A stretch of DNA of 64,000 nucleotides, taken from NCBI GenBank assembly GCA_003222895.1, contig QHXI01000094.1:1-64000 (forward strand), written 5' to 3'. This document shows, in pieces, positions 1 to 64,000 of the stretch (its first letter is position 1; each line of letters starts with the position of its first letter). The translations under genes were made by a program, and so were the position numbers. The notes under the pieces were generated by a model, which saw only the letters and a program-made list of their open reading frames with translations, was not told the DNA's origin and ran no database searches. The stretch comes from Acidobacteriota bacterium. Its GTDB lineage: Bacteria > Acidobacteriota > Blastocatellia > Pyrinomonadales > Pyrinomonadaceae.

Positions 1-167
1 CGCTGCTTCGTTTGATCTTGCAAAGACCGCAGGACTTTCCGGAGATCACGCGCGGCTTGGAATCGCAAAGGACGACGGAGCGCGCGTTCAATCAACTCGA
101 TCTGAACGGCGACGGCCGAGTGTCCTTTACCGATCTCAATAATTACAGCGGCGTGGCGCTGATGTGA
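1..167 (+). CDS. C-terminal end of a protein with an EF-hand-like calcium site (partial)
   Basis: Only the last 54 codons are in the window; the gene enters from the left edge. The visible part ends with an acidic loop DLNGDGRVSFTD followed by LNNYSG, which fits the DxNxDG calcium-binding loop of EF-hand or dockerin-like repeats. The rest cannot be judged. Its stop codon TGA overlaps the GTG start of the next gene (sequence GTGA), so the two are probably co-transcribed and translationally coupled. Function beyond calcium binding is not inferable. Confidence 0.6.
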   Translation, partial: LLRLILQRPQDFPEITRGLESQRTTERAFNQLDLNGDGRVSFTDLNNYSGVALM

Positions 168-766
168 TTAACCCATTCATCGCGATCATCGATCAGGAAA
201 TGCAACTGGGAGCGGGCGGCGAAGATGTCGGCGCGCTGCCCGGCGTGACTCTCGAAATGCTTGAAGTAAACCCGGGGCCAATTAATGCACGGGTGTCCGG
301 CCTGAGCCAGTTCATCAACCCGGGGCCGAACCAGGATCCAGCCTCGAACCCAGGCCCGCAGCAGGTACCGGCGGTGCAGCTCGCCGGATTCGCCGATGGC
401 AGCGTGCGCACCGTCCAGGGAAATGATCAAGAGAATTCGCGCGGAAACAATACGTGGACAGGCGGAACGTTCTTTAGCAATCTGAGTCCGCCTGATGCCG
501 CCACAAACAATGCGTGGGGCGGAACTCTGACGCTAACCGATCAGGCCGGCAACTCGCTCAACGGAATTCTAATTGGTCTGTTGCAGCCGTCGGTAACGAA
601 CGCGCAGCGCAGCTTTCTTGCGATCATTATTGTTGCGCACAGTGTGGGTGACTGGAACGGTATCAGCGGCAACGGCGACGCGACGATCAATTGGGCGGAC
701 CAAACCTTCAATGGACCATTTAGCGCGAAGCTGCGCATCACTCCGCCGGTGCAGCGAAAGGAATGA
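164..766 (+). CDS. Hypothetical protein with three NPGP motifs
   Basis: A 200-residue protein of unknown function. It can start at GTG 164, overlapping the upstream stop by two bases, or at ATG 200; I prefer 164 because of the overlap. No signal peptide or membrane segment is evident. Residues 40-75 are rich in proline, glycine and asparagine and carry NPGP three times. The C-terminal half alternates polar and hydrophobic residues (GGTLTLTDQAGNSLNGILIG), suggesting a beta-sandwich. The upstream neighbour carries a calcium-site motif, so both may belong to one surface or secreted module. I do not recognise the family. Confidence 0.55.
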   Translation: MINPFIAIIDQEMQLGAGGEDVGALPGVTLEMLEVNPGPINARVSGLSQFINPGPNQDPASNPGPQQVPAVQLAGFADGSVRTVQGNDQENSRGNNTWTGGTFFSNLSPPDAATNNAWGGTLTLTDQAGNSLNGILIGLLQPSVTNAQRSFLAIIIVAHSVGDWNGISGNGDATINWADQTFNGPFSAKLRITPPVQRKE

Positions 767-797
767 CGATCGCGAGACAAACGCTGGACTTTGTTTA

Positions 798-849
798 GAC
801 CGCGGAACTTGTCCGCTGTTCGCAAGAGGGCCGGACAAGTCCGGCGGCT
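798..849. repeat. Imperfect inverted repeat, possible terminator
   Basis: Two 18-base arms (798-815 and 832-849) form an imperfect hairpin around the shared core ACTTGTCCG/CGGACAAGT, with a 16-base loop. It lies between the genes ending at 766 and starting at 890. It may terminate the upstream transcript, but there is no T run directly after the stem. It could also be a dispersed palindromic element like others in this window. Confidence 0.6.
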
Positions 850-889
850 AATAAACTCTTTTGAATTTTCAAAGTAAGGAGATCTCGTC

Positions 890-1417
890 ATGAAAAAACT
901 AATCGCAACGACATTCGCAGTTTTGGTTTTGAGTAGTACAAGTTTCGCGACCGGCGGAATCTGGATCACGATCTCGGGAAACCAGGGACAAACCAGTACA
1001 CAGGCCGAAGAGTTTCGCTACAGTCAATCGCCGCGCGATCTCGCCGGCGGATCGTCAAGCATGGCTGCCGTGAACGCGGGCACGAGTGCGCGAGGCGCGG
1101 GCGGGGGACGAGCAGCAATGCGGCGCACAAACGATCCGGTCGTGATCGTTAAGCCTATAGATGAAAGCTCGAGCTTTTTTGTGAACGCTGCTGCCAACGG
1201 CGCAACGTTTACTTACGTGAGATTCGAGTTCAAACGCACGGTCGGAACTCGCACCGAGGTCTATCAAACGGTGACTCTAACTAATGCGACAGTTTCGTCC
1301 GTGAGAGAGATTAATGGAAACGGCGGACGGCCGATGCAGGAAATCTCGTTCACGTTTCAGAAGATCGAATACGAAAACAAAGATGGCGCAGCGGCCGCTC
1401 CCGGAAGTTGGAACTAG
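890..1417 (+). CDS. Hypothetical exported protein
   Basis: A 175-residue protein with a clear signal peptide (MKKLIATTFAVLVLSSTSFA, probable cleavage after Ala20). ATG 890 is preceded by AAGGAG at a good distance, which supports the start. The mature part is rich in Gly, Ala, Thr and Ser and has no cysteines. Segments such as FVNAAANGATFTYVRFEF suggest beta structure. The next gene starts two bases after the stop, so the two form an operon. I do not recognise the family; an extracytoplasmic location is the only firm inference. Confidence 0.65.
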   Translation: MKKLIATTFAVLVLSSTSFATGGIWITISGNQGQTSTQAEEFRYSQSPRDLAGGSSSMAAVNAGTSARGAGGGRAAMRRTNDPVVIVKPIDESSSFFVNAAANGATFTYVRFEFKRTVGTRTEVYQTVTLTNATVSSVREINGNGGRPMQEISFTFQKIEYENKDGAAAAPGSWN

Positions 1418-1419
1418 TT

Positions 1420-1953
1420 ATGAAAAGGAAAATCCCAGTGAACCGCGCTCTGATTGTTGTTTTGCCGGCACTCGTTTTGTCGGCGTGTCTGCGCTCGTCA
1501 ACAACTCGATCGGGCAACGAGCCGACATCGACAAATAAAACGGGCAGCGGCTCATCGTACGCCGTCGCTGTCGCTAAGCTGACCGACGCGTGTACGCTCA
1601 TGCCGACGGACTATGTTCAGAAACTCGTTCCCGGTGCGTACGCTCCGACGACAGAGCGCTACCCGCTGAGATGCACGGTTCGAAACGACAAGTCTGCGCT
1701 GGAGATTACCTTCGACAATGGGCCGGACGAACCGATCAAAGGTGCTGACTCACTCGCAGGCCTTGCGAAAGCCGCCTATCTTGAGCGGCTAGATCCTGTT
1801 TCTAAGGGTGACGTCTATCTCACCGTGATTCTCGGCAGAGATGAAAAAGATTTCAACCACAACCTGCACGTCGAAGTTGCCGGCCACGACGGCAAGGATC
1901 ATAAAGACGACGCGATCGCGATTGCGCGCGACGTCCTTGCGCATTTGAAGTAA
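1420..1953 (+). CDS. Predicted lipoprotein
   Basis: 177 residues starting at ATG 1420, two bases after the preceding stop. The N-terminus is basic, then hydrophobic, and ends in a lipobox (VLSAC), so Cys25 is expected to be lipidated. A Ser/Thr-rich linker follows. The folded part begins near ACTLMPTDYVQKLV and ends in an acidic, helical segment. The opening cysteine and layout resemble the DUF3558 lipoprotein type, but this is only a visual similarity. The gene sits in an operon with the exported protein upstream, so both probably act in the envelope. Confidence 0.6.
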   Translation: MKRKIPVNRALIVVLPALVLSACLRSSTTRSGNEPTSTNKTGSGSSYAVAVAKLTDACTLMPTDYVQKLVPGAYAPTTERYPLRCTVRNDKSALEITFDNGPDEPIKGADSLAGLAKAAYLERLDPVSKGDVYLTVILGRDEKDFNHNLHVEVAGHDGKDHKDDAIAIARDVLAHLK

Positions 1954-2027
1954 CTAACCGCACCCTGCGCAGCGTTGACATTAGAGTTGAGACGCCGATA
2001 ACGTAAGAGGCGATTAGCTTTAATGAC

Positions 2028-2495
2028 GTGATCCCAATTACTCGCCTGAACCACGCCGTACTCTTCGTTCGAGAACTCGATCGCACGATCGAGTTTTATC
2101 GGCGCGCATTCGGCTTTGAAGTCATTTCAGGGACACCCGGCAAAGCCGCCTTCCTGCGCGCGGAAAATTCTACCAATCACCACGACCTCGGGCTGTTCGC
2201 GACGCCGTCCACATCGCGACCGCCGCTTGGTTCGCCGGGTCTGTATCATCTTGCCTGGGAAGTCCCGACGATTGAAGATCTCGCGGCTGCCCGTGCGACG
2301 CTCGCTGATCTCGGCGCATTGATCGGCGAAAGCGATCACGGCGCGACAAAATCCCTTTACGGAAAAGATCCGGACGGAAACGAGTTTGAAGTGATGTGGC
2401 TGGTCCCGCGCGATCTGTGGGGCGAGCACGAAACCGCCGCAGTTATTGAACGGCTCGATCTTGAACGGGAGCTAAGGCGCTACGGCGGCAGATAG
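2028..2495 (+). CDS. VOC (glyoxalase/dioxygenase) superfamily protein
   Basis: 155 residues, GTG start at 2028; the nearby ATG at 2023 hits a stop at once. The sequence follows the vicinal-oxygen-chelate fold: an opening strand LNHAVLFVRELDRTIEFYRR, a second half starting LYHLAWEV, and a closing strand DPDGNEFEVMW. His9, the His in LYHLAWEV and the Glu in NEFEVMW are the likely metal ligands. Family members include glyoxalase I, extradiol dioxygenases and fosfomycin resistance enzymes; the substrate cannot be told from sequence alone. The gene stands alone between the lipoprotein gene and the DUF4388 gene. Confidence 0.85.
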   Translation: MIPITRLNHAVLFVRELDRTIEFYRRAFGFEVISGTPGKAAFLRAENSTNHHDLGLFATPSTSRPPLGSPGLYHLAWEVPTIEDLAAARATLADLGALIGESDHGATKSLYGKDPDGNEFEVMWLVPRDLWGEHETAAVIERLDLERELRRYGGR

Positions 2496-2620
2496 CTCTT
2501 GAATCCCTTACGTCCAAACAGGTAATCTGTTTTAGGAATCACCATCTGGAGTTTTTACTTGTCCTGCTTTTCGCACCCGGTTAGCCTCCTCGTTCAGATG
2601 AATTCGTTTCCTTCCGGCCG

Positions 2621-3427
2621 ATGAGTATTCACGGAACCCTTAAAACAATGAACGTCTCTGACCTGCTGCAGTTCCTGGCGGCAGGGCGCAAGACAGGCAC
2701 ACTCAAAATTGGACGCGGCAGTATCTTCAAGCAGATCTATCTCGAGAACGGATCGATCGTCGGCTCGAGTTCAAACGATCCGAAAGAATTTCTCGGCCAG
2801 TATCTCTTGCATTACGGAAAAGTCACTGAGGACCAGTTGCAGAGTGCGATGGATATTCAGCGCCAGTCGGGCGGGAGACTCGGCGTGATCCTCTCCTCGC
2901 GCGGATTCATTAGCCAGAAAGAGGTGATGGAATCTCTGCGCACGCGAACGCTGGAGATCATCTACGACCTTTTCATTTGGGAAGAAGCCGACTTTGAATT
3001 CTTTGACAGCGATCCGCTGCCTGACGATCTGATCCGCATTCAAGTCGATGCGACGTCGGTGATCATGGACGGCATTTATCGCATCGACGAGTGGTCGCGC
3101 TACCGCCGGGTCATTCCATCAGATCGCACCTTCTTTGAACTCAACCCGGGATGGACCAAATCACTTCCAGACAGCAAGGAAGTTCGCGAAGTTCTGTATC
3201 ACGTCGAGAGGCGAATGACCGCCGCCGAGATTTGCTACAACATGCACACATCGTTGTTTCACGCGTGCGCGGTGTTATTCGATCTGATTGAGAAAGGCGT
3301 GATCAAAGTTGCGGGTGAAGTAGCGGTTGTTGAAGTCCCGGATCTGTTAGCCTTGAAACTGCCGCAGAGCGTGCCCGAGTTGCTAACGAGGGCCCGGGCC
3401 GAGCTCAAAGAGAATAACGATCCATAA
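2621..3427 (+). CDS. DUF4388 (PATAN-like) protein, 3' end apparently frameshifted
   Basis: 268 residues. The N-terminus (MSIHGTLKTMNVSDLLQFLA, then GRKTGTLKIG) is the DUF4388/PATAN domain seen in proteins tied to gliding, polarity and two-component signalling. A helical segment (LLHYGKVTEDQLQSAM, LGVILSSRGFISQKEV) follows, resembling the domain found in GspE/MshE N-termini. A winged-helix-like part ends near residue 250. The frame closes at 3427, but a neighbouring frame continues the same kind of sequence to 3638 with no start codon of its own. The annotated end is therefore probably artificial. A regulatory or scaffold role is inferred from the family. Confidence 0.75.
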   Translation: MSIHGTLKTMNVSDLLQFLAAGRKTGTLKIGRGSIFKQIYLENGSIVGSSSNDPKEFLGQYLLHYGKVTEDQLQSAMDIQRQSGGRLGVILSSRGFISQKEVMESLRTRTLEIIYDLFIWEEADFEFFDSDPLPDDLIRIQVDATSVIMDGIYRIDEWSRYRRVIPSDRTFFELNPGWTKSLPDSKEVREVLYHVERRMTAAEICYNMHTSLFHACAVLFDLIEKGVIKVAGEVAVVEVPDLLALKLPQSVPELLTRARAELKENNDP

Positions 3428-3638
3428 GAACGGAGTTTCACCCCATTCAGTCCCGAAACTACTTCAAAGCCTGGAGCAACTCGAGCACGAGACACTCCTG
3501 CCACAGGAAGGTTTCGTCCTTTCCCGGATCAATGGGGAATTAGACGTGGCCTCGATCATGTCCGTCTGTCCGTTTCGCGAAGCAGACAGTCTCAGGATGA
3601 TCAAAAAACTGGCGGATAGCGGCATCATCGGATTCTAG
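3428..3638 (+). pseudogene. Out-of-frame C-terminal continuation of the DUF4388 gene
   Basis: In the +1 frame relative to the DUF4388 gene, open from 3387 to the TAG at 3636-3638, the DNA reads KLLQSLEQLEHETLLPQEGF and then LSRINGELDVASI, ending in MIKKLADSGIIGF. This resembles a winged-helix domain and parallels the preceding segment ending LFDLIEKGVIKV. The frame has no ATG, GTG or TTG before it overlaps the main gene, so it is best read as the displaced C-terminus. Removing one base around 3387-3427, for example one C of the pair at 3423-3424, would join the two. Confidence 0.6.
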
Positions 3639-3646
3639 TTCGTAAA

Positions 3647-3704
3647 GTCAGAAGCCCGGCCGACCCGTAACAAACAAGCCCTTACCTACGCGCGGGCTTC
3701 TGAC
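3647..3704. terminator. Inverted repeat between convergent genes, probable bidirectional terminator
   Basis: A perfect 12-base inverted repeat (GTCAGAAGCCCG at 3647-3658, its complement at 3693-3704) surrounds a 34-base loop. It sits exactly between the convergent DUF4388 gene and the beta-barrel gene. There is no T run, so termination is inferred from position and stem strength. Confidence 0.5.
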
Positions 3705-3715
3705 ACGAGGCGAAT

Positions 3716-4477
3716 TCAGTGAATCACGATCCCGACGCCGATCGTGAAGTTGTTTGAGGTCTTTCCGGTAAAGTTCACCGGATTGAACGGACCCGAAATG
3801 CTCTGCGCGCGACGATTGCCGGCGAAAACAGGGTTGTAGTCGATCTGAATCACGCGAATGTCGATTCGCTTGCCGGCGCGAATGTCTAAGCCCCCGCCGA
3901 GCTTCATCGCAAAACTCGTTTCACGATCTTCGATCACGAAATTCGACGCCGGAAATAGATCGAGGGTTTGCGCCTGCCGATTTGTATATCGAGCAAAGCC
4001 AACCAACGCGTGCGCGAAGGGCTTGAAACGCTTCGAGGCGCGGTTGTCCTTGATCTGAATTCCACCGAGCACGTTGTAAAGCCGCTCGTCGTTGGAAATC
4101 GTTTGCGTCACTCCGGGCGGTGTGAACTTATCGACGTATGTCTGTGACTTAAAGTGCGCAGTAAAGTCGCCCGCGACGCCCACGTATTTGCTGACGTTGT
4201 AGGCGACCGCGCCTTCGACGCCGTTGAAATTCCGGCGCGTGCAAAGGAACTTCTGAAAGTTCGGCCCGAGCATGTCGCCGGTTGCGGTGCTGCAAAGATT
4301 CGTGAAGGTCTGCGTGCTGCCGAATCCGGTAAAGCTCGCGCTGTTTACATTGGACTCAAAGCGGCCCAACGAGTAACCGCCATAGATGTCCCATTTGTGG
4401 TAGTCGTTCGAACCTTGCGCCAGACCCACTGAAGCTGAGGCGAGGACGAAAAGTGATAACAGAAAAAATTTCTTCAT
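3716..4477 (-). CDS. Outer membrane beta-barrel protein
   Basis: 253 residues with a signal peptide (MKKFFLLSLFVLASASVGLA, cleavage near AQG). The mature part is a run of amphipathic strands with alternating hydrophobic residues: WDIYGGYSLGRFESN near the start, VAYNVSKYVGVAGDFTAHF in the middle and NNFTIGVGIVIH at the end. This is typical of eight-stranded OmpA/OmpW-like barrels. One cysteine pair (near residues 60-80) may form a loop disulfide. It follows the small HTH gene on the same strand with a four-base gap, so the two share a transcript and the HTH protein may regulate it. Confidence 0.75.
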   Translation of the reverse strand: MKKFFLLSLFVLASASVGLAQGSNDYHKWDIYGGYSLGRFESNVNSASFTGFGSTQTFTNLCSTATGDMLGPNFQKFLCTRRNFNGVEGAVAYNVSKYVGVAGDFTAHFKSQTYVDKFTPPGVTQTISNDERLYNVLGGIQIKDNRASKRFKPFAHALVGFARYTNRQAQTLDLFPASNFVIEDRETSFAMKLGGGLDIRAGKRIDIRVIQIDYNPVFAGNRRAQSISGPFNPVNFTGKTSNNFTIGVGIVIH

Positions 4478-4481
4478 TACG

Positions 4482-4781
4482 TTAATCCTTTCTTTCTTCG
4501 TTTAGTAAGCGCGTCGTGCGCGTTTCCGTTTGTTGTCGAAGAGAGCGGACGCAGAACATCGTCTTTCCTTCGGCAGTCTCAATGAAATGAATCGCCCCTG
4601 TTTCGGCCAACTGAAAGATCGTCCGATGGCTCAAACCCGCGAGAGTCGACGCTTCATCAAGGCCTAACATCGTGACTTCAGCCTGACACGCTTCACACCA
4701 AAGCGTCGCGGCGGCCGCGTGTGAACCGCTGATAACCACAAGACGCTCTGTCTCGACCGTGATCGTTGCTTTTCGTTTCAT
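4482..4781 (-). CDS. Small helix-turn-helix protein with a CxxC motif
   Basis: 99 residues. Residues 28-36 contain WCEACQAEV, a possible zinc knuckle half-site. Residues 40-70 (DEASTLAGLSHRTIFQLAE) look like a MerR/excisionase-type helix-turn-helix, followed by a wing-like strand pair (IHFIETAEGKTMFCVRSL). Small proteins of this plan are usually DNA-binding. The stop codon lies four bases before the start of the beta-barrel gene, suggesting an operon. The exact family is not recognised, and the regulatory role is inference. Confidence 0.6.
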   Translation of the reverse strand: MKRKATITVETERLVVISGSHAAAATLWCEACQAEVTMLGLDEASTLAGLSHRTIFQLAETGAIHFIETAEGKTMFCVRSLRQQTETRTTRLLNEERKD

Positions 4782-4867
4782 GTCCCCCCGAGTTTTTTTC
4801 GCAGCACTTGCAATTGCAAACCGAAAGTCCGCGTCGCTCAGGCTATGTCGGGTGGTTTACCTGATCA

Positions 4868-5356
4868 CTACTTGCCGTTTCCGCGACAGTCGAATGACAC
4901 AAGGTGCTGATCAGTCGTCATGTTGCAGTTCTGCATCACGACCAAATCATCGAACGAGATGAACGTGTTAACTGCTGGACCGTTGCTGAGCAGCGGGACT
5001 TTGCCGCGATTCGTAAAGCTGAAGTTGCATGGGTCGGTGGCGACGAATTCGTCTTTGAATGTCGCGGTGCCGTGCCAGGTGATGCCGGTGTCTTCGCCGG
5101 TCGCGGTTACGTCCTGACGAATCTCGCACTTCTCGCTGAACGTACCGTTCGCCCGCTGCTGGTCATGACACGTCACGGTCGTCGTGTCATAGACGTCCAT
5201 CAATTCGTTCGTACACTCATTTGGGAAGACAAAAAATTCAGTCAACTGAACTTTGCTCGATTGATTTCGCGTCTGCGCGTCGCCGGTCGTGAGCAAGGGC
5301 GCAGCAGCGGCCGCCAAAACCAAAATAACGGTGAAAATGATCGTCAATCTCTTCAT
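4868..5356 (-). CDS. Hypothetical exported protein with cysteines
   Basis: 162 residues. It has a signal peptide (MKRLTIIFTVILVLAAAAAP, cleavage near TGDAQ) and a strong AGGAGG ribosome binding site 12 bases upstream of ATG 5356. The mature part has six cysteines (in NECTNE, VTCHD, KCEIR, PCNF, NCNM and DCRGNG), probably forming disulfides outside the cytoplasm. It has beta-strand character and no recognised catalytic motif. It stands alone and reads away from the divergent wHTH/TolB gene at 5505. Confidence 0.6.
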   Translation of the reverse strand: MKRLTIIFTVILVLAAAAAPLLTTGDAQTRNQSSKVQLTEFFVFPNECTNELMDVYDTTTVTCHDQQRANGTFSEKCEIRQDVTATGEDTGITWHGTATFKDEFVATDPCNFSFTNRGKVPLLSNGPAVNTFISFDDLVVMQNCNMTTDQHLVSFDCRGNGK

Positions 5357-5504
5357 GGCTTTTATGCCTCCTACTGAAAGATTTGTTCGTTCGAAACCTC
5401 TGTTCTAGAATGCTTCGGCGAACGCGCCGCATATTCGCGAATGCGCCAACTAAAAGTCTTCAACCGAACGCTCAATTAGTTCTCAACCGTTTCTCAATCG
5501 CCGG

Positions 5505-7718
5505 ATGAGCCAGGAAAACAGGCATTTTTTCGAGTTCGGGCCTTTTCAGATCGACACGCTGAACCGTCAGCTGTTGCGTGACGGCGAGGTTGTGCCTTTG
5601 AAGGCCAAGGCGGTCGACACGCTGCTGTTGCTAATGCAAAGTCGCGGCGACGTGGTCGAAAAGGATGAGCTGATGCAGCGCCTATGGCCGGACAGCTTCG
5701 TCGAGGAAGCGAATTTGACGCAGAACATTTACACGCTGCGAAAGGCGCTCGGCGAAGGCGATTACATCGAGACGATTCCCCGCCGCGGTTATCGTTTCGT
5801 CGCACCAGTCAAAGAAAAGGATGGCGCGCCGCAAGACGTCATCGTCATTAAGGAACGAACGAGCACGCGCGTCAGCTATGAAGAAGAGGACGATCGGGTC
5901 GCGGACGAAGCACGACTGATCGCTTCGGGAAATGTAATCGACGTCACGCCGGCCATGCGGCGGTTACCGACCGCGATTGGGCCACAGACTTCTCACCGCT
6001 GGTTATGGTTGAGTCTGGCTCTGCTTGTTCTGATCGTCGTTGCGGTCGGTGTCATCATGTGGCGGCGCAGCCGCGCGATCCCGTTCGAATCGGTGAAGCT
6101 CACAAAATTCACGACTACGGGCAAAGCAGTGAAAGCCGCGATTTCTCCCGACGGAAAATACATCGCCTTCGTTCTAAACGATTCAGGGGAACAGAGCGTC
6201 TGGATACGACAGGCAGTTACGGGCAAGGAATTACAAATTGTTCCGCCGAAGCGCACGGACATCTACGGTGTAACGTTTACTCGCGACGGGAATTACGTTT
6301 TTTACGTGAGCCAGGAACAGAATGTTTTGGCGATGCTCTATCAAGTGCCGAGTCTCGGTGGCGTTCCCGACAAACTTCTGGAAGACGTCGATTCGCCGGT
6401 GACATTTTCGCCGGACGGACGGCAAATGGCCTTCATCCGGTTTAGTCCCGGAAACGCTTCAATCGTGATTGCGAACATCGACGGCAGCGCGGAACGGACG
6501 CTCGTCACGACGCACACTTCGGATGCGATGAGGATTGGGCCTAACGGAGTCTTGCCGCCGTCGTGGTCGCCCGACGGCGCAATCATCGCTTGTCCAGTGA
6601 GCATTAACGCGGTTCAGTGGGATCAAACGATTTATGGTTTTCGAGCGAAGGACGGCGCCGGCGTACAGCTAACTAAGAATCACTGGCCGGCGCTAGGTCG
6701 AATTGAATGGACGCCGGATGGCAGCGGAATTCTGGCAACCATTATTGAAACTGAGACCAGCTCTGAACAACAGGTCTGGTTTGTTCCCTATCCGAAGGGC
6801 AACGCGCGCCGCATCACAAACGATCTGATCGATTATCGAGATCTGAGCATCACCGGCGACGCGCGCACCATTGTCACAATTCAATCTGAAAAGAAAGCGA
6901 ACATTTGGTTAGCGCCCGCGAACGATCTGGATCATCCCAAACAGTTCACCGCGACCAGCTACGATGGATTGAACGGCCTCTCTTGGGCTCCGGAGGGCAG
7001 GCTTGTGTATACGTCGGCAATTGCTGGAGAACAGAATCTCTGGATTACCGATCTCAACGGAGGCAGTCCTAAACAGCTCACTGCTCACGCGGGATTCAAC
7101 GAGCAGCCAGCCGTTTCTCCCGATGGCCGCTACATCGTCTTTCTTTCCAATCGCAATGGACAGGAACACCTGTGGCGAATCGATATCGACGGAAAGCATC
7201 CGATGGAGTTGACGCACGGCACGGGTGACGGGCGGCCAACTTTCGCTGCGGATGGCCACGCGGTGATTTTCAGATCATTGAACCCGTCTGGCCTGCTCCG
7301 CGTCAGCATCGACGGTGGTGACGCGGTGCGCTTGACCGAGAGAGGGTTTTTCGATCCCAACGTCTCGCCAGATGGCAAGGTGATTGCGTGTGGATATCGC
7401 CCCGCGCCTGCTGCAAAAAACCAGATTGCCATTCTTAGCATTGAGGGTGGTCAGCCAAAGTCAATTTGCGACTGGCCGGCCGAGTATGGGCGACTGCGTT
7501 GGATGCCCGATGGAAGCGCAATCGCGTACGCGGCGCGGCAAGCAGGCGTCGGGAATATTTGGATTCAACCGCTGGACGGGAGCGCCGCGAAACAGTTGAC
7601 GCACTGGAATCCGAATCCGATTTTTTCGTTCGATTGGTCGCGTGACGGTAAGTGGCTCGCTTATGCCAACGGCAGTTTGACGAGTGACGTGGTGTTGATT
7701 ACCGATACCCGCCGATGA
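5505..7718 (+). CDS. Winged-helix DNA-binding protein fused to a TolB-type beta-propeller (CadC/ToxR-like)
   Basis: 737 residues in three parts. Residues 8-101 are an OmpR/PhoB-type winged helix (FFEFGPFQIDTLNRQLLRDG, LWPDSFVEEANLTQNIYTLR, IETIPRRGYRFVAPV). Residues 166-186 are one membrane helix (WLWLSLALLVLIVVAVGVIM). From about residue 200 to the end run PD40/WD40-like propeller blades marked by SPDGKYIAFV, SPDGRQMAFI and SPDGRYIVFLS. The DNA-binding part is cytoplasmic and the propeller faces the periplasm, so it may sense an external cue and act on a promoter from the membrane. This architecture is common in Acidobacteriota. Target genes are unknown. Confidence 0.9.
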   Translation: MSQENRHFFEFGPFQIDTLNRQLLRDGEVVPLKAKAVDTLLLLMQSRGDVVEKDELMQRLWPDSFVEEANLTQNIYTLRKALGEGDYIETIPRRGYRFVAPVKEKDGAPQDVIVIKERTSTRVSYEEEDDRVADEARLIASGNVIDVTPAMRRLPTAIGPQTSHRWLWLSLALLVLIVVAVGVIMWRRSRAIPFESVKLTKFTTTGKAVKAAISPDGKYIAFVLNDSGEQSVWIRQAVTGKELQIVPPKRTDIYGVTFTRDGNYVFYVSQEQNVLAMLYQVPSLGGVPDKLLEDVDSPVTFSPDGRQMAFIRFSPGNASIVIANIDGSAERTLVTTHTSDAMRIGPNGVLPPSWSPDGAIIACPVSINAVQWDQTIYGFRAKDGAGVQLTKNHWPALGRIEWTPDGSGILATIIETETSSEQQVWFVPYPKGNARRITNDLIDYRDLSITGDARTIVTIQSEKKANIWLAPANDLDHPKQFTATSYDGLNGLSWAPEGRLVYTSAIAGEQNLWITDLNGGSPKQLTAHAGFNEQPAVSPDGRYIVFLSNRNGQEHLWRIDIDGKHPMELTHGTGDGRPTFAADGHAVIFRSLNPSGLLRVSIDGGDAVRLTERGFFDPNVSPDGKVIACGYRPAPAAKNQIAILSIEGGQPKSICDWPAEYGRLRWMPDGSAIAYAARQAGVGNIWIQPLDGSAAKQLTHWNPNPIFSFDWSRDGKWLAYANGSLTSDVVLITDTRR

Positions 7719-7763
7719 TCTCTTCAACTTTGAAACAGAGCTTCTGACAGAAGATTCGTTCCT

Positions 7764-8297
7764 ATGAAAAACCCGATACTCATCATTGTCTTAATCGCGA
7801 TCGGTTTTGTACTTACGCTTGAATCAACGCACCAATTCGCAGCTTCGCCTCAGCCAAACAATCCGCAGACAGGAACCCTCTGCGAAAAAGGCGAGCGCGT
7901 CATCTTCAGTTGTCCGGTGAAGCGACCCGCGAAAATTGTTTCGCTATGCGCTTCGAAAAATCTGACGAGTGAAACTGGTTACTTACAATATCGATTTGGC
8001 TTGCCGGGAAAGATTGAACTCGAGTTTCCTAAAGATCGAACCGGCACGCAACAGAAGTTTCAGTACACGCATTACTTTCGCGCGCAGTTTGATCTGACTG
8101 AGATTAGCTTTACCAACAACGGGTACGAATACCAGATCACCGACGATTACAACGGCGAAGAGAAGCCCGCGCAAACAAATCAAGGCGTCAGCGTGACCGC
8201 GCCCGGCAAACCGAAAGAAATCAGCTTCGTCTGCCGCACGAAACCAAAAGCTGATTACACGGATTTGCAGGCGGTGCTATCGAACGGAGGCAATTGA
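7764..8297 (+). CDS. Hypothetical exported cysteine-containing protein
   Basis: 177 residues with an N-terminal signal peptide or anchor (MKNPILIIVLIAIGFVLTL). The core has the pattern C-(8)-C, then IVSLCAS, then GYLQYRFGLPGKIELEFP, which I have seen in small periplasmic proteins of unknown role. Another cysteine lies near the end (SFVCRTK). Four cysteines suggest two disulfides. It follows the wHTH/propeller gene by 45 bases on the same strand and may share its transcript. It converges with the methyltransferase gene, leaving one base between the stops. No function is assigned. Confidence 0.6.
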   Translation: MKNPILIIVLIAIGFVLTLESTHQFAASPQPNNPQTGTLCEKGERVIFSCPVKRPAKIVSLCASKNLTSETGYLQYRFGLPGKIELEFPKDRTGTQQKFQYTHYFRAQFDLTEISFTNNGYEYQITDDYNGEEKPAQTNQGVSVTAPGKPKEISFVCRTKPKADYTDLQAVLSNGGN

Positions 8298-8298
8298 T

Positions 8299-9057
8299 TT
8301 ATGCCAGCCGCAAGCAGAAAAACCTGCGACTGATCGGGTGAGTGAAGTTCCGTGCCCGCGACAGACGGCGCTCGCTAACAATTTCAAATCCTAATGATAT
8401 GAATAGCTGCTGCCATTCGGATTCATTACGGAACGTGCATGGCCCGGTGCGATCTCGCCATTTACGATTGTGAATCTCGCAAACTATTCGATCCCACGAA
8501 GTCGCGGGAATGTCTTCATAGATCACTACCTGACCGCCTTCGCGCAAGACGCGCCGCACTTCATTCAGGATCGAATGAACGTCTTGCGCATGATGCAACA
8601 CATAGCAGAGCAGTACCGCATCGACTGAATTATCTTCGAGCGGAAATCGTCGGCCATCAAAGCTACGAAAATCGATTGGCGCGACCGTCGCATCAGTCAC
8701 ATCGATTCCGATCACGCTCGTCCCGAGCATCGCGCTCAGGTGATGCGCGATGAAGCCGTTGCCACAACCAACGTCGAGAACTTCTGAACCGCGCGGTATC
8801 ATCCGCGCGATTTCCAGAGCCATGTCGTAAGCGCGGCCGACTTTGCGCCGCCGCTGCTCCCGCGCCCAGCGGCGTTTGATGCCGTCGGCCAGGATATCAA
8901 GTAGTTCTCTGCGCCATCTCTGCGCGCTCGGCGTCTGTGCGGTGAACTCTTCCGAGCAGGACAACTCACCGCCGAGACGCAGAGTACGCAGAGATTGCGC
9001 AGAGGAGAATTGTTTTGGGGAAGAATCCGGCGGAATGCGAGAAACGATTTGCGACAT
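8299..9057 (-). CDS. Class I SAM-dependent methyltransferase
   Basis: 252 residues from ATG 9057; the open frame runs on to 9384 without a convincing start. The SAM-binding motif I is VLDVGCGNGFIAHHL, followed by an acidic strand (VIGIDV) and motif IV-like DAVLLCYVLHHAQD, which matches the Methyltransf_11 fold. The substrate is unknown. Residues about 18-50 are encoded by a palindromic repeat (8907-9004), so the true protein may begin after it, for instance near MALEIARMIPRG. The gene is convergent with the exported-protein gene. Confidence 0.75.
   Translation of the reverse strand: MSQIVSRIPPDSSPKQFSSAQSLRTLRLGGELSCSEEFTAQTPSAQRWRRELLDILADGIKRRWAREQRRRKVGRAYDMALEIARMIPRGSEVLDVGCGNGFIAHHLSAMLGTSVIGIDVTDATVAPIDFRSFDGRRFPLEDNSVDAVLLCYVLHHAQDVHSILNEVRRVLREGGQVVIYEDIPATSWDRIVCEIHNRKWRDRTGPCTFRNESEWQQLFISLGFEIVSERRLSRARNFTHPISRRFFCLRLA
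8907..9004. repeat. Imperfect palindromic repeat inside the methyltransferase reading frame
   Basis: Two 43-base arms (8907-8949 and 8962-9004) are imperfect reverse complements around a 12-base spacer. They share words such as CTCTGCG and GGCGTCT. On the minus strand they are read in frame as LRTLRLGGELSCSEEF and TAQTPSAQRWRREL, low-complexity sequence unlike the rest of the enzyme. The element resembles the CTCTGCG-type repeats that are scattered in many environmental genomes. Confidence 0.75.
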
Positions 9058-9377
9058 CGCCTCGAACGTCAGCAATCGCGGTGCCGGTTCGATCTCTGAA
9101 AAATCTTGAGGCAATTGTGACGACGGATTCTGATGGCGCGAGACGATCGCGACCGGTGTCTGCCAGAATCGCCGGACTGCCGGAATCACCGGACAGGAGC
9201 AGCGATAATTGTCTCGCCAGATGACTTGGGGTAATTCTTTTACGGCCGCACGAAAATATTTTTGCCTCACCGCGAGATTAGGAATAAGCTTGCGCGCACC
9301 TCCGACTCTATTCTCCAAAAAACCCCGTGTGTGGTTCGCTCTCAATAAGACGCACTCGGGCATAGAAAGGAAAAAGC

Positions 9378-10019
9378 ATGTCAATCAATGTGGTATTTGA
9401 TCTGTCTCATCACAATGGGAACGTCGATTTGGAGCAAGCGCAGCAGGCCGGTTTGGTCGGGGTCATTCATAAAGCGACGCAGGGCACCGGCATGGTCGAC
9501 AACATGTACGCGACGAATCGACAGAAGGCGCAAGCGGCCGGGTTGCTTTGGGGCGCTTATCACTTTGGGACCGCGGGTGATGGTGCGGCGCAGGCGGATT
9601 TCTTTTTGAGCAAAGCGACGCCGGACGCGCAGACATTGCTCGTCCTCGACTACGAGCCGAATGGCAATTCGACGATGACTCTGGACCAGGCGAGGGCTTT
9701 CGTACAACGCATCCAGGACCAGACTGGAAGATATCCGGGGTTGTATTCAGGATCGCTGATCAAGCAACAGCTTGGTAGTAAGCCACCAGATCCAATTCTG
9801 TACAAATGTTTTCTGTGGATCGCCCAGTACGGGCCGGCGCCTACGCAAATTCCGCAAACATGGTCGACCTGGACCATGTGGCAATACACCGACGGCAATG
9901 TTGGGCCGCAGCCGCATTCGGTCGCCGGCATCGGCAACTGCGATCGCGATCAGTTCAATGGCACGACCGAACAGTTGCAGCAACTTTGGGGCGTCGCCGT
10001 TGATGCCGCTAACGGTTGA
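9378..10019 (+). CDS. Glycoside hydrolase family 25 lysozyme-like protein
   Basis: 213 residues. The N-terminal FDLSHHNGNVDL, then IHKATQG, AAGLLWGAYHFG and the catalytic strand LLVLDYEPN match the GH25 (Chalaropsis-type muramidase) barrel. Asp8, Asp91 and Glu93 are the expected active-site acids. The C-terminal part has WTMWQYTDG and a DRDQFNG tail, also usual in GH25. There is no signal peptide, so export would need another route, or it acts after lysis. AAAGGA precedes ATG 9378. It may cleave peptidoglycan between MurNAc and GlcNAc. It stands alone between the methyltransferase and queG. Confidence 0.85.
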   Translation: MSINVVFDLSHHNGNVDLEQAQQAGLVGVIHKATQGTGMVDNMYATNRQKAQAAGLLWGAYHFGTAGDGAAQADFFLSKATPDAQTLLVLDYEPNGNSTMTLDQARAFVQRIQDQTGRYPGLYSGSLIKQQLGSKPPDPILYKCFLWIAQYGPAPTQIPQTWSTWTMWQYTDGNVGPQPHSVAGIGNCDRDQFNGTTEQLQQLWGVAVDAANG

Positions 10020-10034
10020 TATTTTCATAAGACG

Positions 10035-11075
10035 CTATCCGTCAATCGAGGTGCGCGCGCGCGGCAAAGATTCGATCAGTGTGCGCGCATTTCGTTGGAG
10101 GCCCGAGAGCTTAGCGCGCTTCATAGCGCTGCGTCGAAACCGTTCGGCATAAGCTTCTTGGGTTAATTGAAGAATATCATCGAGCAACGCGTCGACGTTT
10201 CCCGCGCGCGGCTCGAACCGCGATTCAGTCGTCTCCGGGGTCATCTGATTCCATGGACAGACGTCCTGGCAGACGTCGCAACCGTAAAGCCAGCCTTCCA
10301 ACTCACTCGCAACTTCATCAGCAATTTCAGGGGCGCGAGATTCAATGGTCGCGTGCGAGATGCACCGACTTGAATTCAGCACGTAAGGCTCAACGATCGC
10401 GCCGGTTGGACACGCGTCTATGCAAAGCGTGCAACTGCCGCATTGATCCGCAACTTGTGTTTCGTCGTACGCTAGTTCGAGGTTCAGCAAGAGCTCGCCG
10501 AGGAACACCCATGAACCAAATTCATCCGTGATGAGGTTTGTGTGCTTGCCCATCCAACCCAAACCCGCGCGCACGGCCCAGGCCTTGTCCATCATCGGTT
10601 GAATATCGACGCAAACCTTACCTTCGGTTTGCGGCCACTGTGCTTTTGTCCATGAAAGCAACTCGCGAAGTTTGTCGCCGACGATTTCGTGATAGTCATC
10701 ACCCCAGGCGTAGCGGGAAACTTTTCCCGTTGTATTTTTAGAGCCGGCCCGCCCGCCGACGCGGGGGGCACTGACATGATGTTGATGCCGCGTGTTGTAA
10801 TTGATTGCGACCACGATGACTGAACTCGCGGCGGGAAAAATGTGCCGCGGATCGGTGCGCTGCTCAGGCTCGCGTTCCATCCATTTCATCTCGCCGTGAA
10901 ATCCGTGCGCCAGCCATCGCTGCAGGCGAGCGGCTTCATCGTTTAGCGCTTCAGCTCGAACGATACCAACTTTCTGAAAACCGAGTTGCAGCGCGCAGTT
11001 TTTGATTAGCGCGGAAGCTGCGGCGCGATCAAAGGATGCCTCAGTCGAGTTCTGCTTTTCTGCCTCAGCGATCAT
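10035..11075 (-). CDS. queG: Epoxyqueuosine reductase QueG
   Basis: 346 residues. QueG reduces epoxyqueuosine to queuosine in tRNA, using cobalamin and two [4Fe-4S] clusters. The clusters are visible as CGSCTLCIDACPTGA and GCDVCQDVCPWN. The N-terminal part (GFQKVGIVRAEAL, GFHGEMKWMEREPEQRTDPR) and SRYAWGDDYHE are typical. Residues about 100-115 (SAPRVGGRAGSKN), between INYNT and TGKVSRYAWG, are an in-frame insertion encoded by a palindromic repeat. It falls in a surface loop position, so the enzyme is probably still active. The gene is monocistronic and lies just downstream of the TonB-type receptor terminator. Confidence 0.93.
   Translation of the reverse strand: MIAEAEKQNSTEASFDRAAASALIKNCALQLGFQKVGIVRAEALNDEAARLQRWLAHGFHGEMKWMEREPEQRTDPRHIFPAASSVIVVAINYNTRHQHHVSAPRVGGRAGSKNTTGKVSRYAWGDDYHEIVGDKLRELLSWTKAQWPQTEGKVCVDIQPMMDKAWAVRAGLGWMGKHTNLITDEFGSWVFLGELLLNLELAYDETQVADQCGSCTLCIDACPTGAIVEPYVLNSSRCISHATIESRAPEIADEVASELEGWLYGCDVCQDVCPWNQMTPETTESRFEPRAGNVDALLDDILQLTQEAYAERFRRSAMKRAKLSGLQRNARTLIESLPRARTSIDG
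10749..10775. repeat. REP-like palindromic repeat inserted in frame in queG
   Basis: This 27-base segment matches the right arm of the twin repeat at 25017-25090 at 21 of 27 positions, including the terminal ACTGAC and the central GACGC. It is itself a small hairpin (CCGCCC...GGGGGG). In queG it adds about a dozen residues without breaking the frame. Confidence 0.7.
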
Positions 11076-11148
11076 CTGCGATTAGTATAGATGCTACGCC
11101 GGGCGGCGGGTTAGCGAACATCTTCATTCTCAATTCGACAAACAGAAA

Positions 11149-11172
11149 GGGCGCGTCCCGAAAGACGCGCCC
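11149..11172 (-). terminator. Rho-independent terminator after the TonB-type receptor gene
   Basis: A perfect 9-base stem (GGGCGCGTC / GACGCGCCC) with a six-base loop lies 25 bases beyond the receptor stop. On the minus strand it is followed by TTTCTGTTTG. Placement and T-rich tail support termination of the receptor transcript before queG. Confidence 0.75.
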
Positions 11173-11196
11173 GCAAGGGTTCAGACTACTTTTCGC

Positions 11197-14100
11197 TTAC
11201 CATTCGAAGCGTACTGCCAACTGCACTTGTCGCTCGCGGAAGAGCGTGCTGTCGGCGCCGGTCGTCTGGCCGAAAGTTGGGTTGAAGGTCAAAGTCGTAC
11301 CAGAGAGGTTATAGAGCGTCGTGTTCACGGTAGTAACCTCAGTTCGGTTGAAGAAGTTAAAGGCCTCGGCGAGCACTTCGATTTTTGCCTTTTCGCCAAT
11401 TGGGAAGCGGCGGGAAAGGCGTAGATCGAGGAACTGAATCGAGGGCTGTTTGAAGAAGTTTCGTGGCAGTCCCGGATACCGGGTGGCTCCGCCCGAACCA
11501 TTAATACCACCACCAGGCGTAAAGCAAGCGGGGGTTGTGGCGGGGTCGCTACCAGCAGGTCCGATGCAAACGCCCGTGGCCGCGTTGGGTGTGTAGCCCG
11601 CAGCGGATGCGCTGATCGATCCAGACACATTGCCGGTGTAGCGCTGTCCTGAGAACCAGTTGAAGATCGGCGAGATCGTCCAGCCGTTAAGCAGAGCATG
11701 CGCCGCCTTGTTGTCCTTGTTCTTGTAGCTGGTGTTGTAGACCAGGCTGAACGTGAACTTATGACGCCGGTCGAAAGCGGATAGTGCATTTTCACCTGCT
11801 TGATCGAAAGCATTCAACGGCAGGTTATTCGAGGTGAACGTGACCGAACTCTGCCCGCTGTCGTACGCGCGCGACAGGGTGTAGTTGCTCTGGATTTGCA
11901 TACCCTTCGTCATGCGACGATTGAACTGAAGGACCAGGGCGTTGTACTTGGAAAATACGTCGCTGCGAATCTCAGTGATTTGAGCGTAGAGAGGATTTGG
12001 TCTCGCGGTCGTAAAAGCAGTCCGCTGACTAGCGCCGAGGAAAATCGGCATGCGGACAATTTGTCCATTCGCAGGTCCTCCCACTGCCGTCACGTTCACA
12101 AACTGCAAGTTTGGTGTGCCGGGAGCCGGCAAATTAGTATCGACGAAGTTTGGGAGATACTGGCCATAGCTAAAAAGATACGAAGCTGAAACCACGGTGT
12201 TGTGCGCAATCTCACGTTCAAAGACCGCGTCTAATTGCTGGATCCGCGGCAACTGGAAGTTCGATGCAAAGTACTGAATTGCGCTGGGGACCAGAGTTCC
12301 GGCAGCCAAAAGGTTCGGATAGCTTGGAGAGCCGGCACTGCCAGCTTGAAGGGTCACTTGCCGCTGGGCCACGTCGGTTCCAACTCCGGTGTTGATGAGC
12401 GCGTTATAGACTGTCGAGTTAATGACTCGGCCGAAATAAACGCCATAGCCGCCGCGAATGGAAGTTTTGCCGTCGCCGTTGACGTCATAGGCAAACCCAA
12501 TCCGCGGACCGAAGTTATTTTTGTCGCTAACTCGGTTCCCTGTTTGCGGTAGCGCCGAATTGATCCGAGCCACTGTGTTTGTCGGGTTCTGCTGGTACTC
12601 GTAACGCAGCCCGAGATTTAGAGTTAAGCGGGGCGAAACCCGCCAGTCGTCCTGAAGGAAGAAGTTGTAATCATTGGTGCTCAAGGTCAATCCGAGTACA
12701 CCCAGTCCCTGATTGAAATTACCGGAGTAACACCTGCCGCTAAACCTGCTGGTGCTGCTGTAGCACGTCGTGGTTCCCGGCAGCGCACCCCTGAAGTTGG
12801 TGTAGTCAAGGATGAAATCATTCAACGACCCGGTGAAGCCCAGCGTATTCACGCCACCATTGTAATTGAACTCGCCGCCACTAAAGCGAAGGTTGTTGAT
12901 GATGTCCTTGGCGTGATTAACATCTCCACCAAACTTCAGCGTGTGATCACCCATCGTATAAGTCATCGTATCGGCAAACTGGGTACGCCTCTCATCAGGA
13001 AACGCGACCCGTTCGAGAAAAGTCGGCATACCGAACGAGAAGCCGTTGGTGATAAATGTGTTCGGCGATCTTCCGCCAACCGAGTTGGTTGGTTCACCCG
13101 CCAGTGGCGGCTGACTAAACTCGTATTCAAAGTCCTGCCCGTACTGGAAGCGGGCCTCGTTGACGAATTTGCTTGAAATAGTTGAAGCGAGTCGCAGATT
13201 CAGGAATCTGGCGCGCACAAAGTCATCACCAAAATTATCTCTGGCGAGGGTGTTCGTCGCCTGGGTCTGGATGCCCGCGGGTGAATTCCATTTCAGCCAA
13301 TTGAAGGTTGCCGTAAACACATTATTAGAATTGAGGTGCCAATCGACCTTCGGCAAAAAGATAAGATTGTCGCCGCGACGAGGAAGGGTGCCGGAAAGGC
13401 CGTTCAGGAAAGTGAGCGCGGTGTCGACTTGTGCGGCAGTCAATCCTTTGCCGGTCGTCAGCGCGTTGGTGGCGCTGGCAGTTCCCCTACTGCTACCCGC
13501 AACCAGTCCGGGGCACAAGGCGTTGGAGGTTTGGGTACCTAAGGCGGTGGTCAGCAAACATCTATCCGCAGTGTTCAAGAAATTGGGATCAGTAAATCTC
13601 GCCAAACCAGGAAAATTACGACGCTGTTGGTCGTAGCTGAAAAAGAAAAACACTTTGTCTTTCACAATGGGCCCGCCGATGGTGCCCCCGAATTGGTAAC
13701 GCACGTCGACGGGTTTGATCCCGACAGGCGTGAATACGCCATTGACCAATACAGAGTTAGTTGCCAGCGGATTCCGGGTGCCCCATTTATTGTTCCGGTC
13801 ATAGAGAAATCCCGAACCGTGAAGTTCGTTAGTTCCGGATTTGGTTACGGCATTCGTGACGCCGCCGGCCGAACGGCCGTACTCAGCAGAGTAACTCGAG
13901 GTGTTGACCTGAAATTCTTTGATTGATGCCTGGCTGATTACGTACGGGATGCGTGTGCGTCCCCGTTCTTCGGCGAAGAACGCCTGATTGTTGTCGCCGC
14001 CATCGACGGTGTTGTTATTCAACAGCCCAGAGATTCCGCGAAAGCTGATCAAGCCGAACGTTCCATCCGGAACTGCGCCGGGCGTAAGAATCGCAAAGTT

Positions 14101-14571
14101 GGACCAGCGCCGGCCGTTAATCGGCGATTCGTTAATCGTTGTTTGATTAATGTTACTCGAGAAATCCTGCTGCGTCGTATTGATAACTGGCGCCTCAGCG
14201 GTGATGGTTACCGTTCCGCCAGAGACCCCTTGGAGCGCTAGGGGAACTTCCAGATTCGTTAAGCGGCCGACCTCGACTACGACTGTGGGGCTGGAGAATG
14301 GGGAAAACCCGGTCGCATTTATGCTCACGGTGTAGGAGCCGGGATCGAGGTTTACAATTCTAAAGCCACCGTTGTCGTCAGTCGTTGCGGTAGCTTCTTT
14401 GGCGGTCCCATTGTTTTTTGCGGTGACCGCAGCTCCCGACACTACTTCCTTATTAGGATTCGTGACGGTACCACTGATGCCACCTGTCACCGTACCTTGC
14501 GCCATTGCGCTAACTGCGCAAAATGCGGTGACGAGCAGGGAAGCAAAACAGAAGCGTAGAAATTTACTCAT
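11197..14571 (-). CDS. TonB-dependent receptor-like outer membrane protein with carboxypeptidase regulatory domain (Oar-like)
   Basis: 1124 residues from ATG 14571, chosen because AAGGAG lies just upstream and a signal peptide follows (FASLLVTAFCAVSAMAQG); the frame extends 15 codons further without support. Residues about 27-110 are a carboxypeptidase regulatory-like domain (GISGTVTNPNKEVVSGAAVT, NLDPGSYTVSINATGF). Then comes a plug-like region (NNNTVDGGDNNQAFF, VNTSSYSAEYGRSAGGVTNA) and a long beta-barrel ending in RQVQLAVRFEW with a terminal aromatic residue. Such Oar-like receptors are very abundant in Acidobacteriota and are thought to import or bind glycans or peptides. The substrate is unknown. 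No transport partner is adjacent. Confidence 0.92.
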   Translation of the reverse strand: MSKFLRFCFASLLVTAFCAVSAMAQGTVTGGISGTVTNPNKEVVSGAAVTAKNNGTAKEATATTDDNGGFRIVNLDPGSYTVSINATGFSPFSSPTVVVEVGRLTNLEVPLALQGVSGGTVTITAEAPVINTTQQDFSSNINQTTINESPINGRRWSNFAILTPGAVPDGTFGLISFRGISGLLNNNTVDGGDNNQAFFAEERGRTRIPYVISQASIKEFQVNTSSYSAEYGRSAGGVTNAVTKSGTNELHGSGFLYDRNNKWGTRNPLATNSVLVNGVFTPVGIKPVDVRYQFGGTIGGPIVKDKVFFFFSYDQQRRNFPGLARFTDPNFLNTADRCLLTTALGTQTSNALCPGLVAGSSRGTASATNALTTGKGLTAAQVDTALTFLNGLSGTLPRRGDNLIFLPKVDWHLNSNNVFTATFNWLKWNSPAGIQTQATNTLARDNFGDDFVRARFLNLRLASTISSKFVNEARFQYGQDFEYEFSQPPLAGEPTNSVGGRSPNTFITNGFSFGMPTFLERVAFPDERRTQFADTMTYTMGDHTLKFGGDVNHAKDIINNLRFSGGEFNYNGGVNTLGFTGSLNDFILDYTNFRGALPGTTTCYSSTSRFSGRCYSGNFNQGLGVLGLTLSTNDYNFFLQDDWRVSPRLTLNLGLRYEYQQNPTNTVARINSALPQTGNRVSDKNNFGPRIGFAYDVNGDGKTSIRGGYGVYFGRVINSTVYNALINTGVGTDVAQRQVTLQAGSAGSPSYPNLLAAGTLVPSAIQYFASNFQLPRIQQLDAVFEREIAHNTVVSASYLFSYGQYLPNFVDTNLPAPGTPNLQFVNVTAVGGPANGQIVRMPIFLGASQRTAFTTARPNPLYAQITEIRSDVFSKYNALVLQFNRRMTKGMQIQSNYTLSRAYDSGQSSVTFTSNNLPLNAFDQAGENALSAFDRRHKFTFSLVYNTSYKNKDNKAAHALLNGWTISPIFNWFSGQRYTGNVSGSISASAAGYTPNAATGVCIGPAGSDPATTPACFTPGGGINGSGGATRYPGLPRNFFKQPSIQFLDLRLSRRFPIGEKAKIEVLAEAFNFFNRTEVTTVNTTLYNLSGTTLTFNPTFGQTTGADSTLFRERQVQLAVRFEW

Positions 14572-15019
14572 AAGCGGAGAACTCCTTAAGGGGAAATCAG
14601 AATCGTTGAAGAACATGATGCGCCCGAACCATCGCGCGCAAAGCTAACTGAGACCGTTAAAAACTTTTTGGACTGCGTCTTTCGAAGGATTGACTGCCGA
14701 AAAGTGCAGAAGGCGGTTTCTATCATGTTGAGCGTTAACTGCGCAAGCATAAAACTATCAGAATTCAGTTCGCTTCTTACTTGCGCTCGTCAATTTTCGT
14801 CGACATTTTTCGTGGCCGCGCAGGAACTGCAATTTTTCGCAAGAATTGTGCCTCAAACGCCTGCGGAGCAGAATTGAACCAAGCGTTCGGTTTGTTGCGT
14901 CTAATCTAACCCCTGAAGTATCAGACCAAAATATTGCGGACGAGATTTTGGATTTTCTATGAAAATCTAAACTACGGCAGACAAAAAGTTCTTTAATCCA
15001 GGCGCGGTTGAATTTTATG
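14572..15019. other. Non-coding stretch upstream of the receptor gene
   Basis: About 450 bases with no credible gene. It must hold the promoter of the receptor gene, read leftward, with the AAGGAG site at its left end. The rest is AT-rich (for example ATTTTGGATTTTCTATGAAAA near 14945) and shows no clear hairpin or repeat. The right end adjoins the thiolase remnant. Confidence 0.5.
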
Positions 15020-15283
15020 CTACACGATTTCCACGATCATCGCGATTCCTTGTCCCCCCGCCGATGCAGGCTGTCGTGTCGCCCCATAGATGGCGTCGCC
15101 GGAAGTTTGCAACGCGTTGCCGACGATTGTGTGATCGATTTCTTCGGGCGCCACTCCCGTCGTTTCCAGCGCCGCACGGGCCGCGATTGCGCCGAGATCG
15201 ATCGCCGAAATATCTTTCAACGCGCCAACGGACTCGCCCATCGGCGTTCGTTTCCCACCCAAAATGAAAACGTCTCGAGACAT
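15020..15283 (-). pseudogene. Thiolase remnant with a large internal deletion
   Basis: Codons 1-68 read as the N-terminus of an acetyl-CoA acetyltransferase (MSRDVFILGGKRTPMGESVG, AIDLGAIAARAALE, VGNALQTSGDAIYGA). The last residues, GGQGIAMIVEIV, match the usual thiolase C-terminus (GGGQGIAM-type). A normal thiolase is about 390 residues and this frame has 87, so roughly 300 central residues are missing, including both active-site cysteine regions. Next to the joint, another frame reads ACIGGG across a run of six G, so one extra base is also likely. Nothing downstream restores the gene. It is non-functional as a thiolase. Confidence 0.75.
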
Positions 15284-15532
15284 GAATTATGATTGCCCTC
15301 TCTTTGTTGGTAAGAACGTTCAGATCGAAACTAAACAAACTAACAGAGCCAAAAAATCGAGTCAATTTCGACCTTGTTGCAGCGGCGATCTGGATCACGC
15401 ACGATGAGGAGAGGCGCTTGCAAAACGGCTCAGTTCCGAATACTTTTTAAGCAAGCATCTCAGAGGCCTCGCCCGATCTGCGCAGTAACTTCTGGGAGCA
15501 GATTTCTCAAAATTTTTCAGGAGTACCTCGAA

Positions 15533-16978
15533 ATGAAAATAATTGGTTTGCACTCTTCGCCGATCTCTTCTCTAAGTCGTGACGGGTTCGGGAGCATTTG
15601 CCAAGAGCGCCGTCTATCAAGCATCTCAACTCCCAGCCGGAAGAACACCACGCTGCTGGACCAGGCCCGCAAGACTCCGATTTTCCTAACGTCCGTCTTG
15701 ATCATCTTTATTTCTCAAGCCGTCGTTGGTCAGACCCAAAAGGATGTCGAGCGTGATCGAAACCGGGGTGTGGTCATGTTGGGACTGATGAAGGACTATT
15801 TGAAGGAATACTATTACGATCCGTCGTACCACGGAATGGATCTTGAAAGCCGCTTCAAGGTTTCTGAAAACAAGATTCATGAGGCCGCGAATATTTCGCA
15901 AGTGCTTGGCATCATCGCGCAAACGATGGTTGAGTTAAACGACTCGCACACGTTCTTTGTTCCACCTTCGCGACCGGTGGATGTCGATTATGGATGGAGA
16001 ATGCAGGCAATTGGCAACCTCTGTCTGGTCACCGAAGTGGACGCGGACAGCGACGCGGCCGTTCAGGGCCTTCATCCCGGAGACCAGGTTCTTTCGGTTG
16101 ATGGATTCAAGCCAACGCGCGAGTCGCTGTGGAAAATGGAATACAACTATAACGTGTTGAGACCTCAGCCGGGTAAGCGAATCGTCATACGCACGCCGGC
16201 CGGCGAGGAGCGGGAACTCGCGTTGAAGGCCAAGGTGGAAAAGCGGCCAAAGCAAATCAATCCTGAAGAATGGTTCAACCAGGCATTCAAGGATCAAGAG
16301 GATGAAAAGAAACTGCCGCGATACTTTGACTTGAACGCGGACGTCCTCATTTGGAAGCTGAGGCATTTCGATCTAACTGAAAGCAAAATGGCCGATATGA
16401 TGAAGCGGGCAAAGGAACGCAAAGCCCTCGTACTCGACTTGCGCGGCAATGGCGGCGGACAGGAAGTAGCCCTACAAAAACTTATCGGCTACTTCTTCGA
16501 TCACGACCTCACCGTCGGTGAGATGAAGCGACGGAAGGAAACTAGGCCTCTCAAAGCAAAGTCGCGTGGCGATAATGTGTTCAAGGGCCAACTAGTGGTG
16601 TTGATTGATAGTAATTCAGCCTCAGCGTCCGAGCTGTTTGCTCGCGTAATTCAAATTGAGAAACGTGGGACCGTCATTGGGGACCGCTCTGCCGGCGCCG
16701 TGATGCGCTCGGTATTCCGACCAGGAGCCCTCGGAGACATGAGCAACGGCAATATGATTTTTTACGGAGCATCCATCACCGATGCGGACATAATTATGTC
16801 GGATGGCAAGGGTCTTGAACATATGGGAGTTGTCCCCGATGAACTCGTACTGCCGACGCCCGTCAACCTTGCGGCCAAACATGATCCGGTACTGGCGCGA
16901 GCGGCGGCACTGGTTGGCTTCGAGCTAACGCCCGAGAAAGCGGGAGCGATGTTTCCGGCTGAAAAGGAGAAGGACTGA
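15533..16978 (+). CDS. S41 family C-terminal processing-type peptidase with PDZ domain
   Basis: 481 residues from ATG 15533, which has AGGAG about nine bases upstream; the frame extends 53 codons further without a ribosome site. An unusually long basic N-terminus precedes a hydrophobic segment (PIFLTSVLIIFISQAVVG), so the protein is exported or membrane-anchored. A PDZ-like region follows (IGNLCLVTEVDADSDAAVQG, LHPGDQVLSVDGF). The S41 core is seen in ALVLDLRGNGGGQEV, LVVLIDSNSASASELFA (probable nucleophile in this segment) and GTVIGDRSAGAVM. It probably degrades periplasmic proteins. It reads toward the RDD gene, and the stops abut. Confidence 0.85.
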   Translation: MKIIGLHSSPISSLSRDGFGSICQERRLSSISTPSRKNTTLLDQARKTPIFLTSVLIIFISQAVVGQTQKDVERDRNRGVVMLGLMKDYLKEYYYDPSYHGMDLESRFKVSENKIHEAANISQVLGIIAQTMVELNDSHTFFVPPSRPVDVDYGWRMQAIGNLCLVTEVDADSDAAVQGLHPGDQVLSVDGFKPTRESLWKMEYNYNVLRPQPGKRIVIRTPAGEERELALKAKVEKRPKQINPEEWFNQAFKDQEDEKKLPRYFDLNADVLIWKLRHFDLTESKMADMMKRAKERKALVLDLRGNGGGQEVALQKLIGYFFDHDLTVGEMKRRKETRPLKAKSRGDNVFKGQLVVLIDSNSASASELFARVIQIEKRGTVIGDRSAGAVMRSVFRPGALGDMSNGNMIFYGASITDADIIMSDGKGLEHMGVVPDELVLPTPVNLAAKHDPVLARAAALVGFELTPEKAGAMFPAEKEKD

Positions 16979-17800
16979 TCAGTCGATGAAGCGATGTTTC
17001 TCGCGATAGCGATGCAGCAGCTCTTCGAGGAATCCTTCATAGGTGAACGTCGCCAGATCGTATTGAGGGCGAAGCTTGAAAAGGATCGGCATCGAAACCC
17101 GCCAGGCCATCCATTGCCGCGGATAATCTCTCAAATCCCAGCGCCGGCGCAAAAAATTTTCGACGACGGAAATCTCCGGCTCGGTTAACGTATTCACGTC
17201 CGCCGTGAACCGGACCGGCTGGCAAGTCCGCCTCAACGCAGGATCAGACACCGGCGACGCGAACACTTCGGCAAACGCCGGCGCTTCTGCCTCACGCTCA
17301 CGCACGACAACCGTTCCGGCAACCAAATCGCCGACCCGCTGATCTCGCTCAGTGGCAAAAACTGAAATCAACCCGATGGAATAGAAAGGCGGCACGATGA
17401 AATCGACTACCCGGAGAAGATTTCGCACCATCGCTTCAAAGAAAGAAATCGGGCGGCCGTCTTCGCGAATCACGCGCAGCTTCAACCAACGTTTGCCGGG
17501 CGTTTGGCCGCTCCAAATCCACTCGAAAATTGCGAAATAACCGTTGATGATCAGAAATTGAATGATGACCAGGAGCGCAATTACCCACTTCGGCGCATTG
17601 ACTAGTCGGTGCCCAACGTCCGCCGCATCAGAAATGATCAGAAATACGATCACGATCGTGATCAGCCCGACGATCTGGATCGTGTGATCGATGGCGCAGG
17701 CAATGAAGCGATTGCCGATCGACGCGAGCGCGAAATGAAGCGGCACGCGCTCAGGCGTTTCGATTACCAGGGTTTCATCTGAGGTGATTGCGGCGGACAT
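16979..17800 (-). CDS. RDD family membrane protein
   Basis: 273 residues. The opening RFIACAIDHTIQIVGL carries the Arg-Asp signature, followed by several hydrophobic helices (LITIVIVFLIIS, VIALLVIIQFLII, LLRVVDFIVPPFYSIGLISV) and GQTPGKRWLKLRVI, the usual second RDD motif. The C-terminal 100 residues are soluble. RDD proteins are small integral membrane proteins, in a few cases linked to transport, with unknown role here. Its ATG overlaps the purN stop by one base (TAATG), so translation was coupled to purN. Confidence 0.85.
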   Translation of the reverse strand: MSAAITSDETLVIETPERVPLHFALASIGNRFIACAIDHTIQIVGLITIVIVFLIISDAADVGHRLVNAPKWVIALLVIIQFLIINGYFAIFEWIWSGQTPGKRWLKLRVIREDGRPISFFEAMVRNLLRVVDFIVPPFYSIGLISVFATERDQRVGDLVAGTVVVREREAEAPAFAEVFASPVSDPALRRTCQPVRFTADVNTLTEPEISVVENFLRRRWDLRDYPRQWMAWRVSMPILFKLRPQYDLATFTYEGFLEELLHRYREKHRFID

Positions 17801-18323
17801 TATTCGATCTGTTCCAGGACTCGCTTCACCGCTTCGGGATAAAGCTTATGCTCTTCAATCAAAATTCGTTCCGATAAACTTTCAACCGTATCGCCTTCGT
17901 GAACCGGCACATCGCGCTGCACAATAATCGGCCCGCCGTCCAACGTTTCGTCAACGTAATGAACTGTGCATCCGCTGATAGTTGCACCTTCATCCAAAGC
18001 TTGCTTCTGTGCGTTCAGTCCGGGGAACGAAGGCAGCAAGCTCGGATGAATATTGAGAATCCGGCCGCGATAAGTATTGATAAATTCAGAAGACAGCACG
18101 CGCATGTAACCGGCGAGACAAACGAGATCGATCTTTCGCTCACGCAACTCAGCGACGATCTGGCGATCGTGTTCCTCGCGAGTTCGACCGCGGCGCTCGA
18201 TCACCAAACCTCAGCGTTCGGAATCGATCCCCCGCGAACTGCATCGGCGAGCGCGATCATGTTCGAGCCACGGCCGGAAATCAGAATTGCTATGCGCGCT
18301 TTCTGTGCGGATCCCTCGGCCAT
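17800..18323 (-). pseudogene. purN: Phosphoribosylglycinamide formyltransferase PurN, broken by an internal deletion
   Basis: PurN transfers a formyl group from 10-formyl-THF to GAR, the third step of purine synthesis. From ATG 18323 the frame reads ARIAILISGRGSNMIALADA then IPNAEVW and stops. The remainder continues in another frame from VIERRGRTREEHDRQIVAEL through the catalytic HPSLLPSFPG (the His) and GCTVHYVDETLDGGPII to the end at 17800. Between the halves, about 20-25 residues normally present (the ALVISN strand and next helix) are missing, and the frame is shifted. Start and stop abut DinB upstream and RDD downstream, so the operon position is intact. Either a true lesion or a local assembly deletion. 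Confidence 0.8.
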
Positions 18324-18806
18324 CTATTTTTCATCGGTGAAGATTTGCGCGAGATGATGGTTCAGATGATCGACATAGTCTTTCATCAAATACTCAAGCG
18401 TTACCGGTTCAGACTTCGGCACGGTCTTGAACGCAATCTCCTGCAACGTGTGCAAAGTGCAGGGCGTGTTCAGCTTCGATTTGTCGGCGTGCGCCATCAC
18501 ATGTTGCAAGTGGAGATTGTAAGCGCGCCAAAGCTCGACAAGTTGCGGCCACGGCGCGTCCTGGTAATGATTTGTTTTGACCCAGCCGTTCTGGTCGTAT
18601 CCCGGAAACACGAGATCGTCTTTCAACTGTCCGAGGACGAACCGCGCGTGGTTGTTGGCCGCTGAATCGATCAGATGACCAATGATCTGTTTCGAAGACC
18701 AGTGATCTTCGGCGCGCGGTTGTTGGCTCTGCGGCTCGCTGATTTTCAACAGGCGGGGCGCCGCTGAGTCAATCGTTTGCTTGAAATTATCCAGCCATTG
18801 ATCCAT
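18324..18806 (-). CDS. DinB-family metal-binding four-helix bundle protein
   Basis: 160 residues. The sequence has the DinB/DUF664 plan of four amphipathic helices with histidines that bind a divalent metal: His at QIIGHLIDSA, and a pair near the end in DYVDHLNHHLAQIF. Members of this superfamily include mycothiol- and bacillithiol-dependent transferases, but most are uncharacterised. The stop TAG lies directly before the purN ATG, so it belongs to the purM-to-RDD run. Role unknown. Confidence 0.8.
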   Translation of the reverse strand: MDQWLDNFKQTIDSAAPRLLKISEPQSQQPRAEDHWSSKQIIGHLIDSAANNHARFVLGQLKDDLVFPGYDQNGWVKTNHYQDAPWPQLVELWRAYNLHLQHVMAHADKSKLNTPCTLHTLQEIAFKTVPKSEPVTLEYLMKDYVDHLNHHLAQIFTDEK

Positions 18807-18824
18807 TTGTTACCTCAATATAAT

Positions 18825-19084
18825 TCACAGTTTGTAGACTTCGCGGCGGTGGCCGATGCGGTGAATGACAATAAGATTCTCATTCTTGCGGACTTTGTAA
18901 ATGATTCGATAGTCACCGACCCGGAATTTGAAGAATCCTGATAACGTTCCAACCAGGAGTTCGGGCTTGAGATCGTCGAAGTGTTCAGCGAGCCATTGAA
19001 TACGATTTATGTCCGACGGGCGATTGATCGATCGAGCCGCGTAAGGTCAACTTCAGCGGCGTTAAGAATTCGCAGTTCATACAT
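18825..19084 (-). pseudogene. RelE/ParE-type toxin gene with a frameshift
   Basis: From ATG 19084, which overlaps the upstream antitoxin stop, the frame reads MYELRILNAAEVDLTRLDRS then IARRT and stops. A second frame continues without a gap as INRIQWLAEHFDDLKPELLV, FFKFRVGDYRIIYKV and IHRIGHRREVYKL, the classic RelE/ParE fold with its C-terminal strand. Adding one base near 19010-19016, for example a third G in CGTCGG, gives a full toxin of about 86 residues. As sequenced, the toxin is dead while its antitoxin is intact. Confidence 0.75.
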
Positions 19085-19307
19085 TATCTTGGTTAAGATC
19101 TAAACGCTCCATAATGTTTGCCAGCGACTTACCCCGGTTGCCGTGCTCAAAATCCTGCTCCTGACGCAAGAGTTGTTCACGCAGAGCTTCGTTTATTTCA
19201 AGCCCTGCGTCAGGATCTCTAAAAAACTCGCTTAACTTTCGCTCCACCGAGGCTTCAATCATTTCTCTTAACTCTTCGGGGCTCATCTCTGCAACCGTTG
19301 AACTCAT
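19077..19307 (-). CDS. Antitoxin of a RelE/ParE-type toxin-antitoxin pair
   Basis: 76 residues. The N-terminus (MSSTVAEMSPEELREMIEAS) and helical, highly charged sequence suit an antitoxin that wraps a RelE/ParE toxin. The gene precedes the toxin and overlaps it by eight bases, the usual arrangement. There is no obvious ribbon-helix-helix motif, so DNA binding is uncertain. The pair is embedded between purM and the DinB gene. Confidence 0.65.
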   Translation of the reverse strand: MSSTVAEMSPEELREMIEASVERKLSEFFRDPDAGLEINEALREQLLRQEQDFEHGNRGKSLANIMERLDLNQDNV

Positions 19308-19339
19308 GTCTACCTCCGACTAATCACCTGATTCGGATT

Positions 19340-20374
19340 CTAGCGGATCTTAACATCTCTGTTGCCCATATTCACCGCGCCTATTTCAAAAACTGCTATT
19401 CCGCGAGATTTAAGATCCGTTTTGATTGCTGATAGATTCGACTGATCGCAAACGATCACCATCCCAATTCCCATGTTGAAGGTGCGGAACATCTCGGCCT
19501 CTTCGACGTTTCCTATGCGCTGCATCAGAGTGAAAATTGGCAGCACTGGCCACGAGCTGCGTTTGATTTCAACGGCAGTTCCTTCAGGCAGAATGCGCGG
19601 AATGTTTTCCAGCAAACCACCGCCAGTGATGTGCGCGAGGCCCTTGATCTTTCCTGAATCGAGCAAGCCGGCAAGTTCGCGAAGATAGCTGACGTGTGGT
19701 TTCAAAAGCGTTTCGCCGATTGTCTCGCCGAGTTCATCGATGAAAGTGTCCGCAGTCTCTCCCGCATCTTCAAAGAAAAGTTTGCGCGCCAGCGAATAAC
19801 CGTTCGTGTGCAAACCGACTGACGGCAAGCCCAGTACCACATCGCCCGGGGCGATCGTTTTCCCGTCGATGATCTTTTCACGGCCGACAACGCCGACGAT
19901 GAAGCCCGCGACGTCATATTCGCCATCGGCATAGAAACCAGGCATCTCGGCAGTTTCGCCACCGAGCAGCACGCAACCATTTTCGCGACAGCCGTTAGTG
20001 ATGCCTTCGATGATGTTCGTGACTATTTCCGGCGCGAGCTGTCCGGTCGCAATGTAGTCGAGAAAGAAGAGCGGCCGCGCGCCCTGGACGAGGATGTCGT
20101 TGACGCAGTGATTCACGAGATCGCGGCCGATCGTGTTGTGAACTCCGGTCGCGAACGCCATTTTCAGTTTCGTGCCGACGCCATCTGCGGAGGCAACGAG
20201 CACCGGCTGGCGCAACGATGGAAATGCCCCGTCAAACATTCCACCGAAGCTGCCAATTTCGGACAGCGTCCGCGCATTGAAGGTCGTGCGGGCAAGCTCT
20301 TTGATCTTTTCCGTCGCGCGATTCGCGGCATCAATGTCGACGCCGGCGTCCATATAGGTTGCAGATTTGGTCAT
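19340..20374 (-). CDS. purM: Phosphoribosylformylglycinamidine cyclo-ligase PurM
   Basis: 344 residues from ATG 20374; the twelve codons before it are encoded by a palindromic repeat and lack a ribosome site. PurM closes the imidazole ring to make AIR with ATP. Family motifs are YMDAGVDIDAANRA, FGGMFDG, VASADGVGTKLKMAF, GRDLVNHCVNDILVQGA, LLGGETAEMPGFY and HITGGGLLENIPR. Length is normal. It heads a minus-strand run in which purN, the neighbour expected in many genomes, lies after the toxin-antitoxin and DinB genes. Confidence 0.95.
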   Translation of the reverse strand: MTKSATYMDAGVDIDAANRATEKIKELARTTFNARTLSEIGSFGGMFDGAFPSLRQPVLVASADGVGTKLKMAFATGVHNTIGRDLVNHCVNDILVQGARPLFFLDYIATGQLAPEIVTNIIEGITNGCRENGCVLLGGETAEMPGFYADGEYDVAGFIVGVVGREKIIDGKTIAPGDVVLGLPSVGLHTNGYSLARKLFFEDAGETADTFIDELGETIGETLLKPHVSYLRELAGLLDSGKIKGLAHITGGGLLENIPRILPEGTAVEIKRSSWPVLPIFTLMQRIGNVEEAEMFRTFNMGIGMVIVCDQSNLSAIKTDLKSRGIAVFEIGAVNMGNRDVKIR

Positions 20375-20384
20375 AGGATGGTAA

Positions 20385-20451
20385 CGACCACAAAGACACG
20401 AAGCGCACAAAGTTTAGAAATCATCTTAGTGCCTTGGTGGCTTCGTGGTTG
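20385..20451. repeat. Imperfect palindromic repeat supplying the 3' end of the metallohydrolase gene
   Basis: Arms at 20385-20412 and 20425-20451 are imperfect reverse complements (ACCACAAAGACACGAAG against ACCACGAAGCCACCAAG). The 12-base spacer is AT-rich. The right arm contains the last codons (STTKPPRH) and stop of the upstream metallohydrolase gene. The left arm lies just before the purM start. This type of accacaaag/cttcgtggt repeat recurs in many environmental genomes. Confidence 0.7.
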
Positions 20452-21583
20452 ACGGTTTCTGTTTTGGCGGTGGCCCAAAATCCCCATATGCAATAAAGCC
20501 GGACCGCGACGAATCATCCTTTTGTCCTTCGCGCCCTGTCCAAACATCTTCTGACGTTTCCTTCGCCGATTTTATTTCATAGAACTTCGCTGAGTCAGCT
20601 TTCCCGTGCGTGGTAATCGTGATCTCGCCTTGCAAATCCGTGCGATAGACTTTTGCATTTATCGCCTTCAAGCGATCGAGCACGCTCTGCGCCGGATGCC
20701 CATAACGATTCCAAGCACCGTCAGAAATGATCGCGGCTTCGGGTTGCACGCGCTTCAAAAATCCTTCAGACGTTGCGTACTTCGATCCGTGATGCCCGAT
20801 CTTGATCACAGTTGCTTTCAAAGTTTGATCCTTGCCGACCAGCCGCGCTTCGCTCTGTTCCTCAGCATCGCCCATGAATAGCATCGAGAAGTCGCCGTAG
20901 TCTAAACGCAGCACGATCGAATTTGCGTTGGTGTCGTTGCCACCGCCCTTCATCATGTCTCTGGTAAAGAACGGCTGAGTCGGCGCGAGCACGGTCAGAA
21001 TTGCCCCGCCGCCGAGGTCGTATTTCTTTCCGGGCTCAGCTTTGCCGTACTGCGCACCGGTTTTGTGCAAGGCGTCTTTATACTCGTCAAAGAAACTGTT
21101 TACGGACTTCACCTTGTTTGTTTTTGGCAGGATGGATGTGGGCGCAGATTTGGCTCCCTTTTTCGCCGGCGAAGGCGAAGGCATCGGCGTCGAAAGATCC
21201 ACGCCATTGTCGATTACGTTCGCGACTTTGATCGCATTCATGACTTCATCGGCGCCGCCGATATGATCAGGATGAGGATGCGTGGCAATAAAGTAATCGA
21301 GCTTCTCAACCTTGTAACGCTTGAGCGCATCAAGGATGATCTTGCCTTTGCCGGCATCGCCCGCATCAATCAACACCGACGTTCCCGTGGGCGAGACGAT
21401 CAGGATCGAGTCGCCTTCAATTGGCCCAACGTCGAGCACGTGGACTTGCAACTCGCCCGTAGGTTTCGGCGGCCGCGTGCGCCACCACGGCAGACCCCAC
21501 TTGACGAAAGCAAACGTGCCGGCGCCGAGTAGCAGCACCAGCACAGCAATCGCACATCCGCATCCGCGAGTCGAGCGTTTCAT
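20426..21583 (-). CDS. ComEC/Rec2-like metallo-beta-lactamase fold hydrolase
   Basis: 385 residues. An N-terminal membrane anchor (CAIAVLVLLLGAGTFAFV) is followed by the hydrolase domain: LQVHVLDVGPIEGDSILIVS, then FIATHPHPDHIGGA (the HxHxDH metal site), MLFMGDAEEQSE and VIKIGHHGSKYAT. This matches the C-terminal nuclease-like domain of ComEC without the channel part. An insert rich in Pro, Lys and Ser (residues 135-165) splits the domain. It may act on nucleic acid or another phosphodiester outside the membrane. The C-terminus runs into a palindromic repeat. Confidence 0.85.
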   Translation of the reverse strand: MKRSTRGCGCAIAVLVLLLGAGTFAFVKWGLPWWRTRPPKPTGELQVHVLDVGPIEGDSILIVSPTGTSVLIDAGDAGKGKIILDALKRYKVEKLDYFIATHPHPDHIGGADEVMNAIKVANVIDNGVDLSTPMPSPSPAKKGAKSAPTSILPKTNKVKSVNSFFDEYKDALHKTGAQYGKAEPGKKYDLGGGAILTVLAPTQPFFTRDMMKGGGNDTNANSIVLRLDYGDFSMLFMGDAEEQSEARLVGKDQTLKATVIKIGHHGSKYATSEGFLKRVQPEAAIISDGAWNRYGHPAQSVLDRLKAINAKVYRTDLQGEITITTHGKADSAKFYEIKSAKETSEDVWTGREGQKDDSSRSGFIAYGDFGPPPKQKPSTTKPPRH

Positions 21584-21663
21584 GTTGGGGCATTACTTTA
21601 CTACGTGCGGCGAGGTTACGAAAACTTCACTTAATTTCCTTTTCGGATCCGCGAAATCCGCGT

Positions 21664-21677
21664 CTAGCCGCGGCTAG
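21664..21677. repeat. Perfect 14-base palindrome
   Basis: CTAGCCGCGGCTAG at 21664-21677 follows the near-direct repeat GATCCGCGAAATCCGCG. It lies between the threonine aldolase and metallohydrolase genes. It may be a dispersed repeat or a weak terminator; no T run follows. Confidence 0.4.
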
Positions 21678-21702
21678 TTCAATGCGTCCTCTTGATGAAA
21701 TT

Positions 21703-22746
21703 CTAATGAGCCAACACGCTTCGAAGCTCACGCAACGCAGTTTCAATATTCACAGAGGTCACGTCGTAATGCGTCACTGCGCGTATCGCGGCGCCGAAAC
21801 CTGACATCAGCACTCCGCGCTCGCGCAGTTGAGCGCAGATTCCATCGGCGGTCTGACCGGTATCAGCAACGTCAAAGATGACAATGTTCGTAACCACGTT
21901 TTCAGGATCGATCTTCACGCCGGGAAGTTCGGCAACGCCTTCCGCTAATCGCTTTGCATTAGCGTGATCATTTGGCAAAGCTTTGGGCGACTCTTCCAAC
22001 GCTATTAATCCCGCGGCAGCTAACACTCCAGCTTGCCGCATTCCGCCGCCGAGTATCTTGCGCACCGTGCGCGCTTCGTCGATGAAGGCTTTCGTGCCGA
22101 GCAGAATCGATCCGACCGGCGCGCCCAAGCCTTTCGACAAACAAAACATCACCGAATCAGCCGGACGGGCGAGGTTCGCAACTGAATCTTTCAACGCCAC
22201 CGCGGCATTGAAGATTCGCGCGCCATCAAGATGCACCGGCAAATTCATTTCGTGAGCGCGCAAGCAAATATCTTCCGTTCGTTCGCGCGTCAAAACCGAT
22301 CCGCCCGCCAGGTTGTGCGAATTCTCGAGCGCAATCAGTCCCGTCGGCGCGACGTAGTATGCGCTGTTGTGATGAATTGCTCCTTTGATTTCATCCCACG
22401 TGAGAATCCCGCTGCCATCCTGGCTCTTCACCGGTCGCGCCAGACAGCCAGAAAATGCGGACATAGTGGCCATCTCGAAGTTGTAGATGTGGCCGCGCTC
22501 TTCGATGACCACTTCCTGGCCCGGTTTGGTATGCAGCTTAACGGCGGTTTGATTGCCCATGGAACCGGTCGGCACGAACAGCGCGGCTTCCTTCTCGAAG
22601 ATTTCCGCCGCGCGTTCCTGCAAATGATTGACGGTTGGATCTTCGCCGTAAACGTCGTCGCCGACTTCGGCGTCAGCCATCGCGCGTCGCATCGCGGCTG
22701 TGGGTTTGGTGACAGTGTCGCTGCGTAGATCGATTAATGATGGCAT
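21703..22746 (-). CDS. Low-specificity L-threonine aldolase (PLP-dependent)
   Basis: 347 residues from ATG 22746; the frame extends 26 codons further with no signal. Family motifs are [58 protein letters not shown] and [13 protein letters not shown], in which the lysine should bind PLP. It cleaves threonine or allo-threonine to glycine and acetaldehyde, and related members act as beta-eliminating lyases. Length is normal. The gene appears monocistronic. Confidence 0.9.
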
Positions 22747-22890
22747 GACTTCGGTCTGCGCCACAGAGGTCGCGGGCAAGACTCTATCACAAAACAGAAA
22801 CCGAGAAAGCTCGGTCTTGAACAAAGATTAATGAACTGAATTGAGGAGAAATGAAGGAGGGACCAGCTATTCAGCGAGGAGGGTTTTGCG

Positions 22891-23526
22891 CTAACTCTCC
22901 TCGGTTTCGTTTTTTATCATGCGGCAGTTGCCGGTGAAGATCGCGCCCGGCCGCATTGCCAAAGAAGCGGTCGAAATGTTTCCATTGACTACGGCAGCGG
23001 GTCCCAACTCGACTCGCTTCTCAGCAACCACATCGCCGTTAACGGTGCCGCTGACGACGCAAACAGCGACATCGATGTTGGCATCTACTCGCGCAGAGTT
23101 ATCAACAATCAGCGTTCCCTTATAAGAAAAGATCTTTCCCGCGACGAAGCCATTAATGCGCAGCATGTCCTTGAACGTGATCTCGCCATCGAGTTCAGGC
23201 GGCAGATCTTCCGAATTGTTTCGCGAGCGTTGCTTAATCGCGAGCGCGCTGCCCGCCGCGCCTAGTTGACCAGAGATAATTCCGTCGACGGGAATCATTC
23301 CCCGGTACGTCGCTTCTCCGGTTATCACTGGGACGCGCGTCTGAAAGCTCGTCTCTTTGGCTGATGGACTTTTAGTCGCCCTGGGGAAAGCACGAATCGG
23401 AGAAACTGATGCGTTGTCCTCGGGAATCCGCCGTGGTCGCGCAACCGGTAGGACCGTGCTTTGAAATTGGGGTTCTTCGACGGGAACGGAGCTAGGCTCT
23501 CTCACTAGAGCCGCCTTTGGGGACAT
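22891..23526 (-). CDS. Bactofilin-type polymer-forming cytoskeletal protein
   Basis: 211 residues. The first 65 are a proline- and arginine-rich disordered tail. The core from VPVITGEATYRGMIPVDGII onward has the repeating short strands of a right-handed beta-helix (GEITFKDMLRINGFVAGKIF, GTLIVDNSARVDANIDVAVC, GTVNGDVVAEKRVELG). Bactofilins polymerise without nucleotide and scaffold envelope or pole-localised machinery. An insert of about 20 polar residues (IKQRSRNNSEDLPPELD) interrupts the first part of the helix. No partner genes are adjacent. Confidence 0.85.
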   Translation of the reverse strand: MSPKAALVREPSSVPVEEPQFQSTVLPVARPRRIPEDNASVSPIRAFPRATKSPSAKETSFQTRVPVITGEATYRGMIPVDGIISGQLGAAGSALAIKQRSRNNSEDLPPELDGEITFKDMLRINGFVAGKIFSYKGTLIVDNSARVDANIDVAVCVVSGTVNGDVVAEKRVELGPAAVVNGNISTASLAMRPGAIFTGNCRMIKNETEES

Positions 23527-23717
23527 CAGAGTTCTCCTCTAAACAATAATTAAGGGCCAGCAGAAACTCGACTTGTCGTGGGAAGAGCTCACTAAGCGGA
23601 CCGCCGAGCGAGCGATTTTCCGAGAAACACCACCTTGAGTGGGGCGCACAGTATCACATGACGCGCAGTCGTTCAAGCCTTTATGGCCCAAGCCTCAACG
23701 TGCAAACAGGTCGCGTG

Positions 23718-24029
23718 CTAGAAGGCCTTCCCGGCTTCATTCTGAATGCGTAGCGCCAGCACATCATCGAACGCGCAAGTAGCCGCGCGCTTTGCCGGAG
23801 CTCCCAACTTCACGTCTTTCAAATCAACTGATTTATTGCCAATCAAGCGAGCGGAACCAAGCCTTACCAGACCCTTGCCATAGTCGACGTAGATCGGCAC
23901 TAGCATCTTGAAATTGTCGCTGACACCTGACTGCGTTACGCGCGCCGTGATCGAAGTGCCGCCGTTGTTTAGTTGATACTCGAATTTGTAGCGTTGTGTC
24001 GGATCTATGAACGATGGTCGGGACACCAA
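23718..24029 (-). pseudogene. C-terminal fragment, probably of an M1-type aminopeptidase
   Basis: About 100 residues with no proper start. The frame is open further upstream but runs into the divergent ttcA region. The sequence [48 protein letters not shown] and FDDVLALRIQN resembles the C-terminal beta-sandwich tail of M1-family aminopeptidases from this phylum, from memory of such proteins. The zinc-binding HExxH part is absent from the window. A remnant is more likely than a short gene, but a free-standing beta domain cannot be excluded. Confidence 0.45.
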
Positions 24030-24161
24030 AAAATAACGCGGGATCGCAAACCGAGTTTCCGAGCGTTCAACGTGCCCGCATTATTTCCTTGCTCGATTGT
24101 CGCGTCAAGCGCATTCGCTCTTCTTGTCAGCGCCAACTCACGCATGGCATCCTGTTGGCAG

Positions 24162-25010
24162 ATGTCCGTCCCAGGAAAAACCAGGACCAGACTGCTGCGC
24201 CGCATGGGCGAAGCCATGAGCGATTTCCGCATGATCGAAGATGGCGATCGGATTATGGTGTGTTTGTCAGGGGGCAAGGACAGTCACGCGTTGCTCGATC
24301 TGCTGCTCGACGTGCAGCAACGCGCGCCGGTGAGATTCGATCTGCTGGCAGTGAATCTGGATCAAAAACAGCCGGGATTTCCGGCGGACGTGCTGCCGAA
24401 ATATTTGCAGGAACGCGGCGTGCCGTTTCGCATTGTCGAACGCGACACATACTCAATTGTGAAGCGGCTGGTACCAGAGGGCAAAACGTCTTGCGCGGTT
24501 TGTTCGCGTCTGCGGCGCGGTATTCTCTACAACATCGCCGTCGAAGAAGGCTGCACAAAGATCGCGCTGGGCCATCACGCGGACGATATCATCGCGACCT
24601 TTCTGCTGAATCTTTTTTACATCGGCAGGTTGAAAGCGATGCCGCCCGTGCTGCGTTCCGACGATGGCCGCAACACCATCATTCGGCCTTTTGCCTATTG
24701 TCGCGAAGCTGATATTGCTGAGTTCGCCGCCGCCGCACAGTTTCCGATCATTCCCTGCGACCTGTGCGGCTCGCAACCGAATCTGAAACGCGCGCGCATA
24801 AAACGTCTGATCGAAGATCTCGAAAAAGAAATTCCGCATGTGCGCGCATCGATGCTGACGGCTTTAGGAAATGCAGTGCCGACGCATCTGCTCGATCCGA
24901 ACCTGTTTGACTTCACAAAATTGTCGAGCGGCATCGGCGATGTCGAGGCTGAACTCGATCTCGCACTGGGCCATACCGACAGCGAGCCTGCGTTAGTAGC
25001 AATCGCTTAG
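24162..25010 (+). CDS. ttcA: TtcA-like tRNA 2-thiocytidine biosynthesis protein
   Basis: 282 residues from ATG 24162; ATG 24144 in the same frame is an alternative and neither has a good ribosome site. TtcA thiolates cytidine 32 of tRNA using a PP-loop and an iron-sulfur cluster. Visible are [20 protein letters not shown] with SGGKDS, the paired CAVC motif in [33 protein letters not shown] and a late CDLC pair. The frame starts further upstream (23973) but that part overlaps the divergent M1-like fragment. The downstream twin REP repeat begins six bases after the stop. Confidence 0.85.
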
Positions 25011-25016
25011 AGGCCG

Positions 25017-25090
25017 GTCAGTACCGCCCGCGTAAGCGGGTGGAACAAAGACGCTCCTTTATCCCACCTGCTGACGCAGGTGGTACTGAC
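25017..25090. repeat. Twin REP-like inverted repeat
   Basis: Two 27-base arms (25017-25043 and 25064-25090) are reverse complements at 23 of 27 positions, separated by 20 bases. Each arm begins or ends with GTCAGTACC and holds its own small hairpin (CCGCCCGC / GCGGGTGG in the left arm). The layout resembles the paired, oppositely oriented REPs of bacterial interspersed mosaic elements. A single diverged copy sits in queG. Confidence 0.8.
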
Positions 25091-25116
25091 ATTCCCTTTG
25101 TGATTAAATCCGCCGC

Positions 25117-26160
25117 ATGCCGACCAGTACCCAGCGCGAACTTGATCTAAAAGACTTTCCGGCCGGCACGGTCACCGAGTTCACGACGCTGGTTTGTCTC
25201 GCCTGCACCTTCGACATTTTCACCAAACAACTCGGGCTCGCGCCGCGCACGGCGTTCTCGGAAATCAAGCGTCACACGCCAACGATTGAAGAACTCACCA
25301 GCCGCAACGCGATGCGGCCGTACTTCGACAGCGAAGAGAAGCATCCGCATTGTCCGTATTGCGGTGCGGCCAAACGCTGGCTCGCGCGATTCGATACTTA
25401 CGTGATCGAAGGGGGCAAGACGACGGACGCGCCGCGGCGTGCGCTCATCAAGAAGCTGCCGACCACCGGCGAGCAATTCGCGATCGTCGAAAAGAAATCT
25501 GATTCGCGGGCGGTGCTGTTTGAGTGGCTCGACACGCTGGGCGTCAATCTGGATCTCAACGACGAGACCTGGCTGTTGGACGCGACGCGAAAGTATCTCG
25601 CGCGTCGCGATCCCAAGACGAATTGGGAAGATGTGTTTACCAAAGTGCGCGTGGCGCGTCGTTCTAGCCGCGTGACCGAAGGTTACGAAGTTGATGGCTC
25701 GCGTTTGTTTCTGGCGCCAAGGATTTACGCCGAAGCGATCGTGATTCAATATCTCGTCAGCCGTTCACACGCGCACGGAGGACTAACGTCTGAAGGTCGT
25801 CTGACATTGATGGAGTTGATCCGGCGACTGCGTTACTTCGGCTATCTTGAACAGATCGGAATCACCGAGCGCGAACCCGGCGAAGTGTTTGAAAAGTTAA
25901 TCGATCATCTGGCCGCGACGCATGACTGGTCGCGCGTCAGCGGCGGCAAGCCGGCAAAGAAAGTCAGCACCGGGAGCGGTAGCGACCGGGTTAGTCGCTC
26001 AAAAAAGTCTATTAAGAAAGCAAGCAAGACTCGCAAGTCAAAAACGGCGCAGCCCGAACCGGATGAAATCATTTCCGAGCCCGTCAAACTTCATTACCTC
26101 ATCGACCGCCGCGATTTTCTGGAGAAAGTAAAAAGCGTCTACGCGAGTTATGCGGCCTGA
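25117..26160 (+). CDS. Hypothetical protein with a CPYC zinc-like motif
   Basis: 347 residues of unknown function. Residues about 65-75 contain HPHCPYCGAAKRWLAR, a possible zinc ribbon half, with another cysteine pair near the N-terminus (LVCLACTF). The middle is mixed alpha/beta, and the C-terminal third contains a Lys/Ser-rich linker (SKKSIKKASKTRKSKTAQ) before a closing helix (YLIDRRDFLEKVKSVYASYA). Residues about 283-294 (VSTGSGSDRVSRS) are encoded by a REP-like repeat. It reads convergently with the radical SAM gene, with seven bases between the stops. Confidence 0.65.
   Translation: MPTSTQRELDLKDFPAGTVTEFTTLVCLACTFDIFTKQLGLAPRTAFSEIKRHTPTIEELTSRNAMRPYFDSEEKHPHCPYCGAAKRWLARFDTYVIEGGKTTDAPRRALIKKLPTTGEQFAIVEKKSDSRAVLFEWLDTLGVNLDLNDETWLLDATRKYLARRDPKTNWEDVFTKVRVARRSSRVTEGYEVDGSRLFLAPRIYAEAIVIQYLVSRSHAHGGLTSEGRLTLMELIRRLRYFGYLEQIGITEREPGEVFEKLIDHLAATHDWSRVSGGKPAKKVSTGSGSDRVSRSKKSIKKASKTRKSKTAQPEPDEIISEPVKLHYLIDRRDFLEKVKSVYASYAA
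25963..25996. repeat. REP-like repeat inside the gene at 25117
   Basis: This 34-base segment starts GTCAGCACCGGGAGCGG and matches the copy at 55437-55469 at 25 of its first 26 bases. It is in frame, and the encoded VSTGSGSDRVSRS lies in a lysine/serine linker where extra residues are tolerable. The element can fold as a hairpin on its CCGG arms. Confidence 0.75.
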
Positions 26161-26167
26161 GTTATTT

Positions 26168-27622
26168 TCACGAAGGTAATAGCTTGAGCCTGCGATTTGA
26201 GTGCGCGTCGTTGTGGTCGGCTTGATGCGAATGTGTTTCGCTTGAACTGACCCGTGAGAGAACTGCTTCGAGCACCGGCCGCATCTGCGACAATTGCTTG
26301 ATTCGAATTACCAAGTCCCAGGCGCGTTCGAACTTTTTCCATCCCGCGCTGTAAAAAAAGTGCTTCAGCGAATGCTTTGTGGTTGAGTGCGCTGATGCCG
26401 CTTTGACGATCGAACCCCAGCGATAAAACGTACGGTACGCCCAATCGTAGCCGAGCTTCAATTCTTCTGGTGAAAGTCCAAGCGGTCGGTAAACCACGTT
26501 CCGGGTGTCGTAGAGATCCCAATTGTTTGTTTTCATTCGATTCTGCGCGAGCATTTCGGCGTAAAGTGCGGTGCCAGGATACGGGGTCAAGATATGAAAC
26601 GTGGCGGTGGTGATTCCTGATTCGATGGCCCAATCGACCGTGCGCGCGAAGACCGACGCGTCCTCTCCGTCAAGACCAAAAACGAAGCTGCCATTGATCA
26701 TGATGCCGAGACTATCGAGGCGGCGCGCGACTTCGCGATAAGAGCGACCGAGATTCTGGCGCTTGCCGGCAGCTTGCAGACTATTGCTTGAAAGCGTTTC
26801 GAAACCGACGAAGAGACTTCGTAATCCGGCGGCGGCCGCTTCTTCAATCAAGTCATCGCGCAGGATCGAATCGACCGTCGCGGCACCCTGAAACACTCGA
26901 TTCATCCCACGCATCCCGCGAAACAACTCGCGCGCGAAGCGCGGCTTTCCGAAGAGATGATCGTCGAGAAAATACAGATGCCGTCCCGGCAGCCGCGCGA
27001 TTTCTGCGAGCGCGTCATCGACAAGTTGTGTGTAGAATCCGCGTCCGCCCTCGAAGAACGCGTCTTTGTAACAGAAGGTGCAGTGGTGCGGGCAGCCGCG
27101 CGAAACGACGATCGAGTTCGGCACCAGGTAGGAATGTCGTTGAATCAGGTCACGGCGAGTCGGAGGGATTCCTTCCAAAGTTCGCACCGAAGACTCGTAC
27201 CGACGACGCGGTTTCCCTGATGCAAGGTCACGCAGGAATTGCGGAAATGTGTATTCGCCCGGACCCAGAAAAATGGTGTCTGCATGCGGCGCGGCTTCAT
27301 CCGGCAGCGACGTGACATGCAAACCGCCAAGCACGACATAAGTGCCGCGCGCGCGATAATGATCGGCTGTTGCGTAAGCTCGATAGGCGTTCGTAATGTA
27401 AACCTGGATGATGACAAGATCCGGATCGTCGTCGAGATCGAGCTTTTCGACGTGCTCATCCTGGAGAGAGATTTCGAGATTGGGATCGAGATATGCAGCC
27501 AGCGTCGCGAGCCCCAGCGGTGGAAACAGTGAGTACTTGATCGGCCGCCAGTAAGGACTGGTGGCTTCGGTCAGCGCCGGAAGAATCAGTTTGACTCGCT
27601 TAATTGATCTTGATGTTTTCAA
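26168..27622 (-). CDS. B12-binding-domain radical SAM protein
   Basis: 484 residues. The TTG start at 27622 is supported by GGAGG five bases upstream. Residues 1-150 form a B12-binding-like Rossmann domain (YSLFPPLGLATLAAYLDPNL, TYVVLGGLHVTSLPDEA, DTIFLGPGE). The radical SAM cluster motif is CPHHCTFC within VSRGCPHHCTFCYKDAF, followed by a typical barrel (YFLDDHLFG, LFVGFETLSSNSL, INGSFVFGLDGED, FHILTPYPGTAL). This class includes hopanoid and bacteriochlorophyll methylases and many unknowns; the substrate is not evident. The terminal 40 residues are polar. It is monocistronic. Confidence 0.88.
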   Translation of the reverse strand: MKTSRSIKRVKLILPALTEATSPYWRPIKYSLFPPLGLATLAAYLDPNLEISLQDEHVEKLDLDDDPDLVIIQVYITNAYRAYATADHYRARGTYVVLGGLHVTSLPDEAAPHADTIFLGPGEYTFPQFLRDLASGKPRRRYESSVRTLEGIPPTRRDLIQRHSYLVPNSIVVSRGCPHHCTFCYKDAFFEGGRGFYTQLVDDALAEIARLPGRHLYFLDDHLFGKPRFARELFRGMRGMNRVFQGAATVDSILRDDLIEEAAAAGLRSLFVGFETLSSNSLQAAGKRQNLGRSYREVARRLDSLGIMINGSFVFGLDGEDASVFARTVDWAIESGITTATFHILTPYPGTALYAEMLAQNRMKTNNWDLYDTRNVVYRPLGLSPEELKLGYDWAYRTFYRWGSIVKAASAHSTTKHSLKHFFYSAGWKKFERAWDLVIRIKQLSQMRPVLEAVLSRVSSSETHSHQADHNDAHSNRRLKLLPS

Positions 27623-27727
27623 GAAGACCTCCGAAGTCCGATCTGAAAAAGTGGTTTTCTTGTCCTTCTGTTTCGATCCAACAAAGAGCTTTGCCTAATA
27701 AAGCTAATCGGGCAAATTTTTTTGGCG

Positions 27728-28114
27728 CTAGGCCTTTCGCATGCGTCCGATCAAGGCTTCCATGTGATCGAGATAACGTTCGAGTGCGCGCCGGCCGTAG
27801 GTCGTCAAACTGAACTCGGTTTTCGGCGTACGGCCTGCGAAGGATTTCGAACAACTAATGTAGCCCGCTTCTTCAAGCTTGCGCGCGTGCACGCTCAAGT
27901 TTCCATCGGTTGTATTGACGGCGTGCTTCAGTTCATTGAACGTCAGCGATTCGTGCCCCGCCAGCGCGCTGATAATTCCCAAACGCAAACGCTCGTGAAT
28001 CATGCGATCGATTTCGCGCGCGCTGTGCGGCGCGCCGCCATGAACGCCGCGAAGCTTTTCCTTTTCCGTCAGACCTCTTTTTATTTCGCGCTTGAGCGCA
28101 CTTTGTTTAGCCAC
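27728..28114 (-). CDS. Winged-helix transcriptional regulator
   Basis: About 128 residues. The GTG at 28114 overlaps the stop of the upstream membrane-protein gene by eight bases; an ATG at 28141 is possible but overlaps by 35. The middle, [20 protein letters not shown] then [18 protein letters not shown], is a winged helix of the MarR/HTH_34 type with the recognition helix in [15 protein letters not shown]. The wing reads [20 protein letters not shown]. Such regulators are often encoded together with a small membrane protein and act on their own promoter. The probable operator is the palindrome at 28738-28763. Confidence 0.85.
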
Positions 28115-28709
28115 CGTATTTTCTCGCAATGATTGAACCAAAAATTATGTGCAGTCCGCCAAAGCCAGCCGCCAAAAGCCAGTCTCCCAATGACGCGGGC
28201 GCAAACAGCGCAACCGCGCCGAGCAACATGAAACAGATGCCCATCACCGGAACGACGCTCACTGAATACATGCCGCCGGTGACTACGCCCGTTCCGTAAA
28301 GCAGTAGCCAAACTGCCGGAATCGCGCTGAGTAGCCCCGCGCGAAACAGCGCGACGGTAAGAAGCGCCCCGACGATCATCGGCGGCGAAAGACTGAAGGC
28401 GACTTTGCGGCCTGGACCCGATAGCAGCGGCACTCCTGATGCGCGCGACTTTCGATCCATCAGCCACCCTGCAATCAGAGACGAAATGATCGCTTCCGCA
28501 ACCCAAACAAAAAGCCAAGCGCGAGGAGTTGGTTGCTGCGCTGCTAAGTAAGTCGCTGCTAATGCAGTGACACCAATTGCGACCTGTCCCCATCCGGGAA
28601 CGGCGGTGAACGCGGACGCGCGCTCCATCGTTTCGCGGATGTAACGCAGGTTGTTGATCGCTCGATCGTGGAGCGCGGGAGGCTGCTTTGATTGGGCTAG
28701 CGGCGCCAT
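28107..28709 (-). CDS. Multi-pass membrane protein co-transcribed with the winged-helix regulator
   Basis: 200 residues with five probable membrane helices ([71 protein letters not shown] and a pair [18 protein letters not shown] / [18 protein letters not shown]). The N-terminus is soluble and helical. Its function is unknown. The regulator gene starts inside its stop codon region, so the two are translated together. The ATG at 28709 lies only about 30 bases from the palindrome at 28738-28763. Confidence 0.75.
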
Positions 28710-28737
28710 AATGATGCGTAGCCTACCGCGATCGGTC

Positions 28738-28763
28738 TATTGCGTCAAGTACTTTGCGCAATA
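28738..28763 (-). promoter_or_regulatory. Palindromic operator and promoter of the regulator/membrane-protein operon
   Basis: Seven-base arms TATTGCG (28738-28744) and CGCAATA (28757-28763) flank 12 bases containing CAAGTACTTTG, nearly palindromic itself. On the minus strand TTGACG inside this region is followed 17 bases later by TAGGCT. That would place the transcript start only a few bases before ATG 28709, so the mRNA may be nearly leaderless. A winged-helix dimer binding here could block the promoter. All of this is prediction. Confidence 0.45.
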
Positions 28764-29542
28764 AAGGAAAAATCATTGCTGGAATCTCTTATGGTTTCGG
28801 CCTGCAGCCGTTCCTCTACTTTCGCCTTGAAAGCTTCGTATCGTTTCAGAATGCCGTCAGCGATATAGTCATAATTCGATTGGACCCCAGAGGAAGGTGA
28901 ATGAACCGCAACGGCCGGGTCGGCGGAGAGTGCTTGAGTGAACAGAGTGAAGCTCCTGTTGATTTCTCCATTCTCAGCGGCAACCCGGGCCAGGCCATAT
29001 TGAAGATCGCCGACGAATGTTTGACGCACGATGGCTTTGCTTTGCAAGCCCTCATTAAATTTCTTTTGTGCCTCTTCTAGTTTTCCCGACAGCCACAATA
29101 GATATCCTTGAGCGGACAGGGCACCGATGTTGCCGGGGTTAATCCTGAGCACTTTGTCGTATTCTTCGATTAGACTATCAACCTGTTCCATTGGAATCTC
29201 ATCCCGGATACGCGCTTTCCTTTCCGAGGATTGCGCCAAACGGTACTGCGCAATTTCGAAGGAAGAGTCGAACTCAGTCGCCTTTCTGAGGAAATTCAAC
29301 TTTTTGTTGACGTCAGTTTCAGCCTCAGCCCGGACCAACCACCACAGCGGACTCTCGTCGCTATAGTTCGGTTTCGCAGCCCTCGCACTATCCAGAAACG
29401 ATTTGGCGCGCTGGGGCGCCTTCAGGTAACAGTAGGCGAGCGCCGCGACCGTGTAGGCCATGGAAAGCATCTCGTGAAGTTGATCGAAATCCGCGCGACC
29501 ACGTCTCAGCGCCGAGTCACTCGGATGAGTTAGGAAACCCAT
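28745..29542 (-). CDS. Tetratricopeptide-like protein of unknown function
   Basis: 265 residues from ATG 29542; the frame extends to 29611 but would overlap the upstream gene. Helical pairs run through the chain: MLSMAYTVAALAYCYLKAPQ, RAKSFLDSARAAKPNYSDES, YDKVLRINPGNIGALSAQGY, LWLSGKLEEAQKKFNEGLQS and FTLFTQALSADPAVAVHSPS. These have TPR spacing. TPR proteins act as binding scaffolds. It begins ten bases after the stop of the membrane protein gene, so the two form a two-gene unit. No signal peptide is seen. Confidence 0.65.
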   Translation of the reverse strand: MGFLTHPSDSALRRGRADFDQLHEMLSMAYTVAALAYCYLKAPQRAKSFLDSARAAKPNYSDESPLWWLVRAEAETDVNKKLNFLRKATEFDSSFEIAQYRLAQSSERKARIRDEIPMEQVDSLIEEYDKVLRINPGNIGALSAQGYLLWLSGKLEEAQKKFNEGLQSKAIVRQTFVGDLQYGLARVAAENGEINRSFTLFTQALSADPAVAVHSPSSGVQSNYDYIADGILKRYEAFKAKVEERLQAETIRDSSNDFSFIAQST

Positions 29543-29552
29543 TAAAGTCCTA

Positions 29553-30788
29553 CTATTGATCGCCGGCGCTGAGGGCCCGCGGTTCGTCGGCACCGCTCGG
29601 CACGTAATCACGAGCTCTGAAGGTACGATCCATTCGCTTTTCGAGTAGCGCCAGAATCGAAATGATCCGGTCTAGCTCTGCTGGTATTTCGAAAAGAGGA
29701 TACTGTCGCCTGCTTGAAAATGATGAAATGATTCTTCGGTAGATTAGGGATCTGGCGAACCCGATTCGGGTATTGGCCTCCGCCATGAGCGAGGCTTTCG
29801 ATAATCGCCACAGTGGCAACCAATTCACTCTCGCGAAGATCCTTGGCAACCAGCCAAAGATCCTAGTGTCAAAATATCGTTTGGCTTGCCGATAGAATTC
29901 GATCGCAAGAGCATAGGCATCGATCGTATTCGATCGTTCAAAATCAAAAGCTTCATGATAAAGCGCAACGGCGCGAAGATAGCTGCTCGGAAACATTTCG
30001 CTTTTCGTCTTCACGTCGTCCCTAATTTGTTTGTATATCTCTGATGCCACCCGCGAATAAACATGTTCGAGGAGTTGGTGATATTTGTCCGCGGTAAGGA
30101 CACGTTCAGCTTCACCGGAACCACCATCGGTAAGCGCCACTTTGACCGGGTGGGCCATGGTCTCAGGCTTTCCCGGAGGCCCGATTCGAATTCGAGAGAT
30201 AATTTGGAGAATCCATTCCCCATCTCTGTCTTCACGCACCGTGTAACTCCCGCGAACCTGCACGTGAGAAGTCAAATAGCTCCTGGCAGTTTCGGACAAT
30301 TCCTTTTCTGCATTGAGCAAAGATAGCCGGCGAATCCGCTCTCTCACCCTCTGCATCAGATCGTGATTGAGCAGATGGAGACGATCTTCGGCGATGAGTT
30401 GAAGTCGATCTCCGGGGGTTCCGACTATCGGTTCGAAGGGTTCGATCCAGAACGTGTACGTGAAGGGTTCCTTTGACTCTTTGGCAAGCACACTCGTCCA
30501 GCGAAGCGTGAACCAGACGCCAAAGCAAGCAACGATCACTAGTAGTCCGATCGCTTCGGGGTTGGTGATCAGCGATCGCAATTGAAGATGAGCCAGTGCC
30601 TGAAGAGCCTGGCCAAATCTTCGAGCATAGTCACTACTGACGGCCGCGAACCCAATTTGAATCACGGCCGCTGAGATACCAACGACGAATCCGACCATGC
30701 CTTTCTGTCGACGTTTTAGGAGATCTGATTCAGCGCCTTTGATAAGCTTAAGTTGATCGGCGGCGGGAAATATATCTTGAAGCTTCAT
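29553..30788 (-). CDS. Hypothetical membrane protein with helical C-terminus
   Basis: 411 residues from ATG 30788, which has GGAG six bases upstream; a TTG at 30800 is the other choice. Two membrane helices are visible (MVGFVVGISAAVIQIGFAAV and IGLLVIVACFGVWFTL). A central soluble part has beta strands (SYTVREDRDGEWILQIISRI) and the C-terminal half is helical with a region like TPR repeats (YLRAVALYHEAFDFERSNTI, YALAIEFYRQAKRYF). I do not recognise the family. With the TPR protein just downstream it may form a membrane-anchored complex. Confidence 0.6.
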   Translation of the reverse strand: MKLQDIFPAADQLKLIKGAESDLLKRRQKGMVGFVVGISAAVIQIGFAAVSSDYARRFGQALQALAHLQLRSLITNPEAIGLLVIVACFGVWFTLRWTSVLAKESKEPFTYTFWIEPFEPIVGTPGDRLQLIAEDRLHLLNHDLMQRVRERIRRLSLLNAEKELSETARSYLTSHVQVRGSYTVREDRDGEWILQIISRIRIGPPGKPETMAHPVKVALTDGGSGEAERVLTADKYHQLLEHVYSRVASEIYKQIRDDVKTKSEMFPSSYLRAVALYHEAFDFERSNTIDAYALAIEFYRQAKRYFDTRIFGWLPRIFARVNWLPLWRLSKASLMAEANTRIGFARSLIYRRIISSFSSRRQYPLFEIPAELDRIISILALLEKRMDRTFRARDYVPSGADEPRALSAGDQ

Positions 30789-31149
30789 GATCCACTCCAA
30801 TAGATTTGAGACCCGGTCAGTGAGCTACTCAACCGTGATCTTGATTGGCTTGATCAAGGGCTAGAGCAGTATTAGACCTGCTGTTCGCCGAGGAATTCCG
30901 TGAGTAAAGAGCAACGCGAGGAAAATTTTGCCTTCCCAAAGCACGTCTGTGCCAAGTGGCGCCTAAGTCGGACGACTCCCGTACGTGGTTAATTCAGCGA
31001 GCATGAGAAGGTCCCGAATGTTTATGAAAGAATCAACTGTTACGATTGCTGACGTACTTAGCGAGCAGATTCTAGCACTGGTTCCCGAACAATCAATACT
31101 AAATTTCGAGCCGTCATTTAACGCCAGGTTCCTTCATACGACCCCGGGG
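30789..31149. other. Non-coding stretch upstream of the membrane/TPR pair
   Basis: About 360 bases between the membrane/TPR pair and the quinone oxidoreductase gene, both read leftward. It must hold the promoter of the pair and the 3' end of the oxidoreductase transcript. TGATTGGCTTGATCAAGG near 30843 is a small imperfect palindrome. No other clear feature is seen, and short frames here lack coding character. Confidence 0.4.
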
Positions 31150-32166
31150 CTAGGGCACCAGCACGACCTTGCCGGTATTCTTGCGCGCTTCCAGGTAACG
31201 ATGCGCATCGGCGATTTGATCGAATGGAAAAGCGCGATCGACGTAGGGTTGAACCCAACCTTCGGCCACGCCGCGCATGATCTCCTGAGTCCAGCCGCGA
31301 ACCTTTTCGCCTTCGCCCCACATGTGTCCGAGATTCAAGCCAAAGACTCCTTTATTCCGATTCATCAACGCGAGCGGGTTAAAGCGCGGCATCTGTGCTA
31401 CCGCTTTCAGCGCGCGGAGTTTGCCCCTGATGCCGGAAGCTGAAGCGACCGACATTCCGAACACGCCCATGCGTCCCGTTGCGCGCAACGCGCGATAACT
31501 TTTCTTCCAACTGTCTCCGCCCAGCGGATCGATCACCAACTCAACGCCTTTGCCCTGCGTAAGATCGATCAGCACGGGTAACCAATCCTGATTTCTATAA
31601 TCGATCGCGTGATCCAATCCCCGCTGGCGCAGAAACTCGTGTTTCGACGCGCTCGCCGTTCCGAATGTTTTCGCGCCGATGTGCTTCGCGATGTCGAGAG
31701 CCGCGAGACCGACGCCGCCACCCGCGTTATGAATCAGCACAGCTTCGTCTTTTTTCAATCCACCCATCGACACGAGCAGCGCCCAGGCGGTGAGGTAGTT
31801 CACCGGGATCGCAGCAGCTTGTTCGAAGCTTAGACCGTCAGGCTTTTCAAAGATTTGTGCCGAGGAAACTGCAACCAATTCGGCCTGACCATTGAATCGC
31901 GTCATCGCGATCACAGGTTTGCCGATCAGAGTTCGCTCGACTCCGTCGCCAACTGATTCAACTAGGCCCGAAACTTCGTAACCCATGATGCAGGGCTTTG
32001 CTGGGCCATCGGGGTACAACCCCTGACGCGCGAGAATGTCGGCAAAGTTCAGCCCCGCGGCTTTGACGCGAACCGCCACCTGACCTTGAGTCGGAACTGG
32101 ATCAGGACGCTCTTCGACTTTCATTACGCCGACGTTGCCGTTGCGGGTGGTGACGATTGCTCTCAA
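31150..32166 (-). CDS. Zinc-independent quinone oxidoreductase / VAT-1-like medium-chain dehydrogenase
   Basis: 338 residues. The start is TTG 32166 because AAAGGAG lies seven bases upstream and the family alignment begins at LRAIVTT; the longer frame to 32337 is unsupported. Motifs include AAGLNFADILARQGLYPDGP, MGYEVSGLVESVGDGV, the coenzyme site VLIHNAGGGVGLAALDIAKH and VIDPLGGDSWKKSYRALRAT. Cysteines that bind structural zinc in alcohol dehydrogenases are absent, as expected for the quinone reductase and VAT-1 branch. It uses NAD(P)H to reduce quinones or enals. The gene follows the peroxiredoxin gene but is separated by a terminator. Confidence 0.88.
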   Translation of the reverse strand: MRAIVTTRNGNVGVMKVEERPDPVPTQGQVAVRVKAAGLNFADILARQGLYPDGPAKPCIMGYEVSGLVESVGDGVERTLIGKPVIAMTRFNGQAELVAVSSAQIFEKPDGLSFEQAAAIPVNYLTAWALLVSMGGLKKDEAVLIHNAGGGVGLAALDIAKHIGAKTFGTASASKHEFLRQRGLDHAIDYRNQDWLPVLIDLTQGKGVELVIDPLGGDSWKKSYRALRATGRMGVFGMSVASASGIRGKLRALKAVAQMPRFNPLALMNRNKGVFGLNLGHMWGEGEKVRGWTQEIMRGVAEGWVQPYVDRAFPFDQIADAHRYLEARKNTGKVVLVP

Positions 32167-32188
32167 GCGCGAACTCCTTTCGAATCCG

Positions 32189-32220
32189 AAAAAAATTCGG
32201 GCAGCGACATAGCGCTGCCC
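32189..32220 (-). terminator. Rho-independent terminator after the peroxiredoxin gene
   Basis: A perfect eight-base stem (CGCTGCCC / GGGCAGCG) with a six-base loop at 32199-32220 is followed on the minus strand by GAATTTTTTT. It lies downstream of the peroxiredoxin stop and before the oxidoreductase ribosome site. Confidence 0.85.
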
Positions 32221-32290
32221 AAAATCAATCTGCGGTCGATTGAAACCGGCACGACGCCGGCGATCCACTGGAAAGATGTTTGCCCCTCGA

Positions 32291-32977
32291 TTAACCTTCC
32301 GCCGCCTTTGTCTGTGTCTTATTCGGTTGCGGCACAACGCGCAGGTAAGGCTTCAGAGTCTTCCAGCCACCCGGGAATTTTTCTTTCGCGGCTTCGTCAG
32401 AAAGCGCGGGAACGATGATTACGTCATCGCCGTCCTTCCAATTAGCCGGCGTGGCGACGCTGTAGTTCGCTGTCAACTGAATGGAATCGATTACCCGAAG
32501 AATCTCGTCAAAGTTGCGACCGGTGGACATCGGGTACACGAACATCAGCTTGATCTTCTTGTCGGGTCCAATCACGAACACGGTTCGCACAGTCATGTTA
32601 TCTGCCGGGGTCCGCCCTTCGGATGTTCCCGCGACCGTGGCCGGCAGCATGTCATAGAGCTTCGCCACCTTGAGATCCGTGTCGCCGATGACGGGATAGT
32701 TTGGCGCGTGACCGGTTGCGTCCTTAATGTCATTTGCCCAGCGCGAGTGGTTTTCCACCGGGTCGACACTCAGCCCGATGACTTTGACGTGGCGCTTGTC
32801 GAACTCAGGTTTGATGCTCGCCATATAGCCGAGTTCGGTCGTGCAGACGGGCGTAAAGTCCTTCGGGTGCGAAAACAGAACGGCCCAATTGTCGCCGATC
32901 CATTCATGGAAGTTGATCGGACCTTCCGTTGTTTGGGCCGTAAAATCCGGAGCGGTGTCTCCTAAACGTAATGCCAT
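32291..32977 (-). CDS. 1-Cys peroxiredoxin (Prx6-type)
   Basis: 228 residues. The N-terminal MALRLGDTAPDFTAQTTEG and the active site FSHPKDFTPVCTTELG contain the peroxidatic cysteine in PVCTTE. Length, C-terminal extension (FPGGWKTLKPYLRVV) and GLSVDPVENHSRWANDI fit the Prx6/AhpC-like 1-Cys group. It reduces hydrogen peroxide and lipid hydroperoxides with thiols. It is followed by a strong terminator, so it is transcribed alone. Its promoter should lie between 32978 and 33135. Confidence 0.93.
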   Translation of the reverse strand: MALRLGDTAPDFTAQTTEGPINFHEWIGDNWAVLFSHPKDFTPVCTTELGYMASIKPEFDKRHVKVIGLSVDPVENHSRWANDIKDATGHAPNYPVIGDTDLKVAKLYDMLPATVAGTSEGRTPADNMTVRTVFVIGPDKKIKLMFVYPMSTGRNFDEILRVIDSIQLTANYSVATPANWKDGDDVIIVPALSDEAAKEKFPGGWKTLKPYLRVVPQPNKTQTKAAEG

Positions 32978-33135
32978 GATCGATACTCCTTTGCTGAAAA
33001 TCGTTTGTAGACATCGCTTGCGCGACGTCGAACTGAATGTGTTTGTCTGGTTTCTGTGTGAGGGATTCTCAGACTAAAACATAAGCAAGTCAAGGAAGAT
33101 CGATGTTGTACTTCGTGAATAATCAGAGATTAGCT

Positions 33136-33164
33136 TTGACAGGATATCGATCCTATCGTACGAT
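33136..33164 (+). promoter_or_regulatory. Sigma-70-like promoter of the candidate small RNA
   Basis: A consensus -35 TTGACA at 33136-33141, a 17-base spacer and a -10-like TACGAT at 33159-33164. Four of six -10 bases match, including the conserved TA and final T. It points to the plus strand, where no gene starts, and is followed 42 bases later by a terminator hairpin. Confidence 0.55.
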
Positions 33165-33170
33165 GGCTAT

Positions 33171-33237
33171 GAAAATTGGGACTGGGGACTCCTGGTCGGC
33201 GAAGGGCTCTGGTGAAAACCGGAGCTTTTCGTTTTTT
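33171..33237 (+). ncRNA. Candidate small RNA between the peroxiredoxin and DUF3800 genes
   Basis: Promoter and terminator frame a transcript of about 65 bases on the plus strand. It would contain a first hairpin (GACTGGG and CCTGGTC, with two wobbles) and the terminator hairpin with a GAAA loop. A short reading frame starting at 33163 overlaps the -10 box and is unlikely to be translated. Its 3' end touches the stop codon of the convergent DUF3800 gene. I do not recognise a known RNA family. Expression is not proven. Confidence 0.45.
33206..33237 (+). terminator. Rho-independent terminator with GAAA loop
   Basis: Eight-base stem GCTCTGGT / ACCGGAGC (one T-G pair), loop GAAA, followed by TTTTCGTTTTTT. 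It is the strongest terminator form in this intergenic space and ends exactly at the convergent DUF3800 stop. Confidence 0.8.
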
Positions 33238-33974
33238 CAGGGAAAAATCTTCAAACCATGTATCCATCCAGGACCACGGTAAAACCGTTTTCGTATGACC
33301 TCGTAGGCTGGTAGAGGCTTTTTCGGATCGATTACGTATCGCGCTATCGGATAAGCGGCCAGGTCGGCTAGTTGCGTTCCCACAACGTTCATCGCTTTTG
33401 GTTTGAAACGTAAATGAAACTTTATCTTGCGGAATCTGTCTGCTGAATTATAGTAAGTTCCATATGTCACGATATTAAGAAAGCTTAGTCGCAGCTCATC
33501 ATCCTCTTTCTTGCCTCGGGCCTCGGCGACTAGATATGCTTCGGTTTGGCCTTCCTTCTCGAGTAACGGCAACAGTCGCTCCAAAGCGAAGGTTAACGCG
33601 AGATCATATGGATTGGTTGCCTGCATTCCGTACTTCTCTTTGTGATCCTGCTTTTTAATAACCGACGCGATCAGATCGTAGCCAGGGACCGACATGATCT
33701 CATTAATCCGTTCGTAAAACGGTTGTCGCTTCGCTGGATCAGTGAGGAAGCCAAAGTCGCCTTGCGCTTTGCGAATGTCCCGAGAGTGGATTATCACGCA
33801 TTCGTGCCCAAAATAATCAAATTTGAGACGGTTCACCATCGGCACGAGTTTGTTCTCGTAAGCTTCCTGCTCACAGACCATCATGACCAGAGCGAAGACA
33901 GGAAAGTCCTTATCCTCTTTCTCGAGCGAATGATCGCCAGCCTCATCAAGATATATGATTCTGGGCACCCTCAC
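33237..33974 (-). CDS. DUF3800 domain protein
   Basis: 245 residues, GTG start (33974, with GTG 33968 also possible). The N-terminal IIYLDEAGDHS is the acidic DUF3800 signature. HECVIIHSRDIRKAQGDFGF, AYLVAEARGKKEDDELRL and GTQLADLAAYPIARYV are further family motifs. DUF3800 is predicted to adopt an RNase H-like fold and is often found in variable, mobile or defence-associated loci. The three acidic positions (Asp in LDEAG, Glu in VAEARGK, Asp in LADLAAY) suit a metal-dependent active site. No partner protein is adjacent; a candidate small RNA converges on its 3' end. Confidence 0.85.
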   Translation of the reverse strand: MRVPRIIYLDEAGDHSLEKEDKDFPVFALVMMVCEQEAYENKLVPMVNRLKFDYFGHECVIIHSRDIRKAQGDFGFLTDPAKRQPFYERINEIMSVPGYDLIASVIKKQDHKEKYGMQATNPYDLALTFALERLLPLLEKEGQTEAYLVAEARGKKEDDELRLSFLNIVTYGTYYNSADRFRKIKFHLRFKPKAMNVVGTQLADLAAYPIARYVIDPKKPLPAYEVIRKRFYRGPGWIHGLKIFP

Positions 33975-34012
33975 ATTCCATTCTATTTATGAACATCGAG
34001 ACGATTCGATTA

Positions 34013-34810
34013 TTAACGAGCCACAATCGCGATTTTATGTTTGTTCGCCAGCTTAATCGTCTCTTCCCGATCGAACATCAGCGTCTTTCCGGCGGTCAGG
34101 CAAAGACACGCCGCGTGCGACCGAATCATCGATTCGATCGTGGGCACGCCCACCACGGGAACATCGAAGCGCATGTCCTGATCGGGTTTGGCGATCTTAA
34201 CGACGGTGAGCTTGCCGCGCACAAGTTCGCCCGCGCGGCGAATCACGGCGTCAGTTCCTTCCATTGCTTCGATCGCGACACAGGCCCGATCGCGAATGAC
34301 GATCGTTTGGCCCAGATCGAGACGAGCGATCTTGTGCGCGACTTCCAATCCGTACTCGATATCGCTGCGCTCGCGTTCGTCTGGCTCGCGTTTCGTGAGC
34401 GTGCCTTTCTGTGGAAGTTGATCCTGAAGAAAGAAAGTTGAATCGATCAGTTCGATTCCTTCTGCTGCAAGTTCGTCCGCGACGGCGCCGATCAGCGCGT
34501 CAGTGTTTCGGCGCGGCAGACGCAAGAGCATTTTCAGCATGCGCACATCGGGGATCGCGCGGCTGAAAATCTGCACGTGTTTGACCTGGCCCGCCATGAT
34601 CGCTTGCTCGACGCGTTCGTCTTTGAAGAAGCGCAGCATCTTTCCGAGCTGCCCGATACCAACCCAGATAAGTTTGTCAGCGGTCTTTTCGATTGCCGGA
34701 TCCGTCTCTTCGCGGATTGCGGCGACCGCAACCGTCGCGCCGGCTTTATGCGCGCCTTCGATTACCAGGAACGGAAAGTTTCCATTGCCGGCGATGAGAC
34801 CGAGTTTCAT
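34013..34810 (-). CDS. lpxI: UDP-2,3-diacylglucosamine pyrophosphatase LpxI
   Basis: 265 residues. LpxI hydrolyses UDP-2,3-diacylglucosamine to lipid X in lipid A synthesis and replaces LpxH in many phyla. Family motifs are LGLIAGNGNFPFLVIEGAHK, VGIGQLGKMLRFFKDERVEQ, IMAGQVKH, DIEYGLEVAHKIARLDLGQT, VAIEAMEGTDAVIRRAGEL and VGVPTIESMIRSHAACLCLT, the last being the DUF1009 hallmark. Length is normal. It is the last gene of the bamA-skp-skp-fabZ-lpxA-lpxI run, six bases after the lpxA stop. Confidence 0.92.
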   Translation of the reverse strand: MKLGLIAGNGNFPFLVIEGAHKAGATVAVAAIREETDPAIEKTADKLIWVGIGQLGKMLRFFKDERVEQAIMAGQVKHVQIFSRAIPDVRMLKMLLRLPRRNTDALIGAVADELAAEGIELIDSTFFLQDQLPQKGTLTKREPDERERSDIEYGLEVAHKIARLDLGQTIVIRDRACVAIEAMEGTDAVIRRAGELVRGKLTVVKIAKPDQDMRFDVPVVGVPTIESMIRSHAACLCLTAGKTLMFDREETIKLANKHKIAIVAR

Positions 34811-34816
34811 TGCGCG

Positions 34817-35620
34817 TTACTTTACGACGCCGCGTTTGGATGATTCAACGAAGCGAATCAGTTCGTCGACTTCAGGTGAGCTGTCAATCTCTGCGCGCAT
34901 ACGTTCGATTGCTTGTGTAGTGTTGAGCTTTGCCGAAAGCAGCAGGTGAAAAGCGTGATGCAGCGCCGCGATCGTTTCGCGCGAGTAACCGCGACGCCGC
35001 ACGCCAACTTTATTCAGGCCGTAGCACTTCGCGTGATTACCTACCGTGAGGGCGAAAGGCAGCGCGTCTTTCACCACGACCGAGTAACCGCCGACGTAAG
35101 CTTCGCGGCCGATACGGCAGAATTGGTGCACGCCGGAGTAAGCGCCGATGTTGCCGCCGTCTTCGACCGTTACGTGACCCGCAAGCGTAGCCGCGTTCGC
35201 CATGATCGCGCCGTTACCGATCAGGCAATCATGCGCGACGTGCGCCTGGGCCATCAAAAAACAGTCGTCGCCGATGCTCGTGATTCCGCCACCGCCTAGC
35301 GTGCCGCGATGCACCGTGACGAATTCTCGGATGCGATTGCGCTTGCCGATTTCAGTTTCAGTCTCTTCTCCGGCAAATTTCAAATCCTGCGGCGGCAGTC
35401 CAATCGAAACGAAAGGATAGATATGAGTTTCGTCGCCGATGCGCGTGCGTCCATCGATGACGCAATGACTGTCGATGCGAACTCTGTTTCCGAGCACGAC
35501 ATCGTGGCCCACAACTGTGTATGGCCCAATCACGCAGTCGCTGCCAATTTGAGCATTTGGACTGACGACCGCGGAAGGATGAATTTGACGCGACTGACTT
35601 TGAATTAATGGCGCGCTCAT
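34817..35620 (-). CDS. lpxA: UDP-N-acetylglucosamine acyltransferase LpxA
   Basis: 267 residues from ATG 35620, two bases after the fabZ stop; the longer frame is a shadow of fabZ. LpxA performs the first acylation of lipid A synthesis. The left-handed helix is seen as hexapeptide repeats (IHPSAVVSPNAQIGSDCVIG, VGHDVVLGNRVRIDSHCVID, RIREFVTVHRGT). The catalytic histidine region is AQAHVAHDCLIGNGAIMANA, then GAYSGVHQFCRIGREAYVGG and the helical C-terminus GVRRRGYSRETIAALHHAF. The length fits LpxA, not LpxD. Confidence 0.95.
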   Translation of the reverse strand: MSAPLIQSQSRQIHPSAVVSPNAQIGSDCVIGPYTVVGHDVVLGNRVRIDSHCVIDGRTRIGDETHIYPFVSIGLPPQDLKFAGEETETEIGKRNRIREFVTVHRGTLGGGGITSIGDDCFLMAQAHVAHDCLIGNGAIMANAATLAGHVTVEDGGNIGAYSGVHQFCRIGREAYVGGYSVVVKDALPFALTVGNHAKCYGLNKVGVRRRGYSRETIAALHHAFHLLLSAKLNTTQAIERMRAEIDSSPEVDELIRFVESSKRGVVK

Positions 35621-35622
35621 GT

Positions 35623-36072
35623 CTATGAGGTTGGGCGATCGGCGATCACGCTGGTGAGTTCCGCATCGGCGCAGAGCTGGCCGTCGACCTTTGCTTCGCC
35701 GTGCATCCGTTGAATACGCGGCCCGAATCGCAACGCCGTTACTTCCAAAACCAGTGAGTCGCCGGGAACGATGGGCCGGCGAAAGCGCGCTTCGCGAATG
35801 CCGGTAAACAGGACCAGTTTTTGATCGCGATTCTCGATTTCGCGCAGCGCCAGGATCGCGCCGCATTGCGCCAGCGCTTCAATAACCAACACGCCGGGCA
35901 TTACTGGCGCACCCGGGAAGTGCCCTTCAAAAAAAGATTCGTTAACGCTGACTTGCTTGATGCCAACGATTCTCTCGAGGGGCTTTAGTTCAATGATGCG
36001 ATCGACCAGCAGGAAGGGGTAGCGGTGCGGCAGTAATTTCTTGATGCCTTCGGAATCGAGAACTGTTTCCAT
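35623..36072 (-). CDS. fabZ: 3-hydroxyacyl-ACP dehydratase FabZ
   Basis: 149 residues from ATG 36072. FabZ dehydrates 3-hydroxyacyl-ACP in fatty acid elongation and competes with LpxA for 3-hydroxyacyl-ACP. Motifs are IKKLLPHRYPFLLVDRIIEL, FFEGHFPGAPVMPGVLVIEA (catalytic His in GHFPG, Glu in VIEA) and REARFRRPIVPGDSLVLEV. It is located directly before lpxA, as in many Gram-negative lipid A operons. Confidence 0.95.
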   Translation of the reverse strand: METVLDSEGIKKLLPHRYPFLLVDRIIELKPLERIVGIKQVSVNESFFEGHFPGAPVMPGVLVIEALAQCGAILALREIENRDQKLVLFTGIREARFRRPIVPGDSLVLEVTALRFGPRIQRMHGEAKVDGQLCADAELTSVIADRPTS

Positions 36073-36152
36073 AGGATTCGTTTCAGTGCCGCGAGCGTGA
36101 CAGTGGATCAATCATCCAGCGCCCGGTCGTGCATCGCCAGCGGCTCTGACGC

Positions 36153-36785
36153 TTACTTCGGAGTTGTAGTTGAAGCTGTCGCTGGATTCTTCAGATTATA
36201 ATCCGTGATGAATGCTTTGGTGATATCGGTGCTGTCTGAGGCAAACAGAATTCCTTCGATCTGGCTGCCGTCGATCACCAGCGTGATGCCGCGCGATTTT
36301 GCGTATACATCGAGGGCTTTGCCGACATCGTCTTGCAGCGGCGCAAAAATCTCGCCGCGGCGTTTTTGATAATTGGTCTGGCCGTCTTCTCCCTTGCGCT
36401 GGTATTCCTTCTTCAGTTGATCAACCTGATCGAGCTTAGCCTGGACTGTCTTTGGATCCACTGGCGCGGTCGACTTCTGCAGCTTTGAGATTTCCTCCTG
36501 AAGCTGATTGATCTTCTGCGCCATCTGATTCAGATCGTCCTGCGTCTTCTGAAACTCGGCGTTCAGTTTGTTTAGCAGCACCACGAATTTGGCGATACCT
36601 TCTTTCGGGTCCTGAAAAGCTGCCGAGAAGATCACCGCAACTTTTCCCACCGGTACATTCACAGCCGCAGCCCGGGTTGCCGGCGGCGTCTGAGGTTTCG
36701 GCTGCGTTGCCGGTTGGGCGACGGCGTGCGAAATGGCGATCAAAGCGAACGCGATCGCCAGCGAAAATTTCGTAATGACTCTCAT
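36153..36785 (-). CDS. OmpH/Skp-like periplasmic chaperone
   Basis: 210 residues. The signal peptide is FSLAIAFALIAISHAVA, then a Pro/Thr-rich linker. The core PVGKVAVIFSAAFQDPKEGI begins like Skp, with long heptad helices (LNAEFQKTQDDLNQMAQKIN, QLQEEISKLQKS) forming the tentacle, and a closing domain (GKALDVYAKSRGITLVIDGS). Skp escorts unfolded outer-membrane proteins to BamA. Two such genes stand in tandem here between bamA and fabZ. Confidence 0.88.
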   Translation of the reverse strand: MRVITKFSLAIAFALIAISHAVAQPATQPKPQTPPATRAAAVNVPVGKVAVIFSAAFQDPKEGIAKFVVLLNKLNAEFQKTQDDLNQMAQKINQLQEEISKLQKSTAPVDPKTVQAKLDQVDQLKKEYQRKGEDGQTNYQKRRGEIFAPLQDDVGKALDVYAKSRGITLVIDGSQIEGILFASDSTDITKAFITDYNLKNPATASTTTPK

Positions 36786-36879
36786 GTCCTAATGCTCTCC
36801 ATCAGTCTTTAAGTCGAAGATGCGGAGGCGTTGCCGGCGGCCGCACCTCCGCATTCATGACCGAGGCTGAAAAAATCTG

Positions 36880-37421
36880 CTACGGCTGCGTCGTCAACGA
36901 AGCAGTCGAAGGATTCTTGCTATTGAAATCAGCGATGAACGGCCTGGTGATGTCCAACGATTCGGAAGCGCTCAGGATTCCCTGAATTTTGGTGACATCC
37001 AAAATCAAAGTGATGCCGCGCGCCTTAGCGAAAACGTCCAGCGCCTTGCCGATTTCTTCGTAAACCGGACCAAGCATGTCCTGCAGACGCTTTTGATAAG
37101 CGGTTTGTGCATCCTCGCCCTTGCGCTGCAGGTCCTTCTTCATCTGCTCGATCTTCTCCTGCTGCTGAGCGCTGACCTTTGGATCCTGCACCGGTCCAGC
37201 TCTCTGCAAATCCGCAGTTGCTTTGTCGATCTGTTGCTGAAGGTTTGTTAATTCAGTCCGTCGCGGTTGAAATTCACCCTCGACTTTTTTCGCGGCCGCA
37301 ACCAGGCGAACGATACCGGCCTTCTCATCCAGAAAAGCGTCGGTATCTACGAGCGCGATCTTCGCTTCCGGCAAAGTGGTTGAAGTAAAGCGACTGCGGC
37401 TATCGCACGAAAGATTTTCAT
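36880..37421 (-). pseudogene. Second OmpH/Skp-like chaperone, frameshifted in the signal peptide
   Basis: The body (PEAKIALVDTDAFLDEKAGI, VAAAKKVEGEFQPRRTELTN, LDVFAKARGITLILDVTKIQ) is a complete Skp fold and parallels the downstream copy. The signal peptide MKIFRAIAAVALL begins at ATG 37421, after AAGGAG, but in another frame, and the two frames meet at GTCGCTTTACTTC (37387-37395). One extra T in the TTT run would join them. As sequenced, only a cytoplasmic form starting near 37374 could be made. Real lesion or single-base assembly error. Confidence 0.7.
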
Positions 37422-37545
37422 AAGTGTGTCGTAAAACTCCTTAACAGTAATTGAGCGGCGTTGTGATTCAACCAGTTTAGTTGTTCATGCCGCCGGTTTG
37501 GTTTGCCTGGTTGGACCGGCCGTTGTCGGGCGCGGTTTCAGTCAA

Positions 37546-40500
37546 CTAAAAAGTGCGCCCTACGCTGAAGCGAAAGACCGACTTTTTCTCGTTAAAGAAG
37601 AACGGAAATCCGTTGATAACCTGATCTTTGCGAGCGTTCGGATTATAAGCATAAATAAGCCGAAAAGGCACGTTGAGAATTGGAATCTGGAAGCGAACTT
37701 CAGCGCCCATGCTGCTGCGAATGTCGTTGAATCTTGCGAACAAGCTTTGGTTAAGACGCACGACCGTATTTCGTTGCGCCTCACCGCGCAGGAAAACCTG
37801 CTGCAGCCCGAACGGGAGACCGGTGAGTGGATCGATAGGCCCGGTTCGCAGTGCTTGATCATATTCAGCGCGGGTGATCAGTCGGTTGTCGCGCGCGACC
37901 AAACCGAATGCCGGCGACAGCGCCAGGTTGCTGAAGTTTTGACAAGCAGCCAGCGTCGTCAAAGTCACCGGAGCGATGCCGCCACTGCCGGACAATCTTG
38001 GGCACGCAATGAATCCGCTCGTCGACAGGAATGGATCATCGGCGAGGAATTCTGTCGAATAAGTCTGATCCCTCTTCGAACGCAGGTTGAATGCAGAGCC
38101 TACATCGACGTAGAGTGCGGCTTGCACGGTTCGTCCCACGACCGGAATGCGATATTCAAAGTTTCCGAGGATTTGCGTGTCAGCACCGGTGGCGGTATAA
38201 ACCCGCGGCAGCGTGGCAACGTTACTGCCCGTCGAACCGGTGAACGTGCCGATGCTGGTGAGATTCGCTGGTAAACCTGGGACCACATTGGCCGTACCAG
38301 TCAGATTCGTCGCTAAGACGACGTTGCGAGAAGTGACGTAGTTGTCGAGCGGCGTGACCGGGCTAATCGAACGCACGTTGTAGCCACGAATCGTAAATTC
38401 ATCGCCGAGGAAGAAGCGCTCGTAAATCGGCACACCATCGACGAACGCCAGCGAGTTCGCATTCCGAACCTTCGCAGTCTCCGCGAAACTGCCAACCGTT
38501 CCCGCTAAAATCCGGAAGCCGAAAACTTCAGGATATTCAGAACGCTTTTTGCGAATCGGCATGAAGTGCGTGAACTCGAGCGTCGGCTCGTAACTGCGGA
38601 CATCACCGCCTAATCCGGCGAATCCCAGCGACGCCGACAGCGAAGTGCCTTTTGTCGGATCGATGTTCGCGTTGCGCGTGTCATAGACGAAAGTGCCAGT
38701 CGCGCGGCTTGTGATTATGTTCGGCTGCCGATAAATCACCGGAATAAATTGCGTTGTTTGTCCGGAAGCGTTAACCGTCGGGTCCTTCACGCTTGATTGC
38801 GCCAGCTGATAAGACAAGCCGATGCGCGAAAACTGTGTGAATGGCCGCTTGCGATAAAACTCGGACAAGGGTGCGCTGGCGAAAATCGAAGCCCCGAGCG
38901 AGTTACGCGTGAACAGGTTTTCTTCGCTCGTATTAAGGAAATCTAATAACGAGCCGCTCAAACCCTGCTGAGCCGACGTGTTTTGAGAAAGGAATGTGCC
39001 CTCGCCAAAGAACTTTTGCGAGTAAGCGAAAACGGTAAAGCCGGCCGTGATTGGGCGATTCCTGATGTAAGGTTCGGTGAACGAGAACTGGAACGATCGC
39101 TGCCGGTTGCCGGCCGCCAGATTTAACGAGAGCACTTCGCCGCGTCCGAACAGGTTATTTGTCGAGTATTCAAGTCCGAAGAATGATCCGCCGATTCCCG
39201 AAATGCCGCCATTGAAGGAAATCTGCTGGCGTCCTTTCTCAGAAACTTTGATCGTGACATCGACCAATCCTTCTTCTTCATTGGTGCGAAAGTCTGCGTC
39301 TTTGTCTTTATCGATCGGATTGAAGTAGCCGAGCTGGTTCAGGCGCGTAATCGAAAACTCGTAATAGTTCTGGTTGTAGATGTCGCCTTCATTCATCAGC
39401 ACTTCGCGACGCAGCACGTTGTCGCGCGTGAACGTGTTGCCGGTGAATTCCAGACGACGCAGCGTGAACTGTTTGCCTTCGTCGATGGTGATCACAAAAT
39501 CAGCGACGCCTTCGTCAGGCTTGGCCGGATTGTCTTTAAAGGTCGGATTGACTTCCGCGGTGTATTGAATGAAGCCTTGCGTGCCGTAAGCCTTCTTCAA
39601 ATTCTCGAACAGTCCTTTGCTCAGCGCTTCACCGTTGGCAACTTCACCTTTTTGCAGTCCAATGAAGGCCTTGATGACTTGTTCAGAGAAGATCGAGTTG
39701 CCTTCGATCTTCACGTCGCCGACGCGATAGAGCTTGCCGTCAATGATCGGCACCGTGATTCGCAGCGTGTCATCGACCGACGAAATGAATGGCAGCGGCA
39801 GGATCGGGAAACCAGTGCGACGTTTGCCCAGGCCTTCGATGCGCGGCTCGCCGTGACGGGACTGCAAATAGCCTTTCGATCGCATGTAGGTGTCGATTTG
39901 ATGCAGATCGTATTCCAGCTTCTGCCGATCGAGAATGTCCTGCTCGCGAAAGCGAGTAATCAGTCCCGCTTCCTTCACGTACTTCATGCGCGAGCGCAGC
40001 GCCCCGCTCTTGAAAACTTTGCTGCCTTCGAATTGAATCTCGGCGACGCGCACGCGCGCGCCTTCGTTGATTACGAAAGTGATGGCGCTGGAAGTTGCTG
40101 ATACTGCTTCGACGTTGGCGCTGACAATCGCATTCGGATGACCCTTGGCGGCCAGCATTTCTTTCACAACGCGCTCGGCATTCTTAACTTTTACTGGATC
40201 GAGAATCGATTCCTTGGACACGCCGACGCGCCGCTCGCGAAAGGTCTTCAGCACGTCCGACTCGGCAACGCTTTTCAATCCTTCGAATTGAATGTCGCGA
40301 ATGATTGGCAACTCTTTAACTTCAAAGACGACGCGAACGCCGCCGCGAGGTGCGTCCTCGATCGTGACGCGCGTGCCAACTCGATCAAAGAAAGCAAGGG
40401 AAAGCAGTGCTTGCAGATCGCGCTCGATTTGCGCCTGGTTGTAAGGATCGCCGGCCCGCGTCTGAATGTAATAAAGGATGTCGTCTTTCCGCAGACGGCG

Positions 40501-40635
40501 ATTGCCGATGATGTCGACTTCTTCGACCAGGCGTTGCGGGGGCTGTTGGGCGCGCACGGGCGCGGGGACTAAGCAAAAAGTTAAGCCGATCACCAGGCTG
40601 ATGGCGGCGAGCAGAACGACGCGATAAAAGTGCAT
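37546..40635 (-). CDS. bamA: Outer membrane protein assembly factor BamA
   Basis: 1029 residues from ATG 40635; the frame to 40728 lacks a start signal. A signal peptide (LLAAISLVIGLTFCLVPAPV) is followed by POTRA domains (VEEVDIIGNRRLRKDDILYY, PIIRDIQFEGLKSVAESDVL, VRVAEIQFEGSKVFKSGALR, YRVGDVKIEGNSIFSEQVIK, FTLRRLEFTGNTFTRDNVLR) and a 16-strand barrel ending FRFSVGRTF. The VRGYNVR-type motif appears as FTIRGYNVRSISP. BamA folds outer-membrane proteins. The barrel is longer than in E. coli, with extra loops. It heads the skp-fabZ-lpx genes. Confidence 0.95.
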   Translation of the reverse strand: MHFYRVVLLAAISLVIGLTFCLVPAPVRAQQPPQRLVEEVDIIGNRRLRKDDILYYIQTRAGDPYNQAQIERDLQALLSLAFFDRVGTRVTIEDAPRGGVRVVFEVKELPIIRDIQFEGLKSVAESDVLKTFRERRVGVSKESILDPVKVKNAERVVKEMLAAKGHPNAIVSANVEAVSATSSAITFVINEGARVRVAEIQFEGSKVFKSGALRSRMKYVKEAGLITRFREQDILDRQKLEYDLHQIDTYMRSKGYLQSRHGEPRIEGLGKRRTGFPILPLPFISSVDDTLRITVPIIDGKLYRVGDVKIEGNSIFSEQVIKAFIGLQKGEVANGEALSKGLFENLKKAYGTQGFIQYTAEVNPTFKDNPAKPDEGVADFVITIDEGKQFTLRRLEFTGNTFTRDNVLRREVLMNEGDIYNQNYYEFSITRLNQLGYFNPIDKDKDADFRTNEEEGLVDVTIKVSEKGRQQISFNGGISGIGGSFFGLEYSTNNLFGRGEVLSLNLAAGNRQRSFQFSFTEPYIRNRPITAGFTVFAYSQKFFGEGTFLSQNTSAQQGLSGSLLDFLNTSEENLFTRNSLGASIFASAPLSEFYRKRPFTQFSRIGLSYQLAQSSVKDPTVNASGQTTQFIPVIYRQPNIITSRATGTFVYDTRNANIDPTKGTSLSASLGFAGLGGDVRSYEPTLEFTHFMPIRKKRSEYPEVFGFRILAGTVGSFAETAKVRNANSLAFVDGVPIYERFFLGDEFTIRGYNVRSISPVTPLDNYVTSRNVVLATNLTGTANVVPGLPANLTSIGTFTGSTGSNVATLPRVYTATGADTQILGNFEYRIPVVGRTVQAALYVDVGSAFNLRSKRDQTYSTEFLADDPFLSTSGFIACPRLSGSGGIAPVTLTTLAACQNFSNLALSPAFGLVARDNRLITRAEYDQALRTGPIDPLTGLPFGLQQVFLRGEAQRNTVVRLNQSLFARFNDIRSSMGAEVRFQIPILNVPFRLIYAYNPNARKDQVINGFPFFFNEKKSVFRFSVGRTF

Positions 40636-40910
40636 AAGTGACGGTACCCTTAGAGTTTTCTCTGGGGACTGCACGCAAGTGTATGAAAGATTCAGCGTAT
40701 TAAGTAACAGAAACCCGCGTGATAGCAAGGACGCTCTGGCGAAATGTTGAGCTGTCCCATTCGTCGATCCGCGGGTGCAATCAAATTATTTCAAGTAAAG
40801 ACGCGCGATGGCTGAAAGTCTGGGGAGCACTTTGATTCGCCGCAGCCTTCACCCGTTGCCAACTTTCCGAAGCCAACAAAGGGGCGCATTATAACGGGAA
40901 AAGAAAGCGA

Positions 40911-40939
40911 AAGTCCAAAGTGGAGCACACTTTGGACTT
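40911..40939. terminator. Perfect 12-base hairpin downstream of clpC
   Basis: AAGTCCAAAGTG and its complement flank a five-base loop. It lies 26 bases beyond the clpC stop; on the minus strand it is followed by TCGCTTTCTTTTC, which would suit termination. The whole stretch 40636-40965 has no gene. A partly similar segment (AAAGTCTGGGGAGCACTTTG) sits near 40816, so it may also be a dispersed repeat. Confidence 0.55.
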
Positions 40940-40965
40940 GGTTAAATCATACAAAACGCTGGCTC

Positions 40966-43344
40966 TCATGGGGTGAGCACCAAATCGTTGACGCGCTCTT
41001 TGCCTTCCTCGTCGATCGTGATCGAGTGGAAATTCAGATCATTTCCGTCGACGAATATCTCAACCAGCGAAGCGTCGGCGAGATGGCCTTGAATCAGTGA
41101 CTCAGACAGAGGATCTTCGACGTATTTTTGCAGGGCGCGGCGCAAAGGACGCGCGCCGTAGGAACGGTCGGCGCAGGTCTTGTTTACGATCCAGCGCTTC
41201 GCGTCGTCGGTGAGACGGACAATAAAGCCATGGTTCGTCATCGTCGCGTTGATTTGATCGACCTGAAGCTGAAGCACGTCGAGCAATTCCTCATCGCCCA
41301 ACTCATCGAAGATGATTATCTCGTCGAGACGATTTATGAATTCAGGATTGAAAGTCTGGCGTACGGCGTTCATCACCATCTCTTCCAGCTTGGTGCGCGA
41401 CACATCGTTTGAACCCTGGAAACCCAGCGCGCCTTTCTTCTGAATAAATCGCGCGCCGATGTTCGACGTCATGATGATGATCGCATTCTTGAAATCGACC
41501 GTGTTGCCCAGCGCATCGGTGAGAATGCCATCTTCGAAGACTTGTAGCAGGATATTGAAAATGTCCGGGTGCGCTTTTTCAATCTCGTCAAACAACAGCA
41601 CTGAGTAAGGCGACCGCTTGATCCGTTCGGTTAATTGCCCGCCTTCTTCATGGCCCACGTAGCCCGGCGGCGATCCGATTAATTTCGAAATGGCGTGTTT
41701 CTCCATGAACTCAGACATGTCGAAGCGAATCATCGAACGCTGACTGCCGAAGAGAAATTCCGCGAGGCAGCGTGCAACCTCGGTTTTGCCGACGCCGGTT
41801 GGACCAAGAAACAGAAACGACCCGACCGGACGATGCGGGTTCTTCAATCCCGCGCGCGAACGGCGAATTGCCCGCGCCAAAGCTGAAATTGCCGGCCGCT
41901 GCGAAATCACTCGCTTGTGCAGCTCGGCTTCGATGCGCAGCAGCTTCTTTGATTCCGCTTCTTTTAGCGAAACGATCGGAATGCCCGTCCAGCGTGCGAT
42001 TACCTCTTCGATGTCCGTGCGATTTACCTCGCCCATTACGATCTGGTCTTCGTCGTCGACGATCGGGGCCTGGGCGCGGCCATACGTCGCGCGCTCCCAT
42101 TCACTGAGCGAAGCTGACAAATCGTCCAGGCTGCCTTGTTCGGCGCGAACGCGCAGCTTCACGCGCGCGCCGGCTTCGTCGATCACGTCGATCGCTTTGT
42201 CAGGCAAAAATCGATCGGGAATGTAGCGCGTCGATTGGCGCACTGCGGCTTCGAGCGCGTCGTCGGTGTAGCGCACCTGGTGAAAACTTTCGTAGCGCTC
42301 GCGCACGCCTTCGAGAATCAAAACAGCTTCGTCTTCGGATGGCGGCGGAACCTTAACCGCCTGAAAACGCCGCTCGAGCGAGCGATCCTTCTCGATTGAT
42401 TTACGAAACTCAGCAGGCGTCGTCGCGCCGATGCATTGAATCTCTCCGCGCGACAGCGCCGGCTTCAAAATATTTGCCGCGTCGAGCGATCCTTCCGCCG
42501 AACCTGCGCCAACCAGGGTGTGCAACTCGTCGATGAAAACGATGTACTGCGGATTGTCGATCAGCTCGCGCATGATTTGTTTCAAGCGCTCTTCGAACTG
42601 ACCACGGTATTTGGTCCCCGCGACAATCAAACTGATGTCCAGCGAAAGGATGCGTTTGTTTTCCAGGAAGGACGGAACCTCGTCGCGCACGATCCGCTGC
42701 GCGAGTCCTTCGACAATCGCCGTCTTGCCAACTCCCGGCTCGCCAATCAGAACCGGATTGTTCTTAGTACGACGGCAAAGAATCTGAACCACGCGCTCGA
42801 TTTCGCCATCCCGTCCAACCAACGGATCGAGTCGATCGTTCGAAGCATCCTCAGTCAGGTCGCGCGAAAATTCGAGCAGGTGCGGAATGTCTTTGCGATG
42901 ACGCGCATCGGCGCCGGTCTGTCTCGCAATCTCATCGCGCACGGCCGCGAGTCGCAAGCCACGCTCAAATAAGATCTGCGCAGCCATCGAACGCTCTTCG
43001 CGCAAGAGCCCCAGCAGCAAGTGCTCGGTGCCGATGTGTCGATGCTGAAGGCGATCGGATTCTTCATGCGAGTAATGCAGCACGCGCTTCGTCTCCGGAG
43101 CAAGCGGCAACTCGACTGAAGTGGGAATTCGTTCGCGCAAGAGCGTGCGACCTTCGATCTCTCTGCGAATTGATTCGATCGTGATTTGCGCGCGCGGGAA
43201 GAAACGGCCCGTGAGGGTTTTGTCTTCCCGCATCAGACCGAGCAGCAGGTGCTCAGGCTCAATCGCCGGCGCCCCGAACTGCGAAGCTTCATAACGAGCG
43301 AAGAAAATTACCCGGCGAGCTTTTTCTGTATAGCGTTCGAACAT
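40966..43344 (-). CDS. clpC: ClpC-type AAA+ chaperone ATPase
   Basis: 792 residues. Residues 1-145 are two Clp N repeats ([39 protein letters not shown]). NBD1 has Walker A GEPGVGKT at 201-208 and Walker [13 protein letters not shown]2 has [28 protein letters not shown] and the closing [11 protein letters not shown]. The short middle domain fits ClpC/ClpA, not ClpB. ClpC unfolds proteins for ClpP. No ClpP or McsB gene is adjacent. The C-terminus carries no obvious ClpP loop. Confidence 0.92.
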
Positions 43345-43451
43345 TCGTTACCTGCTGAGTCTTCGGATTACGGGCGCGTCGTTGCGACCAGGACGACGCG
43401 GGCATTATAGCGCACGGCGCAAGTCGCACGAAGGAAAAGCGACGTGCCCTG

Positions 43452-43952
43452 TCAGTGGGGTGAATCCGGCTCGGCGACTTTCAGCATGTAAGCCTGGTCA
43501 ACTCGGGCGGAAACTTGCGCCCCCTCGATCGGCGTAAAACCAAAATGGGTGTACAGACAAATCGCCGCTTTTAAGACGCTGATCGTTTCCAAAACGATCC
43601 TTTGATAGCCGAGCCTGCGTGCATGATCCACCGCACGTTCCAGCAATCGCCGACCCAAACCAAGCCCGCGAATTTCCGGCGTGAAATACATCTTGCGCAA
43701 CTCGCAGGTTGTGTTGTCAAGCCGAAAAAGGCCGTACGTGCCGAGCAAGTTTCCGTCGCGATCTTCAAGCACTTCGAAGATGCCACCCGAACGCAGGTAA
43801 CTCTCTTCAAGATCTTTCAAGTCTGAATCTTTTGATTCGAGATCGAAAGGTAGATTGAATTCTGAGAGAACTCCGGATACAAGCGCGACCACTCGATTGC
43901 AGTCGGCGTTGGTGGCCACGCGAATTATTACCTCGTCAGGATTTCGAATCAT
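43452..43952 (-). CDS. GNAT acetyltransferase coupled to arsR
   Basis: 166 residues from ATG 43952, which overlaps the arsR stop by one base (TAATG). The acetyl-CoA site is RKMYFTPEIRGLGLGRRLLE, with AVDHARRLGYQRIVLETISV and a closing LYTHFGFTPIEG. Coupling to an arsenic-type repressor and the divergent arsM suggest an arsenical-modifying acetyltransferase like ArsN, but the fold is widespread and this is inference. The stop is close to the end of the region preceding clpC. Confidence 0.75.
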   Translation of the reverse strand: MIRNPDEVIIRVATNADCNRVVALVSGVLSEFNLPFDLESKDSDLKDLEESYLRSGGIFEVLEDRDGNLLGTYGLFRLDNTTCELRKMYFTPEIRGLGLGRRLLERAVDHARRLGYQRIVLETISVLKAAICLYTHFGFTPIEGAQVSARVDQAYMLKVAEPDSPH

Positions 43953-44365
43953 TATGAGCCTGAGTTGCGAGCCGCGACTTTCGTTGGCCGCGGCGCGCGA
44001 TGTATCCGAACCGGCAGACGCGGCGCGCAACACAACTTGTTCAGACGCTCGCGGTCGGCTTGCATCTTCTGATCATTCGCGAGCGACGCCAGCACGCTCT
44101 TCAAAACAGTCGCTGCGTTTTCATCTGGCGGTTCCGCCAAACGGTAATGCATCCACTGTCCTTCGCGGCGCGCTGAGACGATGCCTGCGCGTCGCAGGTA
44201 TGCCAGGTGACGGCTGATCTTTGGTTGATGAGTTCCCAGGATTTCAGTGAAAAAACAAACGCACACTTCATCGGTGCGCATTAGGTTCAGCAGCCGCAAA
44301 CGGGTGTGATCGGCCAGAGCTCGAAAGAACCGCTCCATATCAAAAAGTTTCGTATTCTTACTCAT
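43952..44365 (-). CDS. arsR: ArsR-family arsenic-responsive repressor
   Basis: 137 residues. A winged helix is present: MERFFRALADHTRLRLLNLM, then QPKISRHLAYLRRAGIVSAR as the recognition helix region and REGQWMHYRLAEPP as the wing. DEVCVCFFTE carries the CVC cysteine pair that binds arsenite in the ArsR type; a further CC (KLCCAPR) is near the C-terminus. It sits divergent from arsM over a palindrome-rich promoter, which is the expected target for repression. Confidence 0.9.
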   Translation of the reverse strand: MSKNTKLFDMERFFRALADHTRLRLLNLMRTDEVCVCFFTEILGTHQPKISRHLAYLRRAGIVSARREGQWMHYRLAEPPDENAATVLKSVLASLANDQKMQADRERLNKLCCAPRLPVRIHRAPRPTKVAARNSGS

Positions 44366-44386
44366 AGCGAGATAAATCTTATCACA

Positions 44387-44456
44387 GAATATATATGCCT
44401 TGACATATATTCTCGGCCAGGCCTATGCTTGCGCATACGCTTAGGCATATATATTC
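44387..44456. promoter_or_regulatory. Divergent ars promoter with palindromic operator sites
   Basis: GAATATATATGCC (44387-44399) and its exact reverse complement (44444-44456) flank a region containing ACATATATTC and GCCTATGCTTGCGCATACGC. These could be several half-sites of an ArsR-type dimer. A -35 TTGACA at 44400-44405 with TATGCT 18 bases further (44424-44429) would drive arsM on the plus strand. The arsR start is at 44365. Confidence 0.65.
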
Positions 44457-44489
44457 GCCGCAGCGCAATTTGAAAGGAGAATCAGTTCA

Positions 44490-45425
44490 ATGTCTGCAAA
44501 TATTGAAGAAGCTGTCCGATCGAGATATGGCGCGGTGGCCGTCAGCAATTTGTCTTCGACGCATGAAGGCGTGCGCGCGGTCGCTGAAGCGTTTGGATAT
44601 TCACCGGAAGAATTGGCGTCGATTCCGGCCGAAGCCAACATGGGTTTATCCTGTGGCAATCCAACTGCCACGGCGAATTTGCGCGAAGGCGAGACCGTCG
44701 TCGATCTCGGTTCGGGCGGGGGGCTGGATGTGTTTCTCGCGGCGGCCAAAGTCGGACCGACGGGCCGCGCGATCGGCATTGACATGACGCCAGAGATGGT
44801 CGAGCTGGCGCGCCGCAACGCCGCACGCGGCGATAACGGCGAGCCGTTCACGAACGTTGAATTTCATCTGGCGACCATAGACAAGTTGCCGCTCGCCGAC
44901 AATTCAGTTGATTGCGTGATCAGCAACTGCGTGATCAATCTCGCGCCCGACAAGCCTGCGGTGTTTCGCGAAATCGCGCGCGTGTTGAAGCCGGGGGGGC
45001 GATTAGCGGTAAGCGACATCGCTCTGAAGAAATCACTTCCGCGCGAGATCAGCCAGGATATGTTGGCCTATGTTGGCTGCATCGCTGGAGCGATCCTCAT
45101 CGATGATTACAAGGGCGGACTGATCAAAGCGGGCTTTTCGAATGTCCAGGTGATTGACTCAGGCGCGGACTTGAATGCCTACGCGAAGATCGAAAATCAG
45201 TCCGGCTGCTGTTCATCGGCAGCTACGCAAATCGAAAATCAATCGGGATGTTGCGCTCCTGCTGTTAAGCCAGAAGCGGAATCGATGTCAGCGGCGGCTA
45301 GCTGCTGTGCTCCTGCGCAAATCGCAGAGGGCGATGCAAAACTGTTCGCAGACTTTACCGCGTTGCTCGCTCGCTACAATGTAAACGACCATGCGGCCAG
45401 CGTGAAGGTTTACGCGATTAAGTGA
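44490..45425 (+). CDS. arsM: Arsenite S-adenosylmethionine methyltransferase ArsM
   Basis: 311 residues. ArsM methylates trivalent arsenic to mono-, di- and trimethylarsenicals. The SAM site is [20 protein letters not shown] and the start [11 protein letters not shown] is typical. The conserved arsenic-binding cysteines appear in [18 protein letters not shown] and [10 protein letters not shown]. The tail has three short cysteine-pair units ([23 protein letters not shown]), a feature of many bacterial ArsM proteins and a possible extra metal-binding arm. AAAGGAG lies upstream of ATG 44490. Confidence 0.95.
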
Positions 45426-45885
45426 GTGCTAACTCTAATGACCAATCAGGATTCCTGACAGAGAGACAGGTAATGAATCAGCCGGCCTGGTTGCCTTTAA
45501 TATGTCTTTCAGGTCCAGTTCTAAAGTCTGTCTTTCGGCGCGTGCGTGATGAAATCAAAGATCGACTCCTTGCCTTCCTCGTACTGACAACTTCTAATTC
45601 TGACTGACTCCGATCGTTCAGGATGAATGATTAAGTCATTCGCCCCTTCTCTTGCTGTAGGTCTTACTTCTCTATCGTCATCACTTAGCTCCTTCCTGCC
45701 ATGTGGCACAGCCCTCGCAATTGCCAGCAGTGCCCTTGGAGTCTCTCCATGTGGCAGCTCTTTTCAAAGCAACACCGCAAGGCGGCAACACCTCGTCATC
45801 GTTCCCCCGATAGAGCGATCGAGCACTAGTTGCTGAGAAAGAAACTCGGGCCGGCATGCATCACGGCCGGCAGATAACAAGGATC
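45426..45885. other. Non-coding leader region before the S8 protease gene
   Basis: 460 bases without a convincing gene. It contains TGCCATGTGGCA (45697-45708), a short inverted repeat, and a second CCATGTGGCA 50 bases later. GAATGATTAAGTCATTC near 45625 is a six-base hairpin. The start codon at 45886 is preceded by AAGGA. I do not recognise a riboswitch, but the length and repeated word suggest control of the protease gene. Confidence 0.4.
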
Positions 45886-48564
45886 ATGAAGATGAAAAAA
45901 AGAAAAGCCCCCGTCACTGCATGGATCACTACTTTGGCCCTGTTGGTTTCAATGTTTGCGGGCCTGACGTTCAGTCAACGCACTTCAGCGCAGAAGACTA
46001 ATCGCGAAATTACGAGCCAGGCTGATGTTAAGTATCCGCTGCTTTCGAAGTATGCGACGGATTTAACGCTGCTGGCGCTGAACGGCAAGCTCGATAAGGC
46101 TAGCGATCGCGACGCTGATGTGGCGCGCGTAATTGCGAGTCTGTCGGCAACGTCGAAAGCTCCGGTAGTCGTCAGCGAATCCGATCTCGACCGCGACGCG
46201 ATTGCTCGCGGCGTGGCGATTAAGGTTGCGTTTGGCGATGTCCCGGACAGTTTGCGCGATAAGCGAGTCTTTCGTCTGAGTCTTGACGCGCTGGCCAAAG
46301 GCGCGCGCACCAGCGACGAATTTGCAACGCGCGTTCAATCCGTGTTCGCGGAAGCCGCGCAGGCTCAGGGCCGCGTCATCCTCTTTGTCGATCAGCTTCA
46401 TCAATATGCCGGCGCGCATGCCACGGCGATCGCCTCGGCCGCAGTCAAGGAAGCTATCGAAGCAAATCATCTTCGAATCATCGGCGGCACTTCGCCGGAA
46501 GCTTACGCCAGCTACATCGCTTCGGATGAAAACGTGGCAAAGCTGTTCGAGTCGATCTCGATCGATCGAACGTTGGATAGCGCGTCAGAGACCGCAGCGA
46601 AGGGCAAAGACAAACGTCACAGCCCGATCAACGAAGAATTCGAAGGCGAAAAAATTTCAAGCGACATGCGCGAGTTGATGCGGAGCGCCGGCCGGAACGG
46701 ACACGTGACGGCGATCCTGCAAGTTAACGACGTCAACAGCCATGAAGTTCGTTCCTTGCTGGCTCGCAATGGCGTGTTGATAAGCGACAGCCTGGCCAGG
46801 CTTGGCACGATGAAAGTTGATCTGCCGGTTCAGGCTATCGAAGCGCTGGCGAAGAGCAATTCAATGAACTTCATTTCACCTGATGCCAGGATGCTGAATC
46901 TTGATTATGGTCACGTCGTAAAAACGACCGGAACCGATCAGGTCCGCAACCCGCAAAGCGGATCGCTGCTGGGCAATCTTTTGGGCAGCACCACGATTGA
47001 CGGCACGGGCATTGGCATCGCGGTGCTCGATTCAGGTGTGGATACCAGTCACGCGGCCTTCACGGGCAAAGGTATTCTTGGCACCGGCTACCGCATTGTG
47101 TTCAATAAGGACTTCACCGCTGAAAATAACACAAGCACTGACCCTTATGGACACGGCACGCATGTGTCCTCATCCGCCGCCGGCATAAGTACGACCAATG
47201 GCGATACCTATCAGGGAATTGCTCCCGGCGCCAGCGTTATCAATCTTAAAGTCCTTGATAGGACTGGCGTCGGGACAATCTCAAGCTTGTTGGCCGCAAT
47301 GAACTGGATCATCAGTCCCGTTGATCCAACCAAGGCGGTCAGCTCCACCAACCCGCTGAACAAAGACAAGTACAGCATTCGCATCGTAAACATGAGTCTC
47401 GGCGCGCCGGCTATCAATTCTTACAAGAACGACCCGGTGTGTCGCGCGGCGCGCGCCCTGGTTGACGCAGGATTGGTTGTCGTCGCTGCTGCCGGTAACA
47501 ACGGCAAAGATGCGAACGGCAATAAGATTTATGGACAGATCCATTCGCCCGGTAACGAGCCTTCCGTGATCACCGTCGGCGCTGCCAACACCTTCGGCAC
47601 CGACGCGCGCGCGGACGATGGCGTAGCAACTTACAGCTCGCGCGGCCCGACGCGCAGCTATTACACTGACGCGAGCGGCGTGAAGCACTACGACGATCTG
47701 CTCAAGCCCGATCTTATTGCGCCGGGCAACAAGCTCATCTATGCGGAAGCCGATTCGAACGCCGGCCCGAATCTTCTGGTCACTCAGAATCCGCAATTGG
47801 ATTCGGGCATCACCGACAACAACAACAGGCGCCTGATGTATCTGAGCGGTACGTCAATGGCTACTCCTATCGTGTCCGGCGCCGCGGCATTAATGCTGCA
47901 AGTCAATCCCAAGCTAACGCCGAACATGATCAAGATGGCCTTGATGTACACGTCCGATCCTCTGCCTAACTTCAACATGCTGGAGCAAGGCACGGGTGAA
48001 CTGAACGTCGAAGGCGCGGCCCGGATGGCCAAACTGATCCGCACCGATTTGTCGTCGAGCACCGCGCAAGACAGTGCGATGCTGACCACCAGCACACCGC
48101 CGGATCCACACACCACGGTGGCGGGACAGACGTTCACATGGTCGCAGGGCATCATCCTGAAGCATTGGTATGCCACCGGGGTTTCGCTGGAGACGAAGTA
48201 CCAAACCTACTATGCGCAGGGTGTCGTCCTCGGGGACGGAGTCGTGCTTGGTAATGGCGTAGTGCTCGGCGATGGCGTGGTCCTCGGCGATGGCGTCGTA
48301 CTCGGCGATGGCGTCGTACTCGGCGACAGCATCTTCACCAGCTCAGGCGTCGTCCTGGGTGACGGCACGATCTTCTGTAGCGGCGTCGTGCTCGGCGATG
48401 GCGTGGTTCTGGGCGATGGTGTTGTGCTTGGTGATGGCGTCGTCCTCGGTGATGGCGTTGTCCTGGGTGACGGTGTCGTGCTGGGCGATGCCACGGTCCA
48501 AGCCATGTCTACGAAGGCATTACTCAATGGTGATGCTGGACCGGCGATGCCGGCCCAGCCATAA
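45886..48564 (+). CDS. Secreted S8 subtilisin-like protease with an inactive ClpB-like AAA+ domain and hexapeptide repeats
   Basis: 892 residues from ATG 45886, supported by AAGGA. Signal peptide 13-35 (WITTLALLVSMFAGLTFS). Residues about 53-228 align without gaps of note to the first ATPase domain of ClpB: LSKYATDLTLLALNGKLD, GDVPDSLRDKRVFRLSLDAL, QGRVILFVDQLHQ and IIGGTSPEAYASYI. The Walker A GEPGVGKT has become SESDLDRD, the Walker B Glu is Gln and the arginine finger is gone. Residues 270-340 look like an I9-type prodomain. The S8 domain has Asp382, His423, Asn538 and Ser657 (SGTSMATP). Residues 779-869 are VVLGDG repeats. Exported; substrate unknown. A peptidase is certain, the role of the AAA+ part is open. 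Confidence 0.85.
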   Translation: MKMKKRKAPVTAWITTLALLVSMFAGLTFSQRTSAQKTNREITSQADVKYPLLSKYATDLTLLALNGKLDKASDRDADVARVIASLSATSKAPVVVSESDLDRDAIARGVAIKVAFGDVPDSLRDKRVFRLSLDALAKGARTSDEFATRVQSVFAEAAQAQGRVILFVDQLHQYAGAHATAIASAAVKEAIEANHLRIIGGTSPEAYASYIASDENVAKLFESISIDRTLDSASETAAKGKDKRHSPINEEFEGEKISSDMRELMRSAGRNGHVTAILQVNDVNSHEVRSLLARNGVLISDSLARLGTMKVDLPVQAIEALAKSNSMNFISPDARMLNLDYGHVVKTTGTDQVRNPQSGSLLGNLLGSTTIDGTGIGIAVLDSGVDTSHAAFTGKGILGTGYRIVFNKDFTAENNTSTDPYGHGTHVSSSAAGISTTNGDTYQGIAPGASVINLKVLDRTGVGTISSLLAAMNWIISPVDPTKAVSSTNPLNKDKYSIRIVNMSLGAPAINSYKNDPVCRAARALVDAGLVVVAAAGNNGKDANGNKIYGQIHSPGNEPSVITVGAANTFGTDARADDGVATYSSRGPTRSYYTDASGVKHYDDLLKPDLIAPGNKLIYAEADSNAGPNLLVTQNPQLDSGITDNNNRRLMYLSGTSMATPIVSGAAALMLQVNPKLTPNMIKMALMYTSDPLPNFNMLEQGTGELNVEGAARMAKLIRTDLSSSTAQDSAMLTTSTPPDPHTTVAGQTFTWSQGIILKHWYATGVSLETKYQTYYAQGVVLGDGVVLGNGVVLGDGVVLGDGVVLGDGVVLGDSIFTSSGVVLGDGTIFCSGVVLGDGVVLGDGVVLGDGVVLGDGVVLGDGVVLGDATVQAMSTKALLNGDAGPAMPAQP
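48220..48492 (+). repeat. Tandem six-residue (VVLGDG) repeat encoded by 18-base units
   Basis: About a dozen GVVLGDG units interrupted by DSIFTSS and TIFCSS-like segments. The DNA units differ at third positions, so selection acts on the protein. The spacing fits a left-handed beta-helix or a sticky wall-type strand. The antisense frame reads TTPSPR repeats and is not a gene. Confidence 0.8.
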
Positions 48565-48656
48565 CGTTGATAGCCCTTGGTGCGCGGCTTATTCGTTGGC
48601 CGGCGCACAGCTTTTTGTCCAACCCGTCGGGATATTAAGACACACAGGAGCACGAC

Positions 48657-49553
48657 ATGGCAGTTACGATGATGCGGCAGGAATTTACAGCGAATCTGAA
48701 TAATTTCGCTGACTCTTCGGAATCATGCGCGATTCGTGAACTGGTTCGTGCCGATGAAGAAGAAGTACTTGAATTTCTTTCGGCGCGGCCAGTTCACACA
48801 GTATTCATGGCCGGTTTGATTCGCGACAACAGCCTGGTCAGCCCGCAGAACCGCGGCTCGTTTTACGGCTCTCGAACTCGATCGGGTCAATTAGAAGGCG
48901 TCGCACTAATCGGTCACGCGACCATGATCGAGGCGCATACGGAAGATTCTCTGGCCGGCTTTGCCCAAGTGGCTCGCAACTGTCATAACGCACATCTGAT
49001 TCGGGGCGAGCAGTCATCGATCCAAATCTTCTGGAGTCACTTTGCCGGCGCCGGTCGCGAGCCGCGCTTGATTTGTCGCGAGCACTTGTTCGAACTCAAA
49101 GAAGTCCCCGCGGAAGTTGACGGCTCAATTTACTTGCGGCCGGCGACAATCGCAGACATCGACAAAGTCATGGCCGTGAATTCTTCGATGGCGTTTGAAG
49201 AAGGCGGCATTAGCCCGCTGCGACGCGACCCCGGCGGTTTTAGATCCCGCACTGCGCGACGCATCGAGAAGCGCCGCGTCTGGGTAATGTTTGACGAGAA
49301 TCGTCTGGTTTTCAAGACAGACGTCGTCAGCGAGACCCCGGATGTGACTTATCTCGAAGGCGTCTATGTTCATCCTGAAGAGCGGCGCAAGGGCCATGGT
49401 TTACGTTGCCTGACGAAATTGTCGTCAATATTAATGGGTCGTTCGCGCTCGATCTGTCTGACCGTCAACGAGAGTAACAAGAGCGCAATCGCGCTTTACA
49501 CCAAAGTGGGCTTTCAACTGCACAGCGATTACGAAACGATCTACTTACGTTAA
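48657..49553 (+). CDS. GNAT acetyltransferase with DUF4081-like N-terminus
   Basis: 298 residues. AGGAG lies eight bases before ATG 48657. The N-terminal half (IRELVRADEEEVLEFLSARP, VFMAGLIRDNSL) resembles the DUF4081 part of two-domain GNATs. The C-terminal half has the acetyl-CoA site YLEGVYVHPEERRKGHGLRC and a closing SAIALYTKVGFQLHSDYETI. Substrate unknown. It follows the protease gene by about 90 bases and precedes the GGDEF-EAL gene by 20. Confidence 0.8.
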   Translation: MAVTMMRQEFTANLNNFADSSESCAIRELVRADEEEVLEFLSARPVHTVFMAGLIRDNSLVSPQNRGSFYGSRTRSGQLEGVALIGHATMIEAHTEDSLAGFAQVARNCHNAHLIRGEQSSIQIFWSHFAGAGREPRLICREHLFELKEVPAEVDGSIYLRPATIADIDKVMAVNSSMAFEEGGISPLRRDPGGFRSRTARRIEKRRVWVMFDENRLVFKTDVVSETPDVTYLEGVYVHPEERRKGHGLRCLTKLSSILMGRSRSICLTVNESNKSAIALYTKVGFQLHSDYETIYLR

Positions 49554-49573
49554 CCAAGTTTGCTAAATCCCCT

Positions 49574-51844
49574 GTGGAAGCAATAGCTCAACTACCTAAT
49601 CGCTCTCGAGCGTTCGACGCCTACCGCTGGCTGATCGTTATCGCCGGGGGCTTTGCGTTCCTTGCTTCATCGAGATGGCTGGCCGCGCCGCAGTTCGATT
49701 GGCGTTTCATCATCCTGGCTTCCGTGATGATGTTGGTCAGCTCGCGATTCTCAGTCCAAATCCCGCGGGTCAACACCAACATTACGATCTCAGATGCTTT
49801 CATTTTTCTGGTGCTGTTGTTGTACGGCGGTGTGGCGGGAATTCTCCTGGCCGGAATGGAAGGATTGTTTTCTGGCCTGCGGATCAGCAAGCGGCCGTTA
49901 ACCGTGGCGTTCAATTCAGCGATGATGCTCGCCTCGACTTCGCTCACGGTCATGGTGGTGCGATTGTTTTTTGGATCGATTGACAATTTGCGCTTCCAGG
50001 ACTTGTCGCATTTTGGCGTTGCCGTTGGCACGATGGCGCTGGTTCAGTATTTCTCGAACACAGGGATCAGCGCGATCGGTCTGGCGTGCAAGCAAGGCGA
50101 ATCGATCTGGCGAACGTGGCAGACGCATTACCTCTGGACCTCGATCACTTATTTGTCGGGCGCGTTGCTGGCTGCCCTCACGGCGAATTCAATCGAACGG
50201 GTTGGTCTGACGATCGTTCTGGTCGGAGCGCCTGTCATCGGCATCGTTTACTTCACCTATCACAAATATCTGAACGAGATTAAGACGACGTCGGCGACGG
50301 CCGAACAGGCCGAGCGTGAGCGCGCCGAAGCTGAACGCGCGCGCGCCGAAGCCGAGCGCGAACGCGCCGAACAAGCCGAGCGTCACGTCGAAGAATTGAA
50401 TCGTCACATCGCTGAGCAGGAACGCATCAGCTCGCAGTTGCAGGAGAGCAAGGATCACTTTCGTCACGCGGCTTTCCACGACGCGCTGACGAACCTGCCG
50501 AATCGCGCATTACTGACTGAGAATTTGAAGTTCGTGATCGAACGAGCGAAGAACCATGAAGACTATCAGTTCGCGGTGCTCTTCCTCGATCTCGATCGAT
50601 TTAAGAACGTGAACGACAGTCTGGGTCACTCGATCGGCGATCAATTGCTGATTGCGATGGCGCGGCGTCTGGAAAGCTGCATTCGCGACGTCGATATGGT
50701 TGCCCGTCTTGGCGGTGACGAGTTTGCGATTCTGCTCGACGGCATCGCGAGCGGCGGTGACGCGACGAACATGGCCCGACGCATTCAAGAGAAGCTGGCT
50801 TCGCCGTTCAATCTCAGCGGTCATGAAGTTTTCACGACGACCAGCATCGGTATCGCGCTCAGCTCAACCGGATACGATCATCCCGAGAACATGCTGCGCG
50901 ACGCAGACACCGCGATGTATCGTGCGAAGGCCCAGGGCAAAGCGTGCTACGAAGTGTTCGACAAAGGAATGCATACTCACGCCGTGTACGTGCTGCAAAT
51001 GGAGAACGATTTGCGGCGCGCGCTCGAGCGCGAAGAGTTCCGTGTCTACTATCAGCCGATCGTTACCCTCGACAATGGGCATCTCGCGGGGTTTGAAGCG
51101 TTGATTCGCTGGCAGCACCCCGACCGCGGTTTTATCAATCCATCAGATTTCATTCCGCTAGCTGAAGATACCGGACTGATCGTTCCCATCGGTCAATGGA
51201 TTTTAAAGCGCGCCTGTCAGCAACTTGCCAAATGGCAGTGGCAATCGCACGCGAATCGCAACCTGTTCATGAGCGTGAATCTTTCGAGCAAACAAATCTC
51301 GCAACCGGATCTGGTCGATGTGATTCGCGAGACGCTGGAAGAAACGAACGTCGACGCAAAGCACCTCAAACTCGAAATTACTGAAAGCGCCGTAATGGAC
51401 AATGCTGAGATGGCCGTGCGTTTGTTGAAGCGATTGAAGGCGCTGGGCGTCAGCCTGAGCATCGATGACTTTGGCACCGGCTATTCGTCGCTCGGCTATC
51501 TGCATCGCTTTCCGGTCGACACTTTGAAGATTGATCGATCATTTGTCGGTCGCATCGGCGAACAGTCCGAGAACGCCGAGATCGTGCGCACGATCGTTTC
51601 ACTGGCTGAGAATATGGGAATGGATGTGGTGGCTGAAGGCGTCGAGACGCTGAATCAACTTTCCCATCTGCGCGGTTTGAAATGTCAGTATGGTCAGGGT
51701 TATCTGTTCTCGCGCCCCGTCGATGCCGATTCGGTTACTGCCTGGATTTCACGCAAGCCGCATTGGCAAGCCGATCTGTTCCCGGCGGCAAAAGAATTGT
51801 TCGTAACCGCGAAGCCACCTGTGATGCAATTGGTATCGGCGTAG
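49574..51844 (+). CDS. Membrane-bound GGDEF-EAL cyclic-di-GMP enzyme
   Basis: 756 residues, GTG start at 49574. Residues 15-230 have about six membrane helices of no recognised sensor class. A coiled coil rich in Ala/Glu/Arg (240-290, AEAERARAEAERERAEQAER) links to GGDEF at 380-384, with the inhibitory site RDVD at 371-374. EAL is at 508-510 (FEALIRWQHPDRG), followed by ESAVMDNAE, DDFGTGYSSLGYL and AEGVETLNQL. Both active sites look intact. It can make or break c-di-GMP, balance unknown, and could control motility or attachment. Confidence 0.92.
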   Translation: MEAIAQLPNRSRAFDAYRWLIVIAGGFAFLASSRWLAAPQFDWRFIILASVMMLVSSRFSVQIPRVNTNITISDAFIFLVLLLYGGVAGILLAGMEGLFSGLRISKRPLTVAFNSAMMLASTSLTVMVVRLFFGSIDNLRFQDLSHFGVAVGTMALVQYFSNTGISAIGLACKQGESIWRTWQTHYLWTSITYLSGALLAALTANSIERVGLTIVLVGAPVIGIVYFTYHKYLNEIKTTSATAEQAERERAEAERARAEAERERAEQAERHVEELNRHIAEQERISSQLQESKDHFRHAAFHDALTNLPNRALLTENLKFVIERAKNHEDYQFAVLFLDLDRFKNVNDSLGHSIGDQLLIAMARRLESCIRDVDMVARLGGDEFAILLDGIASGGDATNMARRIQEKLASPFNLSGHEVFTTTSIGIALSSTGYDHPENMLRDADTAMYRAKAQGKACYEVFDKGMHTHAVYVLQMENDLRRALEREEFRVYYQPIVTLDNGHLAGFEALIRWQHPDRGFINPSDFIPLAEDTGLIVPIGQWILKRACQQLAKWQWQSHANRNLFMSVNLSSKQISQPDLVDVIRETLEETNVDAKHLKLEITESAVMDNAEMAVRLLKRLKALGVSLSIDDFGTGYSSLGYLHRFPVDTLKIDRSFVGRIGEQSENAEIVRTIVSLAENMGMDVVAEGVETLNQLSHLRGLKCQYGQGYLFSRPVDADSVTAWISRKPHWQADLFPAAKELFVTAKPPVMQLVSA

Positions 51845-51911
51845 TTTGAAACTTGTCTTTGGAGTGCGCCGGCACAGCGCAGCGACGACGGCGCTTTGGA
51901 TCGCTCTAACA

Positions 51912-51946
51912 AAACACCCGCAAGCTCGCGCGAGCCTGCGGGTGTT
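51912..51946. terminator. Bidirectional rho-independent terminator
   Basis: AACACCCGCA and TGCGGGTGTT close a long stem whose centre is GCTCGCGCGAGC. T-rich tails are present on both strands. It lies between the GGDEF-EAL gene and the convergent exported protein gene and can serve both. Confidence 0.85.
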
Positions 51947-51973
51947 TGTGTAATCCCAGATACGGTCAAACCT

Positions 51974-53140
51974 TCAGTGTGCGATGACTGGGACCACGTC
52001 CCACGCCCAGCGGCCTACTTGTGCATCGCGCGAGTCCTTGATCTTGGCGCGATACTTGAACTGATTGCCGTAAGCATCAGTGCGCTTCGATTCTCTGTAA
52101 TCCAATTCGAGCTTCCAAATGTCCAGCGCGGCTAGCGTATGCAACTCGCCCGGTTCTGAAACACCGTTGTGATTACTGTCGACCCACAATCGCAACGAAG
52201 AAAAAATCCTATCGTGACGGTCGATCAGTCCGTCTTCGTTGCCGCCATTCTCTGGCTTATCGTATTCGGCCAGCGCCAGAAAACCATTTCTCTGAACACC
52301 CGCCGGCGGACTGGGTTGAGGTGTGAAGTTGCCAAACAATTCGGTCCCGTTGTCGACAATGCCATTGCCGTTTCGATCGAGAGCAAGCCAACCGTCATCA
52401 GAGTCGGCAGCAGTCCATGCAATATGCACCGGCCGGCCATCGCCGATGATATCGAATACGACTCCGTCGGCGGCATCGGTAAGATTGAAGCCGTCGCCGT
52501 TTACGTCAATCAGAATAGGAGTGCCGTTCGTGCAGCAGGTGCTGCCTCTTTCCGGTCGGCCCCAACCAAAAGGACATCCGCTGACGCCGTACCAACAGCT
52601 GTCGGTCCCCATGAAACCAGTTCCCGTTTGATCGCAGTAGTCGGGACATCCTGGATCTGCATTGCAGGTGCTGTTCGTGAAGTTCCAATAGTAATTATTA
52701 GCTTCACATGTCTCTTCGTCCTCCGCTTCACTAGCACTGCAGTAGTAATCAACCGGATGATTGGTTCCAGCAGATTGGTAGGTACAACCTCCGCCAAAAT
52801 TCGCGAAATCGGGAGCGTGCGTTACTTCATTGAAGCGGTTCTGGTTGGCGCCTACCCAAACTGGCGTGTCAAAACCAGGATAGCAAGGAGTCTGGGCCGA
52901 ATTATTACAGGTGCCAGCAGCACTAACCTGGAAAGCTGCCGTTTCATGACCATCGGTGTAATACAAATGCCACGTGTGCGCCTTTCCAAAGCCGCCAGTG
53001 CTGCACTGTGTTCCATAGAATGATACATTCGACGCGTCGGGCTGGCTTGGCGTGAACGTAGAGCCACAGGCAGCCAATATTGTGATTGTCGCCGACGCAC
53101 TCCCGACGATAAAAGTTAATGCAACCAGAACTCTTCTCAT
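51974..53140 (-). CDS. Exported protein with calcium-loop repeats and many cysteines
   Basis: 388 residues. The N-terminus (LVALTFIVGSASATITILAAC) is an export signal, possibly a lipoprotein type ending in AACGS. The first 200 residues have about 16 cysteines. The C-terminal part repeats acidic loops: IDVNGDGFNLTD, FDIIGDGR, LALDRNGNGIVDNGTELFGN and WVDSNHNGVSEPGELHTL, like the calcium-loop section of FrpC/RTX-type proteins. GGAGG lies before ATG 53140, which overlaps the stop of the upstream gene (ATGA). Calcium-stabilised surface or secreted protein of unknown role. Confidence 0.7.
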   Translation of the reverse strand: MRRVLVALTFIVGSASATITILAACGSTFTPSQPDASNVSFYGTQCSTGGFGKAHTWHLYYTDGHETAAFQVSAAGTCNNSAQTPCYPGFDTPVWVGANQNRFNEVTHAPDFANFGGGCTYQSAGTNHPVDYYCSASEAEDEETCEANNYYWNFTNSTCNADPGCPDYCDQTGTGFMGTDSCWYGVSGCPFGWGRPERGSTCCTNGTPILIDVNGDGFNLTDAADGVVFDIIGDGRPVHIAWTAADSDDGWLALDRNGNGIVDNGTELFGNFTPQPSPPAGVQRNGFLALAEYDKPENGGNEDGLIDRHDRIFSSLRLWVDSNHNGVSEPGELHTLAALDIWKLELDYRESKRTDAYGNQFKYRAKIKDSRDAQVGRWAWDVVPVIAH

Positions 53141-53643
53141 TTTTCAGGACCTCCTTTCTTCGTGTTGAAGTCCTTTAGCTCGTGAATGGACTTTAACGAA
53201 GACTGACAACCTTCTTCCGTGCCGTCAGCGAACATTACAGCGCCGATTCGAATCGGCGCTTTCCCGAGATTCCCAAGAGTTATTGTCTGTCTTCCGCCAG
53301 GAGGAATAACGATCTGGGGAGGTTGGTCTGGGGTAAATCCACTCGGTACGATCGAGTGCCTTTCTCTATTGACTATCTGCTCAATAGAGATTGAAGTAAC
53401 ACCAACGTAAGCTTCATTCTCTACTTCTAAAGCCGCAACCTGCGACTCACCTTGATAAACCAATTCCGCCTTGATTAGCTTGATATGTTCCGTGCAATTC
53501 TTGATAGGTGGAAGCGTCGAAAGTCTCTGATGTGCTGGATTGTCCTGAGAGCCTTGGGCTCGTCCCAATAATCCAAACCAAATAACAAAGCCAACGCATA
53601 CACCAATGGCTACAAACATCACAGTCTTCATGTGAGTTCGCAT
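53137..53643 (-). CDS. Hypothetical membrane-anchored protein
   Basis: 168 residues from ATG 53643 (AAGGAG six bases upstream). One N-terminal hydrophobic segment (MFVAIGVCVGFVIWFGLLG) anchors or exports it. The rest suggests an immunoglobulin-like beta fold (KLIKAELVYQGESQVAALEV, PPQIVIPPGGRQTITLGN), with two cysteines (NCTEH, GCQSS). Its stop overlaps the start of the calcium-loop protein gene, so the two are made together and may interact outside the cell. Confidence 0.6.
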   Translation of the reverse strand: MRTHMKTVMFVAIGVCVGFVIWFGLLGRAQGSQDNPAHQRLSTLPPIKNCTEHIKLIKAELVYQGESQVAALEVENEAYVGVTSISIEQIVNRERHSIVPSGFTPDQPPQIVIPPGGRQTITLGNLGKAPIRIGAVMFADGTEEGCQSSLKSIHELKDFNTKKGGPEK

Positions 53644-53847
53644 TAGTATCTCCTTCGGGTGAAAGGTAAATGTAAATTACAGTGAGCTGACTGTCGGAGA
53701 CATCCCTTGATGTGGGCGGCAGGGAGCCGTTAAGATGGCGCAACTATACTCTCAGTCAAGGTTAAGTCAAGGTTTTATCTTAGTTAGCCGGCGTTCTTGT
53801 GCATCGAAAAAGAAAACAAAGTTGGCGTCAAGCCGCCGCACTCCAAT

Positions 53848-55425
53848 TCACCCCGAATCAAAACACTTCTGCACTTCTTCAGGCCTCTTCTCAGGCAATA
53901 AATTTTCCAGATGCGGTTGGTCTTTCGCGGATTGATCTTCTAAAGGTCGAATCTCATAAAGGTTCGTCGCGACTTGTTTGAAATGAAAATGCGGTTCGAT
54001 CTGAGTCAATTCCTTTATCTCGCTTACGTGCCACGAGCACGGCAGCCACCAGCGCGGATCGACGTCGATAAAAACGCGGCGGCCTGCTTTCAAGTGCTCG
54101 GCAATTCTTGATTCGAGTTGTCCCGTGGGCCAACCTGCGCCGACGCCAATCCACCCCCACTCGCCCGCGCCGATGCCGCGCCAATACTGCACCGCGATCG
54201 TTTGCGCACCCGCAATGACGACTGCATCGGGCGGAATCTGACGCAACGTCTCATCGTAAGTTTTCGCCAGCGCCAGACGATTGAAGTACTCGTTGCTTTT
54301 TGGCCGAATCAGAATTCCGAGCAGGATGGCGATCAGCACAATGCCGACAAGCGCTGATACGAATGCCCATCGATCTGATCCAAACCTTCGCTTTTGAATT
54401 CGAAAATAGAAATCACCGACAATCGGCGCCAGCGCCGGCAAGCCCGTCAGGAAATACCGCCAGTTGATCGTCGTGCTGTAATTGAAGAAGAGCATCGCGG
54501 TCGCGAACAAGCCACTCGCGGCGGCGGTAAGCATCGGCGTCAGTCCGCGCTCGCGCCATTCCTTCCAAATCGCAAATGGCAGCGCGACAACAATCAGCGG
54601 CGCCGTCATGAACGAATAGACAAAGAAAGGCCAGAAGCCGGCGAGGGTAATCGGATGTCTTCCAGCTTCGCGCTGCATCGACGAAAGCCAGGTGTGCCAC
54701 TCAGTGCGATACGCCGGAGACGATGCGAACCAAATCGCGAACGGACCAATCGCGATAATAAAAAAGACCAGCAGCGACGATAAAATCGCGACAATCGTGC
54801 GTCGATCGACTTTCCACCCACCGACGAAAGGCGCAAACAACAGCCACGGAAAATAAAGCCCGACGGTTTCTCTCAGATTGACGCCCAAACCTAGCAAGGC
54901 AGCGCCCGCAATAATCAACCCTACGCGCTTTTGTTTCACGCCGCGAAGATGCACAGCCAACGCCGCCGCCGTGAACAAAACTGAAGGCACGTCAGTCATG
55001 ACTTGTCCGCTGTAGATGACGAGCGTCGGGGAAAACGCGACCAGCAAGGCCGCAATCGTGGCGGCTCGCTGCGAACCGGAAAGATCGCGCGCGAGAATCC
55101 AAATCGCGACAATTGCCAGCGGCGTCTGGGCGACCACGACAAACTTGAAAAGCAAGTAAGCCTGCTCCGGACGCAAGCCGAACGTCGCGTGTGCAAACTT
55201 GAACAGAACGAAATTGAACAGCGTGAAAAGCGACCGGCCCAGCGCCATCGATGACGGCCGACCGTGCAGAGAGAAGATCGTGTAGTCGAGTCCGTCCCAA
55301 TCACCGATGAACGGATTCAAATAGATCAGCGACAGAACGAGAACGATCAAAGCGGGAGGAAGCCAGTAAGGATACTCGCGAAGAAAGCTCTGTGGTGATT
55401 TCGCGGGATCAGAAGAGAAGGACAT
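53848..55425 (-). CDS. GT39/PMT-like polytopic glycosyltransferase
   Basis: 525 residues with about ten membrane helices (PALIVLVLSLIYL, LLFKFVVVAQTPLAIVAIWI, LLVFFIIAIGPFAIWF, AFVSALVGIVLIAILLGILI). The first periplasmic loop has the acidic pair GDWDGLDY, in the place of the catalytic Asp of PMT/ArnT enzymes. LRETVGLYFPWLLF and YFLTGLPALAPI are typical of the family. It probably transfers a sugar from a polyprenyl phosphate to lipid, glycan or protein on the outer face. The soluble C-terminus is about 130 residues. Substrate unknown. Confidence 0.75.
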   Translation of the reverse strand: MSFSSDPAKSPQSFLREYPYWLPPALIVLVLSLIYLNPFIGDWDGLDYTIFSLHGRPSSMALGRSLFTLFNFVLFKFAHATFGLRPEQAYLLFKFVVVAQTPLAIVAIWILARDLSGSQRAATIAALLVAFSPTLVIYSGQVMTDVPSVLFTAAALAVHLRGVKQKRVGLIIAGAALLGLGVNLRETVGLYFPWLLFAPFVGGWKVDRRTIVAILSSLLVFFIIAIGPFAIWFASSPAYRTEWHTWLSSMQREAGRHPITLAGFWPFFVYSFMTAPLIVVALPFAIWKEWRERGLTPMLTAAASGLFATAMLFFNYSTTINWRYFLTGLPALAPIVGDFYFRIQKRRFGSDRWAFVSALVGIVLIAILLGILIRPKSNEYFNRLALAKTYDETLRQIPPDAVVIAGAQTIAVQYWRGIGAGEWGWIGVGAGWPTGQLESRIAEHLKAGRRVFIDVDPRWWLPCSWHVSEIKELTQIEPHFHFKQVATNLYEIRPLEDQSAKDQPHLENLLPEKRPEEVQKCFDSG

Positions 55426-55436
55426 TGAAAATTGGG

Positions 55437-55469
55437 GTCAGTACCGGGAGCGGTAGCGACCGGACTGAC
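55437..55469. repeat. REP-like hairpin repeat
   Basis: GTCAGTACCGGGAGCGG followed by TAGCGACCGGACTGAC forms a hairpin with GTCAGT/ACTGAC and CCGG/CCGG stems around a loop with GGAG and GTAG words. It is the intergenic counterpart of the copy inside the gene at 25117. Confidence 0.75.
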
Positions 55470-55476
55470 ACGCTGT

Positions 55477-56241
55477 CTAACTTGCATGCACAGGCGCGGG
55501 CCGCTTGACCATCTTCAATTTCGCGCCGCCCCGGCTGTACTCGACTTCGTCCATGATGTTGTATATCAACAGCACACCGCGGCCGGTTGATTTGAACAGG
55601 TTCGAGGGATCAGTTGGGTCAGGAATCTCTGCCACGTTGAAGCCATCGCCCTCGTCTTCGACTGTGAAGATCGCCTCGTGCTGCGACAACTCAGAAGTCA
55701 CCCGCAGCAGCTTTTCAGGATTGTTTCGATTGCCGTGCTTCACGGCGTTCACAAACGCTTCGTCCAGCGCGACGAAAAGATTCGATTGCTCCACCTCGAT
55801 CATTCCCAAACGCGCAACGCGCCCGAGCAAATACTCGAGCACCGCGTTCATCAACGTGAGATCGCTCGGTAGTTCGAGATCGATCTTCTCACGTACACGC
55901 GACACATCCTGCGCCTTATCGATGCAGCACAGTTTGTACGACAGCGTGCGCTCGATGACGTCATGAACGGCGGCAATCGCGCGACGGCCGGGCTGATTCG
56001 TTACTCCGAGTTTGAACGAGCGGACGGTCTCTGCCTCATCCGACGATCGGTGATCGACCAGGTCGCTGACGAGCAAATCAAACTGGCCGAGATCATCGCG
56101 CGCAATGGCTTCGCAACGTTCGCTTTCGAGTGTTACGTCGTGGCCGAGCTTATCAAGTTCGGCGCCGAGCCCCGCGCGAAAATCGGCGCTATTCTCAACA
56201 ATCAGAATGCGACAACTGTTTGCCTTATTTCCCAGGGGCAT
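55477..56241 (-). CDS. Receiver-like domain fused to an RsbW-type ATP-binding kinase
   Basis: 254 residues. Residues 10-70 look like a receiver (CRILIVENSADFRAGLGAEL, FDLLVSDLVDHRSS) with the aspartate in VSDLVD, though the acidic pair at the start is weakened to Glu/Asn. Residues 120-240 are an HATPase_c_2 domain like RsbW/SpoIIAB: VALDEAFVNAVKHGNRN (N box), FTVEDEGDGFNV (G1) and KSTGRGVLLIYNIMDEVEYS (G2). Such proteins phosphorylate an anti-sigma antagonist or bind a sigma factor. No sigma or antagonist gene is next to it. Confidence 0.8.
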   Translation of the reverse strand: MPLGNKANSCRILIVENSADFRAGLGAELDKLGHDVTLESERCEAIARDDLGQFDLLVSDLVDHRSSDEAETVRSFKLGVTNQPGRRAIAAVHDVIERTLSYKLCCIDKAQDVSRVREKIDLELPSDLTLMNAVLEYLLGRVARLGMIEVEQSNLFVALDEAFVNAVKHGNRNNPEKLLRVTSELSQHEAIFTVEDEGDGFNVAEIPDPTDPSNLFKSTGRGVLLIYNIMDEVEYSRGGAKLKMVKRPAPVHAS

Positions 56242-56335
56242 CTTTCGCGTTGCGCGGCGGAGAGATGGCCGTTGGCCCTTCTTCAGTTCCTAATACGAAC
56301 CGGTCGCCGATCGCGTTGCAGAATATATCAGAGGA

Positions 56336-56456
56336 GACTCTGGAGTGCAGAGTCTTTGAGTCTGAAGTGGATAAGATGTCGGACGTCAGTCTCATTAGAC
56401 TCCAGACTTCGCACTCCAGACTCAGAACTGTCTGAGACTTGAGACTTCAGACTCAA
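56336..56456. repeat. Inverted repeat rich in CAGACTC
   Basis: GACTCTGGAGTGC (56336-56348) pairs with GCACTCCAGACTC (56411-56423) at 12 of 13 bases. TTGAGTCTGAAGT (56356-56368) pairs exactly with ACTTCAGACTCAA (56444-56456). The block lies just before the LpxL-like gene, whose start has no clear ribosome site. Confidence 0.65.
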
Positions 56457-56480
56457 GACCCTAGACTTCTTCGACCGCCG

Positions 56481-57404
56481 ATGAGTGAATCCCGAGTGAC
56501 GACGAATCTGGAATACTTAGTTGCGCGGCTGTTGCTCGGGGCGTTCGCCATCCTGCCGGTGCGGGTTGGATTCGCGGCCAGCGCGGTCGTGACGCGCATC
56601 TTCTTTGTGTTTTCGCGAAAACTCCGCAGGGTTGGCGAGCGCAATTTGGAAATCGCGTTTCCAAGTCTTTCTGCGGACGAGAGACAACGATTGCTGCGCG
56701 GATGCTTCGCGAATCTCGGTCGCTTGCTCGCCGTCTTCGCTCAGTTCACGACTCAGCCGGAAGGGTTGAAGTCGCTGATCGATTGCGAAGGCATCGAACA
56801 TCTTGAAGCGGCCGAGCAGAGCGGGCGCGGTGTCATTCTGTTCACCGGTCACATCGGCGCGTGGGAGCTTTCGAGTTTCGGACTTTCGCTGTTCGGCCAT
56901 CCTTTGAGCTTTCTGGTGCGCCGGATCGATAATCCGAAAATCGAAGCGCTGATCGATCGAGCCCGCACGCGGCTCGGCAATCGCACGATCGACAAGCGTT
57001 CAGCCGCGCGCGAAATGCTGCAGATTATGCAAAACGGTGAGACCTTAGGAATTTTGGTTGACTTGAACACTTTGGATCGCGAGGGCACCTTCGTTGATTT
57101 CTTTGGCGTGCCGGCATCGACGACCTTCACGCTGGCAAAGCTCGCGCTGCGAACCAACGCGCAAGTGTTGCCTGTGTTCGCGCCGTGGGATGAAAGCCGC
57201 AAACGGTTCGTCTTGAAAATTGAAGAGCCTTTGAAGTTCGAGTTGACGGGCGACGAAACTGAAGACGTGCGGCGACTGACGCAACTGTTCACGAGCGTGG
57301 TTGAGAGGTACGTGCGGCAGTATCCGGACCAGTGGTTGTGGATTCATCGAAGATGGAAGACGCGACCGCCGGGCGAAGCCGAATTGTACGGAATTGCAAA
57401 GTGA
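56481..57404 (+). CDS. LpxL/HtrB-like lipid A acyltransferase
   Basis: 307 residues from ATG 56481. The family signature is FTGHIGAWELSSFG (HX4E), with NLEIAFPSLSADERQRLLRG before it and LGILVDLNTLDREGTFVDFF and VFAPWDESRKRFVLKIEEPL after it. The first 25 residues are a membrane anchor (LLLGAFAILPVRVGFAASAV). It adds a secondary acyl chain to Kdo-lipid A or a related phospholipid. It is followed by a second acyltransferase gene, separated by a repeat. Confidence 0.88.
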   Translation: MSESRVTTNLEYLVARLLLGAFAILPVRVGFAASAVVTRIFFVFSRKLRRVGERNLEIAFPSLSADERQRLLRGCFANLGRLLAVFAQFTTQPEGLKSLIDCEGIEHLEAAEQSGRGVILFTGHIGAWELSSFGLSLFGHPLSFLVRRIDNPKIEALIDRARTRLGNRTIDKRSAAREMLQIMQNGETLGILVDLNTLDREGTFVDFFGVPASTTFTLAKLALRTNAQVLPVFAPWDESRKRFVLKIEEPLKFELTGDETEDVRRLTQLFTSVVERYVRQYPDQWLWIHRRWKTRPPGEAELYGIAK

Positions 57405-57563
57405 AAATTGAAAAGTGCAAATTGCAAATTGAGTTTCGCCGGCGTCAAACTAAGACGCACGCAACCGTCAAATTCAACCAACGCGACACGGTCGGCGGGA
57501 TTCAGCAGGTGATCTGCGAGTCCTTCAATTTTCAATTTGCACTTTTCAATTTCTAATTTTCAA
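57403..57563. repeat. AT-rich inverted repeat between the two acyltransferase genes
   Basis: The arms at 57403-57432 and 57525-57563 are near reverse complements (GAAAATTGAAAAGTGCAAAT against ATTTGCACTTTTCAATTT). The left arm overlaps the end of the LpxL-like gene, whose stop falls at 57402-57404. The right arm runs to the ATG at 57563, leaving no room for a ribosome site. Confidence 0.75.
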
Positions 57564-58273
57564 TGTCTTCCGCCCGATCCAATATTCAACTAGCGTCCAG
57601 GATTGATCGCGCCTACTCCTTCGCCGATCTGTCGACGTACACATTCAAAGAGCGAATGATGATTCGCGCTGCGGATCTGGCTTTCTTCATCGCGATCAAA
57701 CTGATCGGCAGCACGGTCAGGTTTGAAGTGCACGGCTGGGAGAATTGGGAAGCCGCGTCGCGCGATGGGAAGATTCCGATCTATACGTTCTGGCACGATC
57801 GAGTTTTTCTCGCGACTTATTTTTGGCAGCGTCGCAGGATTGTCGTGATGACGTCGCGGAGCTTCGACGGCGAATATATCGCCCGCTTCATTCAACGCTT
57901 TGGCTATGGCGCGGCGCGCGGCTCGTCCAGTCGCGGCGCGACCGGAGCGATCGTCGAAATGGTGCGGCTGATGCGCGCCGGCTCGCCGACTGCGTTTACG
58001 ATTGATGGACCCAGAGGTCCTCGCCACGTAGCCAAGATGGGCGCCGTTTTGCTCGCCAAGAAAACCGGCAATCCGATCCTTCCTTTCACGATCAATGCCG
58101 AAAAGTCATGGCAAGTGAGCAGTTGGGATCGTCCTCAAATAGCCAAACCGTTTTCGCGCGCGCGCGTGCACATTGCTCCGCCAATCTTCGTGCCTTCAGA
58201 TGCGAGTGAGGCTGATCTCGAAGCCAAACGCGACGAGGTGCAGCGCTCGCTCGACGATTTAGACAGCCGCTAG
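57563..58273 (+). CDS. DUF374 lysophospholipid acyltransferase-like protein
   Basis: 236 residues if started at ATG 57563, which touches the repeat; the ATG at 57656 (MMIRAADLAFFIAIKL) is the likelier start, giving about 205 residues and a normal DUF374 N-terminus. Motifs are IYTFWHDRVFLATYFWQRRR (catalytic His-Asp), FGYGAARGSSSRGATGAI and PTAFTIDGPRGPRHVAKMGA. DUF374 proteins are inner-membrane acyltransferases of lipid A or phospholipid type. With the preceding gene it forms a pair acting on outer-membrane lipid. Confidence 0.85.
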   Translation: MSSARSNIQLASRIDRAYSFADLSTYTFKERMMIRAADLAFFIAIKLIGSTVRFEVHGWENWEAASRDGKIPIYTFWHDRVFLATYFWQRRRIVVMTSRSFDGEYIARFIQRFGYGAARGSSSRGATGAIVEMVRLMRAGSPTAFTIDGPRGPRHVAKMGAVLLAKKTGNPILPFTINAEKSWQVSSWDRPQIAKPFSRARVHIAPPIFVPSDASEADLEAKRDEVQRSLDDLDSR

Positions 58274-58324
58274 CGCTTTGCGTTCAGCGGGAATGTTCGC
58301 TAGTTTTTCATTCGAGGAGAAATT

Positions 58325-59347
58325 TTGTTCGGCAGATGGATGCACGCGCGCGAGATAGCGCACATGAAACGCGACGACAATCGTGTAATGCGGCCGTTTG
58401 CGTGGGGCGTTGAGTTCATTCGCGAACACGTCAACGGCGCCGACCCGCGAACGATCTTTCGCGAACATACCGTGCGCGCGATGAGCGACAGCGAGGCGTT
58501 CTTTGCGCTTCCGCCGATCAATGATTGGAAATTGGACGGCGACCAGCTTACCTGGACCAGCGCGGTTCACACACCGTCGCCTGAGAACAACATCGTGCAC
58601 GCCCGACTGTTTACACCGAAGCGAGAACGGAAGAACAAACCGCGCGCCGGCATCGTCGTGCTGCCGCAATGGAACGCTCAGCCCGACAGCCACGTCGAAG
58701 CGTGTCGCATCTTCAACGGGCTTGGGATGACGGCGCTGCGCCTGACGCTTCCGTATCATGAGGAACGAAGACCGCCAGACATCGAGCGCGCAGAATATCT
58801 GGTGAGTTCGAACATCGGCCGCACGATCCAATCGATGCGGCAAGCTGTGCTCGACACGCGCGCGGCAGTGCATTGGTTGCACGAACAAGGCATTGAACGA
58901 ATCGGAATCCTCGGCACCAGCATCGGATCGTGCACGGCGTTCCTGGCTTTCACTCATGAGCCGCTGATCGATGTGGGTATCTTCAATCACGTCTCCGGCT
59001 ATTTTGCCGACGTGGTTTGGAAGGGGATCTCGACGCCTCACGTGCGGCAAGCGCTGGAAACTAATGTGACGCTTGATGAGCTGCGCGAGTATTGGAAACC
59101 GATTAGCCCGGTCCCGTTTATTCCGCGCCTGGTCAACATGAAGCCGCGGCCCATGCGCTTCATCGCAGCGCGTTACGATCTGACGTTCCCAGTCGATCTT
59201 TCACGACAAGTGATCGCCGAAGTGAAGTCGTTGGGAATCGACCTCGATGTCGTGTGGCTACCATGCGGGCACTACACCACCGCCGAGATGCCGTGGAAGG
59301 CAATCGACGCGTGGAAGATCGCGACGTTCTTCCGTAAACATTTGTAA
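58325..59347 (+). CDS. Alpha/beta hydrolase (ABHD18-like)
   Basis: 340 residues. TTG 58325 is chosen because AGGAG lies five bases before it; ATG 58340 is the alternative. The nucleophile elbow is IGILGTSIGSCTAFLAF (GxSxG). The fold is also seen in AGIVVLPQWNAQPDSHVEAC and MRFIAARYDLTFPVDLSRQV (acid) with the His in WLPCGHYTTAE. Human ABHD18-like family members have unknown substrates. The gene follows the acyltransferases by about 50 bases and may process the same lipids. Confidence 0.78.
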   Translation: MFGRWMHAREIAHMKRDDNRVMRPFAWGVEFIREHVNGADPRTIFREHTVRAMSDSEAFFALPPINDWKLDGDQLTWTSAVHTPSPENNIVHARLFTPKRERKNKPRAGIVVLPQWNAQPDSHVEACRIFNGLGMTALRLTLPYHEERRPPDIERAEYLVSSNIGRTIQSMRQAVLDTRAAVHWLHEQGIERIGILGTSIGSCTAFLAFTHEPLIDVGIFNHVSGYFADVVWKGISTPHVRQALETNVTLDELREYWKPISPVPFIPRLVNMKPRPMRFIAARYDLTFPVDLSRQVIAEVKSLGIDLDVVWLPCGHYTTAEMPWKAIDAWKIATFFRKHL

Positions 59348-59533
59348 GTAGCGGCGAAAGCGTATCAGAAGCTCGACCGCCAGGGAGGGCAACTTGCAAA
59401 TCAGCCCTCTCGCTTACTGGAAGAATCGAGAGGACGCTTCGGCGATAACGAAGCGAAGACTCTCTCCGCGCTTAGTAAACTCGCAACATCAAAAGTCACG
59501 GACGCCGTATCTCTGATTCGTCTTCACGAGGCG

Positions 59534-61072
59534 TTGCTTTTCTTTCGCGCATACCCATCCAGCAATCGAGTTCTTAGTCAACTCGATCAAGGTTTGAAGA
59601 AATTTCAGTCGCGCGTTGCTCAACTTCGTGATGAAGATGTCGATCTTGCGGCGCTCGACGAGCCGGAAGTTTCGGGAATGGCGGGAACGACTGTGACGAG
59701 CAACTTTAGTTACGCTGTCGTGCGCTGGCTGGTCGCAAAGTATCCATCGCAACTCTCGATCGATTGGGAATGGTTCGAAGAAGAAGATCGTTTCGGCGCG
59801 ACGATGCCGCGATTCATGCCGCTATTGGAAGACGACTCGATGGTCGAAGCCCACGTGCCGTTTCGAGATTGGTTGCGCGCGGCGGCCGGTCGCCAGAATG
59901 AACTTAGGTGGATTATCGATCGATTCGAGTCGCTAGAGATTTCCGATAAGGCGAAAGCAGAACTCTATGACTCGCTGAAGCTTCACGTGACCTGGAAGTT
60001 TGGCTTTCGCTCGTCTCGCACGGGCTCGAAAATGCCCACGCGACAAATTTTCTTCCACGACAAACCGCTAATCCAGCGTCGCGATATTTCGTTAGTTGCT
60101 GAGTTGAATTCGCCGTCGATTCCGGTGCAGAAATTGTCCCGTGCCCAAGGTGAAAAGATTCTCGATATGGCGCGCGAAACTTCGGCGGTCCGTTATCGCG
60201 AGCTGCACGGCTTCACGTACGGCGATGCGCGACGCGTGCTCAAAGCCGACCTCGGTCGCGGCACCGAAATGTTTTTGATGGGAGTGCCGCCGGAGAATCG
60301 TCTGCCGTTGCGCGCTTATCACGCGGCACTGGTTTTCAAGAACAGTATTCCGGTCGCGTACTTCGAAGGCCTGTCGATCTGCGAACGGATGGAGAGCGGC
60401 TTCAATCTGTATTACACATTTCGCGAAGGCGAAACGGCGTGGCTGTACGCGCGGATTCTGCGATTGATGCGGCAGCTCCTCGGCGTCACGGTCAGCTCGA
60501 TCGATCCTTATCAGGTGGGTCACGAGAACGAAGAAGGAATTGAATCGGGCGCGTTCTGGTTTTATCGAAAGCTTGGCTTTCGACCGGTGCGACCGGAATT
60601 GATGAAGCTGACGCAGTCTGAAGAGCGAAAGATGACGAACGATCGGGGTTATCGCACCTCGGCCAGAACGCTAAGAAAACTGGCCGCCGGTCACATGCTG
60701 TTTGAATTGCCCGGAGTGTCGACCGGCAAGTGGGATTGCTTTCAAGTGCGCAACATCGGCCTGGCCGTGCAGCATCGTATGGCTCGCGACTTCAACAGCA
60801 ACCCGAGAGAAATTCGCGAGTATTCGCTTCAATTTGTCCAGCGAGTACTAAAAATCAAGACTGATCGATGGGCAGACGATGAGCGCGAGGGCTTACAAAA
60901 TCTTTCGCTCGTTCTCGGGATGATTCCGGAGATAGAAAAGTGGAGCTTGAATGAAAAGGAAATGGCGGCGCGAATCATTCGCGCAAAAGGCGACGGGGAC
61001 GAGGATGGTTATTTAAAGCTCATGCAGAAGCATATGAAGCTGCGCGATGCGCTGATTAGTTTGGGTTCTTGA
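59534..61072 (+). CDS. Large hypothetical protein with unclear start
   Basis: 512 residues from TTG 59534, but the same frame is open and coding-like back to 59348 (KAYQKLDRQGGQLANQPSRL, SALSKLATSKVTDAVSLIRL), directly after the stop of the hydrolase gene, with no ATG or GTG. The body is soluble: AGTTVTSNFSYAVVRWLVAK, IDWEWFEEEDRFGATMPRFM and a C-terminal part (YHAALVFKNSIPVAYFEGLS, ARILRLMRQLLGVTVSSIDP, SGAFWFYRKLGFRPVRPELM) reminiscent of a GNAT fold. Not recognised. It may be an N-terminally damaged gene or use a rare start codon. Confidence 0.6.
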   Translation: MLFFRAYPSSNRVLSQLDQGLKKFQSRVAQLRDEDVDLAALDEPEVSGMAGTTVTSNFSYAVVRWLVAKYPSQLSIDWEWFEEEDRFGATMPRFMPLLEDDSMVEAHVPFRDWLRAAAGRQNELRWIIDRFESLEISDKAKAELYDSLKLHVTWKFGFRSSRTGSKMPTRQIFFHDKPLIQRRDISLVAELNSPSIPVQKLSRAQGEKILDMARETSAVRYRELHGFTYGDARRVLKADLGRGTEMFLMGVPPENRLPLRAYHAALVFKNSIPVAYFEGLSICERMESGFNLYYTFREGETAWLYARILRLMRQLLGVTVSSIDPYQVGHENEEGIESGAFWFYRKLGFRPVRPELMKLTQSEERKMTNDRGYRTSARTLRKLAAGHMLFELPGVSTGKWDCFQVRNIGLAVQHRMARDFNSNPREIREYSLQFVQRVLKIKTDRWADDEREGLQNLSLVLGMIPEIEKWSLNEKEMAARIIRAKGDGDEDGYLKLMQKHMKLRDALISLGS

Positions 61073-61077
61073 TCGAA

Positions 61078-61836
61078 CTAGATTGGGGCAACTTCAGCTG
61101 CGCGATTGAACGGAGCATACAGCTCGTTGTAGTGACGCAGCGAAACGTCCAGCGCTTCGGGCAACTGTTCGACGTCCGACGGATTCACCACCAAATTTAC
61201 GTGGTGAAGAAACGCTGCATGCAAATCCATGGTGCGGGCGTTCGATGTGATGTAAACAAAAAAGAGCCGTCTTCGTTCTGATGGCCGCATCAATCGCACC
61301 TCGCGCGTGATGAACGCCACACCCTGCTCGAGCGGATCAAAGTTCGCGTCCAGGATCACAATGTCCATCCGATCCTCGCGCATCCGTCCCAGGGCTTGGG
61401 CCAGGTTCTCAGCGACGAACACGTCGTAGTCTTCCTTAATTAACGATTCGGCGATCGATTCGCGATAGGCGGGGCTGCTGCAAACCAGGAGCTTGCGCTG
61501 ACCGATTCGTAAGCGCTCTGGATTCGGCTTGTCTGCGGTCTTTAGAGCAGCAGCAAGCATCTTCGCCAGCTCGTTCAGAATCGGTGCGCCGTCACTCGCT
61601 GGTTCATCCTTCTGGTCGCTGGCGCGTCGACTGAATCTCGGCGCGCTCGCCGGACGTTCAAATCCCGTGTTCGGGGAAGCCTCTGAGAAGGCGGCGTTTT
61701 GGTCAGCCGTAGCAGTCAACGGATTGACTTCGACGCTCGTTTCGCACTTTGGACAGCGAACAGAAAATTCGCGCGCCGGCGCTTTCGCTTCGTCAACTTG
61801 TAAACGCGCTTCGCATTTTGGGCAGGTAACAACCAT
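61078..61836 (-). CDS. Zinc-ribbon plus receiver-like domain protein
   Basis: 252 residues. Residues 4-40 are an MJ0042-type zinc ribbon (VVTCPKCEARLQVDEAKA, FSVRCPKCETSVEV). A linker rich in Ala, Ser and Pro follows. Residues 110-240 are receiver-like (KLLVCSSPAYRESIAESLIK, MDIVILDANFDPLEQGVAFI) with a plausible phospho-acceptor in VILDANF. Two-component output or scaffold; no kinase adjacent. It starts 20 bases after the pilT-type stop, so it belongs to that operon. Confidence 0.7.
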   Translation of the reverse strand: MVVTCPKCEARLQVDEAKAPAREFSVRCPKCETSVEVNPLTATADQNAAFSEASPNTGFERPASAPRFSRRASDQKDEPASDGAPILNELAKMLAAALKTADKPNPERLRIGQRKLLVCSSPAYRESIAESLIKEDYDVFVAENLAQALGRMREDRMDIVILDANFDPLEQGVAFITREVRLMRPSERRRLFFVYITSNARTMDLHAAFLHHVNLVVNPSDVEQLPEALDVSLRHYNELYAPFNRAAEVAPI

Positions 61837-61856
61837 GATGAGAAAATTAGCCTACG

Positions 61857-63041
61857 CTATTTGGTGAAGCTGAAAGAAACAGGCGGCCGCGGCTGCGGAT
61901 TCGAAACGATGTGCTCAGTTTCCATACGAACGAAGTCTTCGCCGGAGGTCAAACCTTTGAGCGAAAGCAGCAGGTTGTTTTGATTGGTCGCGAAGCTCAG
62001 ACCGTCTTCGAGCGTAATCACCTTTCGCTCGATCAAGCCCTGGATGACGGTGTCGAAGTCCTGCATGCCGTCGATCTTTCCATCGCGCATCGCGTCCAGC
62101 AAGGATTTGCCTTGCGCTTCGCCTTGTTCAATGTACTCGCGCGTTCGCGGTGTCGATTTCAAAATCTCGACCGCAGCGATTCGTCCCCGCAGATCCGCTC
62201 GCGGAATCAATCGCTGAGACAGGATGTAACGAAATGTCTGTGCGAGTCGGGTGCGAATGACGGGCTCTTCATTCTTTGGATATAGACCAATGATGCGGTC
62301 GATCGTCTTTGACGCATCGATCGTGTGCAGGGTTGAGAGCACGAGATGGCCCGTCTCAGCAGCTTCCAGCGCGATCTCAGTGGTTTCATAGTCGCGCATT
62401 TCACCGATGAAGATGACCTTCGGCGCCTGGCGCAATGCGGCGCGCAAAGCCGAGGGAAAATCTTTAGTGTCGTGCCCGACTTCCCGCTGGTTGATCGTCG
62501 AGTTCTTGTGCGTGTGCAGGTACTCGATTGGATCTTCAATCGCGACGACGTGATAGTGCTTCGTCTCGTTGATGATGTCGATAAGCGCCGCCATCGTCGA
62601 ACTCTTGCCTGAACCCGTTGGACCAGTCATCAGTACGAGCCCGTTGCGAAGCTCGGCGATGTCGGAAAGTTGTGTCGGCAGTCCCAGTGAAGCCAGCGAC
62701 GGGATGTCGGTCGGGATGACACGCATGACGATCGAATACACGCCGCGTTGCTGAAAAATGTTGACACGAAAACGCGCTCGCGAGGGCAGCGAATAACTCA
62801 AATCCGCCGTCCCCGATTGCACCAGGCGTGCGGCCGCTTCCGGAGAATCCTGAAGCAGCGTCATGGCAATGATTTCGGTTTGATAAGGGGTGAGCTTTTG
62901 CAGGCCAAGTGGTTGCACCGGTGTTAGCTTGCCGTTGATTTCAACCTGTGGAAGTTGACCGACTGAAAAATTGAGGTCGCTGATCTTGTCCGAGACCAGC
63001 AGCATGCGTTCGATGATTGGCGGCAGATCGAAGTAGCTCAT
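61857..63041 (-). CDS. PilT/PilU-type twitching motility ATPase
   Basis: 394 residues. Walker A is LVLMTGPTGSGKSSTMAALI (residues 140-147), the Asp box is VVAIEDPIEYLHTHKNSTIN, Walker B FIGEMRDYETTEIALEAAET and the His box GHLVLSTLHTIDASKTIDRI. These are hallmarks of PilT-like retraction motors. The C-terminus AIRNLI-type motif of PilT is not evident, and the 45-residue polar tail is longer than usual, so PilU or another paralogue is possible. The start overlaps the thiE stop by four bases. No pilus genes are in the window. Confidence 0.88.
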   Translation of the reverse strand: MSYFDLPPIIERMLLVSDKISDLNFSVGQLPQVEINGKLTPVQPLGLQKLTPYQTEIIAMTLLQDSPEAAARLVQSGTADLSYSLPSRARFRVNIFQQRGVYSIVMRVIPTDIPSLASLGLPTQLSDIAELRNGLVLMTGPTGSGKSSTMAALIDIINETKHYHVVAIEDPIEYLHTHKNSTINQREVGHDTKDFPSALRAALRQAPKVIFIGEMRDYETTEIALEAAETGHLVLSTLHTIDASKTIDRIIGLYPKNEEPVIRTRLAQTFRYILSQRLIPRADLRGRIAAVEILKSTPRTREYIEQGEAQGKSLLDAMRDGKIDGMQDFDTVIQGLIERKVITLEDGLSFATNQNNLLLSLKGLTSGEDFVRMETEHIVSNPQPRPPVSFSFTK

Positions 63042-63802
63042 TTAGCGGCGATTTCGTGGCTCAAAGAATTGTGAATGCTTGATGTGAGAGTTCTCGCGGC
63101 AATGCGAGAAGCGTCACAGACATTGTGACGGATTGAGCGCGAAAAACGCAAGCAAAAAATGTTTTCCCGTGTGTTGTGGGAAACTGACTCTTGCAGATTC
63201 CTGAGATTTTGGGAGATTTGCACCGGATCCTTGAGCACAGCGCAAATGACCGCGGCGGAATCTGCGCCAGCCGCAAAGACTTGCCACAGATTGGTTGAGT
63301 CAATTCCGCCAATTGCGACCAGTGGTGGAGAACCGGCGAGACTTTTCACCTCTGTGAGTTCCGCAACGCCCGCGACCGGATCAGGATTCGCCTTGCTCGT
63401 GGTCGGGAAAATCGGACCGAATGCCAGGTAATCGATCGGTAAATTAAGCGCGGCTTTTACCTGTTCGAGGTTGTGAGTCGAAAATCCAATGATTGCATTT
63501 ATGCCGAGCAAGCGGCGCGCGGCTGCCACGGGCATATCCGTTTGTCCCAGATGAACTCCATCAGCGTTGATCGCCAATGCGATGTCGACCCGATCGTTGA
63601 TAATCAGTTTCGCGTTTGCTGAACGTGTCAGGCGCAAGGCTTCAACTGCATCATCGAAGAAATTGCGCGGCGCGCCTTCCTTCTCGCGAAGCTGAATGAA
63701 AGTTGCGCCACCATCGATGAGACGCGCAACCTGCTCGCGATGGGACAAACCCGAAAGTCGTCGATCAGTGATTGGATAGATTCCTGGAAGCTGTAGGGTC
63801 AC
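63038..63802 (-). CDS. thiE: Thiamine phosphate synthase ThiE
   Basis: 254 residues from GTG 63802 (VTLQLPGIYPITDRRL); the ATG at 63847 would overlap the divergent gene at 63828. ThiE joins HMP-PP and HET-P to make thiamine phosphate. Motifs are GGATFIQLREKEG, KLIINDRVDIALAINADGVH, LGQTDMPVAAARRLLG, GFSTHNLEQV, YLAFGPIFPTTSKANPDP and VAIGGID. About 45 extra residues at the C-terminus (ENIFCLRFSRSIRHNVCDAS) are unusual for ThiE. No TPP riboswitch is visible. The stop overlaps the pilT-type start. Confidence 0.88.
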   Translation of the reverse strand: MTLQLPGIYPITDRRLSGLSHREQVARLIDGGATFIQLREKEGAPRNFFDDAVEALRLTRSANAKLIINDRVDIALAINADGVHLGQTDMPVAAARRLLGINAIIGFSTHNLEQVKAALNLPIDYLAFGPIFPTTSKANPDPVAGVAELTEVKSLAGSPPLVAIGGIDSTNLWQVFAAGADSAAVICAVLKDPVQISQNLRNLQESVSHNTRENIFCLRFSRSIRHNVCDASRIAARTLTSSIHNSLSHEIAAK

Positions 63803-63827
63803 TCGATGTGAGCTATCATGGATCACA

Positions 63828-64000
63828 ATGACGAAGTCAGACAACATCGATCGCGATCGCGAAGAGACGCCACGATCTGATCCTGCGGAAGCGATAGCGG
63901 AGACAAACGGCAGTTACTACTATGACGACGCAACGGACTACGAGATCTTTGAAGATGACGAGGGTGAGGAAGAATCTGAGTCGGCCGGCAGCTCAGAAGA
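63828..64000 (+). CDS. Start of an acidic protein (partial)
   Basis: ATG 63828, divergent from thiE. The 57 visible residues are polar and strongly acidic (YYYDDATDYEIFEDDEGEEE) and probably disordered. No domain is visible before the window ends. Function unknown. Confidence 0.6.
   Translation, partial: MTKSDNIDRDREETPRSDPAEAIAETNGSYYYDDATDYEIFEDDEGEEESESAGSSE

Follow-up and report, generated by a model that had tools for sequence, protein, structure and literature searches.

A putatively exported S8 subtilase of the Pyrinomonadaceae that carries a degenerate ClpB NBD1 domain

The question raised by this locus is why a subtilase with a predicted signal peptide carries the remains of a ClpB-type ATPase ahead of its protease domain. 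In the window, i.e., the whole stretch of 64,000 nucleotides analyzed here, the longest ORF of the gene runs from 45856 to 48564 on the plus strand and encodes 902 aa. A start at 45886 or 45892 appears likelier than one at 45856 because AAGG stands upstream, and from either of these the protein would begin with a typical signal peptide ending TSA/Q. A similar N-terminus was found ahead of the pseudo-AAA domain in the aligned relatives. Position 45886 corresponds to M11 of the longest ORF, and the residue numbering of an earlier note on this DNA fits that start.

Behind its signal peptide the protein has a ClpB-like domain, then a propeptide-like region, the S8 subtilase and, last, hexapeptide repeats (Table 1). 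The pseudo-AAA domain occupies about residues 57-238 of the 902-aa ORF and is followed by a short, variable linker and the propeptide-like region; the S8 catalytic domain comprises residues 383-703. Similar six-residue repeats (DGVLVSD and like) end nearly all members of the family, fused or unfused, and were read as a hexapeptide left-handed helix.

Table 1. Features of the fused-protein gene and its conserved downstream neighbours (window coordinates).
Feature	Coordinates	Strand	Basis or remark
Fused-protein gene	45886..48564	+	ORF reading; architecture conserved in relatives
Putative signal peptide, MKMKKRK...LALLVSMFAGLTF...RTSA/Q	45886..45990	+	Read from sequence
Pseudo-AAA domain (ClpB NBD1 large subdomain, nucleotide motifs lost)	46024..46569	+	
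Walker A position, now SESDLDRD	46174..46197	+	
Walker B position, ILFVDQ, catalytic Glu replaced by Gln	46378..46395	+	
Arginine finger ERRF position, now AKLF	46537..46548	+	
Propeptide-like region, common to AAA-less S8 relatives	46618..46953	+	Residues about 255-366
S8 subtilase catalytic domain, triad D392/H433/S667	47002..47964	+	Pfam PF00082, E=2.3e-47
C-terminal GVVLGD hexapeptide repeats, 18-nt tandem array	48223..48490	+	Pfam Hexapep, E=1.4e-14
GNAT acetyltransferase gene, conserved downstream	48657..49553	+	
Membrane GGDEF-EAL protein gene, conserved downstream	49574..51844	+	

The earlier note had claimed that the N-terminal domain follows ClpB NBD1 nearly end to end, and this was borne out by phmmer searches of PDB, by NCBIfam and by Foldseek. 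Residues 53-240 matched the NBD1 of Plasmodium ClpB1 (2p65, E=8.6e-32) and T. thermophilus ClpB (4hse, E=8e-31; 1qvr, E=3.2e-30) in alignments that covered about 185 residues, end to end. With the whole protein, the ClpB model TIGR03346 matched at E=8.9e-36 over model positions 139-335 of 853, and the domain was 41% identical to the ClpB of the same genome. An AlphaFold2 prediction of the domain, based on an alignment of 13 relatives, reached a pLDDT of 85 and a pTM of 0.83, and its best PDB match by Foldseek was 1jbk, the NBD1 of E. coli ClpB (E=2.6e-16, TM 0.84, rmsd 1.8 Å). In a viral structure library the predicted domain matched Clp and other AAA or P-loop proteins.

The ClpB match ends where the lid subdomain would start, so that only the AAA+ large subdomain is present. 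The note's reading needs the qualification that the whole NBD1 is not there, and residues 57-238 are slightly wider than the extent it had proposed. The lid, M-domain and NBD2 are absent from the fused protein, the match to the ClpB model being limited as above. The Pfam AAA score remained below threshold (E=0.14 on the full protein, 0.018 on the domain alone), which indicates that family scans can miss such domains. Sequence comparison and the predicted model together confirm the pseudo-AAA domain as a ClpB NBD1 large subdomain, and, with dozens of homologues, they also confirm that this degenerate fold is fused to a subtilase, whose export through Sec is inferred.

The motifs quoted in the note lie in frame at the places it gave, and the lost motifs were correctly identified as SESDLDRD, DQ and AKLF; the pore-loop Tyr is gone as well. 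These positions were followed in a census of 49 fused rows and 16 Clp rows. The Walker A Lys, the second arginine finger and the Walker B Asp/Glu were invariant in the Clp rows. Among the fused rows the Walker A Lys was kept in three, each time followed by Ala and not by Thr/Ser (GETGVGKAA, GETPYGKAS), the second arginine finger was likewise kept in three, and the pore-loop Tyr was present in none (0/49 vs 14/16 Clp rows). The arginine finger position was variable, mostly Leu/Ala/Lys. At Walker B, Asp was found in 32/49 and Glu in 20/49 fused rows. The loss of catalytic residues, which the note had proposed to check in homologues, runs through the family, with the qualification that the Walker B Glu is missing from only about 60% of members.

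Conservation among the fused rows was highest in columns of core Leu, Phe, Ala, Gly and Pro, and Cys averaged 0.24 per domain vs 1.25 in Clp rows. Within the genus, dN/dS of the pseudo-AAA domain was about 0.08-0.2, a rough figure because dS is near saturation, suggesting that selection acts on its protein sequence. As judged from sequence and predicted fold, the motor is dead throughout the fused family and the fold is kept. Members grade from L077 and L079, which have relic P-loops, to L081, L082 and L085, whose domains are very diverged, and AAA-less relatives exist besides; in this series the loss of a motor and the gain of another use by an ATPase fold can be traced and tested.

The protein is identified as an S8 subtilase by the match to Pfam PF00082 and by the Asp/His/Ser triad, which is intact in the window protein and invariant in alignment A3; proteolytic activity is inferred. 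The propeptide-like region is conserved and placed where an inhibitory propeptide is expected, and one pro-subtilisin E chain (3whi) aligns from within it. It had no match of its own to known propeptides in Pfam or PDB profile searches. S8 relatives with the same region and without the AAA domain exist, showing that the pseudo-AAA domain is not generally required for folding in this protease family. The full-length structure prediction was poor (pLDDT 53, pTM 0.36) and contacts between domains could not be read from it, so any such contact is inferred.

The pairing with S8, for which the note had proposed to look in other genomes, was found in dozens of homologues. More than 30 proteins in 60 relatives align to both the pseudo-AAA domain and the propeptide-like region. 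Named relatives are metagenome assemblies of Acidobacteriota, Blastocatellia and Pyrinomonadaceae. Genomes were scanned with a propeptide-only alignment, which avoids ClpB matches. At class level (162 genomes), the fusion was counted by hand in about 73 of the 119 Pyrinomonadaceae genomes and in none of the 43 genomes of other families, both counts being made among the matches listed, to about E=2e-62. In a phylum sample of 396 genomes, 23 carried the fusion at E<=1e-66, all of them from the same family, of which several other genomes showed none. Many genomes have two fused copies, including that of the window (C163, an 844-aa open frame). A second fused paralogue lineage was observed in the genus, with L052 (from the window's own genome, C163), L048, L051, L053, L056 and L057. 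Viral contigs gave no relative, and a plasmid search gave no S8 fusion among the matches listed, the best being ClpB or TssH and one unannotated.

A branch with 100/100 support separated all 49 fused domains from ClpB, ClpC and a third Clp type. This fully supported split fits a single capture, with the rooting within the tree not shown. AAA-less S8 proteins with the same propeptide-like region occur in Pyrinomonadaceae and in another family of the class. In one of these (L083), a signal-like N-terminus is directly followed by the propeptide-like region, which suggests this junction as the probable point of insertion of the pseudo-AAA module, behind the signal peptide and ahead of the propeptide. 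Fused and unfused proteins were interleaved in the S8 tree, parts of which are unresolved; the best tree required 10 changes, only two of them forced by well-supported branches. Domain losses or exchanges between paralogues are therefore likely, not proven. In L065 (2459-8308), L056 (640-8899) and L068 (5656-9161), a fused S8 gene is found close to an unfused or to another fused one, and exchange within such pairs may contribute to gain and loss of the domain.

The neighbourhood was compared in the 32 fused loci for which 1.3 kb or more of downstream sequence was available. The GNAT gene followed on the same strand in 21 loci, with S8-GNAT gaps of mostly 34-250 nt, and a GGDEF-EAL match followed soon downstream, also on the same strand, in 19, some of these matches being weak (22-45%). 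Both recur across genera, and their recurrence after the fused gene is a new observation. The second-paralogue group (L048, L051-L053, L057) lacked both, where enough downstream sequence was available. The AAA-less L083 and L084 also had a GGDEF match downstream, so the S8-GGDEF link may be older than the fusion. The conserved neighbours offer a lead to the pathway of the fused protein. A wider proposal is speculative and as a whole unlikely: a cytosolic protein-remodelling motor domain, captured once and exported, would have given up its use of ATP and would now help a secreted protease to fold or stay latent, with production of that protease linked to the downstream c-di-GMP membrane enzyme and acetyltransferase.

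On the other side, a ClpC-like ATPase gene with intact Walker motifs (40966-43344, minus strand) is divergent from the fused gene and also adjoins it in L037, L041 and L043. An origin of the fused domain from this gene is unlikely because identity is 27-28%, against 41% to ClpB. Between them (43952-45425), an ArsR-type regulator is divergent from an ArsM-looking methyltransferase with a Cys-rich tail (NQSGCC repeats), a pair also seen near the fused gene in L038, and an Omp85 family protein with five POTRA domains is encoded at 37546-40728 on the minus strand.

What the domain does has to be inferred, and the roles suggested in the note (scaffold, substrate-binding arm or intramolecular chaperone) stand as proposals. 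Sequence, fold prediction and comparison point to a large AAA+ subdomain copied from ClpB NBD1 and placed between signal peptide and propeptide in an ancestor of one acidobacterial family, which then lost the residues for nucleotide binding, hydrolysis and threading with its fold kept. The reading we lean towards, without granting it quite an even chance, is that this subdomain now would be a nucleotide-free structural and protein-binding module of the pro-region. It would be exported with the zymogen (Sec export inferred) ahead of the inhibitory propeptide, would tune folding, latency or placement of the protease, a role that is inferred, and would come off together with the propeptide on maturation of the protease, a step that is also inferred. 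The position favours this role: in the aligned fused loci the domain immediately follows the signal peptide and precedes the propeptide-like region, so subtilisin-type maturation would release both. Against it, contact of the domain with propeptide or protease is only inferred, the propeptide-like region lacks a profile match to known propeptides, and some S8 relatives dispense with the domain. Because the maturation site is undetermined, the domain may instead stay on the mature extracellular protease as an arm that presents substrates or docks the enzyme to a partner or surface. That the domain is folded, varies on its surface and is subject to purifying selection would suit such an arm, and accessory domains are present on other S8 subtilases; however, ordinary subtilisin processing would remove a domain N-terminal to the propeptide-like region, and the Tyr with which the ClpB pore loop grips substrates is lost in 49/49. 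We consider this arm possible, though not likely.

It is more doubtful that the domain is merely a tolerated passenger of a chance fusion, its fold kept only since unfolded exported protein would be degraded. It does diverge much faster than the protease (e.g., 17% identity for the AAA part of L081 vs 54% for S8), and the absence of the fusion from several family genomes and the interleaving in the S8 tree agree with a relic, but retention in so many family genomes among the matches listed, often in two copies, and a dN/dS well below 1, even with dS near saturation, do not. The former P-loop is Asp/Glu-rich in many members (e.g., SESDLDRD, DDNGENQS), as might be expected if the old ATP pocket now bound a metal, peptide or other small molecule and switched the protease; such a sensor is improbable, since no replacement motif is conserved there and the residues differ by lineage. 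A working ATPase, active either in the cytoplasm ahead of export or in some compartment that contains ATP, could call only on the three rows with a Walker A Lys and deserves hardly any credence, given the Ala after that Lys, the missing lid subdomain, the lost arginine fingers and the signal peptide ahead of the domain. The pro-region module thus remains our preferred, tentative reading.

Compared with known systems, the domain resembles the NBD1 of ClpB/Hsp104 (1JBK, 2P65, 4HSE) both in its sequence (E~1e-31) and in the fold predicted for it (TM 0.84), so that the two refuting conditions set by the note, no profile similarity and a fold unlike AAA+, both turned out in favour of its claim, and it also has the N-terminal YATDLT...GKL segment. 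It differs from ClpB/Hsp104 in being without lid, M-domain, NBD2, Walker A, arginine fingers and pore-loop Tyr, and in lying behind a signal peptide and joined to a protease. By its sequence, the fused protein fails the defining tests of a ClpB/Hsp100 disaggregase except homology. It shares with S8 subtilases (3AFG, subtilisin E) a catalytic domain with an intact triad, and differs from them in the pseudo-AAA domain ahead of the pro-region and the long C-terminal hexapeptide repeat.

The anti-phage system IetAS combines an AAA ATPase and an S8 protease encoded by separate genes, whereas here a single, putatively exported protein carries a dead AAA domain. The fused protein has weak S8 similarity to IetS (E=1.9e-7), and the pseudo-AAA domain alone matched neither IetA nor any PADLOC model at E<=1; beyond the IetS similarity nothing supports an anti-phage reading. 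The SMXL/D53 proteins of plants are ClpB-related and reused for something other than disaggregation. Unlike the fused protein they are nuclear regulators, unexported and without a protease; the family is treated in PMC12184505. LON-AAA-S16 proteases join an AAA+ module and a serine protease in one chain (PMC2605481). They differ from the fused protein in being cytosolic, with a live ATPase and a different protease fold. In the passages of that survey that were consulted, AAA is paired with S16 and nowhere with S8 (PMC2605481). Open papers yielded no description of a ClpB-S8 fusion, and the earlier note knew of none; most subscription papers were outside this coverage.

Descriptions of dead AAA+ domains outside the cytosol are rare, and LAP1/LULL1 were the clear case found. 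These are nucleotide-free AAA+-like torsin cofactors of the ER/perinuclear space without Walker A and C-terminal lid (PMC4358337). In LAP1 an arginine finger is conserved and acts on torsin. The fused domain is similarly an AAA+ fold without Walker A and lid and, if export is rightly inferred, outside the cytosol. It differs in its lost arginine fingers, its place on a protease and its separate origin. No partner AAA+ ATPase outside the cytoplasm is known for it. LAP1 is its nearest parallel in kind, and what was once a motor fold seems to have become a plain structural or regulatory module that acts outside the cytoplasm.
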